The position numbers and the translations under genes are program-made. From positions 1 through 41,590 of the forward strand of contig JAFTVH010000066.1 of NCBI GenBank assembly GCA_017465845.1: a stretch of 41,590 nt of DNA, written 5' to 3'. This document shows, piece by piece, positions 1 through 41,590 of this stretch. The notes below the pieces were generated by a model that saw nothing but the letters and a program-made list of their open reading frames with translations, was not told the origin of the DNA and did no database searches. The stretch is from Lachnospiraceae bacterium. GTDB taxonomy: Bacteria > Bacillota > Clostridia > Lachnospirales > Lachnospiraceae. Position 1 is the stretch's first letter; every line of letters starts with the position of its first letter.

Positions 1-2
1 CT

Positions 3-44
3 GAATATGAAGAAATGATTGAAGCGATCAAAGCTCATTTATAG
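3..44 (+). CDS. C-terminal end of an upstream gene (partial)
   Basis: An open frame enters from the left edge and ends [13 protein letters not shown] followed by TAG at 42-44, fourteen bases before the ispF start. Only about 13 residues are visible, so the family cannot be named. In related genomes ispD often precedes ispF, so ispD is one possibility, but nothing in these residues proves it. The short gap suggests cotranscription with ispF. Confidence 0.45.
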
Positions 45-57
45 TACGGGTGAAAAC

Positions 58-594
58 ATGAGAATTGGAATGGGATATGATGTACACCGCCTGGTGGAAG
101 GCAGAGACTTGATTATGGGAGGCGTGAAAATTCCTTATGAAAAAGGTCTGTTAGGGCATTCCGATGCAGATGTGCTTCTCCATGCCATAATGGATGCTTT
201 GCTTGGAGCGGCTGCATTGGGAGATATCGGAAAACATTTTCCTGATACTGACCCTGCTTATAAAGGGATTTCTTCCGTTAAGCTTCTTGAAAAAGTAGGC
301 GAACTTTTGAACGAAAATGGTTTCCTGATTGAAAATATCGATGCTACCATTATTGCACAGGCACCTAAAATGCGGCCTCATATTGATACCATGAGAGATA
401 ATATTGCAGCTGCATTGGATATCGAAGTCAGTCAGGTGAATGTAAAAGCTACTACAGAAGAGGGGCTTGGATTTACCGGATCCGGAGAAGGGATTTCTTC
501 GCAGGCTATCTGTATGCTGACCAGCCCGTTTGATCTGACGGCGCAGCAGATTGCAGGCGGATGCGGAGGATGCAGCGGCTGCAGTAAACAATAA
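58..594 (+). CDS. ispF: 2-C-methyl-D-erythritol 2,4-cyclodiphosphate synthase, with Cys-rich tail
   Basis: IspF converts CDP-methylerythritol 2-phosphate to the cyclic diphosphate in the non-mevalonate isoprenoid pathway; it is a cytosolic trimer. The protein (178 aa) starts [12 protein letters not shown], carrying the metal ligands Asp8 and His10, with His42 in [12 protein letters not shown] and the [10 protein letters not shown] loop after it. The ATG at 58 is preferred over an upstream in-frame TTG at 19 because family members start at this motif. Typical IspF is about 155-160 residues and ends soon after GEGISSQA. This one adds about 20 residues ending [12 protein letters not shown], a glycine-cysteine tail that could bind metal or be redox active; this is inference. 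Confidence 0.95.
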
Positions 595-609
595 AAATGA
601 AATTACCAG

Positions 610-638
610 TTGACAAAACGCTTATTTTTGCATATCTT
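610..638 (+). promoter_or_regulatory. Sigma-A promoter of the cysE-cysS T-box transcript
   Basis: TTGACA at 610-615, a 17-bp spacer and TATCTT at 633-638 give a near-consensus promoter. Transcription would start near 645, just before the T-box stem I. Confidence 0.75.
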
Positions 639-644
639 ATTAAG

Positions 645-915
645 TAGGAAAAAGTGGATAGAGAAAGGCAGAGAACGGGAAGAGTACTGTTTGAGTGCGG
701 TCATAGAGAAGGAGCTTCAGCGGCTGAAAGGGCTCCCGGCCAATAGAGCAGGAAGTGCACCCGTGAGCCGGTTTGGGGAACGTATTTTGTGATATCAGTA
801 TCCGGACCCGTAGGCGGGCGTTAACCGTGTTGAGGGAAAGGCTTATCATGCCTTTAAGCAGAGTGGAACCGCGGATAAATTCGTCTCTAAGCAGGATGAA
901 TTTGTCCGTTTTTTT
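645..915 (+). promoter_or_regulatory. T-box riboswitch specific for tRNA-Cys
   Basis: The leader shows T-box hallmarks. In stem I the specifier loop is closed by ACGGG (675-679) pairing with CCCGT (760-764). It holds AGTA on its 5' side (682-685) and the codon TGC (756-758) on its 3' side, so the specifier is cysteine. The T-box sequence AGAGTGGAACCGCGG lies at 860-874. Its TGGA bulge would pair with an acceptor end UCCA, which fits the U73 discriminator of tRNA-Cys. A terminator stem pairs 873-885 with 895-907, followed by T's at 909-915, overlapping the antiterminator. Uncharged tRNA-Cys should therefore permit read-through into cysE and cysS. Specificity is supported twice independently, by codon and by discriminator. 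Confidence 0.93.
873..915 (+). terminator. T-box intrinsic terminator
   Basis: A 13-bp stem (873-885 with 895-907), a 9-nt loop and a seven-T run at 909-915. Its 5' arm overlaps the end of the T-box motif, so it competes with the antiterminator. Confidence 0.85.
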
Positions 916-970
916 ATTCAAAGGCAACTGCCGTTTTACACCTCATAAGATCCGGACAGGAGGCAATCAT

Positions 971-1750
971 ATGGGTATGATCAAAAACTTAAAAGAAGAG
1001 ATCCGAATAATCAGGGAACGTGACCCGGCCATTCACTCAGCTATGGAGGTATTCCTGTATCCCAGCTTTAAGGTAATGCTGCATTACAGGATAGCACATA
1101 AGCTGTATCTGAAGAAACACTATTTTCTGGCAAGATACGTTTCACAGAGAGGTGTGCGCAAGACAGGAATCGAGATTCATCCGGGTGCACAGATTGGAAC
1201 AGGTTTTTTCATTGATCATGGTAACGGTGTTATCATAGGTGAAACTACGATTATTGGAAATAATGTAACGCTTTACCAGGGAGTGACACTGGGAGGAAAC
1301 GGTAAAGAACATGGCAAGCGTCATCCTACTATTGGAGATAATGTTATGATCAGTGCCGGTGCCAAAGTACTGGGGTCTTTTACCATTGGAGAAAATTCCA
1401 AGATTGGAGCCGGAAGTGTGGTTCTGAGCGAAGTGCCGCCTAATTCTACCGTAGTGGGGGTACCCGGACGTGTAGTAAAACGTGACAATAAGATTTTGCC
1501 GCGGGAAACTCTGAACCAGATAGACCTTCCCGATCCTGTTAGAGAGGATATCAGTTGTCTGCAGCATGCTAATACAGAACTGACCAACAGACTGCTGGAT
1601 ATGGAGGCAGAATTAAAACAGCTTCGTAAAAAAGTCAAGAAGCAGGAGAAGGAACTTTCCAAGAGAAAGAAAAAGCAAGCCAAGGAAGAAAAAGCATCAG
1701 ATATTTTGATAGAAACAGGAGAAGAAAGAAATGAGTATGAAGATTTATAA
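971..1750 (+). CDS. cysE: Serine O-acetyltransferase
   Basis: CysE transfers acetyl from acetyl-CoA to serine, making O-acetylserine for cysteine synthesis. The 259-aa protein begins [23 protein letters not shown]; the ATG at 971 follows a strong AGGAGG (959-964). Residues about 60-190 form a left-handed beta-helix of hexapeptide repeats with the family signatures [10 protein letters not shown] and [12 protein letters not shown] Lys/Glu-rich, probably coiled-coil tail (about residues 205-245) is longer than in the bacillary short forms; the usual C-terminal feedback-inhibition/CysK-binding Ile is replaced by a terminus EYEDL. The last 20 nt overlap cysS, so the two are translationally coupled behind the Cys T-box. 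Confidence 0.93.
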
Positions 1751-3146
1751 CACCTTGAGCAAAACAAAAGAAGAATTTGTACCTATCGAACCGGGCAAGG
1801 TAAAAATGTACGTGTGCGGACCTACCGTATATAATTATATACACATCGGGAATGCCCGTCCCATGATTGTGTTTGATACAGTACGCCGTTATATGGAGCA
1901 TAAAGGCTATGAAGTAAATTATGTATCCAATTTCACGGATGTGGATGATAAGATTATTAAGAAGGCAATTGAAGAGGGTGTGGACAGTGAAGTGATTTCA
2001 CAGCGCTATATTGCAGAGTGCAAAAAGGATATGGCATCTCTGAATGTAAAGCCGGCCACCACCCATCCCCAGGCTACCCAGGAAATCTGCGGAATGCTGG
2101 ATATGATTGAGACTTTGATTCAAAAAGGGCATGCCTACAAAGCAGCTGACGGTACCGTATATTTCCGCACCAGAAGCTTTAAGGAATATGGTAAGCTGTC
2201 CCATAAGAATCTGGACGATCTTCAGGGAGGGAACCGCTCTCTTCTGGTATCAGGTGAAGATCAGAAAGAGGATTCTCTGGATTTCGTACTTTGGAAACCC
2301 AAGAAAGACGGAGAGCCCTACTGGGAGTCTCCCTGGTGCCAGGGCCGTCCCGGTTGGCACATTGAATGCTCTGTTATGAGTAAAAGATATCTGGGAGAAG
2401 AGATTGATATCCATGCAGGCGGAGAGGATCTTGTATTCCCTCATCATGAGAATGAGATTGCACAATCTGAAGCAGCAAATGGTAAGACTTTTGCAAAATA
2501 CTGGATGCACAATGCTTTCCTGAATATTGATAATAAGAAGATGTCCAAATCAGCAGGTAATTTCTTCACTGTAAGAGATATCCTTGAAAAATATGATCCT
2601 CAGGTGCTGCGTTTCTTCATGTTGTCAGCTCATTACAGAAGTCCTTTGAACTTCAGTGCAGATTTGATGGAAGCTGCAAGAAACGGTTATGAGAGAATTG
2701 TTACCAGCGTTGATAACCTGAAGTATCTTCTGGGCAAAGCAACTGCTGAAGAGATAACTGAATCCGAGGCTGCTCTTGTGAAAGAAGCAGAGGGCTATGT
2801 AGACAAATTTGATGAAGCTATGGATGATGATTTCAATACTGCAGATGCCATCTCCGTTATTTTTGAACTGGTTAAATTTGTTAATACCAATGTGTCAGAA
2901 GCAAGCAGTAAGGCTTATCTGGAGGTTCTTAAGCAGGAAATCGTGCTTCTGTCCGATATCTGCGGTCTGATCGTAGATAAAAAGGAAGAGATGCTGGATG
3001 AGGATATCGAGAAGTTGATTGAGGAAAGACAGGCAGCCAGAAAGGCAAAGAATTTTGCAAGAGCAGATGAAATCAGAGGAGAGCTTCTGGCGAAAGGTAT
3101 CATTTTGGAAGATACACGTGAGGGTGTAAAATGGAAGAGAGCGTAA
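1731..3146 (+). CDS. cysS: Cysteinyl-tRNA synthetase
   Basis: This class I aminoacyl-tRNA synthetase charges tRNA-Cys. At 471 aa it is full length. [16 protein letters not shown] near the N-terminus contains the zinc ligand Cys29 and the HIGH-type motif [13 protein letters not shown] supplies the second zinc Cys, [11 protein letters not shown] the His ligands, and KMSKS lies near residue 270. A helical anticodon-binding domain and a basic C-terminus follow. The start at 1731 lies inside cysE with an AGGAG just upstream, and the 3' end overlaps mrnC by 16 nt. Control by the T-box makes the enzyme respond to its own uncharged product tRNA. Confidence 0.97.
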
Positions 3147-3586
3147 GCGTGGTGCAAAACAGCCTTTTGGATAGCATCAAAGAGACGTTTGCCTGTAAAG
3201 AGACAGATGTCAGAGCCTACTCCCCACTGACATTGGCCTATATCGGAGACGTTGTATACGATCTTATCATCCGGACGGTAGTAGTGGAAAGGGGGAACCG
3301 GGCAGCCAACGAGCTTCACAAACGTACGATTCAGTATGTGAAGGCGCAGACTCAGGCACAGATGATTGAGGCATTGCTTCCCCGGCTCTCTGAGGAGGAA
3401 GAAGCGGTCTATAAAAGAGGACGTAATGCAAAATCTTATACGACTGCCAAGAATGCTTCTATCGGAGATTATCGTAAGGCTACCGGGTTTGAGGCGCTGC
3501 TTGGGTATCTCTATTTGTTAAATCGTATGGAACGGGTATTGGAACTGTGTAAACAGGGGATTGAGGCTGTGCATCTGACTATATAG
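3131..3586 (+). CDS. mrnC: Mini-ribonuclease III
   Basis: Mini-III is a dimeric RNase III-like endonuclease, lacking a dsRNA-binding domain, that matures 23S rRNA ends in Firmicutes. The 151-aa product has the family size. AYIGDVVYDLIIRT carries the catalytic acidic signature, followed by NELHKRTIQYV, the KGRNAKS-like RGRNAKSYT loop and YRKATGFEALLGYLYL with the second acidic site. It overlaps cysS by 16 nt and precedes rlmB, the standard Firmicutes order, so its identification is supported by motif and by context. Confidence 0.93.
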   Translation: MEESVSVVQNSLLDSIKETFACKETDVRAYSPLTLAYIGDVVYDLIIRTVVVERGNRAANELHKRTIQYVKAQTQAQMIEALLPRLSEEEEAVYKRGRNAKSYTTAKNASIGDYRKATGFEALLGYLYLLNRMERVLELCKQGIEAVHLTI

Positions 3587-3626
3587 GGATGAAGTAATAA
3601 AAACTGCAACAAAGAAGGAGGAATCC

Positions 3627-4370
3627 ATGGGATACCAGGAATTCACCATAGAAGGCAGAAATGCTGTAATAGAGGCTTATCGTTCAGGTAAGCCCATTGA
3701 TAAGATTTTCATATTGGACGGATGTCAGGATGGTCCTGTTATGACTATTAAGAGAGAAGCCAAGAAGCATGATACCATGGTAAAATATGTGACCAGGGAG
3801 CGTCTTGACCAGTTATCCGAGACCGGTAAGCATCAGGGTGTCATTGCTTATGCGGCAGCGTATGAATACGCTGAGGTAGAGGATATCCTGAAGGCAGCAA
3901 GAGATAAAGGAGAGGCACCGTTTATTTTTCTGCTTGACAATATCGAAGATCCTCATAATTTGGGAGCGATTATCAGAACTGCCAATCTGGCAGGCGCTCA
4001 TGGTGTCATCATTCCCAAGAATCGTGCTGTGGGGCTGACTGCTACGGTGGCCAGAACCTCTGCTGGAGCGCTGAACTATACACCGGTAGCCAGAGTCACC
4101 AATCTGGCAAAGACCATTGAAGAGCTGAAAAAGGAAGGTCTGTGGTTCGTCTGTGCGGATATGGGCGGTACTACTATGTATCAGTTGGACCTGAAGGGAG
4201 CCATAGGCCTTGTCATCGGCAATGAGGGTGAAGGTGTAGGCAGGCTGGTAAAAGAGAAATGCGACATGATTGCGTCGATTCCAATGAAGGGGGATATTGA
4301 TTCTCTGAATGCTTCCGTTGCAGCAGGCGTGCTGGCCTATGAAATTGTTCGCCAGAGACTTCAGGCATAG
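3627..4370 (+). CDS. rlmB: 23S rRNA 2'-O-ribose methyltransferase, TrmH/SpoU family
   Basis: SpoU-family enzymes methylate ribose 2'-OH with S-adenosylmethionine through a trefoil-knot fold; RlmB acts on G2251 of 23S rRNA. The 247-aa protein has an N-terminal L30e-like substrate-binding domain (about 1-85) and knot motifs NIEDPHNLGAIIRTA, IGNEGEGV and IPMKGDIDSLNASVAAG. AAGGAGG sits just upstream of the ATG at 3627. It follows mrnC after 40 nt as in Bacillus. The exact target nucleotide is inferred from the family and gene order. Confidence 0.9.
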   Translation: MGYQEFTIEGRNAVIEAYRSGKPIDKIFILDGCQDGPVMTIKREAKKHDTMVKYVTRERLDQLSETGKHQGVIAYAAAYEYAEVEDILKAARDKGEAPFIFLLDNIEDPHNLGAIIRTANLAGAHGVIIPKNRAVGLTATVARTSAGALNYTPVARVTNLAKTIEELKKEGLWFVCADMGGTTMYQLDLKGAIGLVIGNEGEGVGRLVKEKCDMIASIPMKGDIDSLNASVAAGVLAYEIVRQRLQA

Positions 4371-4384
4371 AAAGGGAGAATCAT

Positions 4385-5011
4385 TTGGAAAGCAGGAATG
4401 GATATCGGGAATATGACAGAATGACAGATGAGGAACTGATAGACAGGCTGCGCAGCGGTGAAGAGGCAATCATGGATTATATCTGTGACAAGTATAAGAA
4501 CCTGGTACGGAGTAAGGCGAAATCCATGTTTATCCTGGGCGGAGACAATGAGGATCTGATTCAGGAGGGGATGATCGGGCTGTTCAAGGCGGTGAGAGAC
4601 TACGACAGCGGCAGAGATGCCAGTTTCTTTACCTTTGCGGATCTGTGTGTCAGCAGGCAGCTTTACACGGCTGTGCAGGCATCTCAGCGAAAAAAGCATT
4701 TCCCTTTGAATACGTATGTGTCTCTTTACAGCAATCCGTCTGATAATGCAGATGGAAAGGACATGGAACTATTGGAATCCCTTGCGCGCTGCACTCAGCA
4801 AAGTCCGGAGGACCTTTTCCTGGATAAGGAAAGAGTGGAATATCTGGAAAAAGCAATTGAAAAGGAGCTTAGCTCTTTCGAGAAGCAGGTGCTGGATTTG
4901 TATCAGACCGGAATGAGTTATTCCCAGATTGCAAGGGTGTTGGGCAGGGATGAGAAGTCCACGGACAATGCATTACAGCGGTTGAAAGCGAAGATAAAGA
5001 AGATGCTCTGA
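4385..5011 (+). CDS. sigH: RNA polymerase sigma factor SigH (Spo0H type)
   Basis: Sigma-H directs transition-phase and early sporulation transcription in Firmicutes. The 208-aa protein begins MESRNGYREYDRMTDEELIDRLRSG, with region 2 (EDLIQEGMIGLFKAVRDYD, then SFFTFADLCVSRQL) and a C-terminal region 4 (SYSQIARVLGRDEKSTDNALQRLKAKI). The start is TTG at 4385, 14 nt after rlmB and preceded by AAAGGGAGA; the next in-frame ATG (4421) would trim the conserved N-terminus. In Bacillus yacP lies between rlmB and sigH and gltX before cysE; both are absent here. A terminator follows at 5026. Confidence 0.92.
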   Translation: MESRNGYREYDRMTDEELIDRLRSGEEAIMDYICDKYKNLVRSKAKSMFILGGDNEDLIQEGMIGLFKAVRDYDSGRDASFFTFADLCVSRQLYTAVQASQRKKHFPLNTYVSLYSNPSDNADGKDMELLESLARCTQQSPEDLFLDKERVEYLEKAIEKELSSFEKQVLDLYQTGMSYSQIARVLGRDEKSTDNALQRLKAKIKKML

Positions 5012-5025
5012 ACATGAAAGGATAC

Positions 5026-5064
5026 GGCTTCGGGTGTGGGACTTAACATCCGGAGCTTTGTTTA
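5026..5064 (+). terminator. Intrinsic terminator after sigH
   Basis: A stem of 11-12 bp pairs 5026-5037 with 5046-5057, with an 8-nt loop and three G-U pairs, followed by a T-rich stretch (TTTGTTTA). It closes the ispF/cysE-sigH block. Confidence 0.6.
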
Positions 5065-5097
5065 TAGTCTTTTAAGATTTCTTTTGCCTAACCTTTG

Positions 5098-5126
5098 TTG
5101 ACAGGGAAAAAGCAGCGAATTATAAT
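5098..5126 (+). promoter_or_regulatory. Consensus sigma-A promoter for the RND permease
   Basis: TTGACA at 5098-5103, exactly 17 bp, then TATAAT at 5121-5126: a perfect consensus, so the downstream transporter is probably well expressed unless repressed. A GC-rich inverted repeat GCCGGT/ACCGGC lies downstream at about 5138-5155 in the untranslated leader. Confidence 0.85.
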
Positions 5127-5184
5127 CGAATACAGGCAGCCGGTGTGGTGACCGGCTGTGTGTGTTAGGAAAGAGGAGACAATC

Positions 5185-8100
5185 ATGATATCGAAATTCA
5201 GTGTAAAGAAACCATATACGGTGCTGGTGGGCGTAATTCTCATTATCGTTCTGGGTGTAGTATCGTTTACAAGAATGACTACAGATCTTCTGCCCAATAT
5301 CAGTCTGCCATATGTAATTGTAATGACTACTTATCCCGGTGCCAGTCCTGAAACGGTGGAAACGGTTGTGACCAAGCCGGTGGAGTCCAGCATGGCAACC
5401 GTCAGTAACATTGAGAGCATCAGTTCCGTGTCGGCGGAGAATTATTCTGTAGTCATCATGGAATTTGCCCAGTCCACCAGTATGGATTCGGTTTCTTTGG
5501 AAATCAGAGAAAATCTGGACCAGATCAAGTCCTATTGGGGTGATTCTGTGGGAAATCCCATTATCATGAAGCTGAATCCGGATATGCTGCCGGTCATGGT
5601 AGCAGCTGCAGGTGTAGAAGGGATGGATGATGCTGAGGTCAGTGCCTATGTAGAAAGTGAAATCATTCCTGAGCTGGAGAGCCTGGAAGGAGTAGCCAGT
5701 GTCAGTGCCACCGGTCTTCTGGAGGAAAGCGTAAATGTCATAATCAGTCAGGAAAAGGTAGATGCCATTAATGCGAAAGTTTTTGCTGCCATTAATGAGC
5801 AAATGGCTGAAGCTGAGAAGGAATTGGCTGATGGAAAGCAACAGATTCTCGATTCCCGGAAAGAGATTGCAGAGGGAAAGAAAGAGCTGGCAGAAGGAGA
5901 ACTGGAACTCATCAAAGGGAAGAGTGAATTGGAAACAGGAAAAGAGGTCCTGAGCAGCCAGCAGGATGCTGCCAAAACTACATTGGCACAGACCAAGCAG
6001 CAGTTGTTAACTGCGAAGACAGATCTGGAAGCTGCCAAGATGAATCTGACCACGAATCTGACTACTGCCAGAACTATGAATGCAAGTATCAATGAGATTG
6101 ATATTATCCTGGGGGCATCTCTGGCTTATAGCAATGCCTACGAAGGCATGATGAATGCAACCGTTACGGATGGTGATGCTGTTACTGCAGCACAGTACAG
6201 AGATTCTATCAATAATCTGAAGACTTCTGTGATGGGAAGTGCAATATTGGCACAAGCAGCAGAAAGCGGCGAGGAATTAAAGGGCGCCTATGAAGAACTA
6301 AAACGCCTTGACTGGACAGTTTCGGAAAATCACGATGCGGTAGAGGAAAATCTTGACGCACTGGTGCTTCGGTTATCTGTACCGCTGACAATCCAGAGAC
6401 TGAAGATGATGGATGTGCTGAACGGCCTTACTTCAAGTCTTGGGCTGGAAGCGTACGAACTGATGGCTACAGAGACATTAAGCACCTTGGAAGAAAAGCT
6501 GGCTGCTGTCAATGCCGGACTTGTGGAGGTGGAAAAGGGTGAACTGACTGCAGCGATAGAGTTTGCCAATGCCAATGCTCAGATGCAGTTAGGGGAATAT
6601 CAGATGGAAATTGCCCAGGCACAGCTGGATTCCGTCAAAGAGCAGTTGGAGAGTGGAGAGGCTCAGCTGGATAGTGCCCTGGAGGAAATTGAAAAGGGTG
6701 AACAACAGCTGGAAGATGCGAAAGAAACGGCCTACGAACAGGCAGATATGACAGAAATATTGACTGTAGATACCGTCAAGGGGCTTTTGACAGCGCAGAA
6801 TTTTTCCATGCCGGCAGGATATGTTACAGAAGAAGGAATCGACTATCTGGTTAGAGTGGGAGATAAGCCATCTACAGTCGAGGAGTTGAAAGTCATGCCT
6901 TTACTGGATCTTCATATGGACGGTGTTCCTGTGATAATCCTTGGAGATGTGGCAGATGTTTTTTATACAGATAATTCTGATGCCATCTACACCAATGTAA
7001 ACGGCAGCACTGGTGTTATGCTTTCTGTTCAGAAGCAGACGGGATATTCTACCGGAGAGGTATCTGACAGATTGAAAGAGCGCTTTGAAGACCTTCAGGA
7101 AGAGAATCCTGATCTGCAGTTGATTACTCTGTCGGACCAGGGAATTTATATCGATTTGGTAATGGATTCCATCATAAATAATATTTTGTTTGGTGCAATC
7201 CTGGCAATTTTCATTTTAATTATCTTTTTAAAAGATATCCGTCCTACACTGGTAGTGGCAATTTCCATACCTATCAGCCTTGTGACAGCTGTAGTATGTA
7301 TGTATTTCAGTGGTGTGACCCTGAATATCATTTCCCTGTCGGGTCTGGCCCTCGGTATCGGTATGTTGGTAGATAACTCTATTGTGGTAATTGAAAATAT
7401 CTATCGACTGAGGGGAGAAGGGCATTCCATGAGGGAAGCGGCCATAGAAGGTGCCAAAGAGGTGGCTGGTGCTATTATGGCATCTACTCTTACGACCATC
7501 TGTGTATTCCTGCCCATTGTATTCATGGAAGGTATTACAAAGCAGTTGTTTGTGGATATGGGACTGACTATTGCGTATTCCCTGCTGGCCAGCCTGGTAA
7601 TTGCATTGACGGTAGTTCCGGCTATGGCATCTAAGGCGTTGACAGCTACCGGTGAACAGAAAGAAGGAAAGCTGTTTACGTTTCTTGTGAACGGTTATAC
7701 AAGAGTGCTTGAACTGTCTCTGAATTATAAATCTCTTGTCTTTGTTCTGGTGATCGCACTATTAGTTGTCAGCGCCGCGGCTTCTTTCAGTAAAGGTACA
7801 GCCTTTATGCCGGATATGGATTCCACACAGCTGACGGTATCCGTGAATCTGGAGGAAGGTTCCACGCTGAAAGAAACAGCAGAATTAACCAATCAGGTAG
7901 TAGAAAGAATCATGGAACTGGAGAATGTGAAAGATGTAGGAGCTATGGCAAGCAGTTCCGGCCTTTCCATGCTTGGAGCATCCGGTAATACCAGTTCTGA
8001 TTCTACCACAATTTATGTGACTACTATCGATGAGAAGACTATGACCAATGAGGAAATCGGAGAATTGATTCTGGAAAGTACACAAGACCTGGATGCGGAG

Positions 8101-9240
8101 ATTACAGTGGATACTTCCAGTATGGACATGAGCGCTATGGGCGGCAGTGGTATTTCTATTCAGGTACAGGGAAAGGAATTAGACGAATTGCAGCTGATAG
8201 CCACACAAGTAGCCGACATCGTAGCGGAAGTGGAAGGCACGGAGAATGTATCTGATGGCATGGAAGATGCGGACGAAGAGCTTCGTATTGTTATTGACAG
8301 AGAGAAAGCAATCGGATATGGACTTACTGTAGCTCAGGTATATTCCGAAATCTACACCAGGCTGGCTGAGGCAGGCAGTGCCACCATACTTGTTGCAGCA
8401 GATAAGGATTATAATGTATATGTGACAAGTGAAGCGAACCAGGAGTTAAACAGAGAATTGATCAAGGATCTGGAAATTAAAGGAACGGATGAAAATGGTG
8501 AAACTGTTAAAGTTCTGCTGCGGGAAATTGCAGAATTTCAGACTGCTCAGTCATTGAACGCTATTAACAGGGCAGACCAGGCGCGTTATATCTCTGTATC
8601 TGCATCTATAGCAAAAGGTTATAATGTTGGTATCGTATCCACAGAGGTAGAGGAGAGACTGGCCCAATACGAGCTCCCGGATGGTTACAAGCTGGTATTT
8701 TCCGGTGAAAATGAGACAATTAATGATGCAATGGAGCAGGTAATGCTGATGTTGGTATTGGCGCTGGTATTCATGTATCTGATCATGGTAGCACAGTTCC
8801 AGTCCCTGCTGTCTCCTTTTATCATTATGTTTACTATACCGCTTGCTTTCACAGGCGGTTTCATGGGGCTGTACCTGAGCGGCAGTGAGGTCAGTGTTAT
8901 AGCTATGATTGGTTTCGTTATGCTGTCCGGTATCATTGTAAATAACGGTATCGTTCTGATTGACTATATGAATCAGCTCATAGAGGGCGGCATGAACAAG
9001 AGGGATGCCATCCTTGATGCAGGACGAACCAGATTGAGACCTGTATTGATGACAGCGCTGACGACTATTTTGGCATTGTCCACTATGGTATTCAGCCATG
9101 ATATGGGTTCTGAGATGACAAAGCCCATGTCTATCGTTACGATTGGTGGTCTAACATACGGTACTTTGCTTACTCTCATTGTCATCCCATGTATTTATGA
9201 CTGCTTTATAGGAAGTAAAAAGAATAAGAAAAGTGAATAA
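5185..9240 (+). CDS. RND-family efflux permease with large coiled-coil insertion
   Basis: RND permeases are proton-driven exporters with 12 membrane helices. The start is the ATG at 5185 behind AGAGGAGA, giving 1351 aa. TM1 (about 15-35) is followed by the HAE1-like porter sequence LPYVIVMTTYPGASPETVE. A tandem of eight or so helices then spans about residues 620-880 and 1180-1340. The TM4 proton relay reads GMLVDNSIVVIENI, retaining Asp730 but with Asn731 where AcrB has a second Asp. Residues about 195-520 are an insertion rich in Glu, Lys and Gln (repeats such as KELAEGELELIKGK) that should form a long antiparallel coiled coil. The conserved fold resumes at LLTAQNFSMPAGYV. No membrane-fusion protein gene is adjacent. 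Substrate unknown. Confidence 0.88.
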   Translation: MISKFSVKKPYTVLVGVILIIVLGVVSFTRMTTDLLPNISLPYVIVMTTYPGASPETVETVVTKPVESSMATVSNIESISSVSAENYSVVIMEFAQSTSMDSVSLEIRENLDQIKSYWGDSVGNPIIMKLNPDMLPVMVAAAGVEGMDDAEVSAYVESEIIPELESLEGVASVSATGLLEESVNVIISQEKVDAINAKVFAAINEQMAEAEKELADGKQQILDSRKEIAEGKKELAEGELELIKGKSELETGKEVLSSQQDAAKTTLAQTKQQLLTAKTDLEAAKMNLTTNLTTARTMNASINEIDIILGASLAYSNAYEGMMNATVTDGDAVTAAQYRDSINNLKTSVMGSAILAQAAESGEELKGAYEELKRLDWTVSENHDAVEENLDALVLRLSVPLTIQRLKMMDVLNGLTSSLGLEAYELMATETLSTLEEKLAAVNAGLVEVEKGELTAAIEFANANAQMQLGEYQMEIAQAQLDSVKEQLESGEAQLDSALEEIEKGEQQLEDAKETAYEQADMTEILTVDTVKGLLTAQNFSMPAGYVTEEGIDYLVRVGDKPSTVEELKVMPLLDLHMDGVPVIILGDVADVFYTDNSDAIYTNVNGSTGVMLSVQKQTGYSTGEVSDRLKERFEDLQEENPDLQLITLSDQGIYIDLVMDSIINNILFGAILAIFILIIFLKDIRPTLVVAISIPISLVTAVVCMYFSGVTLNIISLSGLALGIGMLVDNSIVVIENIYRLRGEGHSMREAAIEGAKEVAGAIMASTLTTICVFLPIVFMEGITKQLFVDMGLTIAYSLLASLVIALTVVPAMASKALTATGEQKEGKLFTFLVNGYTRVLELSLNYKSLVFVLVIALLVVSAAASFSKGTAFMPDMDSTQLTVSVNLEEGSTLKETAELTNQVVERIMELENVKDVGAMASSSGLSMLGASGNTSSDSTTIYVTTIDEKTMTNEEIGELILESTQDLDAEITVDTSSMDMSAMGGSGISIQVQGKELDELQLIATQVADIVAEVEGTENVSDGMEDADEELRIVIDREKAIGYGLTVAQVYSEIYTRLAEAGSATILVAADKDYNVYVTSEANQELNRELIKDLEIKGTDENGETVKVLLREIAEFQTAQSLNAINRADQARYISVSASIAKGYNVGIVSTEVEERLAQYELPDGYKLVFSGENETINDAMEQVMLMLVLALVFMYLIMVAQFQSLLSPFIIMFTIPLAFTGGFMGLYLSGSEVSVIAMIGFVMLSGIIVNNGIVLIDYMNQLIEGGMNKRDAILDAGRTRLRPVLMTALTTILALSTMVFSHDMGSEMTKPMSIVTIGGLTYGTLLTLIVIPCIYDCFIGSKKNKKSE

Positions 9241-9248
9241 TTATTCAT

Positions 9249-9285
9249 GCGGAGATTTGAAATAGAATAAATCTCCGCTTTCTTA
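9249..9285 (+). terminator. Intrinsic terminator after the RND gene
   Basis: A perfect 10-bp stem GCGGAGATTT (9249-9258) / AAATCTCCGC (9269-9278) with a 10-nt loop, followed by TTTCTTATT. Confidence 0.85.
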
Positions 9286-9303
9286 TTCCTAAAATAAAAA
9301 AAA

Positions 9304-9314
9304 TGTGTTATAAT
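9304..9314 (+). promoter_or_regulatory. Extended -10 promoter for the kinase-regulator pair
   Basis: TATAAT at 9309-9314 preceded by TGT (TG-N extended -10). No good -35 is visible in the A-rich sequence upstream. Confidence 0.55.
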
Positions 9315-9355
9315 CAAAAGGAAACAGTTTTATGCAAAAGGGGAGATGACAAAAG

Positions 9356-10672
9356 ATGACAATGTTTCAGCAGACGATATACTGTATGGTGGTATCCTAT
9401 ATCAGTGTATGCGTCATGCTTTTTCTGCCATTTTATCTATTGGAACGCAAGGGGAAAAATATTATCCTGACTTATTGGGGGACATCGATCTTAGAATTTC
9501 TGGTTATGGAAATAATCAGATACTATATCGTTCACCCATTGTGGCTGAAGCTCACAATGAATATGATCGTATATTGTATCCTTATATTTAGTTTGTTTCG
9601 GGACAGAGCGGATAGGAAAATAGCGGTATGTGCGTCACAACTCATGCTGGTTCTGGCAGGTGAGATCATTACATATTCTTTGCTGAAGAAGATGGGCATT
9701 TTATGGGATTTCAGGCTTCGTATCCAGGATACAACAGTGCATCAGGGAACGGTGATTGCTAATATGGTGTCCTATATGCTGAATATGTATTTTATTGTCT
9801 TCTGGAAAGTGGTAATGGAGAGAGAGAGGAAAAGATCTTATTTCCTGTACATTATTATACCGCTTTACCAGACTGTGCTTTTGGTTCTATTCTTAAGCCA
9901 GGCGGAGGTATTTGACTGGGATGCAGCTATGCTGGGAGTGGCGCTCCTGACTATAGGGATTGCAGTGAACATGGTGACCGTTTATCTCTATCATAATTTA
10001 GAACAAAAAGCGGAGATAGAAGAGGAATTGACCATACTTTATCAGCAGAGACAGAATGAGTTGAATTACTATAGAATGACGGAGCAGTATATAGATCAGA
10101 TGAGAGAAATCAGACATGAATTCGTCAACCAGATTCAGACAGCCTATCTGATGATACAAAAGGGTGGAGATACGGAGCATGCCAGGCAGCTGTTATCTGA
10201 TTCTTATGAAAGACTGCAGAATGTAAAGCTGATGCAATATTGTGAAAATCCAGTAGTAAATGCACTTATCAGTGCCAAAGAACAGAAGGCTTCTGCGAAT
10301 CACATTATATTTAAGGCAAAATGTAAAACAGAAGATATTCATCAAATGGATGAAATTGATGTTTGCAGTTTATTTGGCAATCTTCTGGATAATGCTATTG
10401 AGGCATGCTTAAGGATGCCGGAAGACAGCTTACGTATTATAGAGCTTGGAATGTGGAAAAAAGGAGGTTATCAGATTGTTCAGGTCAGCAATACCTATCA
10501 GCAGGAAGGGAATGGCTTGGAACTATTTGAAACGTGTAAAAAAGATGTACTGAACCATGGTTATGGAATGAAACTGATTGAGAAAATCTGTGTCAAATAT
10601 AATGGGGAATTGAGAACACAGAATACAGAGGATCGGGTAATTGTGACAGTATACTTAAAGATAAATCAGTAA
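9356..10672 (+). CDS. AgrC-type membrane sensor histidine kinase (GHKL)
   Basis: The 438-aa protein has about six to seven hydrophobic segments in residues 5-215, a coiled linker (EEELTILYQQRQNEL) and a kinase core of the HPK10/AgrC class. The phospho-His is in MREIRHEFVNQIQ (His254), the N-box is LFGNLLDNAIEACLRM and the G-box HGYGMKLIEKICVKYNG. Such kinases usually sense secreted peptides and signal to LytTR regulators, and one follows after 18 nt. No agrB/agrD-like peptide gene is visible nearby, so the ligand is unknown. The ATG at 9356 lies about 10 nt after AGGGGAG. Confidence 0.88.
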   Translation: MTMFQQTIYCMVVSYISVCVMLFLPFYLLERKGKNIILTYWGTSILEFLVMEIIRYYIVHPLWLKLTMNMIVYCILIFSLFRDRADRKIAVCASQLMLVLAGEIITYSLLKKMGILWDFRLRIQDTTVHQGTVIANMVSYMLNMYFIVFWKVVMERERKRSYFLYIIIPLYQTVLLVLFLSQAEVFDWDAAMLGVALLTIGIAVNMVTVYLYHNLEQKAEIEEELTILYQQRQNELNYYRMTEQYIDQMREIRHEFVNQIQTAYLMIQKGGDTEHARQLLSDSYERLQNVKLMQYCENPVVNALISAKEQKASANHIIFKAKCKTEDIHQMDEIDVCSLFGNLLDNAIEACLRMPEDSLRIIELGMWKKGGYQIVQVSNTYQQEGNGLELFETCKKDVLNHGYGMKLIEKICVKYNGELRTQNTEDRVIVTVYLKINQ

Positions 10673-10690
10673 AGAACAGGGGAAGAAAGT

Positions 10691-11410
10691 ATGATAAGAA
10701 TTGCCATTTGTGATGATGATGTGGAAATATGCGAACATATAAAAGAGCTGTTAGTTACAAAATATGCAGAGGAAGTAAGTATTACTGTTTACAACAGCGC
10801 CGAAGAAGTGAAAAGTGATTATGCAAAAAAAGAACGAAATATTGCGGATATCCTGCTTATGGATATCGATCTGCATGGAGTAAACGGCATTGATGTGGCT
10901 GCGGCTATACAGGAACAGTTCAGTGAAGTAAAGGTTATTTTTATTACAGGACATATTGAATATTGCACGGAGATATTTCGGGCCGATCCCAATAATTTTT
11001 TGATGAAACCGATCGAAACAGAGGCGCTGTATGGAGCCATAGAACGTGCAAGAGATCAGATCCTGGAAGAGATAAAAGATTGCTTTGTTGTAACCTGTAA
11101 AGGCAGCGTATTTAAGGTTAAGACCAGGGATATCTTTTACCTTGAGAGCGAGAAGCGTACGGTAATACTGCATGGTAGAGGGGAAGACTGGACTGTTTAC
11201 AGGAAATTGGATGATGTGCAGAAAGAATTGCCGGATTATTTCCTGAGATGCCATCAGAGTTATCTGGTAAATATGAATGAGATCAAAAGTCTGATGCCGT
11301 TAAAGCTGAAATTATATAATGGAGCAGAGATACCAATCAGTCGTCCAAAATATAAGGAGGCAAAAGAATGTTTCCTTAGATTTCTTGGTCAGGATATTGT
11401 GATGGAATAA
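10691..11410 (+). CDS. LytTR-family response regulator
   Basis: The 239-aa protein pairs with the preceding kinase. The receiver (1-125) is complete: acidic pocket Asp8-Asp10 (ICDDD), phospho-acceptor Asp58 in ILLMDIDLHGVNGID, conserved Thr in FITG and Lys in FLMKPIE. The C-terminal LytTR DNA-binding domain (about 135-239) reads DIFYLESEKRTV, FLRCHQSYLVNM and ISRPKYKEAKE. LytTR proteins bind direct-repeat sites. It could act at the promoter at 11423, which is flanked by an inverted repeat, but that is inference. Confidence 0.92.
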   Translation: MIRIAICDDDVEICEHIKELLVTKYAEEVSITVYNSAEEVKSDYAKKERNIADILLMDIDLHGVNGIDVAAAIQEQFSEVKVIFITGHIEYCTEIFRADPNNFLMKPIETEALYGAIERARDQILEEIKDCFVVTCKGSVFKVKTRDIFYLESEKRTVILHGRGEDWTVYRKLDDVQKELPDYFLRCHQSYLVNMNEIKSLMPLKLKLYNGAEIPISRPKYKEAKECFLRFLGQDIVME

Positions 11411-11422
11411 GTAATAAACTAT

Positions 11423-11451
11423 TTGCACTCTTTTTTCTGGTGTGCTATAAT
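11423..11451 (+). promoter_or_regulatory. Promoter flanked by an inverted repeat
   Basis: TTGCAC (11423-11428), 17 bp, TATAAT (11446-11451) with a TGC extended -10. GCACTC at 11425-11430 and GAGTGC at 11458-11463 form an inverted repeat spanning the promoter, so it is a plausible operator. Confidence 0.65.
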
Positions 11452-11481
11452 GCATTAGAGTGCGAAAGGGAGGTAGACATC

Positions 11482-11769
11482 ATGCAACAGACATTCAGTA
11501 CAGTAAAAGTAAACAATGAGATAGAGTTATGTGAGGTAATGAATATAGCTTGCAGGAAGGAAATCGAGAGAGCACTTTTGAAGAATAGAATTTCTTACTA
11601 CATACGTTGGCCAAGAACCTCTATCTTTAATAAAAAGAAGGAAAACTGTATTATCTGCGTGAATGATAATTCAAAAGAAGAGGCAGAGGCGGTCGTACGC
11701 ATGGTGTGCGAGGAGACAGGATACCAGGTAAAGTTCATTATGAAAAAGTCTCACAAAGACTATTTATAA
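11482..11769 (+). CDS. Small protein of unknown function (95 aa)
   Basis: Family not recognised. The ATG at 11482 follows GGGAGG at a good distance; an earlier in-frame ATG at 11440 lies inside the promoter and is rejected. The product is soluble, begins MQQTFSTVKVNNEIELCEVM and has a hydrophobic beta-like strand (NCIICVNDN) followed by a Glu-rich helix and a second strand (YQVKFIM), suggesting a small alpha/beta fold. It has its own strong promoter after the kinase-regulator pair and could be a regulatory target of it (inference). Confidence 0.75.
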   Translation: MQQTFSTVKVNNEIELCEVMNIACRKEIERALLKNRISYYIRWPRTSIFNKKKENCIICVNDNSKEEAEAVVRMVCEETGYQVKFIMKKSHKDYL

Positions 11770-11783
11770 ATTGTTTTAAAAAA

Positions 11784-11801
11784 GGTGCAATTTTTTGCAC
11801 C
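11784..11801. other. Hairpin between the 95-aa gene and the tRNAs
   Basis: GGTGCAA-TTTT-TTGCACC, a perfect 7-bp hairpin. The plus strand has no T run after it. The minus strand does (TTTTTT), so as a terminator it would work better against antisense transcription. It may still mark the 3' end of the 95-aa gene transcript. Confidence 0.5.
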
Positions 11802-11819
11802 AAAAGACTCAATTTCCTG

Positions 11820-11848
11820 TTGACAAAAAGATAAGCTTTTGATAGAAT
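11820..11848 (+). promoter_or_regulatory. Promoter of the tRNA-Thr operon
   Basis: TTGACA (11820-11825), 17 bp, TAGAAT (11843-11848); a strong sigma-A promoter about 40 nt before the first tRNA. Confidence 0.8.
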
Positions 11849-11888
11849 AATACACGGTGATTGCGAAAAGAACATTTTCCAATACAGT

Positions 11889-11961
11889 GCTGCTGTGGCT
11901 CAGTCGGTAGAGCGTCGCATTGGTAGTGCGGAGGTCACGGGTCCGATTCCCGTCAGCAGCT
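11889..11961 (+). tRNA. tRNA-Thr (anticodon GGT), copy 1
   Basis: A complete cloverleaf: acceptor GCTGCTG/CAGCAGC, D arm GCTC-AGTCGGTA-GAGC, anticodon stem TCGCA/TGCGG with loop TTGGTAG (anticodon GGT, reading ACC/ACU) and T arm ACGGG/CCCGT with TCCGATT. The discriminator is T and CCA is not encoded. Confidence 0.96.
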
Positions 11962-12017
11962 TGGGTGAATCTAATTCATCCTATATACTGGACTTACCAG
12001 AGGTTTAATTTGAACCT

Positions 12018-12090
12018 GCTGCTGTGGCTCAGTCGGTAGAGCGTCGCATTGGTAGTGCGGAGGTCACGGGTCCGATTCCCGTCAGCAGCT
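12018..12090 (+). tRNA. tRNA-Thr (anticodon GGT), copy 2
   Basis: Identical over 73 nt to the copy 129 bp upstream, with the same promoter and a shared terminator. CCA is again not encoded. The 56-nt spacer differs from both flanks, so only the tRNA was duplicated or has been homogenised. Confidence 0.96.
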
Positions 12091-12098
12091 TTTGTAAC

Positions 12099-12139
12099 GG
12101 CTCAAATCCTTGTTTATACATGGGTTTGAGTCTTTTTTT
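12099..12139 (+). terminator. Intrinsic terminator of the tRNA operon
   Basis: An 11-bp stem (12099-12109 with 12122-12132, two G-U pairs), a 12-nt loop and seven T's at 12133-12139. Confidence 0.9.
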
Positions 12140-12163
12140 GCCAAAGCAGGAAGGAGAGTTTGT

Positions 12164-12499
12164 ATGGAACTGATGGATAAGTTAAGTGATACAATCGTGA
12201 CCAGAGGGAAGACAGCTGTGGAGAATATCTCAGACAAAGCAAAAGAGGCAGTGGACATAGCAAGAGAAATATCCGAAGTTGCAAGCCTGAAGAGACGGAT
12301 AGCTACCTGCGAAGCGGTCATAAAGAAGAATTATATGGAAATTGGCAGACTTTATTATGAGAAGTTTGCGGATACAGAGGACAATGCATTTACCAAGCAG
12401 TGTAAAGCTATTTATAATGCGGAGAAGGCAATTGAGGCGCTGAACAGGGAAGTGGAGATCAGTCAGAAGAAGTATAAAGCAGATAAGCCGCAAAAGTGA
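12164..12499 (+). CDS. Small coiled-coil protein of unknown function (111 aa)
   Basis: Family not recognised. The ATG at 12164 follows AAGGAGAG; the frame upstream of it runs through the tRNA terminator and is not coding. The sequence is charged and almost entirely helical (DKLSDTIVTRGKTAVENIS, then SLKRRIATCEAVIKKNYMEIG), predicting a soluble coiled coil with a single Cys. No transmembrane segment or signal peptide. It is a monocistronic gene converging on the PBP gene across a shared terminator. Confidence 0.8.
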   Translation: MELMDKLSDTIVTRGKTAVENISDKAKEAVDIAREISEVASLKRRIATCEAVIKKNYMEIGRLYYEKFADTEDNAFTKQCKAIYNAEKAIEALNREVEISQKKYKADKPQK

Positions 12500-12535
12500 G
12501 ATAACAAAAGTGAAAGAATAAAAGTGAAAGAAAAA

Positions 12536-12578
12536 CACAAGGGATATCGCCTGTGAGACGATACACCTTGTGCTTTTT
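12536..12578. terminator. Bidirectional terminator between the coiled-coil gene and the PBP gene
   Basis: CACAAGG (12536-12542) pairs with CCTTGTG (12566-12572), followed by CTTTTT on the plus strand and by GTTTTT on the minus strand. It serves both converging genes. Confidence 0.8.
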
Positions 12579-12595
12579 ATTTTGTGAAAAATGTC

Positions 12596-15262
12596 TTATT
12601 CTTCGTATTCATCTTCCAGATAGAACCCTCTGGTATGAAGCTCCCATTGCTGTGCTGAGAGGACGGATTCATAGTCAGGATTAGCATAAAAGCTGGCATC
12701 ATGTTGACAATGCGTAGTAGTCTGAGGCTGCACCACAGTTCCGTCTGCAAGGATGGTTGTGGAACCGTTCAGCAAGGACTCATCCTCGATGTGAGGAAGG
12801 TCGCAGTAACCGGAAATAGGGAAAGGACATTCAGCAGTGGCCGGAAGCCCGTCATATGCACAGACGATACCGGAATAGTGCATATCGCAGCTCTCAGTAG
12901 GTACGGTACCGTCAGCAAAGGATTCTTCAGTTACGTATGCATCGCAGACGCCTGGTATAGGCAGTTTACCGGATACGGAACATACAGTGGCGGTAATAAT
13001 CCCTTCGGGTTTGGTGAACTGTTCATTGGGCAGATGTTCATGAATCCTGTTCATAACCGCCCGCCAAAGTTTTTTGGCCAGGGAGCTTTCTGTTTTATCG
13101 TAAGCATCGAGTATATAGTTATTATCATATCCCACCCAGGTGGCACAGGTATAATAAGGAGTAAATCCTGCAAACCACACATCTCGCTTTTGAGAAGTCG
13201 TACCTGTCTTACCTGCGATTGCCATATTGCCAAAATTAACAGCACTTCCTGTACCGTTGGCACCCGTTACTACATCTACCATGGCATCTGTCAGCAGATA
13301 AGCGGTGGTAGGTTTGATTACCTGGCGTGAATTAGGTGAGGTATTGTCAAGCAATACATTACCGTTTGCATCCAATACCTTTGTATACAGCTTTGGCTCT
13401 ATATAGGCACCCTCATTGGCAATGGAGGCATAAGCGGAACATAGTTCCAGATTTGATACACCATTTGTAATGCCGCCCAGAGCAGTAGCCTGAATGATAT
13501 CGGTTTTCCATTCACCATTGATGCGTTGACCTTCCACAAGGCTGGTGATACCGAAATTCAACAGATAATCATAACCAAGCTGAGGCGTGATCTGTGTCAG
13601 CGTCTTAACTGCAATGATATTCTTGGAGCGCATAATTGCTTCGCGGATGGGAATAGTCCGGTAGTCATACTTATTATTGACGTTGTTTACCGGTTTACCT
13701 GAGTCGTAATTAAATGGCTCATCATTGAATACGGTAGCAAGTGTCATGCCGGCACTGTCTAATGCCGGAGCATAAGTGGATAAAATCTTGAATGTGGATC
13801 CGGGCTGTCTTGTGGTATCTGTAGCACGGTTCAGCGTTAAACGTCCTTCCTTGGCTCCACGTCCGCCCATCATAGCCACTACATAACCGGTATCCTGATC
13901 AATGACGGTTATAGACGCCTGAGGCTGTGCGGTATAGGTAACGTTTCTGTCAATGTCTTCTTCCGGGATATTGCCTACAACAGCAGCTTCATAAGCGGCA
14001 ATTGCTGCATCCCCTTCTTCCTGGGAAGTAAACAGGAGATTAAAGTCGGAATCCCCATTCTGCTTGTGCCAGGTTGTCAGATTCTCTTTGCTATAGTTGG
14101 TTTTGGTGCCGTCAGCTGCGGTAGCCGTCATGGCATAATCCAGCTGCCAGATGGTATTAGCTGGGAAGTTCGCTTCATTGGCAAATTCTTCGTTTACTAT
14201 ATTCTGAATGGTGCTGTCCAGAGTGGAATACACTTTCAGACCACCGGAAAGGAGAAGATTGGATGCCACACTCTCAGAATAGCCCAGTTTCTCCACAAGA
14301 TCTTCCAGAACCTGTTTTTGAAGAGCATCTGTAAAATAAGTACCGGTATAACTGTTGCTGGCCTGATAGGCCTCATTGGCAAGCTGAATCCTCTCATAAA
14401 CAGAAGCGGTATCAGCCATAGCTTCATCGTGTTCCGCCTGTGTGATAAATCCAAGATCCAACATGTTAGTAAGGCAGGTCTCTCGCCTTTTTGCATTTTT
14501 TTCCGGATATCGGATCGGATTATAACCGGAAGGATTCTGGGTGATGCAGGCGATAACGGCACATTCCGAAAGAGTAAGTTCACTGCAGGTCTTGCCGAAA
14601 TATCTCTGAGAAGCGGCTTCTACACCCAAGGTGTTCTGACCGCAGTTGATAGTATTCATGTAAGCTAAAAGCACATGGTCTTTATCTGTATTCTTGGTTA
14701 CTTCAATAGCCAGATACTGTTCCTGAAATTTACGCTTGATTTTCTTAATATAGTTGTCACCTTCAGAAGTCCAGTCGGTAAAAATAGCATTTTTCAAGAG
14801 CTGCTGCGTAATGGTACTCGCACCTTGTGTCTCCTGGAAACCACTCTTGATAAACTGGTAACCTGCCCGGATAAGACCTTTGAAATCAATGCCGTTATGC
14901 TCATAGAAACGTTCGTCCTCGATTGCCACAAAAGCTTTGCCCAGATAATCAGGTACCTGTTCCATGGTTACAATGGTACGGTTGGCATTGCTGCCTACGA
15001 AACGGTCGATTTCCTCTCCGGCGTTATCAAATACGACGGAAGCCTGTCCGGTAGGAACGATGGCAGTAATCTCTATCCTTGGCGTAGAAGCGATGATGCC
15101 TTTGAACATGCCGATGCCAGTTGCGGCACCAACGATTCCTAATGCGATAAATGCTATTAAAAATACCTTCACAAAGGTAAGCGCCAGCTTTCTACCCCAC
15201 TTTGAAGATTTGGAATTCAGAGCCTTCTGCCTTTCGCGGACACCTTTTTTTCCATAATTCAT
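12596..15262 (-). CDS. Class A penicillin-binding protein (PBP1a type)
   Basis: This is a bifunctional peptidoglycan synthase, anchored by one N-terminal helix (about residues 27-52) with a basic cytoplasmic tail. The GT51 transglycosylase carries EDERFYEH (catalytic Glu115) and GASTITQQLLKN. The transpeptidase has SxxK in RQPGSTFK (about residue 488), SxN in MRSKNIIAV (about 544) and KTGTTSQKRDVWFAG (about 685). At 888 aa it is normal length. The C-terminus has a Cys-containing low-complexity extension (CDMHYSGIVCAYDG, ending acidic EDEYEE) instead of PASTA domains. It is monocistronic; AAAGGTGA precedes the ATG by 7 nt. mrcA/ponA naming is not certain. Confidence 0.93.
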   Translation of the reverse strand: MNYGKKGVRERQKALNSKSSKWGRKLALTFVKVFLIAFIALGIVGAATGIGMFKGIIASTPRIEITAIVPTGQASVVFDNAGEEIDRFVGSNANRTIVTMEQVPDYLGKAFVAIEDERFYEHNGIDFKGLIRAGYQFIKSGFQETQGASTITQQLLKNAIFTDWTSEGDNYIKKIKRKFQEQYLAIEVTKNTDKDHVLLAYMNTINCGQNTLGVEAASQRYFGKTCSELTLSECAVIACITQNPSGYNPIRYPEKNAKRRETCLTNMLDLGFITQAEHDEAMADTASVYERIQLANEAYQASNSYTGTYFTDALQKQVLEDLVEKLGYSESVASNLLLSGGLKVYSTLDSTIQNIVNEEFANEANFPANTIWQLDYAMTATAADGTKTNYSKENLTTWHKQNGDSDFNLLFTSQEEGDAAIAAYEAAVVGNIPEEDIDRNVTYTAQPQASITVIDQDTGYVVAMMGGRGAKEGRLTLNRATDTTRQPGSTFKILSTYAPALDSAGMTLATVFNDEPFNYDSGKPVNNVNNKYDYRTIPIREAIMRSKNIIAVKTLTQITPQLGYDYLLNFGITSLVEGQRINGEWKTDIIQATALGGITNGVSNLELCSAYASIANEGAYIEPKLYTKVLDANGNVLLDNTSPNSRQVIKPTTAYLLTDAMVDVVTGANGTGSAVNFGNMAIAGKTGTTSQKRDVWFAGFTPYYTCATWVGYDNNYILDAYDKTESSLAKKLWRAVMNRIHEHLPNEQFTKPEGIITATVCSVSGKLPIPGVCDAYVTEESFADGTVPTESCDMHYSGIVCAYDGLPATAECPFPISGYCDLPHIEDESLLNGSTTILADGTVVQPQTTTHCQHDASFYANPDYESVLSAQQWELHTRGFYLEDEYEE

Positions 15263-15283
15263 ACAATAGTCACCTTTCTGTTG

Positions 15284-15310
15284 CGATTCATGTCCCCCTT
15301 ATATGAATCG
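15284..15310 (-). other. Hairpin in the PBP 5' leader
   Basis: CGATTCAT and ATGAATCG are perfect 8-bp arms around an 11-nt loop that reads, on the minus strand, ATAAGGGGGAC, a purine-rich Shine-Dalgarno-like loop. It lies about 22 nt upstream of the PBP start codon. A role in translation control is inference. Confidence 0.55.
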
Positions 15311-15343
15311 TAATCCTTTCTGCCTGTAGTTACAGACGCCTTT

Positions 15344-15349
15344 ATTATA
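15344..15349 (-). promoter_or_regulatory. Extended -10 promoter of the PBP gene
   Basis: The minus strand reads TGC-TATAAT. The -35 region (TTTATT) is poor. A palindrome CTGTAACTACAG (15323-15334, minus strand) lies just downstream near the start site and could be an operator. Confidence 0.5.
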
Positions 15350-15411
15350 GCAAAAAAAAGTATGTAAATAAAGGTTTTCTTTGACATATTAAGAATTGTT
15401 TCACAAATTCT

Positions 15412-15440
15412 TTGCTTTTATGCGGGAATTATTATATGAT
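15412..15440 (+). promoter_or_regulatory. Probable promoter of the YigZ-family gene
   Basis: TTGCTT (15412-15417), 17 bp, TATGAT (15435-15440), about 68 nt upstream of the start codon. Confidence 0.5.
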
Positions 15441-15507
15441 AGAGGAAAATAAGGTTACGGTTTTGCAAAGGCAGAACTGTGGATAAGGGCTTATAGGAGA
15501 AATGTAT

Positions 15508-16149
15508 ATGAAGGAACAGGAAGCATGTCGGATACTGCTGGAAGGCGGAGAAGGCGAGATTGTTGAAAAGAAATCACGATTCATTGCTACAGTGAGAAAG
15601 GTAGAATCTGAGAGCGAGGCAGTTGCTTTTATAGAAGAGATGAAGAAGAAATACTGGGATGCCAGACATAATTGCTCGGCATTTGTCATCGGCAGGAGGG
15701 CAGAACTTACAAGATGCAGCGATGACGGTGAACCCAGCGGTACTGCCGGCAGACCTATGCTGGAGGTGCTACTTGGAGAAGGCATCAGAAATGTGGCTGT
15801 GGTTGTGACCAGATATTTTGGCGGCACCCTGCTTGGAACCGGCGGTTTGGTGCGGGCTTACACACAGGCGGTAAAAGAGGGACTTGCGGCAAGCACCATT
15901 GGTATAGAAAGAGCAGGATATGAGATACTGATAGAGACAGATTATAATGGCGTGGGAAAGCTTCAGTATGTGATGGGACAGCGTGGCATCGAGCCTGTGA
16001 ACAGCGAATATGGCGCAGATGTAAAATTTACGCTGATCATTCCGGTGGAAAAAAGCACAGAACTTGAAAAAGTCATGGTGGAAGCTACGGCTGGCAAGGT
16101 GAAATGGACGAAAAGAAAAGAATTATATTTTATTGACAAAGAAGGTTAA
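15508..16149 (+). CDS. YigZ/IMPACT family protein
   Basis: An IMPACT-family protein of the YigZ/YvyE type, thought to act in translation or RNA metabolism; its biochemical role is poorly known. The 213-aa product has the diagnostic IMPACT signature (DDGEPSGTAGRPMLEVL, then VVTRYFGGTLLGTGGLVRAY) and a C-terminal DUF1949 domain (about 135-205). Two in-frame ATGs are close: the one at 15502 is only about 2 nt from AGGAGA, whereas that at 15508 has normal spacing and is preferred. Its 3' end holds the -35 box of the mgtE leader promoter. Confidence 0.92.
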   Translation: MKEQEACRILLEGGEGEIVEKKSRFIATVRKVESESEAVAFIEEMKKKYWDARHNCSAFVIGRRAELTRCSDDGEPSGTAGRPMLEVLLGEGIRNVAVVVTRYFGGTLLGTGGLVRAYTQAVKEGLAASTIGIERAGYEILIETDYNGVGKLQYVMGQRGIEPVNSEYGADVKFTLIIPVEKSTELEKVMVEATAGKVKWTKRKELYFIDKEG

Positions 16150-16161
16150 GATGGATAAAAT
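16133..16161 (+). promoter_or_regulatory. Promoter of the mgtE leader
   Basis: TTGACA (16133-16138, inside the yigZ 3' end), 17 bp, TAAAAT (16156-16161). The start near 16167 would put the first hairpin at the very 5' end of the RNA. Confidence 0.75.
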
Positions 16162-16222
16162 AAGAGTGGCGGTTGGAAGCAGCAACCGCTAATAACAGGC
16201 ATTTCGAAAGGTGGTGGTTTTA

Positions 16223-16315
16223 ATGAAGGGCAGTAAATCAAGTTCAGATAACCCTCTTCCCGCGGCGATACGCAGCATATTATTTATAATTGAAACCACC
16301 AATTGCCGCAGGTAG
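16223..16315 (+). CDS. Candidate 30-aa leader peptide upstream of mgtE
   Basis: An ATG at 16223 behind AAAGGTGGTGG opens a 30-codon frame, MKGSKSSSDNPLPAAIR and onward, ending ...ETTNCRR with TAG at 16313-16315. It contains SDNPLP, an acidic residue near two prolines. In enterobacterial mgtA/mgtL leaders, proline-rich or acidic-proline segments make translation magnesium-sensitive; comparison with those is inference. Its ribosome site and start codon are sequestered in the 13-bp helix and its stop sits in the next hairpin, so translation would change the folding that decides termination. It may also be a chance frame within an RNA aptamer. Confidence 0.4.
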   Translation: MKGSKSSSDNPLPAAIRSILFIIETTNCRR

Positions 16316-16329
16316 AGACTGCGGTTTTC

Positions 16330-16355
16330 GGCTGATGTCTCTCTCAGCTTTTTTT
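16330..16355 (+). terminator. Intrinsic terminator within the mgtE leader
   Basis: GGCTGA (16330-16335) and TCAGCT (16344-16349), an 8-nt loop, and a run of seven T's at 16349-16355, located about 80 nt before the mgtE start. Confidence 0.65.
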
Positions 16356-16448
16356 CTGTTGGGCATAATAGCTTTTACAGGCTATCTGTACGCCCTGAAA
16401 AGAGGCAGACGAAGCCGTAAGAAAGGAGAAATGCCATGGAACAGCTGA
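16335..16448 (+). CDS. Possible 37-aa membrane peptide overlapping the mgtE start
   Basis: The frame from ATG 16335 reads MSLSAFFLLGIIAFTGYLY, a plausible membrane helix, followed by a strongly basic segment ALKRGRRSRKKGE, and stops 13 nt inside mgtE. That architecture is like small membrane peptides such as MgtS/MgtR that associate with magnesium transporters, but no good ribosome site precedes the ATG and its first codons overlap the leader terminator. Treat as a hypothesis. Confidence 0.25.
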   Translation: MSLSAFFLLGIIAFTGYLYALKRGRRSRKKGEMPWNS

Positions 16449-17785
16449 AAGAAATCACTGAAATCAAAGAACTTCTGGACACCAAGCAGTATACAAGCCT
16501 GCGTCAGTACCTGGCAGAGTTGAACGATGCAGATATCGCCGGACTGATGGATGAGCTTGAGGAAGGAGAACTGCTGAAGGTCTTCCGCATCCTGCCCAAG
16601 AATTTGGCAGCGGATGTATTTTCTTACCTGGATCTGGACAATCAGCACATGATCATAACCTCCCTGACAGACAGAGAGGCTGCTAACATTATCAATAACC
16701 TGATGGCTGATGATGCCGTAGATATGCTGGAGGAGATGCCGGCGAATGTAGTAAAAAAGCTTTTAGCCAATGCCAGCCCGGAAGTGCGCAGGGATATCAA
16801 CCATTTGCTGCGCTATCCGGAGGATTCGGCCGGAAGCATCATGACTGTGGAGTACGTAGATTTAAAGGAAGCGCTCACAGTAGACCAGGCTATCGAGCGG
16901 ATTCGTAAGGTGGGTGTGGATAGTGAGACTATCAATATCTGTTATGTGCTGGATGCTCAGAGAAAGCTTATTGGAACGGTAGCGCTCAGATATCTGCTCT
17001 TAAGTCAGGGAGATGAGATCATTGGGGATATCATGCATGAAAATGTCATCTCTATCAATACTTTGATGGATCAGGAGGAAGTTGCAAGACAGTTCAAGAA
17101 ATATGACTTTACCTCCATGCCTGTTGTGGATAATGAGAACCGCCTTGTGGGAATCATTACTGTCGATGATATCGTGGATATCATGGAAGAAGAGACCACA
17201 GAGGATATGGAGAAGATGGCGGCTATCGTACCCAGTGATAAGCCATATATGAAGACCAGTGTGTGGGAGACTTTTAAAAAGAGAATTCCCTGGCTGCTGC
17301 TTCTGATGATATCAGCTACTTTTACCGGACACATCATTACTACATTCGAGGATGCACTGAGTGTCTATGTGGCGCTGACGGCCTTTATCCCCATGCTGAT
17401 GGATACCGGCGGAAATGCGGGAGGGCAGGCCTCTGTAACTGTCATCCGCGGTCTGTCACTTGGAGAAATTGAATATCGTGATGTGCCTGGGATCGTCTGG
17501 AAGGAAATACGGGTTGCGGTCTTATGCGGAATTGTTCTGGCAGCGGCCAACTTTGTGAAGTTGATGCTTTTGGACCGTGTGGGATTATATGTAGCCCTTG
17601 TAGTGTGCATTACTTTGGCAATTGCTGTGCTGATGGCTATGTTTGTAGGATGCCTGTTGCCCATAGCAGCTAAAAGATTAGGCTTTGACCCGGCAGTGAT
17701 GGCAAGTCCGTTTATAACGACGATTGTAGATGCGCTGTCTTTGTTGGTGTATTTCCAGGTGGCTACCATGATACTTGGATTATAG
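16436..17785 (+). CDS. mgtE: Magnesium channel/transporter MgtE
   Basis: MgtE is a homodimeric magnesium channel gated by cytosolic magnesium. The 449-aa protein has the three parts in order: a helical MgtE-N domain (about 20-125), a CBS pair (about 130-255; e.g. SMPVVDNENRLVGIITVDDIVDIM) and a five-helix membrane domain (about 280-449). Selectivity-region motifs are FIPMLMDTGGNAGGQ and FDPAVMASPFITTIVDALSLLVYF. GAAAGGAG precedes the ATG. The gene is monocistronic with a dedicated promoter, a structured leader and a strong terminator, consistent with control by magnesium status (inferred from gene and context). Confidence 0.96.
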   Translation: MEQLKEITEIKELLDTKQYTSLRQYLAELNDADIAGLMDELEEGELLKVFRILPKNLAADVFSYLDLDNQHMIITSLTDREAANIINNLMADDAVDMLEEMPANVVKKLLANASPEVRRDINHLLRYPEDSAGSIMTVEYVDLKEALTVDQAIERIRKVGVDSETINICYVLDAQRKLIGTVALRYLLLSQGDEIIGDIMHENVISINTLMDQEEVARQFKKYDFTSMPVVDNENRLVGIITVDDIVDIMEEETTEDMEKMAAIVPSDKPYMKTSVWETFKKRIPWLLLLMISATFTGHIITTFEDALSVYVALTAFIPMLMDTGGNAGGQASVTVIRGLSLGEIEYRDVPGIVWKEIRVAVLCGIVLAAANFVKLMLLDRVGLYVALVVCITLAIAVLMAMFVGCLLPIAAKRLGFDPAVMASPFITTIVDALSLLVYFQVATMILGL

Positions 17786-17801
17786 CTGAGGAGAAAAATG
17801 T

Positions 17802-17864
17802 AAAACAGCTGCAAATTAGTATGCTGCCTGGTGAGAGGACAGTATACCAATTTGCAGCTGTTTT
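17802..17864. terminator. Bidirectional terminator between mgtE and hicB
   Basis: A perfect 16-bp stem AAAACAGCTGCAAATT (17802-17817) / AATTTGCAGCTGTTTT (17849-17864) whose A/T ends give a T run on either strand; the loop holds a small GTAT/ATAC stem. Confidence 0.9.
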
Positions 17865-17887
17865 ATTTATGGCATATAATGCCCGAA

Positions 17888-18325
17888 TCAGCGGCGGGAG
17901 ATTGAGGAATGATGCCCAAGTTTTTCCATTAAAGCCTCCTGCAGAACGCGTGACACGTTGAGTTTTGCTTTTTCTGCTTCTAAATTCAGCCAGTTAGGGA
18001 GTGTGACGTTGCGGCGGACGGTTTTGGTATCCAGCATACGTCTGTATAGCGTAAAATCTACATCCACCATTGTAAGGATGCCGGTAGTATAATCAAAATC
18101 TTCTGTATCTTTGCGGGCTGCCTCTAAGGCTGTGGAATATTCAGATGGCTGTGGTAACGGAATACCGCTGTCTTCCAGATCAATTCCTTTTAATCCGATA
18201 GCATCTCTTGCCATGGCAATTGCATCTGCCAGGCTTTTTCCTTCTGTATAAATGTCCATATCGGGAACGTATACAAGATAATCATTTCCTTGAGTGGCTA
18301 TAAAAGTTGGATATGCCTGTTTCAT
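17888..18325 (-). CDS. hicB: HicB-family antitoxin
   Basis: HicB neutralises HicA and represses the operon. The 145-aa protein has the N-terminal RNase H-like HicB fold (YPTFIATQGNDYLVYVPDMDIYTEGKSLADAIAMA split over residues 5-40, then GIPLPQPSEY) and a C-terminal ribbon-helix-helix-like segment (VRRNVTLPNWLNLEAEKA, LNVSRVLQEAL) for DNA binding. It starts 18 nt after the hicA stop on the same strand, preceded by GGGAAAGGA. Order toxin-then-antitoxin is the usual hicAB order. Confidence 0.9.
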   Translation of the reverse strand: MKQAYPTFIATQGNDYLVYVPDMDIYTEGKSLADAIAMARDAIGLKGIDLEDSGIPLPQPSEYSTALEAARKDTEDFDYTTGILTMVDVDFTLYRRMLDTKTVRRNVTLPNWLNLEAEKAKLNVSRVLQEALMEKLGHHSSISRR

Positions 18326-18343
18326 ATGAGTCCTTTCCCGGAA

Positions 18344-18517
18344 CTATAATAAGTCCCACTTCTTTAAAATTCTGCGTGCTGTGATTTCATTGATTTCTCT
18401 GTGTCTCGGAACTTGCTCAGTGTCACTGCCACGCTTGTATGTATCGTGGTTGCCACCATGCTCTTTGAAGCGAAAGCCGGCTTGCTCCAGTCTTTTTATT
18501 AAATCTTTTCTTTTCAA
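18344..18517 (-). CDS. hicA: HicA-family mRNA interferase toxin
   Basis: HicA cleaves mRNA and tmRNA in a translation-independent way. On the minus strand a TTG at 18517-18515, six bases after a perfect AGGAGG, opens 57 codons: (M)KRKDLIKRLEQAGFRF, then KEHGGNHDTYKRG, ending RRILKKWDLL. The layout matches the short dsRBD-like HicA fold: KDLIKRLEQAGF helix, a Gly-rich turn followed by the catalytic-type His (GGNHD, where many homologues have GSHH), and the VPRHREINEITARRILK C-terminus. The TTG start may keep toxin synthesis low. Confidence 0.87.
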   Translation of the reverse strand: MKRKDLIKRLEQAGFRFKEHGGNHDTYKRGSDTEQVPRHREINEITARRILKKWDLL

Positions 18518-18534
18518 GTATTTCCTCCTTTTTT

Positions 18535-18564
18535 ATTATATACACATTTAATACACATTGTCAA
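18535..18564 (-). promoter_or_regulatory. hicAB promoter with direct-repeat operator
   Basis: On the minus strand: TTGACA (18564-18559), an 18-bp spacer, TATAAT (18540-18535). The spacer is filled by two copies of AATGTGTA (plus-strand 18541-18548 and 18552-18559), 11 bp apart, i.e. one helical turn. This is a likely binding site for the RHH part of HicB (inference). Confidence 0.7.
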
Positions 18565-18825
18565 TATTTATAAGAATATCTATGTCCAATACGCGTTTCC
18601 TTTTCTGCTAAATTAAGATACAGAAAAGTCGCAAAGCGGAGAAATAGAGATGGTAGTTGAATAGTAACGGGCGTTTACCAAACAATTTTACAAGTATAGG
18701 AAAACGGAAGATTCTTCCGAAGATTACAATATCAGATACAATACAGGAAAAGTCTAATTAACTTGTTCCTGTATTGCACCGTATCATATTCAGATAATTG
18801 ATATCAGAAAGGAACCATAAATAAT
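18565..18825. other. Intergenic region between hicA and pfp
   Basis: No coding sequence is seen. It holds two hairpins on the pfp side. CGGAAG-ATT-CTTCCG (18705-18719) is followed on the minus strand by TTTT. A longer 11-bp stem pairs 18739-18749 with 18766-18776. Either may end the pfp transcript. Confidence 0.5.
18701..18719 (-). terminator. Probable terminator of pfp
   Basis: A 6-bp stem CGGAAG/CTTCCG with a 3-nt loop followed on the minus strand by TTTTCC; an 11-bp stem (18739-18776) lies just before it. Confidence 0.5.
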
Positions 18826-20067
18826 TTACTTTCTCTTCAATACCAGATGCTGAGGCAGACCATTTACCATAAACGGCTGGTAGTCGCCCTGAATCAGTGG
18901 CTCAATATAATTAATGAATTCTTCAGTTATGTAGTTGCCTTCCTTGTTCACCCAGTTCCTGGGAACCAGTTTTTCGTTATTGGCAATGCGGTGTACATCA
19001 TAGATACCGGCTGCACTCATATAAGGATCATCGGATACGCGGTCGATAACAACCATCTTACCTGTATCGCCTTCGTCAGCGGCTTTGACAGCAGCACCGC
19101 CTACCATGAAAGCTTCGTTGATATCTACGCGGGAGGCCATGTGGGAAGCACTTCTCTGCAATGTGGAGAATTCAATACTTCTGGTCTTACAGCCAATCTC
19201 AGCGCCCAGAAATCCTGCCAGATAAGCGGCAGTTCCCTGAAGCTGTTTGTGACCGAACGCATCCACATAATCGGCACCACCGGACAACTCACAGACATAG
19301 CGGCCATCAGCCAGCTTGATACCTTCTGAAACCGCGATGACGATAGAATTCTTTTTCTTCAGCAGCTCTTTTACTTTAGCCAGGAATTTATCGATATCAA
19401 AGGTGATTTCCGGCAGATAGATCAAATCAGGGCCATCGCAGTCCTCTGTCTTGGCAAGGGCAGTAGCACCGGTCAGCCAGCCCGCATTACGTCCCATAAC
19501 TTCCAGTACGGTAATATTTTCTTTATTATATGTAAGTCCTAATGCATCACGAATGACTTCCTTGGTGGAGGCGGCAATATACTTTGCGGCACTTCCAAAA
19601 CCGGGAGTATGGTCTGTCAGAGCCAAGTCATTGTCAATAGTCTTGGGAACGCCCAGGAATTTCTGCTTATGTCCCTTAACAATAGCGAAATCAGACAGCT
19701 TCTTGATCGTATCCATGGAATCGTTACCGCCGATGTAGATAAATGCTTCGATATCCAGCTTATCCAGAATCTTGAAGATTTTCTCATAAATCTCAGGGTT
19801 CTCGTGAATCTCGGGCAGTTTGTATCTGCAGGAGCCCAGGAATGCAGAAGGTGTTCTTTTCAGCAGTTCGATATCCATATCGGAATGAATCTGGGTGGAA
19901 AGGTCGACGTACTGCTCATCCAGAAAGCCCTGAATACCGTGTAACATACCGTATACTTTGTTGAATCCACGCTCTTTAGCAGTTTTGTAGACGCCTGCAA
20001 GACTGGAATTGATAACTGAAGTGGGACCGCCGGACTGACCTACGATGATGTTGCGTTTTTTTGCCAT
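18826..20067 (-). CDS. pfp: Phosphofructokinase, probably PPi-dependent
   Basis: This glycolytic enzyme phosphorylates fructose 6-phosphate. The 413-aa protein starts MAKKRNIIVGQSGGPTSV at the ATG at 20067 behind AGGAGG. Two specificity positions point to pyrophosphate rather than ATP: IGGNDSMDT has Asp116 where ATP enzymes have Gly (GGDGS), and GVPKTIDNDL has Lys142 two residues after the Gly, characteristic of PPi enzymes. NAGWLTGATALA and EGIKL follow as in the family. It is longer than 320-residue bacterial PfkA. Biochemical proof of the donor is not available from sequence. Confidence 0.88.
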   Translation of the reverse strand: MAKKRNIIVGQSGGPTSVINSSLAGVYKTAKERGFNKVYGMLHGIQGFLDEQYVDLSTQIHSDMDIELLKRTPSAFLGSCRYKLPEIHENPEIYEKIFKILDKLDIEAFIYIGGNDSMDTIKKLSDFAIVKGHKQKFLGVPKTIDNDLALTDHTPGFGSAAKYIAASTKEVIRDALGLTYNKENITVLEVMGRNAGWLTGATALAKTEDCDGPDLIYLPEITFDIDKFLAKVKELLKKKNSIVIAVSEGIKLADGRYVCELSGGADYVDAFGHKQLQGTAAYLAGFLGAEIGCKTRSIEFSTLQRSASHMASRVDINEAFMVGGAAVKAADEGDTGKMVVIDRVSDDPYMSAAGIYDVHRIANNEKLVPRNWVNKEGNYITEEFINYIEPLIQGDYQPFMVNGLPQHLVLKRK

Positions 20068-20128
20068 AAATGGTTTTCCTCCTTTTAATGCATTGTGGGT
20101 GGAAGTTATGGGGTGGGGCAAGGACCCC

Positions 20129-20267
20129 GCCTGGTGAGGCCTGGCAGTTCATTTTCAAGCACGCTCTCGCTCTGTGAAAAACGTAGCGGACGCTAAGCTC
20201 GAAAGGACCTCGCTAAGCGCCGACGTTTTTCAAAGGCCTGAAAATAAACTGCCAGGCCTTACCAGGC
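20129..20267. repeat. 139-bp nested inverted repeat in the pfp leader
   Basis: Outer arms of 32 nt (20129-20160 and 20236-20267) match as inverted repeats at about 29 of 32 positions, beginning GCCTGGTGAGGCCTGGCAG. Inner arms GAAAAACGT (20176-20184) and ACGTTTTTC (20223-20231) are perfect. The centre contains CGCTAAGC twice. No ORF is inside. It lies between the pfp promoter and start codon, so the pfp mRNA would carry it. It resembles a MITE or REP-like element; no target-site duplication was identified. Confidence 0.75.
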
Positions 20268-20338
20268 TGCTCTTGCAGCATCCATAACTTCTACGACAAT
20301 GGTTAAATGCACGAAAAATAATTAAGTTATTAAAAATA

Positions 20339-20367
20339 ATTATAGCAAATGTTGATGCGTGGTGCAA
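20339..20367 (-). promoter_or_regulatory. pfp promoter
   Basis: On the minus strand TTGCAC (20367-20362), 17 bp, TGC-TATAAT (20344-20339). It predicts a leader of about 265 nt that includes the inverted-repeat element. Confidence 0.7.
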
Positions 20368-20479
20368 TATAAATGTTGCTATGGAATTAAAAATGCACAA
20401 AATGCAATGGAAATGCAGAATGAATTTATAAAAAACGCATAGATATTTGCAAACGGAGTGGGATTGAAAGGTAAAATGT

Positions 20480-21883
20480 TTAGGGCAAAAGAGCTTTGTA
20501 AATCAAATCAATGGCCTGCGCCATGTTTTCTTCTGCGACAAACGAATAGTTTATGATAAAAATATGTTTTACGCTCTCGGGAGGGGACTGATAATATTGG
20601 GATAGGGAGGAAAGTTTTATCCCGGATTGCTGCAGTCTTAAAAGCAATTCTTCATCGGAGAATTCGGTTTTTAATTGCAGAAGAAAATGTAGTCCTGCAT
20701 GTTCTTCGGAAATCACGGCATAAGAAGCGAGGGGACTGTCGGCGATTGCCTGTAACAGTTTGTCGCGTTTGCTGTGATAATAATTGCGCATGCGGTTGAT
20801 GTGCTTTTCAAAGTATCCTTCGGAGATAAAACGTGCCAGCGTGTACTGCTCAAAATTGGAAACAGTACAGGAATAAAAATATAATTTAGAATAAAAAGTG
20901 TTCACCAGATGCTTCGGAAGGACCATGTAGCTGATACGTATCGTGGAGGCCAGCGTCTTCGTAAAGGTATTGATGTAGATGACCTTCTCCTGTACGTCGA
21001 TGCTCTGCAGGGGTGGTATCGGCTGACCGTTCAGGCGGTATTCGCTGTCATAATCGTCTTCGATAATATAGCGGGAATCTGATTTGGAAGCCCAGCCTAA
21101 CAGTTCATATCGTCTGCTGATGGGCATAATCGTACCCGTGGGGAAATGATGGGATGGGGAGATATGTACAATATCAATATTCTGCTCTTCCAAATCTGAA
21201 ATCTTTACGCCGCAAGCATCTATGGAAGCGAAGCTGCAGGAAATACAATGGCTCTTGTAAATCTGGGAAATCTTGCTGTATCCCGGATCCTCTACTGCAT
21301 AGTGTTTGTCAAATCCAAGAAGCTGTATCAGCAATCCATATAAGTATTCCGTACCGGCACCGATGATAATCTGTTCCGGTGAGACTGTCATATTGCGAAA
21401 GTCTTTTAAATGTTTGGCGATAGCCTGACGAAGCGGCAAAATACCACCACAGGGGGGATTGGTCAAAAGCTCCTGTTGGTTATGAGTCAGTAATTCGCGG
21501 GTAATCTTTGCCCATATGGAAAACGGAAAATGTTCAGAACTGGTCTGGTTGCTGGTAAAATCAGCAAAATAGTTGGATTTACCGGAGGAAAGCTGCACAT
21601 TTTCTGTAGAGAGAATAGGTTCTTTTTTCTTAGCTATGGTCTTGATGTCTGTCACAAAGTATCCCTTTTTGGGAATAGAATAGACATAACCTTCTGCTAC
21701 AAGTTGGGCATAAGCATTTTCCACAGTGATGATGCTTATGTTCAGATTTTTCGCAAGACTGCGTTTTGAAGGAAGCTTCTCGCCGGCATGGAGAACCTCC
21801 TGTAATATGTCGTTTTTGATGCACTTATATAAATAGGTATAAAGGCAATCTGACCCTATATTAGTAAAAGAATAAGTGATCAT
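20480..21883 (-). CDS. pdxR: MocR/PdxR-type regulator (GntR HTH fused to aminotransferase fold)
   Basis: MocR regulators sense pyridoxal phosphate and PdxR activates PLP synthesis genes. The 467-aa protein has an N-terminal winged helix (about 10-80; [26 protein letters not shown]) and a fold-type I aminotransferase domain (about 105-467). PLP-binding residues are visible: [11 protein letters not shown] with the Asp, and Lys309 in [17 protein letters not shown]. It is transcribed divergently from pdxS-pdxT across 119 bp containing an inverted repeat, which supports the PdxR assignment. The start at 21883 is chosen because GAGGTG lies about 8 nt upstream. Confidence 0.87.
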
Positions 21884-21901
21884 ACCATGTTCACCTCTCA
21901 A

Positions 21902-21951
21902 ATCTGACCTTTCTGAATATATTTAAATTGGATATTTTAATATGGTCAGAT
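21902..21951. promoter_or_regulatory. Candidate PdxR operator in the divergent region
   Basis: ATCTGACC (21902-21909) and GGTCAGAT (21944-21951) are perfect 8-bp inverted half-sites 42 bp apart (four helical turns), within an AT-rich segment. The right half-site lies between the -35 and -10 positions of the pdxS promoter. Confidence 0.55.
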
Positions 21952-21956
21952 ATCAT

Positions 21957-21962
21957 TATAAT
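21957..21962 (+). promoter_or_regulatory. -10 box of the pdxS promoter
   Basis: TATAAT 41 nt before pdxS, with no recognisable -35 box, as expected for an activator-dependent promoter. Confidence 0.55.
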
Positions 21963-22002
21963 AGAATCTATCTTAAAAATCAATCCGGGAGGAAATAATA
22001 TT

Positions 22003-22875
22003 ATGTCAGAGAGATATAAATTGAACAAAGAATTGGCGCAGATGTTAAAGGGTGGCGTAATCATGGATGTGACAACGCCTGAGCAGGCAAAGATCGCCGA
22101 GGCAGCAGGAGCTTGTGCAGTTATGGCGCTGGAGCGTATTCCGGCTGATATCAGAGCAGCAGGCGGTGTATCCCGTATGAGCGATCCCAAGATGATAAAA
22201 GGAATTCAGGATGCGGTGTCCATTCCTGTAATGGCAAAATGCCGCATCGGACATTTTGTGGAAGCACAGGTACTGGAAGCCATAGAGATTGATTACATCG
22301 ATGAAAGTGAGGTGCTTTCACCGGCAGATGATATATACCATATTGATAAAACAAAATTCAAGGTTCCCTTTGTGTGTGGTGCCAAAGACTTGGGTGAAGC
22401 GCTTCGCCGCATCAGTGAGGGAGCTTCCATGATCCGTACCAAGGGTGAGCCCGGAACCGGTGATATTGTGCAGGCAGTCCGCCACATGCGAATGATGAAC
22501 AGTGAAATAGCTAAGATTACGGCTATGCGTGAGGATGAACTGTTCCAGGAGGCCAAGGTGCTGCAGGTACCGTATGATCTGGTTGTCTATGTACATGAAA
22601 ACGGCAAGCTTCCTGTTGTAAACTTTGCGGCAGGCGGTGTGGCAACACCGGCAGACGCTGCTTTGATGATGCAGCTGGGGGCAGAAGGTGTATTTGTCGG
22701 TTCCGGTATCTTTAAGTCCGGCAACCCGGAGAAGAGAGCCAATGCAATCGTAAAAGCTGTGACCAACTATAAAGATGCCGGCTTAATTGCATCACTTTCT
22801 GAAGATCTCGGCGAGGCAATGGTGGGAATCAACGAGCAGGAAATCCAGCTTTTGATGGCAGAGAGAGGAAAGTAA
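22003..22875 (+). CDS. pdxS: Pyridoxal 5'-phosphate synthase, lyase subunit
   Basis: PdxS condenses ribose 5-phosphate, glyceraldehyde 3-phosphate and ammonia into PLP as a dodecamer with PdxT. The 290-aa TIM-barrel protein starts [19 protein letters not shown]; the ATG at 22003 follows GGGAGG. Catalytic lysines are visible: Lys79 in [10 protein letters not shown] and Lys147 in [38 protein letters not shown] is split by the usual phosphate-binding glycines. The 18-nt gap to pdxT makes an operon. Confidence 0.98.
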
Positions 22876-22893
22876 GAGAAAGAGGAAATCAGA

Positions 22894-23460
22894 ATGGTAA
22901 TTGCAGTTTTAGCAGTACAGGGAGCCTTTGCAGAGCATGAGCAGATGCTTGAGAGATTGGGCGTTCCTTATGTAGAACTTAGAAAAAAAGAGGACCTGCT
23001 GCAAAAGTATGACGGAATTATCCTTCCCGGTGGAGAAAGTACGGTACAGGGAAAGCTGTTAAAAGAACTTGATATGTTCGACACCTTGAAACAGCAGATA
23101 GAGAATGGAATTCCTGTTTTGGCTACCTGCGCAGGCTTGATTCTTCTGGCAGACAAGATCGAAAATGACGAGAGAGAATACTTTAAGACCTTACCTGTCA
23201 CTGTAAAACGAAATGCTTACGGAAGGCAGCTGGGAAGCTTTTATACCGAGCAGGAGCTGACAGGAATCGGTGTCATTCCGATGACGTTTATAAGGGCGCC
23301 CTACATTACAGATGTCGGGGAAGGTGTAGAAATCCTTGCGGAGGAAAACGGGCATATTGTTGCAGTGCGCGGAAAGAACCAGCTGGCAATGTCTTTTCAT
23401 CCGGAACTGGATCATGATGAGAGGATACATAAGTACTTCGTAGATATGATAAGCGCATAG
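22894..23460 (+). CDS. pdxT: Pyridoxal 5'-phosphate synthase, glutaminase subunit
   Basis: PdxT hydrolyses glutamine and channels ammonia to PdxS. The 188-aa class I glutamine amidotransferase shows MVIAVLAVQGAFAEHEQML, the oxyanion strand LPGGEST, nucleophile Cys79 in ATCAGLILLAD, and His169/Glu171 in SFHPELDHD. All catalytic residues are present. It has a ribosome site AGAGGA and ends before a strong terminator. Confidence 0.98.
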   Translation: MVIAVLAVQGAFAEHEQMLERLGVPYVELRKKEDLLQKYDGIILPGGESTVQGKLLKELDMFDTLKQQIENGIPVLATCAGLILLADKIENDEREYFKTLPVTVKRNAYGRQLGSFYTEQELTGIGVIPMTFIRAPYITDVGEGVEILAEENGHIVAVRGKNQLAMSFHPELDHDERIHKYFVDMISA

Positions 23461-23478
23461 ATAATGAGTTTCGCGGAA

Positions 23479-23528
23479 ATAAGAAATACAGTTCAGAAAG
23501 CTGGTGCTGTCTGAACTGTATTTCTTAT
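23479..23528. terminator. Bidirectional terminator between pdxT and the sigma-factor gene
   Basis: A perfect 19-bp stem (23479-23497 with 23510-23528) with a 12-nt loop. The outer end is A/T-rich on both strands, serving both converging genes. Confidence 0.85.
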
Positions 23529-23541
23529 AGGAAAGTTCTGC

Positions 23542-25317
23542 TTACTCTAATATAAAAGAAATATCAAATGTCTGATTGCGGCGTACGACAATATCCCACT
23601 TCCTGAAAGAAGTGCTTGAATCCTTGATCAGAGCTGTTTTCGATAAATCGAATTGTTCACTCGAAAATGTAAGCAGTAAAGTGACGGTATTAGGCTCCGG
23701 AAGGGCTACAACGGAGACGTTACAGCTTGGATAAGAGTCACCTGTCCGGACAGATTCTGTTTTCGGAGAAAGATTGATATCGATGATATACCCGTTTTCT
23801 TCCTCTAAAGAAGCAACGAGTGTGACAAGCCAGTAGTCTGAATCTTTATCATAAAATATGGTGGTTGTTTCATTGGTGGGTATCTCGTCTGCAGTTACTT
23901 TTCTATAATCGGTTATCTGCACAGTCCCACCTGGAATACTGTAAACGGTATCTGTATCGACACCATTCTCCAGATCCAGGGGAATGAAAAAATCTTCAGG
24001 AAGGTTGGTACCTGTATAGATATAGGGAACATGAAGCGTGTATGTTCCGGGCTGTGCACTTCCGAAATTCCAGTCATAATAAGGAGAATAACTTACAGGA
24101 CTGTATCCTATCCGCCTTCCTTCCAGTACATTACCGGCAGAATCTGTAACAGTTACGGGAGCTTTATCCCAAACAAGCTCCTCTGTTACCCAGGTATTCA
24201 GTGCAGGAATAATTTCGTAATCGCCCTGATTTAATGGGTAAATTCCTGTTATCAGTTCTCCGTTTTCCAAACGTGGTATTGCCAAAAGACCACGATCTTC
24301 TGCCATTTGCGAGTAATATTGTTCAATGGATTCTTCGGCAGCTTTACTCAAGGTAAAAGACAGCGGAATATCATCACAGTAAAATTCTAAAAATAAGGAT
24401 TCTGTTTCCTTTTCCGGCATGGTAAGACCGGTTGTGACAATAGTACATTCCACAGCAGCCTCACTGAGGGCAACGTAGGATGACTGCGCAGACATAGTCA
24501 GATTGGTTCCTGCATATTCCAGCATAATCTCGTCTGTCGCAAGAGTGAAGGAATTAACTGTGTCGGAGCCTTTCAGTGCGAACAGGAGTCTTAGCTGCAG
24601 TTCCCCATCCATCAGAAAGGCATCATCTACAATAACATGAAAACGGTCGTTTTCTCCGGATACAGTTTCCGTCAGGGTATAAATATTCGTTTCTTCGCTG
24701 AGGTTGATACCGTATCCCGGTACCACGCCAAAATAACGAAGTACATAGTAAGCACATGCAGTAAGCAATGTAACAAAGATAATGATAAGCAGCAGTAAGA
24801 GAGATTTGCGCATTTTTAAAATACTTCTCTGATGACGCTTTTTTATAGTCTCATAGGGAAGGTGTAACGCCTCTGCAATTTCTTTCACTGTCATGTTCTC
24901 GTAATATTTCATCTGCATCAGCTGGAGCTCATCTGCAGATAAGATTTCCATCGCCTTTTCCAGTACAACTTTCCACTCAATCTGATCGATTGGATCGGAG
25001 TCGTCTGCAAGAATTTCTTCCTTCAGTGGTTCTTTAAACTTCAGCTTCTTATTTTTCTGATATTTGGATATAGCTCTGTTTCTGGCAATCGCGCTTAAAT
25101 AAGCAGAGAGGGAGCCTTTTGAAGCATCAAACCTTTCTCTTTGAAAATAAAATTCTGCAAAGGTGTCATTGACGCATTCTCTTATGTCTTCCACATAATT
25201 CAGGTGTCCGGAGACGATACTCCAGACAAGTCCCGTATATTGTTCAATTAACTCTTCCATAGCCTGATCAGGATGAGTTTGCAGCAAAGTGATCAGTTCC
25301 TGCTCGGATCTATTCAT
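23542..25317 (-). CDS. ECF-type sigma factor fused to a membrane anchor and ectodomain
   Basis: One uninterrupted 591-codon frame joins a sigma factor to an exported domain. Residues about 20-90 are sigma region 2 (EDIRECVNDTFAEFYFQR, SLSAYLSAIARNRAIS). About 117-166 are region 4 (LSADELQLMQMKYYENMTV, KEIAEALHLPYETIKKRHQ). These are followed at once by a membrane helix, residues 172-194 (SLLLLLIIIFVTLLTACAYYV), and about 395 exported residues rich in Thr/Ser and beta-strand pattern, with no family recognised. In most ECF loci the ectodomain sits on a separate anti-sigma protein; here both are one chain. AAAGGA lies about 10 nt upstream of the ATG. A frame error creating the fusion is unlikely because the helix follows in frame immediately after region 4. 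Confidence 0.85.
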   Translation of the reverse strand: MNRSEQELITLLQTHPDQAMEELIEQYTGLVWSIVSGHLNYVEDIRECVNDTFAEFYFQRERFDASKGSLSAYLSAIARNRAISKYQKNKKLKFKEPLKEEILADDSDPIDQIEWKVVLEKAMEILSADELQLMQMKYYENMTVKEIAEALHLPYETIKKRHQRSILKMRKSLLLLLIIIFVTLLTACAYYVLRYFGVVPGYGINLSEETNIYTLTETVSGENDRFHVIVDDAFLMDGELQLRLLFALKGSDTVNSFTLATDEIMLEYAGTNLTMSAQSSYVALSEAAVECTIVTTGLTMPEKETESLFLEFYCDDIPLSFTLSKAAEESIEQYYSQMAEDRGLLAIPRLENGELITGIYPLNQGDYEIIPALNTWVTEELVWDKAPVTVTDSAGNVLEGRRIGYSPVSYSPYYDWNFGSAQPGTYTLHVPYIYTGTNLPEDFFIPLDLENGVDTDTVYSIPGGTVQITDYRKVTADEIPTNETTTIFYDKDSDYWLVTLVASLEEENGYIIDINLSPKTESVRTGDSYPSCNVSVVALPEPNTVTLLLTFSSEQFDLSKTALIKDSSTSFRKWDIVVRRNQTFDISFILE

Positions 25318-25363
25318 GGCTGTATTTCCTTTATCTTGTGTATTTTAATCGGATATTAATGAA

Positions 25364-25393
25364 ATTATATCATGGATGTACAGTGAAGCGCAA
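25364..25393 (-). promoter_or_regulatory. Weak promoter candidate of the sigma-factor gene
   Basis: On the minus strand TTGCGC, 18 bp, TATAAT (25369-25364). The -35 match is poor, which would also fit an autoregulated ECF promoter. Confidence 0.35.
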
Positions 25394-25441
25394 TTCTTCA
25401 AATTAACCCAATAATTACAAGAGACCGGACAAAAATTACAT

Positions 25442-25474
25442 TTAAGCCATAAGGCTTAATTTATGCCGTATAAT
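25442..25474 (+). promoter_or_regulatory. Promoter of the LytTR-lipoprotein operon with inverted repeat
   Basis: TATAAT at 25469-25474. Upstream, TTAAGCC-ATAA-GGCTTAA (25442-25459) is a perfect 7-bp inverted repeat covering the -35 position, so it is a candidate operator. The leader to the start codon is about 125 nt, with no gene seen in it. Confidence 0.5.
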
Positions 25475-25604
25475 AAATACGTTTATACAGAAAATCTGTG
25501 GTCTGATCTGTAATAAAAAAGTATTTTATATGTCCCCCGGATCGGATATCTGAAGAATATAAAAGGGAGAGCATTTTATCAGAGGCCGGAGGGATAAAGG
25601 GGTT

Positions 25605-26336
25605 ATGAAAATCGTTATTTGCGAAAGCAATATCGTGGAACAGGAAGAGATAAGAAAATTTCTCATCAGGATTCTTTTTGAAGAAGATATCGATATTCGC
25701 TGTTTTGAGACCGGAGAAGATTTGCTGAAGGCAGCAGAAGAACAGGATTTTTATGCAGATATTGTTTTTATGGGAATCAAATTGCCCGGAATGGACGGGA
25801 TTCAGACTGCGCGGCTGCTTCGAAGGAAAAAAGAGCAGACAGCGGTGGTATTCCTTACCGCATATAGCGAGTATGTATTTCAGGGGTATGAGGTACATGC
25901 TTATGATTACCTGTTAAAACCGGCATCGGAAGGAAAACTGAAGAAAGTGATTTTGCGTTTTCTGGAAGAAAAGGAAAGCGAGGAGAAAAAGTATCTGGTC
26001 GTCAACAAGCGTTCCGGGAGAAAGAAAATTGTGTTGGAAAATGTAGTTTATTTTTCCAGTGATAAAAGAAAAATGATGGCTGTTATGGAGGAACCATACG
26101 GGACGGTTGAGTTCTATATGACTATGAGGGAGCTTGACGGATATCTGGCAGGGGAACCATTTCTTCGCTGTCATCAGAGTTTTCTGATCAATATGCAGAA
26201 AATAACCGGCTGGGACAGTACCAGAATTATAACGGAAGGAGGAAATGCAATCCCGATCAGCAAAAAGTACCGGAATCAGGTAGGTAATATATTGAACAGC
26301 GGGATAGATGTAAGAAGAGAACTGAAAAAGATATAA
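25605..26336 (+). CDS. LytTR regulator with a degenerate receiver
   Basis: The 243-aa protein has the layout of a LytTR response regulator, with the LytTR domain at about 133-243 (VVYFSSDKRKMMAV, FLRCHQSFLINM, ISKKYRNQV). The receiver lacks the phosphorylation chemistry. The acidic pocket ICDDD is ICESN (residues 5-9), and the acceptor Asp is replaced by Gly57 in IVFMGIKLPGMDG. The Thr (FLTAYSEY) and Lys (LLKPAS) are kept. No kinase gene is nearby. It is probably phosphorylation-independent or driven by another input. It starts an operon with a lipoprotein and a membrane protein. Confidence 0.88.
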   Translation: MKIVICESNIVEQEEIRKFLIRILFEEDIDIRCFETGEDLLKAAEEQDFYADIVFMGIKLPGMDGIQTARLLRRKKEQTAVVFLTAYSEYVFQGYEVHAYDYLLKPASEGKLKKVILRFLEEKESEEKKYLVVNKRSGRKKIVLENVVYFSSDKRKMMAVMEEPYGTVEFYMTMRELDGYLAGEPFLRCHQSFLINMQKITGWDSTRIITEGGNAIPISKKYRNQVGNILNSGIDVRRELKKI

Positions 26337-26382
26337 ATAATAAGGCATAAACAATAAAGAAAGGATGCAAATAAGGAGCAGT

Positions 26383-27633
26383 ATGAAAAAATTATTAGCA
26401 GGAAGTATTATCATGTCATGTATGCTGTTGCTTGCCGGATGCGGAAGTACTGGAAACAGCGAAGGCGGATCAAAGGCTGGTTTTAATCAGAAAGAAAATG
26501 CAGATCAGGAGAAAGTCAGTCAGGAGAATACAAGCGAGGCACAGGAAGTTATATTGAACGGTGGATTCGGTAATGTGGGGAATAATCCGAACAATTTGTG
26601 GCAGTCAGGCAATAACGGCTGGGCACTGGCATTTGATGAGACGTATATCTACTATTCACTATATGATGAGAACGTGGGATTATATCGTGTGAAATATGAC
26701 GGGAGTGAAAATACGGAAATTGCTGATGGAAATTTTACCAGTCTGAATGTTTATGATGGCTATATTTACGGTGTATCGCAGGCAGGTGACAGTGGTCCGG
26801 CTATCTGGAGGATTCGTACAGATAATTTTGAAATGGAACAACTGACCGTGGATAAGCCGGTGTACACATTATTGGTTTTTGATGACATGGTGTTCTATTG
26901 TACACATGATACAGATACCAATAAACAGGACATACATGCTTTGGATCTGATTTCCATGAACGATGTCGTATTGGAAGAAAACTATACACAGAATAGAATC
27001 GCTTTTACTACAGATGGTTCTTATGCATATGCTTATATTGTACAGAATTCGGATAACGGGGCAATTGGTATTTACCGCGTGTTACCGTCAGAAGTCAGGG
27101 AAAGCAGTGAGCCGCAATATAAATTTAGTAAAGTGGCAGGAGGTATGAATCTGGGATATTTCAGTGCCGTTTCCTTTACTCCGGATGGTATCAGAAGTAT
27201 ATCAAGTTCGAAAGATGCGTTAAAAGTTTTTTTATATGAGAATATTGACATAGAGAATTTAAACTGGAAATCAGAAGATTCTCTGCGGATTGAATGCGAT
27301 CGTGATGCTTTGTTCAATGGGAAAGCGAGCGCGGTCATGGCGCAGACACCGCGTTACTATCTGGGAAATAATATTGTGGCGCTGGTAACCGGGGCTACCG
27401 CACATACTACATATATAGCATTGCAGGATTATACTAAGGGTGAGATTTATTATTTCAAAGACTGCAATCTGTCAGATGGCCAATTCATAGGTTTTATTGA
27501 AAAAGATACAGGCTGTTATGGCATGCGCGACGATGTGCTTTATCTGATTGACGGTGTGAGTGAAAATGATACTTCTTATGAACTGGTGACGATTACAGCG
27601 GACGGGAACATGACAAGAACAGCAGTACAATAA
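26383..27633 (+). CDS. Lipoprotein with beta-propeller-like repeats (DUF5050-like)
   Basis: The ATG at 26383 follows AAGGAG and gives a type II signal peptide MKKLLAGSIIMSCMLLLAGC with the lipobox LAGC; an ATG at 26365 would place six residues before it and has a poorer site. The mature part starts with a Ser/Gly/Glu-rich linker. It continues with repeated units of the type YIYYSLYDENVGLYRVKYDG, YIYGVSQAGD, YAYAYIVQNSDN, as in DUF5050/YncE-like propellers. The protein is 416 aa and should sit on the outer face of the membrane. Ligand unknown; it could be the sensory or effector part of the operon. Confidence 0.82.
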   Translation: MKKLLAGSIIMSCMLLLAGCGSTGNSEGGSKAGFNQKENADQEKVSQENTSEAQEVILNGGFGNVGNNPNNLWQSGNNGWALAFDETYIYYSLYDENVGLYRVKYDGSENTEIADGNFTSLNVYDGYIYGVSQAGDSGPAIWRIRTDNFEMEQLTVDKPVYTLLVFDDMVFYCTHDTDTNKQDIHALDLISMNDVVLEENYTQNRIAFTTDGSYAYAYIVQNSDNGAIGIYRVLPSEVRESSEPQYKFSKVAGGMNLGYFSAVSFTPDGIRSISSSKDALKVFLYENIDIENLNWKSEDSLRIECDRDALFNGKASAVMAQTPRYYLGNNIVALVTGATAHTTYIALQDYTKGEIYYFKDCNLSDGQFIGFIEKDTGCYGMRDDVLYLIDGVSENDTSYELVTITADGNMTRTAVQ

Positions 27634-27651
27634 GATTTAGGAGGAAAAGAT

Positions 27652-28272
27652 ATGTTTGCAATTGCACTTATTTTAACGATAGTAGGATTTGTATATGGTG
27701 CTTATGCCAATCCGTATTGGAAGGAAATTGAAGGGTCTGAAAAATATGCGAACGGCTTTGTACGGGCTTTGATTGGAATCCCGGCGTGGATTACGGTGAT
27801 CGGAATGTTTATGAAAGTGACAAGTGTGGTGATAACAGCCCTCCTGATAACGGCAGCACTATTGAGTATCCCTTTTTTACGTATGCGAAAAGATGGTATT
27901 CCTGATGTGAAATACACGCTTCTCCTTCTTTTTGCTTCTATGGGAGCGTATGCCAGAATTATCCTGGCATGGACAATCATGGGCATTCCGGTAAATATCT
28001 ATGCAAAGAGAGTAGCAGAAGTCGGCTCCCAGAACGCCGCTATGGAAGTAATGGGACGATTAGGAGCAGAGGCAGAACGCAGAGAAAAATCACCGAAGAG
28101 AGAAGAGGCCTTTGATTTTGGAAGCTTTACTGCTCCGGAAGAACCTGTCCGGAAAGAAAAAGTGGAAGTATGGCGCATGAACGGAATGGTGAGGGAAAAT
28201 CTCAAAGTCAACAGCGATAATACCATGTATTATGATCCGGATGATGGCGAGTGGAAAAAGATTAAAAAGTAG
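27652..28272 (+). CDS. Integral membrane protein of unknown function
   Basis: The 206-aa product has about four hydrophobic segments (1-20, 42-60, 62-78, 88-110) and then a charged cytoplasmic-looking tail of about 90 residues ending YYDPDDGEWKKIKK. Family not recognised. AGGAGG precedes the ATG, 18 nt after the lipoprotein stop, so the LytTR regulator, lipoprotein and this protein form an operon. Confidence 0.8.
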   Translation: MFAIALILTIVGFVYGAYANPYWKEIEGSEKYANGFVRALIGIPAWITVIGMFMKVTSVVITALLITAALLSIPFLRMRKDGIPDVKYTLLLLFASMGAYARIILAWTIMGIPVNIYAKRVAEVGSQNAAMEVMGRLGAEAERREKSPKREEAFDFGSFTAPEEPVRKEKVEVWRMNGMVRENLKVNSDNTMYYDPDDGEWKKIKK

Positions 28273-28294
28273 AATAACGTTGGTAAAATATAGG

Positions 28295-28333
28295 GAAAAG
28301 TCTCCGGCTTCCGTGTGAAGTCAGAGACTTTTC
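28295..28333. terminator. Bidirectional terminator
   Basis: GAAAAGTCTC (28295-28304) pairs with GAGACTTTTC (28324-28333); the loop contains an inner GGCTTC/GAAGTC stem. It separates the membrane-protein operon from the converging ABC genes. Confidence 0.8.
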
Positions 28334-28368
28334 TTGAATTTATATATTCATAAAATCACGGTTCGTAT

Positions 28369-30153
28369 TTACCCCAGAAAATCAAACTGTGACATATACA
28401 GGTTATAATAAGCTCCCTTCTGAGCTAACAGCTCCTCATGAGTACCTTTTTCCAGAATACCGCCCTGATCCACATACATGATGCAGTCTGCATTCTTGAT
28501 AGTGGAAAGTCTGTGCGCGATGATAAAGGAGGTCCTGCCTTCCAACAGCTTGCTAAGGCCCCGCTGCAGCAGAATCTCAGTCTCTGTATCGATGCTGGAG
28601 GTAGCTTCGTCCAGAATCAGGATCTTCGGGTCGGCAAGCAGCGCCCTGGCGAAGGAAATCAGCTGTCTCTGGCCGGCAGAGAGGCGGCTTCCGCGTTCAT
28701 TTACTTCTGTGTAGTAACCGTTTTCCATGCTCATGATAAAGTCGTGGGCACAGACTGTCTTAGCAGCTTCCATGACCTGCTCATCGGTAGCTTCCCTGTT
28801 ACCGTACCGGATGTTATCCATAATGGTGCCGGCGAAGATGAAGCTGTCCTGCATCATGACGCCCATCTGGGTTCGCAGGGAACGAATGGTTACCGTGGAA
28901 ATGTCCACACTGTCTATCAGTACTGCTCCGGAATCTACATTGTAGAAACGGCTGACCAGGTTGACGATGGTAGATTTACCGGCACCGGTAGGTCCCACAA
29001 TGGCATAAGTTTCTCCCTGATTTACCTTGAAATTGATATGGTCCAGGATGCGATGGCCCGGCTCATAGCTGAAGCACACATCCTTGAATTCCACATCTCC
29101 GTGGATGGAAGGCATCACACCGGCATCAGGAGCATCTTTAACTTTGACGGGTTCATCAATGGTCTCGAAGATACGCTCCAGGTAGGAGATGGCAGTTAAC
29201 AGAGAGTTATAAAAAGCTGCCAGCGTATTAATAGGGGACCAGAAGCGGTTGATGTACGCGGTAAAAGCAACCAGTACACCAACAGTAAGAGGATCCTCAG
29301 GCGCCAGAATGAACTTAACTCCCAGAATATAGACAAACGAGGTCGAAATGGCGGATATCATGTCTACACTGGGGCCCAGGGTAAAGTTGAATTTCACGGC
29401 ATGCATCCAGGCTTTTCGGTAATTGCCGCTTAAATTGTTGAAGATACCTGTATTTTCCTGCTCACGCACGAAGGACTGTGTGACGCGGATACCGTTGATG
29501 CTTTCAGCAATGTATGCATTTAAGTTGGACTGCTTGTTGGACTGAATCTGCCATGCTCTGCGCTGCTTCTTTTTTATGAATACGATAACGACTGCCAGAA
29601 GAGGCAGGCCGCACAGACATATCAGTGTCAGTCTGGCATCACAGAAGAACATGAACAGGATGATGAAGATAAGGTTGCACAGTTCTGTGATGGTGTTGAC
29701 GATACCGTTGCTAAGCAGGTCGCTTAAGCTGTTGACATAGTTGACTACGCGCACCTGTATCTTGCCGTGAGGTCTGTCATCGTAGTAGGAAAAAGGCAGT
29801 TCCTGCAAGTGACAGAAGATATCGGAGCGGATGGCATGGATGATGCTTTGCCCGATTGCAGTCATGGTCTTGGTCTTCTGACGCATACTCAGGGCGGAGT
29901 AAGCAGCAATTAACAGCGTCAGGACACAGGCGAACAGGATCTTTTTCATATTTTTCTCAGGAATATAGTAGTCCATGATCTGCTGGAATAAGAGCGGTAC
30001 CGTCATGGTCAAGGCACTTGCACTGAGCATCAGGAAAATGACACCTGCCATTTTTGTCTTATAAGGAGAAATATACCCTGCAAGTCTTTTCAGCTGATTG
30101 ATATCAAAGCTGTCCTCTAAGACTTCGTCCATATCGTATCGATTTCTTGCCAT
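28369..30153 (-). CDS. ABC exporter half-transporter, catalytically complete NBD
   Basis: A 594-aa type IV ABC exporter with six membrane helices (about 25-320) and a C-terminal ATPase. Walker A is GPTGAGKST, Walker B ILILDEATSSID with the catalytic Glu, and the switch is IAHRLSTI with His. The signature reads SRLSAGQRQ, slightly off the LSGGQ consensus. Together with the upstream partner (gap 2 nt) it forms a heterodimer of the BmrCD/LmrCD/TM287-288 type. Substrate is unknown; multidrug or peptide export are common for this class. Confidence 0.93.
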   Translation of the reverse strand: MARNRYDMDEVLEDSFDINQLKRLAGYISPYKTKMAGVIFLMLSASALTMTVPLLFQQIMDYYIPEKNMKKILFACVLTLLIAAYSALSMRQKTKTMTAIGQSIIHAIRSDIFCHLQELPFSYYDDRPHGKIQVRVVNYVNSLSDLLSNGIVNTITELCNLIFIILFMFFCDARLTLICLCGLPLLAVVIVFIKKKQRRAWQIQSNKQSNLNAYIAESINGIRVTQSFVREQENTGIFNNLSGNYRKAWMHAVKFNFTLGPSVDMISAISTSFVYILGVKFILAPEDPLTVGVLVAFTAYINRFWSPINTLAAFYNSLLTAISYLERIFETIDEPVKVKDAPDAGVMPSIHGDVEFKDVCFSYEPGHRILDHINFKVNQGETYAIVGPTGAGKSTIVNLVSRFYNVDSGAVLIDSVDISTVTIRSLRTQMGVMMQDSFIFAGTIMDNIRYGNREATDEQVMEAAKTVCAHDFIMSMENGYYTEVNERGSRLSAGQRQLISFARALLADPKILILDEATSSIDTETEILLQRGLSKLLEGRTSFIIAHRLSTIKNADCIMYVDQGGILEKGTHEELLAQKGAYYNLYMSQFDFLG

Positions 30154-30155
30154 GA

Positions 30156-31952
30156 TTATCGGCCTCCTTTCTGGGAGTTGTTATGACCGTCAGCGGTCGC
30201 TTTACGATCTTTTAAGAGATCATAAGGAATTTCACCATACTGGTTGCGGAACGTTTCTGCGTAGTAGCCGTTTTGGGCAAGCAGGGAATCGTGGGTACCC
30301 TGCTCGATGATGCGGCCGTGGTCCATTACCAGAATCAAGTCGGAATCTTTGATAGAAGAGATCCTGTAGGCGATAATGAATACGGTGCAGTCTTTTTCGG
30401 TCTGAATGTTTTTCAGCTGTTTCTGAATGTAGCTCTCGGTTTCCATATCTACGGCAGAGGTGGTATCGTCCAGAATCAGAATAGCAGGATCCTTTAACAG
30501 AGCTCTTGCCAGGGAAATACGCTGTTTCTGACCACCGGAAAGTCCGACACCGCGTTCCCCTACGATGGTATCATAGCCCTCCGGCATATTCTGGATAAAG
30601 TGGTTGGCATCGGCCATGATGGCGGCGTGCTTGACCTCTTCGAAGGAACAGTTTGGCCGGCCATAGGCAATATTGCCTTCAATCGTATCGGAGAACAGGA
30701 ACACATCCTGCATGGCCATACCGATGTTGTCACGCAGATTATACAGATCGTGCTTACGCACGTTGACACCATCTACCAGAACTTCACCGGCAGTAGTATC
30801 GTAGAAGCGGCACAGCAGGTTCATCATCGTGGATTTACCGGAGCCGGTAGAACCGATAATACCGATAGTCTGTCCTGCATGGACTTTGAAATTGATATCC
30901 ATGACAATATCTTCATCATCGGCCCGGTAACATACATTGCGAAATTCCACTTCGCCTTTGATTTTCTCGTGGATACCGCCGGTTCTGGGGGTATGAACTT
31001 TGGGTTCCTCTTTGTAAGTGTTATAAATCTTTTCAATTGAGGTGTAGAAGTTCTGGATATCGTTGACACGCCAGCCCGCCATTCGCAGCGGGGTGTTGAG
31101 CATCCACAGATAACCGTTGACTTTGACCAGATCTCCCATGGTGATTTGGCCCTGAATGACCATATAGCTGCCGTAGGACATCAGGATAATGGTAAGGGCA
31201 TAGGACAGGATCTCAAATCTTGGTACATATTTCATCCAAACATGGGATGCCTTGATCTGGGAATCGCGGAATTTATCGTTTTCCTTATTAAATTTTTCAA
31301 TTTCATAATCTTCTTTGGCAAATGCCTTGACTACCCGGTTGCCGCTGACATTTTCCTGGACGAAAGCGTTCAGGGAAGAGAAGCAGTTGCGGTTTCTCTG
31401 GAATGCGGGACGTATCTCTTTGGACTGTTTGTAGGTATTCAGTGCAGTTAACGGCAGCACAAGAAGCATCAAAAGTGCCAGTTTGGCATTGACTGAGAAG
31501 ATCATCAAAAGTGCAAACATGAACTGCAGTATGTACTGATACACTACATAGATGACAAAGGAAACAAAATGTCTTACGGCCTCCATATCACCGGTCTGTC
31601 GGCTCATCAGATCACCGGTGCGCTTCTTATTATAGAAGGCAAAATCTTCATTCAGGAGCTTACGATACACTTTGTCACGCATATTGTACAATACTCCTTG
31701 AGAGGCAGTCTCGAAGACTACCTGATACAGGAAACGCAGGATTCCTGTAACAAGGGTTACGCCTAAAAGACCGGCGATCAGTACCGGCAGCAGGTCGTAA
31801 TTTCCTGCCTGGATGACTTCATCCACAATGACTCCTGATATGTAAGGATTGACGATTGACAATGCTGCAATGGCTGTCGTCATCACCAGTCCAAGACATA
31901 TCAGACCGCGGTACTTTTTCAGGAACGAGTAGAACCATTTCATAGGTGTCAT
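30156..31952 (-). CDS. ABC exporter half-transporter, degenerate NBD
   Basis: A 598-aa partner starting MTPMKWFYSFLKKYRGL at the ATG at 31952 behind GGGAGG. It has six helices, Walker A GSTGSGKST and a perfect signature GLSGGQKQR. The Walker B catalytic Glu is Asp (LILDDTTSAVD) and the switch His is Tyr (IAYRISSI). These two losses mark the degenerate site of heterodimeric exporters; the canonical site pairs this LSGGQ with the other subunit's Walker motifs. Divergent from an AraC regulator gene. Confidence 0.93.
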   Translation of the reverse strand: MTPMKWFYSFLKKYRGLICLGLVMTTAIAALSIVNPYISGVIVDEVIQAGNYDLLPVLIAGLLGVTLVTGILRFLYQVVFETASQGVLYNMRDKVYRKLLNEDFAFYNKKRTGDLMSRQTGDMEAVRHFVSFVIYVVYQYILQFMFALLMIFSVNAKLALLMLLVLPLTALNTYKQSKEIRPAFQRNRNCFSSLNAFVQENVSGNRVVKAFAKEDYEIEKFNKENDKFRDSQIKASHVWMKYVPRFEILSYALTIILMSYGSYMVIQGQITMGDLVKVNGYLWMLNTPLRMAGWRVNDIQNFYTSIEKIYNTYKEEPKVHTPRTGGIHEKIKGEVEFRNVCYRADDEDIVMDINFKVHAGQTIGIIGSTGSGKSTMMNLLCRFYDTTAGEVLVDGVNVRKHDLYNLRDNIGMAMQDVFLFSDTIEGNIAYGRPNCSFEEVKHAAIMADANHFIQNMPEGYDTIVGERGVGLSGGQKQRISLARALLKDPAILILDDTTSAVDMETESYIQKQLKNIQTEKDCTVFIIAYRISSIKDSDLILVMDHGRIIEQGTHDSLLAQNGYYAETFRNQYGEIPYDLLKDRKATADGHNNSQKGGR

Positions 31953-32031
31953 AATGATTTCCTCCCTTAGTAGAAAGATTGGTATCTGCCTAAAATGTAC
32001 TTTTTTATGAGCAAAAAAGAAATGGAATATC

Positions 32032-32061
32032 TTGCACCTTTGATGTGTTTTGTTGTACAAT
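32032..32061 (+). promoter_or_regulatory. Promoter of the AraC regulator
   Basis: TTGCAC (32032-32037), 18 bp, TACAAT (32056-32061). Confidence 0.55.
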
Positions 32062-32110
32062 AAAGAACAAGTCGCTTTGAACAGATAACGTGCAAAGAGA
32101 GGTACTGAAG

Positions 32111-32956
32111 ATGTGCGACAATGAAAGTATTTTTGAGGAAGAGCTGAATCCCAAATTCCTTTTTACCTGGAAGGGACTCAGAGAGAAACAGGATTCTTAT
32201 CATAGTCACGAGTATCTTGAGGTGGCATTTGTTTTTTCAGGCTGCGGAAAATATCGCCTGGATGGGCATATTTATGATGTGTCGGAGGGGGATCTGATCA
32301 TCATGAATCCCGGTGTGAAGCATCAGGTGCTTGTGATTGAGGGAAATGAGACACCGACCACGGATTTCTTCGTGGCAGTAACAGATTTTCAGTTAAAAGA
32401 CCTGCCCCCAAATTCCCTGCCGTTGCCGGAAGGACAGCCGGTGCTGCATACCTCAGGTGATCTGCGACAGAAGGTACTGCGCATCTGTTCCGCCATGGAT
32501 GCTGAAAATGCCGTGTATAAGCAGGGGCGCTATTATATGCTGAAAGCTTACATGATCCAGCTGCTTCTTTTGATCATCAGAGAGCAGTATGAACCTGTGG
32601 AGCGCACCGGCGGCTGTGCTTTTGAATCAGTGAACAGAAAATATGTGGTAGAACAGATTCTCAATTATTTTGAGGACCACTACAACGAAAAGATTTCGCT
32701 GGATCGGATTGCGGAAAATATGTACCTGAGTTCTTTTTATGTCTCAAAGATCTTTAAAAAAGAGACAGGCGACACCCCCATTCGCCACCTGATCAATATC
32801 CGCCTGGAGAAAGCGTATGAGCTTTTGGAGAACGGCTGGACCGGCAGTATCCAGGAAGCTGCTGCTTCTGTAGGATATGACGACGCTTATCACTTTAGTA
32901 AGCTGTTCAAAAAGCGCTTCGGTGTTTCGCCTTCCCAGGTGAAACGTGCCCGTTAA
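32111..32956 (+). CDS. AraC-family transcription regulator with cupin N-domain
   Basis: The 281-aa protein has an N-terminal AraC-type cupin (about 20-130; HSHEYLEVAFVFSG, EGDLIIMNPGVKHQ). The C-terminal double HTH lies at about 180-280 (ISLDRIAENMYLSSFYVSKIFKKETG, split by the family turn, then SIQEAAASVGYDDAYHFSKLFKKRFGVSPSQ). The cupin suggests a sugar or small-molecule ligand. The ATG at 32111 has AGAGAGG upstream, and an in-frame GTG at 32090 lacks one. It is divergent from the ABC exporter genes and may regulate them. Confidence 0.9.
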   Translation: MCDNESIFEEELNPKFLFTWKGLREKQDSYHSHEYLEVAFVFSGCGKYRLDGHIYDVSEGDLIIMNPGVKHQVLVIEGNETPTTDFFVAVTDFQLKDLPPNSLPLPEGQPVLHTSGDLRQKVLRICSAMDAENAVYKQGRYYMLKAYMIQLLLLIIREQYEPVERTGGCAFESVNRKYVVEQILNYFEDHYNEKISLDRIAENMYLSSFYVSKIFKKETGDTPIRHLINIRLEKAYELLENGWTGSIQEAAASVGYDDAYHFSKLFKKRFGVSPSQVKRAR

Positions 32957-33096
32957 GATAAAAGTTTGACATTTTTTTGTCGAGATGTTTTTTTTCAAGT
33001 ACTTGTGGGAAAAGTATTTTCAAGGATTGGAGAATTTGTTACAATCGTTTTCAATGAAAATCAGAGATATTAAGAACAAAGTACTTGGAGGGCCTA

Positions 33097-33765
33097 ATGA
33101 GATATTATTTTGAATCAAAAGTTGAGAAGAAAGCAAAGGGTTATATGATCCAGATTCCGTTTAATGTATGGGAAGTCTGCAAGCAGCGTGATGTGATCAA
33201 GGCAGATGTGGTTCTGGATAATAAGGTAATTGAATGCGAGCTGCTGCCTCTCGAAAAGGGTAACTACGAGATTCATATAGATGATGAAGATGCAGTGTCT
33301 GTAGAGCTTAACGTGCCTCACAAGGTGCTGCTTCATGTGACAGGCTCTCTGATTAAGATGGATCAGGACAGTCCATACAGCTTAGAGAATCCTATCCGTA
33401 AGATTGACAGTATGGATGTCATACTGCAGAAGCAGGACGGTCTGTGCGGACAGGCCTGTGTGGCTATGTTGGCCGGCATCACCATTGCAGAGGTAAGCGC
33501 GGCAATGGACTGCAGAGAGTGGCAGGCTACCATGGGAAGAATGATTTCTGCACTGAATTATTTCGGTATCGATCACAGCGATATCATTATGTACACAGAG
33601 GGAAGAAAGGCAGTGCTGCCTAAGTGTTGTATCATGATGGAGAAGATGGGACGATTCTGTCATTATCTGGTACATTTTGACGGTAAGTTCTATGATCCGA
33701 ATCTGGGTGTGCTGGAAGAGTACGATATGAGTAAGCTGCTTGGATATCTGGAAATCAAGTGTTGA
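33097..33765 (+). CDS. DUF1905 domain fused to a C39-like cysteine peptidase
   Basis: The 222-aa protein joins two modules. Residues 1-90 resemble DUF1905 (YYFESKVEKKAKGYMIQIPFN split, then VIECELLPLEKGNYEIHI). About 105-222 look like a papain-fold C39-like domain: QDGLCGQACVAMLAG with candidate nucleophile Cys117, and FCHYLVHFDGKFYDPNLG with His189 and Asp200. No signal peptide or membrane segment is seen, so it acts in the cytoplasm. Function is unknown; processing or deubiquitinase-like activity would be speculation. The ATG at 33097 follows GGAGGG and the gene stands alone. Confidence 0.78.
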   Translation: MRYYFESKVEKKAKGYMIQIPFNVWEVCKQRDVIKADVVLDNKVIECELLPLEKGNYEIHIDDEDAVSVELNVPHKVLLHVTGSLIKMDQDSPYSLENPIRKIDSMDVILQKQDGLCGQACVAMLAGITIAEVSAAMDCREWQATMGRMISALNYFGIDHSDIIMYTEGRKAVLPKCCIMMEKMGRFCHYLVHFDGKFYDPNLGVLEEYDMSKLLGYLEIKC

Positions 33766-33799
33766 TAGAAGTGTTTTAGAATAAGTAATAAGTGGAGTG

Positions 33800-33833
33800 A
33801 AAAGGGATCATTGCTGTGACAATGTCCCTTTTT
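33800..33833 (+). terminator. Terminator after the DUF1905/C39-like gene
   Basis: AAAAGGGA (33800-33807) pairs with TCCCTTTT (33825-33832), with an inner CATTG/CAATG stem, followed by T. Confidence 0.8.
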
Positions 33834-33961
33834 ACATTTGTGAAGGAATTCTAAAATATCTATTAAATTCCATTTTCTGCGCCGATATAAGAAAACGAGA
33901 GAAAAAATGATATAGTAAGAGAAAATGGAAGAAAAAGCAATTTGAATAACCGTGTATGCGG

Positions 33962-33990
33962 TTGCAAAGAAGCCCATATGAAATTAATAT
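33962..33990 (+). promoter_or_regulatory. groESL promoter
   Basis: TTGCAA (33962-33967), 17 bp, TAATAT (33985-33990), immediately before the CIRCE element. Confidence 0.75.
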
Positions 33991-34002
33991 ATGTCTTAGC
34001 AA

Positions 34003-34029
34003 TTAGCACTCGACACAAAAGAGTGCTAA
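34003..34029 (+). promoter_or_regulatory. CIRCE operator (HrcA site)
   Basis: TTAGCACTC-N9-GAGTGCTAA, a perfect match to the consensus, located at the expected transcription start of groESL. It is bound by the HrcA repressor, whose gene is not in this window. Confidence 0.97.
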
Positions 34030-34077
34030 CAACAAAAGAAAGCACTATTATGTATATTATATAAGGAGGCATCAATC

Positions 34078-34362
34078 ATGAAATTAGTACCTTTAGGTGA
34101 CAGAGTGGTATTAAAGCAGTTAGTAGCAGAAGAGACAACCAAATCCGGTATCGTTCTTCCCGGACAGAACAAGGAGAAGCCCCAGCAGGCTGAAGTCCTG
34201 GCTGTTGGCCCCGGCGGAGTAGTAGACGGCAAGGAAGTTAAGATGGAAGTTAAGGTTGGCGACAACGTAATCTATTCCAAATACTCAGGAACAGAAGTAA
34301 AGCTTGATGATGAAGAATATATCATCGTAAAACAGAGCGATATTCTGGCAATCATTCAGTAA
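34078..34362 (+). CDS. groS: Co-chaperonin GroES
   Basis: GroES caps the GroEL cage as a heptamer. The 94-aa protein begins MKLVPLGDRVVLKQL, has a mobile loop (AEETTKSGIVLPGQNKEKP) and the beta-barrel segment VGDNVIYSKYSGTEV, and ends ILAIIQ. AAGGAGG precedes the ATG; groEL follows after 32 nt. Control is by CIRCE/HrcA. Confidence 0.98.
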   Translation: MKLVPLGDRVVLKQLVAEETTKSGIVLPGQNKEKPQQAEVLAVGPGGVVDGKEVKMEVKVGDNVIYSKYSGTEVKLDDEEYIIVKQSDILAIIQ

Positions 34363-34376
34363 ATAAAATATTGTAA

Positions 34377-36020
<1,644 letters not shown>

Positions 36021-36075
36021 GGGCTTGCCTAACAGGGATGTCGCTTAGATCAAAGTGAATAAAAGCAGGTTACAA

Positions 36076-36109
36076 GGTCCGGGACCCTAAAGAGGGAACC
36101 GGGCCTTTT
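36076..36109 (+). terminator. Terminator after groEL
   Basis: GGTCCGGGACCC (36076-36087) pairs with GGGAACCGGGCC (36094-36105) apart from two mismatches, followed by TTTT. Confidence 0.8.
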
Positions 36110-36279
36110 GGCTGTCTGGGATTTTAGGCGGCAAAAGATTGTCCTGGGAAAAAGAGCGTGGCGGAATAGGCTGGTTTTCTGGTAGAATGGAGGCATTAAA
36201 AGGACTTGCTATTTTAGGGGAGTTTTCTTATAATATTAGAAAAACGAAGTGCAGATAGAAACAAAAAGGGAGGTAAGTT

Positions 36280-36453
36280 ATGAATAGATTTGAATATGTA
36301 GTGGTGAGTATTGATGGGGATTATGCTAATTTGCGCAGGACAGATATTGAGTTGGAGGAATTGAAGCTGGTGGCCAGAGCGCTTTTGCCGGCGGAGATAG
36401 TGGAAGGGTCTAAGTTGTTGTATGAGTGGATGCAGTATACGATTATGGAATAA
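36280..36453 (+). CDS. Small protein, possibly DUF3006-related (57 aa)
   Basis: An ATG at 36280 behind GGGAGG opens 57 codons: MNRFEYVVVSIDGDYANLRR, then ELEELKLVARALLPAEIVEGSKLLY and a terminus YTIME. The pattern (FE-x-V-x-x-IDGDYA, LLP, EGSKL) resembles DUF3006-type small beta proteins, but this is by eye only. Good ribosome site and coding-like composition support a real gene. Confidence 0.6.
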   Translation: MNRFEYVVVSIDGDYANLRRTDIELEELKLVARALLPAEIVEGSKLLYEWMQYTIME

Positions 36454-36809
36454 GATTGATAGTGGAAAGTGTGAGAAGCGGTTGTATTTGTCTGATGGAC
36501 AGGTACAATCGTTTTTTTTTGATTTGGTGGCGGTGTTGTTGACTGCTTCGCAGTGTCGTACCTGCAGTGAACTGTGTGTCAGTATGGTAGCAGATCACTA
36601 TTTCGGATTATATCAGGGAGAAAAAATTTGAATATGCGGGGGAATTACTGAAGCAGACGGATTATAGTGTGCAGACGATAGGGACGATCATCGGATATAA
36701 CCAGACAGCAAATTTTATTCAGAAGTTTAAAAGATATCATGGGGTGACGCCTGCAGAATACCGGAAGCAAGAAGCAGATGAACAAAAATCCTTACGTGCT
36801 GATCTTTAG
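36454..36809 (+). pseudogene. Remnant of an AraC-family regulator
   Basis: From about 36591 one frame encodes ITISDYIREKKFEYAGELL, KQTDYSVQTIGTIIGYNQTANF and IQKFKRYHGVTPAEYRKQ, a clear second HTH of AraC, ending with TAG at 36807. The frame has a stop just upstream (36588) and no start. The preceding segment (36470-36590) has AraC-like residues in another frame (DGQVQSFFFDLVAVLLTA). The N-terminal domain is missing. It is therefore a truncated, frameshifted gene next to the alpha-galactosidase. Confidence 0.7.
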
Positions 36810-36924
36810 ACCTGATAGGAGTAAAATGAAACAAAAACACATGGATTGGTAAAAAAAGTCCATAGACAGTGGCCAGTATTTCTTTTACTATGAAGTTATT
36901 ACATGATGAAAAACGGAGGTCACT

Positions 36925-39111
36925 ATGGCTATCAGATTTGAAGAAGAAAAGCGGATTTTTATACTGGAAACAGCAGGCTCCTGCTATCAGATGCAGGCAG
37001 ACGAGTATGGAGTTTTGTTACACTTATATTATGGAAGACCTGTAAAAGGTACCACGGAGCACCTGATACATCACGAGGATGTGGCTTTTTCAGGGAATCC
37101 TTATGACCTGTCTGACTACAGAAAGTATTCACTTGATGTGCTGCCCCAGGAATTTTCCTCCTGCGGAGTAGGAGATTATCGTGAGAAAAGTGTGGAACTT
37201 GCATATGCAGACGGAAGCTTTGGGCTGGATCTGCGCTATCAGAGCTATGAAATTCATAAAGGTGCCTACAAGATAGAAGGAATGCCTGCCGCCCACGACG
37301 AAGAAGGAAAGAGCGAAACACTCATCATCCATATGAAAGATACGGTAAAAGAAGTGGAAGTGGATCTGTACTATGGTGTATTCCCCAGGCAGGATGTGAT
37401 TACCAGAACGGCAGTCCTTCGCAATGTGGGGGAAGAAAAAGTCACACTTTACAAGATGATGTCTGCCAACATAGATTTCCAGTATGGAGAGAAGGATCTC
37501 ATTTACCTTCCCGGAAAGTGGGGCATGGAACGTAAGGTGGAGCGTACGTATGTGAATCATGCAGCCATTCATCTGGACAGCAGAAGAGGGACTTCCAGCC
37601 ACCATATGAATCCTTCCGTAATCCTGTGTGATCCACTTGCAGGAGAAGATGCAGGGGAGTGCTATAGCTTCCAGCTGGTATACAGCGGCGGTTTCCAGAT
37701 CAGCGTGCAGAAGGATCAGAGAGGAACCATCAGACTTTGCGGCGGTATCCAGCCGGATCAGTTTGTTTGGCAGTTGAATGCAGGTGAGTCCTTTATCGCG
37801 CCTCAGGCAGTTCTTTGCTACAGCAGTGACGGTCTCGGAAGCCTGTCCAGAAAGCTGCACCGCTTTGTGAACAAGCACATCTGTCGTGGCATTTATATGA
37901 AGAAAAAACGCCCGATTCTCATCAACAACTGGGAAGCTACTTATTTTGATTTTAACCTGGAAAAGCTTACCGGAATCGCAGCTTCTGCTGCAGAGCTGGG
38001 CATTGAAATGATGGTTTTGGATGATGGCTGGTTCGGTAAGAGAAATAACGATAAGTGCGGCCTGGGTGACTGGTTCGTCAATGAGGAAAAGCTGGGCGGC
38101 AGCATGGGTGCGTTGGCTGAAAAAATCAATCAGATGGGAATGAAATTCGGTCTGTGGTTCGAGCCTGAGATGATCAGTGAAGATTCCGACCTGTACCGCG
38201 CACATCCTGACTGGGCTCTTACCCAGCCCGGCAGAAAGCCTAACCTTGGACGTTCCCAGATGGTGCTTGATATGGGCAGGCAGGAGGTAAGAGATTATCT
38301 CTTTGAACAGATTTCTTCTATATTAAAAAGTGCCAACATTTCCTATGTGAAGTGGGATATGAACCGCAGCATCAGTGATGCTTACAGCGCTGCTTTGCCG
38401 GTCGACAGACAGGGAGAGGTGTACCATCGTTTCGTATTGGGAACTTATGACTTAATGGAAAGAATCACAAGTGCTTTCCCGGAAATCATGATCGAAGGCT
38501 GCAGTGGTGGCGGCGGAAGATATGATTTGGGTATTATGTACTATTCTCCGCAGATTTGGTGCAGTGACAATACCGATGCCATCAACAGAACTTCCATACA
38601 GTATGGCAGCAGCCTGTTTTATCCTATTTCGACCGTGGGAAGCCATGTGTCCGTCTGCCCCAACCATCAGACACGCAGAGTGGTACCTTTCCACACCAGA
38701 GCAGTCGTAGCAATGGCAGGAAGCTTCGGTTATGAGATGGACCTGCAGAAGCTTTCTGAAGAAGAAAAGGAGCAGGTAAGAGAACAGGTAAGACTTTATC
38801 ACAAGTATTACGACTTAGTACATGAAGGAGATTATTACCGCCTGACTGCACCGGGAAAAGCTTCGTTCATGGCATGGGAGATTGTAAGTGAGGATAAGAA
38901 GGAAGCACTGGTCAGCGTGGTAATTACCGAGATCGAAGGGAATCGCTGCCCCAGATGGATTCAGATCAAAGGCCTGGATCCGGAAATGCAGTATGAACTG
39001 GAGGATGGTTCCGTACATTATGGCAGTGATCTGATGTATGCAGGATTGCCGGTAGCACCTGCACTGAAAGAATATGAAGCTTGTCAGATTTATCTGAAAG
39101 CATTAATTTAA
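36925..39111 (+). CDS. aga: Alpha-galactosidase, GH36
   Basis: GH36 enzymes remove terminal alpha-1,6-galactose from melibiose and raffinose-family sugars. The 728-aa protein is full length: an N-terminal beta-sandwich, a TIM barrel from about 335, and a C-terminal beta domain. LDDGWFGKRNNDK and GLWFEPEMI line the pocket. The nucleophile is Asp478 in YVKWDMNRS and the acid/base Asp548 in CSDNTDA, the same numbers as in Geobacillus AgaA. No signal peptide is present, so it is intracellular. ACGGAGG precedes the ATG. No sugar transporter is adjacent and the neighbouring AraC gene is broken. Confidence 0.96.
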   Translation: MAIRFEEEKRIFILETAGSCYQMQADEYGVLLHLYYGRPVKGTTEHLIHHEDVAFSGNPYDLSDYRKYSLDVLPQEFSSCGVGDYREKSVELAYADGSFGLDLRYQSYEIHKGAYKIEGMPAAHDEEGKSETLIIHMKDTVKEVEVDLYYGVFPRQDVITRTAVLRNVGEEKVTLYKMMSANIDFQYGEKDLIYLPGKWGMERKVERTYVNHAAIHLDSRRGTSSHHMNPSVILCDPLAGEDAGECYSFQLVYSGGFQISVQKDQRGTIRLCGGIQPDQFVWQLNAGESFIAPQAVLCYSSDGLGSLSRKLHRFVNKHICRGIYMKKKRPILINNWEATYFDFNLEKLTGIAASAAELGIEMMVLDDGWFGKRNNDKCGLGDWFVNEEKLGGSMGALAEKINQMGMKFGLWFEPEMISEDSDLYRAHPDWALTQPGRKPNLGRSQMVLDMGRQEVRDYLFEQISSILKSANISYVKWDMNRSISDAYSAALPVDRQGEVYHRFVLGTYDLMERITSAFPEIMIEGCSGGGGRYDLGIMYYSPQIWCSDNTDAINRTSIQYGSSLFYPISTVGSHVSVCPNHQTRRVVPFHTRAVVAMAGSFGYEMDLQKLSEEEKEQVREQVRLYHKYYDLVHEGDYYRLTAPGKASFMAWEIVSEDKKEALVSVVITEIEGNRCPRWIQIKGLDPEMQYELEDGSVHYGSDLMYAGLPVAPALKEYEACQIYLKALI

Positions 39112-39117
39112 CCGAAT

Positions 39118-39185
39118 CAAGTAAATCCCCCTACCCACCACTTCAAGCGCATGAAGCGCTAAGCGGTGGGAGGGGGACTTACTTG
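39118..39185. repeat. 68-nt near-perfect palindrome after aga
   Basis: CAAGTAA (39118-39124) through the tip AGCGC-ATGAA-GCGCT (39146-39160) to TTACTTG (39179-39185) pairs almost continuously, with CCCCCT/AGGGGG and CCCACC/GGTGGG in the stem and only a few mismatches or bulges. No T run follows, so it is not a standard terminator. It resembles the terminal palindromes of IS200/IS605-type or PATE elements, but no transposase is present. Confidence 0.7.
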
Positions 39186-39197
39186 TGTCAGGTGGAG

Positions 39198-39227
39198 CTC
39201 CCCAACGTGTGGTAATCCGATGGGGAG
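39198..39227. other. Second hairpin downstream of the palindrome
   Basis: CTCCCCA (39198-39204) pairs with TGGGGAG (39221-39227). It lies 13 nt after the 68-nt palindrome, and the two may belong to one element or RNA. From here to 39291 the sequence is AT-rich with nothing else recognised. Confidence 0.45.
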
Positions 39228-39291
39228 TCTATAATGTCAAAAAATAATTAATATAGTGCAAAAAATTGTAATAAATTCAAAAAATGGTGAC

Positions 39292-39320
39292 TTGATATTT
39301 CATATAAGCAGCGTTAAAAT
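39292..39320 (+). promoter_or_regulatory. Promoter of the YitT-family gene
   Basis: TTGATA (39292-39297), 17 bp, TAAAAT (39315-39320), about 78 nt before the start codon. Confidence 0.65.
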
Positions 39321-39397
39321 AGAACAGGTTTTAAACAATTTGGTGGGTTCGTAACAGTTCGTTTGAACGGTTGCATGATTTCGGAGAGGAAAAGAAA

Positions 39398-40258
39398 ATG
39401 AAGAACAAAAGAGTTGACACACTTGTTTCGTACCTGATCATAACAGCAGGATCGATCATCATGGCAGCGGGGATTTATTTTTTCAAGTTCCCCAATAATT
39501 TCTCCACAGGCGGAGTCAGTGCCATGTCCATGATTCTGGCAGCAGTTGCACCGGTGCTTACCGCGGCAGAGTACATGATGATCATCAACATACTTTTGCT
39601 TGTTGTAGGGCTTCTTGTATTCGGTAAAGGCTTTGCATTTAAAACGATATACAGCAGCATGCTGATGTCTATATGCACAAGGTTATTTGAAGTAGTGATT
39701 CCTTTAGAGCATGCGCTGACGAATCAGAAACTGCTGGAACTGGTTTTTGCAATCGGTCTGACTGCGGTGGGCAGTGCCCTGATTTTTAACGAGAAGGCAA
39801 GTTCAGGCGGAACCGATATTGTGGCAATGATTTTGAAAAAATATACCAATCTCAATATCGGCAGAGCATTATTGTATACAGATATTATTCTGGCTGTAGC
39901 CAGCTTCTGGGTATTTGATATTGAAACAGGTATGTTCTCAGTGTTGGGACTGATCATGAAAGCGTTTGTAGTGGATAATGTAATTGATGGCATCAATCTG
40001 AGCAAATGTTTCACCATCATTACCGATAAGGATCAGGAAATCTGTGAATTTATCAATAGAGAACTGCACAGAGGTGCTACAGTATCTGTGTGCTCCGGTG
40101 CCTTTACCGGCGAGAATCGTAAGATGATCATCACTGTGCTTAACAGAGGACAGGCAGTGCAGCTGAAGCAGTTCATCAAAGAAACAGATAAGCATGCATT
40201 TACAGTGATTACCAACTCAAGCGATATCCTGGGTAAGGGATTCAGGACAGTGGTATAA
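39398..40258 (+). CDS. YitT-family membrane protein (DUF161-DUF2179)
   Basis: The 286-aa protein starts MKNKRVDTLVSYLIITAGSI; AGAGGA precedes the ATG at 39398. It has about five to six membrane helices (residues 10-180; FPNNFSTGGVSAMSMIL and SSGGTDIVAMIL are the paired DUF161 motifs) and a C-terminal cytosolic DUF2179 domain (about 200-286; LHRGATVSVCSGAFTGE). YitT proteins are widespread in Firmicutes and their transported substrate is unsettled. It has its own promoter and terminator. Confidence 0.93.
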   Translation: MKNKRVDTLVSYLIITAGSIIMAAGIYFFKFPNNFSTGGVSAMSMILAAVAPVLTAAEYMMIINILLLVVGLLVFGKGFAFKTIYSSMLMSICTRLFEVVIPLEHALTNQKLLELVFAIGLTAVGSALIFNEKASSGGTDIVAMILKKYTNLNIGRALLYTDIILAVASFWVFDIETGMFSVLGLIMKAFVVDNVIDGINLSKCFTIITDKDQEICEFINRELHRGATVSVCSGAFTGENRKMIITVLNRGQAVQLKQFIKETDKHAFTVITNSSDILGKGFRTVV

Positions 40259-40265
40259 ACATAAA

Positions 40266-40309
40266 AGTTCAGATAAGTCCGTATGCATGTGTATGGACTT
40301 GTCTGAACT
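40266..40309 (+). terminator. Hairpin terminator after the YitT-family gene
   Basis: An 18-bp stem with two G-U pairs (40266-40283 with 40292-40309) and an 8-nt loop; only a short T run (TTT) follows, so termination may be partial. Confidence 0.65.
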
Positions 40310-40333
40310 GTTTGAAAGAGGATGTGTGGCAAG

Positions 40334-41404
40334 ATGGATAAGAAAAGATACATTGCTGAAAAATATATAGAAGAAGCAAAACAGCTGCATAAAGAAAATA
40401 TGGTTGTAGATGCACATCTGGATCTGGCGGCCGAAATCTTTTACCGTCGGCTTGGCGGTGAAAAAGATATCATCAAAAATCGCTTTTTGGATAACTGGAA
40501 ATATGCCGGATTAAATCTGATCGTATCTTCAGTTTTTGTGGAATCCCAGTTGTTGCCGTCCATGGGACTTTTAAATACAATGGACCAGATTGCGGCACTT
40601 TATGAGGAGATAGATGCTCTGGACGATGAATTGATGATCGTAAAGAGCAAAGAGGATTTACGCAAATTAAAGACTGCGCATAAAATCGGAATTCTGCTTT
40701 ACATGGAAGGATTGGACTGCATCGGCGATCACGTTTCTTTATTAAGAGCATTGTATGAAATGGGTGTGAGAGGTGCATCTTTGACTTGGAGCCGTCAAAA
40801 CATGCTTGCCACAGGAAGCGGAGGCTCCAGAGATAAAGAGAACCCCAAAGGAGGGCTTACGAAAGCAGGAAGAGAAGTAATCCGATATATGGAAGACCAC
40901 CATATGTTTGTGGATGTCAGTCATATCAATGATGACGGTTTTTACGAGATAGCAGAGTGTGCCACCAGGCCATTCATTGCATCCCATTCCAATGCGAGAA
41001 CGGTTCAGTATGCCCATAGGAATCTGGGGGATGATCAGATGGAGATTTTGAAGAATGCCGGTGGAATTATGGGGCTTAATGCTGCAGGCTGTTTTGTGGG
41101 AGTGAAAAATGAGACTGCTACAGAAGAAGACTGCCTGAACGGGCTTTGCAGGCAGGTGGAATATGAAGTGGGCAAAATCGGTTCTGAGCATGTCGGGTTC
41201 GGCTTTGATCTTTGCGATTCTTACTATCGGGCGTTGCCGTCTTTTCCGGTGAAGAACTATGTGGAAGAGGATTGCCTGACTTCTTACGCGCAGATGATTG
41301 AACTGACTGCGCTGTTATTGCAGAGAGGGATGAGTAAAGATGATGTGGTGAATGTCATCGGAGGGAATTTTTATCGCTACTTCATGGATATTTTGCCTGA
41401 GTAA
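40334..41404 (+). CDS. Membrane dipeptidase-type (M19) metallopeptidase
   Basis: M19 (renal dipeptidase-like) enzymes hydrolyse dipeptides with a binuclear zinc site. The 356-aa TIM-barrel protein has the ligands in order: His-x-Asp in MVVDAHLDLA, Glu in LLYMEGLDCIG, His in FVDVSHIND and His in IASHSNARTV; GFGFDLCD holds the late Asp. No signal peptide is seen, so it is cytoplasmic. The start at 40334 (MDKKRYIAEKY) is uncertain: an in-frame ATG at 40322 lies directly on AGAGG, whereas 40334 is 12 nt after it. Confidence 0.9.
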   Translation: MDKKRYIAEKYIEEAKQLHKENMVVDAHLDLAAEIFYRRLGGEKDIIKNRFLDNWKYAGLNLIVSSVFVESQLLPSMGLLNTMDQIAALYEEIDALDDELMIVKSKEDLRKLKTAHKIGILLYMEGLDCIGDHVSLLRALYEMGVRGASLTWSRQNMLATGSGGSRDKENPKGGLTKAGREVIRYMEDHHMFVDVSHINDDGFYEIAECATRPFIASHSNARTVQYAHRNLGDDQMEILKNAGGIMGLNAAGCFVGVKNETATEEDCLNGLCRQVEYEVGKIGSEHVGFGFDLCDSYYRALPSFPVKNYVEEDCLTSYAQMIELTALLLQRGMSKDDVVNVIGGNFYRYFMDILPE

Positions 41405-41501
41405 AAAGAGGATACATGACTGGAAATTGGGATTTTTAGCGCATTTTCCATCAGGGTTCTTTCATGAAGAAAATTTAGAAATCAGATAAAGCCTGAATTC
41501 A

Positions 41502-41551
41502 TCCAGGGTTATGAGTGCTATACATTCTCGCACATAACCCTGGACTTTTTT
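41502..41551 (+). terminator. Terminator after the dipeptidase gene
   Basis: TCCAGGGTTAT (41502-41512) pairs with ATAACCCTGGA (41534-41544), with an inner GTGC/GCAC stem, followed by six T's at 41546-41551. Confidence 0.88.
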
Positions 41552-41569
41552 ACCATGTAGAGGTATAAT
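41541..41569 (+). promoter_or_regulatory. Candidate promoter for a gene beyond the window
   Basis: TGGACT (41541-41546), 17 bp, TATAAT (41564-41569). The -35 overlaps the terminator, so this is tentative. Confidence 0.4.
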
Positions 41570-41590
41570 GTCTATATAGTATAGGTATGC

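Follow-up and report, generated by a model that had tools for sequence, protein, structure and literature searches.

A structured mgtE leader with an Asp-Pro reading frame in Lachnospiraceae, a candidate ribosome-based magnesium sensor

The mgtE gene of a Lachnospiraceae bacterium is preceded by a structured leader that contains a short upstream open reading frame (uORF). The leader lies in a stretch of 41,590 nucleotides, referred to here as the window. Comparison with related leaders makes it probable that it acts in cis and controls mgtE through translation of the uORF, as a ribosome-based sensor of Mg2+; both Mg2+ as the signal and the sign of the control are what we infer. A preliminary description of the window had suggested either a new riboswitch or a translation-coupled sensor. 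The sensor fits better, because the unit shared with relatives consists of a peptide and two helices that mask ribosome sites, and the riboswitch is not favored.

The features of the locus are as follows.

15502-16149: yigZ/IMPACT-family gene (TIGR00257), upstream of the promoter, leader and mgtE
16133-16161, plus strand: promoter TTGACA-N17-TAAAAT, 11 of 12 consensus positions
16167-16191, plus strand: 5' hairpin of 9 bp (arms 16167-16175/16183-16191), present in the MFE fold
16198-16205, plus strand: 5' arm of helix P1, GGCATTTC; partner 16428-16435 in the MFE fold; support from 56 and 76 nonredundant leaders of relatives
16207-16217, plus strand: uORF Shine-Dalgarno (SD) region AAAGGTGGTGG, from sequence; part of the search pattern
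16212-16224, plus strand: 5' arm of helix P2 (uORF SD and start), pair probabilities 0.83-1.00
16223-16315, plus strand: uORF of 30 codons, MKGSKSSSDNPLPAAIRSILFIIETTNCRR, read from ATG; coding-type codon-position pattern in relatives
16247-16261, plus strand: codons Asp9-Asn-Pro-Leu-Pro, the common acidic/proline segment, shared with relatives
16289-16301, plus strand: 3' arm of P2 in the MFE fold; complementarity retained in relatives
16302-16420, plus strand: stretch from P2 to the mgtE ribosome site with a local insert of about 105 nt, by comparison with leader-bearing congeners
16305-16325, plus strand: hairpin whose loop contains the uORF stop codon (16305-16311/16319-16325), -12.0 kcal/mol, within the insert
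16330-16355, plus strand: terminator-like hairpin (16330-16349) and T run, -7.0 kcal/mol, within the insert
16424-16428, plus strand: mgtE SD, AGGAG, from sequence
16428-16435, plus strand: 3' arm of P1, GAAATGCC, in the MFE fold; the helix runs on into the mgtE start codon
16436-17785, plus strand: mgtE magnesium transporter gene (TIGR00400 equivalog, 484 bits; Pfam MgtE, MgtE_N and CBS)

The uORF frame is also listed from an upstream GTG at 16211. A further listed frame, ORF2 (16290-16448, 52 codons), was rejected as unsupported, with no Pfam or NCBIfam match and no SD by eye; if real, it would be a reading frame crossing the mgtE start.

Most of the architecture described earlier is recovered. 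The dedicated promoter is a near-consensus match, and TTGAC-N17..20-TANNNT is found within 140 nt 5' of the uORF in 48 of the 69 relatives' leaders from the matches listed. The 5'-end hairpin forms in the MFE fold, with no counterpart noticed by eye in the congener leaders printed for comparison. The fold of 16167-16435 is more stable than all 200 of 200 dinucleotide shuffles (z -3.97). In it P2, the 13-bp helix said to enclose the 30-codon frame and hide its ribosome site, covers part of the SD AAAGGTGGTGG and two bases of the ATG; the hairpin around the uORF stop codon holds too. P1 covers the last SD base, the spacer and the start of mgtE. The earlier statements that the leader was unrecognised and that no M-box core was visible both stand. 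No Rfam family scored above its gathering score in the leader (16196-16438), and at E up to 10 there was one chance-like match to a frameshift element (12.6 bits against a cut-off of 53). The M-box (RF00380) is absent from the window, from 16000-16500 with the covariance model at E up to 10, and, under stricter filters, from the bacterium's own genome.

Is the leader conserved upstream of mgtE in relatives? It is. A DNA search of 200 family genomes gave six with a match, the window included; loci L002, L004, L006 and L007 precede mgtE, and L003 and L005, not upstream of mgtE, were set aside. A plasmid search gave no match. A covariance model (R1) applied at order level matched 12 of 246 genomes, 11 from the family (window included; two family matches were read closely) and one outside. 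The latter (G553, L224) was rejected: the match falls at the beginning of what by eye is a CsoR-like gene, and no mgtE was seen. More informative was the exact pattern AAAGGTGGTGGTTTTN{0,2}ATG, which specifies neither gene nor peptide. It occurs in 17 of 397 family genomes (window included) and in at least 120 stretches of named species genomes (titles shown for 80). By tblastn, mgtE lies downstream of 84 of the 137 listed loci (a count that takes in the window and 11 duplicates), mostly in Lachnospiraceae, Butyrivibrio or Parablautia by the titles shown, and all 84 mgtE-linked uORFs among the matches listed have [DE].{1,4}P at residues 4-26. The other 53 listed loci comprise 38 without that motif and 15 that meet this loose pattern; in three of the 15 (L055, L076, L086) the sequence ends within 106-368 nt, and these resemble true leaders. 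Since the pattern is blind to both gene and peptide, it ties mgtE and the acidic/proline peptide together. From the 137 loci a set of 69 distinct leaders was taken for detailed comparison; 50, one of them the true leader L051, were left out as not mgtE by a quick test, 11 as duplicates, and seven because no start was found, including the true leaders of the window (L009), L057 and L109. At 90% nonredundancy 56 leaders remained, with L020 and L052 excluded.

The SDNPLP segment pointed out earlier in the window peptide has counterparts throughout. In all 69 distinct leaders from the matches listed an acidic residue is followed by proline within residues 4-26, against a mean of 29.3 and a maximum of 43 when residues 2-30 were permuted inside each peptide. 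Asp supplies the acidic residue in 65 peptides and Glu in four; it stands at codon 11 in 36 peptides, codon 9 in 14, codon 10 in seven, codon 12 in four and elsewhere in eight. The third base of its codon varies (T47, C18, A3, G1 in the 69 leaders, four Butyrivibrio-type rows being anchored on an earlier Asp). Anchoring of the rows on Asp/Glu fixes the first and second positions of that codon; these were therefore discarded as evidence, and the codon-position count was repeated with the acidic codon left out. From codon 2 to five codons beyond the acidic codon, 20 non-overlapping close pairs differ by 24, 26 and 63 changes at codon positions 1, 2 and 3 over 879 sites, a dN/dS of about 0.39 by this crude count; without the acidic codon the changes are 24/26/60 over 819 sites. 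In the tail of the uORF up to the mgtE SD they are 10/9/5 over 337 sites (14 pairs). These counts indicate that the first part of the uORF is selected as a peptide and the tail is not, so that codon conservation, proposed as a check, is borne out as change of the coding type. Comparison of the leaders shows the first 16 or so codons to change like coding DNA, always with Asp or Glu shortly 5' of Pro, and supports the acidic/proline segment as the part of the peptide common to relatives.

In relatives the uORF overlaps the gene. In all of 56 leaders its frame continues without a stop past the mgtE start (base shuffles, mean 8.4, maximum 15), and the other two frames are open in 0 and 2. In 68 of the 69 leaders from the matches listed its stop codon lies 16 to 125 nt into mgtE, in another frame than the gene; in the remaining one, L020, the uORF is fused in frame to mgtE. 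By comparison, an SD-led Asp/Glu-Pro uORF reading beyond the gene start was found in 0 of 225 control ORFs. The window differs from this short common form in that its uORF stops 120 nt 5' of mgtE, because of the insert of about 105 nt after P2. The insert holds the stop hairpin and the terminator-like hairpin, and the stretch is missing in the congeners printed for comparison. In leader-bearing congeners little sequence separates the 3' arm of P2 from the mgtE SD, L203 having a short insert there; L052 and L223 have inserts too.

Two pairings recur across the leaders. P2 joins the uORF SD and start to a segment just 5' of the mgtE SD; P1, which the preliminary description had missed and which is the best-supported pairing, GGCATTTC with GAAATGCC, joins a segment just 5' of the uORF SD to the mgtE SD, spacer or start. 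P1 is kept across the window insert, and congener L203 has GGCATTT with AAATGCC. In our reading the registers of P1 differ between species, and duplex tests with registers left free were therefore used, with permutation, displaced-window and arm-swap controls; the permutation does not remove relatedness. The P1 arm pairs with its own partner at -11.20 kcal/mol and with those of other species at -7.39, better in 53 of 56 leaders, and none of 20,000 permutations was as good. With 76 leaders z is -15.1. Control windows 17, 25 and 34 nt further upstream gave z -0.7, 0.3 and -0.8, and an overlapping window shifted by 8 nt gave z -5.5. When arms were swapped between the 38 pairs closest by sequence, 21 became worse, three better and 14 tied. 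For P2 the values are -13.78 and -12.40 kcal/mol, better in 39 of 56, again with 0 of 20,000 permutations as good; P2 can hardly covary, because its 5' arm is fixed by the search pattern. On fixed columns the outcome was different: RNAalifold on a MAFFT alignment of the 56 leaders gave no structure, and with a hand-set structure four of five measures were not above shuffles, the exception being pairs in which both partners changed (matched or exceeded by 4 of 500 shuffles). In that alignment P1 is 44.6% paired and P2 90.8%. Covariation in the 13-bp helix, which had been proposed as a check, is thus modest with registers left free and not seen by the fixed-column analyses, and for P1 with free registers it is clear. 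Masking of the main SD, as in a translational attenuator, is found for P1 by the register-free tests and not on the fixed-column alignment. Taken across species, the pairings show P2 hiding the ribosome site and start codon of the uORF, and P1 hiding the ribosome site or start of mgtE.

The wider family was surveyed for MgtE, found in 89 of 120 genomes, and for the M-box, found in 13 of 120. Upstream DNA was read for 45 of the 46 best-scoring mgtE genes; that of G055, which begins at the edge of its contig, was skipped. Of these 45, 15 are preceded by an Asp/Glu-Pro uORF with no M-box (G000, G064, G031, G080, G006, G116, G107, G003, G081, G011, G039, G010, G048, G019 and G087), and three more have one 3' of an M-box (G024, G007 and, weakly, G102). 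The peptides vary, for example NDDDLHPRS, SDVPERS, CDADAPYP and EADAHPEPE. Among 40 more distant family mgtE upstream regions no Asp-Pro uORF was seen in the 39 with a start found, many of which look wrong; under another start rule, five structured uORFs with Asp at codon 2 were seen among 38 usable regions. One of those five is probably the N-terminus of mgtE. In the genus of the window, 26 of 31 genomes match a 601-base query (own genome included), and of the 19 loci read other than its own the leader is present in 13 and absent in six, so mgtE can do without it. One leaderless congener (L196) has a scar-like sequence, the uORF hairpin apparently having been excised between the SD and the 3' arm of P2.

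At class level, 118 genomes had MgtE loci, and 69 upstream regions were read: 29 initial loci (two of the same family) and 40 further ones. An SD-led uORF of the form Met-[Asp/Glu]-x(0-5)-Pro was found in 16 of the 69, including MDYPDPLP, MDSDPLP, MDSSPLP and MDSGPLP; peptides such as MDYPDPLP resemble MgtL, whose EPDP motif is given in PMC11282234. For corA, the 30 best loci from 99 genomes gave 29 usable regions, seven with an SD-led Asp/Glu-Pro uORF, all start-Asp-x-Asp-Pro (MDIDPYP, MDTDPYP, start-DADP). Controls were ORFs of at least 150 codons with an SD-led ATG from loci of mixed taxa, mgtE and corA removed, some of them probably not genes, and four of 350 had a uORF of this form (Fisher P 1.7e-10 for mgtE and 2.0e-6 for corA, loci treated as independent). 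The sample includes near-identical species (L363/L364; L283/L290). Asp or Glu occupies codon 2 in 23 of 30 class mgtE uORFs with the SD or start in a strong helix, in 7 of 7 for corA and in 6 of 30 controls; over all control ORFs the count is 6 of 350 (13 of 386 while corA genes were still included). M-box and uORF occur in tandem in L283 (mgtE) and L346 (corA). A weaker P1-like pairing is present in 24 class leaders, two from Lachnospiraceae (own -7.15, others -5.81; z -3.4; 16 of 20,000 permutations as good). The link to Mg2+ at this level concerns the gene families examined, mgtE and corA, with the control ORFs.

How might such a leader work? As long as no ribosome occupies the uORF, P1 and P2 would form and mgtE would be off. 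Loading of a ribosome on the uORF would displace the 5' arm of P1. When Mg2+ is plentiful, ribosomes would pass the Asp-Pro segment and cross the mgtE start in another frame, occluding it. When Mg2+ is low, they would slow or drop off at that segment, as published for MgtL; the uORF start would then be busy, P1 open and the mgtE start not overrun, and mgtE would be expressed. In the window the insert, which ends the uORF before mgtE, may add a terminator, which would supplement or replace the output stage. Strong destabilisation of the ribosome is not assured, because many of these peptides have one acidic residue and the EPDP of MgtL has two.

That the window copy is mainly a transcription attenuator, with termination at the hairpin 16330-16349 and its prevention by pairing of the P1 5' arm or of AGAGAC/GTCTCT, is a possibility of lesser weight. 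The window does contain the hairpin and T run claimed earlier as an intrinsic terminator, and when transcripts ending at 16349-16380 are folded, the 5' arm of P1 pairs with the terminator region. Among relatives, P2 continues into a T run in G039, and G007 has by eye a complementary stretch 5' of a T run, a pairing not in its MFE fold. Against this, the stem is weak (-7.0 kcal/mol) and was found in the window copy only. Two terminator matches over both strands, where shuffles give a mean of 0.5 (sd 0.8), are weak evidence, and by eye no terminator was noticed between uORF and gene in the relatives' short form. That form is the one in most relatives found with the pattern, and terminator attenuation is not supported as the general design. 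The AGAGAC/GTCTCT alternative can pair (-10.4), less stably than the stop hairpin and terminator jointly (-19.3), so that it stands as possible and not as favored. An unrecognised metabolite or metal riboswitch, which a strong structure 5' of a metal-transporter gene might suggest, is hardly credible given the lack of an Rfam match and a conserved unit made of a coding segment and helices that mask ribosome sites.

Other explanations keep the uORF and helices and alter what they do. Reading of the full uORF could unwind P2 and P1 and turn mgtE on, with drop-off or stalling at Asp-Pro turning it off, the opposite sign. We consider this unlikely, though a serious rival. It would account for a frame open through the 3' arm of P1 and the mgtE start in all 56 leaders, with a tail free of peptide selection; however, the 68 out-of-frame uORFs end 16 to 125 nt beyond the mgtE ATG, further than is usual for termination-reinitiation. 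Because the overlap runs past the mgtE start and the stops lie deeper than usual for reinitiation, occlusion by full-length translation is the simpler reading. Melting is also at odds with the enterobacterial uORFs, which are described as running inversely to their transporter in the passages of PMC11552253 on them. Somewhat less likely still is a signal other than Mg2+, that is, anything that slows ribosomes at Asp-x-Pro, such as shortage of EF-P or an ABC-F protein, or a ribosome-targeting drug. Segments with proline and acidic residues can delay ribosomes, and EttA, an ABC-F protein, has an effect on MgtL, as reported in the part of PMC11282234 that concerns it, yet among the matches listed the clear instances from the pattern scan precede mgtE only, the other gene found is corA, a second Mg2+ transporter family (of mgtE, corA and controls examined), and the uORF occurs in tandem with the M-box. 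Finally, the proline codons (e.g. CCT CTT CCC) might be kept for pairing with the mgtE SD, the peptide being incidental. Many leaders have C-rich, anti-SD-like codons when the alignment is viewed by eye, but 60 of the 110 changes outside the acidic codon fall on codon position 3 and the mgtE SD region is already paired in P1, and we find an element acting as RNA only very improbable.

Control through a translated uORF, the reading we prefer, has relatives among known systems. Translational attenuators of the erm/cat type also combine a leader-peptide uORF with a masked main SD; their signal is a drug, and their uORF ends before the gene. The closest likeness is to mgtL-mgtA of E. coli and Salmonella, where the short uORF before a Mg2+ importer encodes acidic and proline residues near its start, the uORF SD lies in a stem and control runs via uORF translation (from the relevant passages of PMC11282234 and PMC11552253). 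The former describes drop-off of ribosomes at EPDP in low Mg2+, prevented by EttA; the latter describes corL and mgtL translation as inverse to corA and mgtA expression, with the uORF SD inside a stem. The window shares the early acidic and proline residues (Asp9-Asn-Pro-Leu-Pro) and the downstream Mg2+ transporter (TIGR00400). It differs in phylum and gene (mgtE, also corA), in the place of the acidic residue (codon 9-12 in most window-type peptides), in the masking of the mgtE start by P1 and in the overlap of uORF and gene. The leader probably works like MgtL, whether by descent or by convergence. The enterobacterial corL-corA leader has a uORF before corA translated inversely to it (same passages of PMC11552253) and differs in sequence and structure, and the 'corA motif' is presented as gamma-proteobacterial in the relevant text of PMC6429828. 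In mgtQ, between mgtC and mgtB of Salmonella, acidic uORF codons free a masked mgtB ribosome site; unlike the uORF here, mgtQ has 8 codons and is intergenic, and its Pro codon is reported as not required (PMC8092293, in its account of mgtQ). The M-box (ykoK, RF00380) likewise precedes the Mg2+ transporter genes mgtE, corA and mgtA (PMC4072509, in the part describing it); the window leader does not match it, and some relatives have both in tandem. The 'mgtE motif' SRC-65-1 is also a candidate mgtE leader with SD and AUG in a stem, and is set apart by its description as a riboswitch candidate exclusively from Thioalkalivibrio (entry in PMC11109978). An M-box-controlled uORF with another peptide is known in mycobacteria (PMC12810186, in the section concerned).

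Among the top-ranked open-licence PMC papers listed, judged by title and start of abstract, none is about a uORF before mgtE or corA in Clostridia; a term search of PMC8632094 found no mention of mgtE, and in the open-licence PMC texts concerned an overlapping-uORF output was found described for no Mg2+ leader. On balance we lean towards a Clostridia-wide view in which mgtE and corA, unrelated importers, would have one kind of ribosome-based Mg2+ sensor in common, namely a structured leader with an early Asp/Glu-Pro uORF in the forms Met-Asp-x-Pro, Met-Asp-x-Asp-Pro and, in Lachnospiraceae, Ser-Asp-x-Pro-x-Pro. Such a sensor would be the Gram-positive equivalent of MgtL, of convergent or ancient origin, acting alone or with an M-box, and Lachnospiraceae would have given it an overlapping-uORF output.

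Sensing of Mg2+ through destabilisation of the ribosome by the nascent peptide is known from Enterobacteria. If Clostridia do likewise on other transporters and with another RNA design, it would be a general strategy and not a curiosity. The natural peptides differ in having one Asp or several, at codon 2 or at codons 9-12, and in whether an M-box accompanies them, and the rules of Asp/Pro destabilisation could then be tested directly on them. The leader might, moreover, account for the control of mgtE in Lachnospiraceae with no M-box.

The order divergent gene, yigZ-family gene, leader and mgtE is common to the window and to four loci from relatives, L002, L004, L006 and L007. The first two of these genes occupy 12596-16149 of the window, ahead of the leader and mgtE, and the divergent gene, judged by eye, looks like a penicillin-binding protein. 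Other features of the window are the following.

662-891, T-box leader (115.7 bits)
11889-11961, tRNA gene
12018-12090, tRNA gene, equal in score to the preceding one

The placement of the short Asp-Pro upstream ORF (uORF) relative to mgtE varies among relatives. On the reverse strand of locus L020, the uORF that begins at 1517 shares the frame of mgtE, and the predicted product is a 482-residue uORF-mgtE fusion in place of the overlap. The leader peptides of L155 (genome G116) and L207 are of the GDSRSTDSVPRST kind, with the uORF stop 41-52 nt 5' of the called mgtE start; these two represent a further leader architecture, resembling that of the window. Upstream of mgtE in L196, from the window's genus, AAAGGTG is joined directly to ATAAAAAAACATCAAAGGAG. 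The uORF hairpin has apparently been deleted from this leader, and the junction would be a natural loss scar.

Variant leaders, MRTDDSDSCRRCEAAYGGDVPPRL, are present in L057, L076 and L109, each followed by an ORF with a long acidic stretch at its start; in L057 and L109 this ORF was identified as mgtE by tblastn. The Shine-Dalgarno and ATG pattern by which the leaders were searched also precedes a conserved hydrophobic 25-residue peptide of MTKREISQFIIILLLFLVVIVLLLK type in L036, L064, L095, L100 and L125, where the downstream gene is not mgtE. Of these five contigs, the four with a displayed title are all labelled uncultured Bacilli.

The M-box riboswitch and the Asp-Pro uORF are found in tandem before a single gene at two loci.

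L346, 866-1074, M-box; Asp-Pro uORF 287 nt upstream of the same gene, corA
L283, 1125-1290, M-box; Asp-Pro uORF 106 nt upstream of the same gene, mgtE
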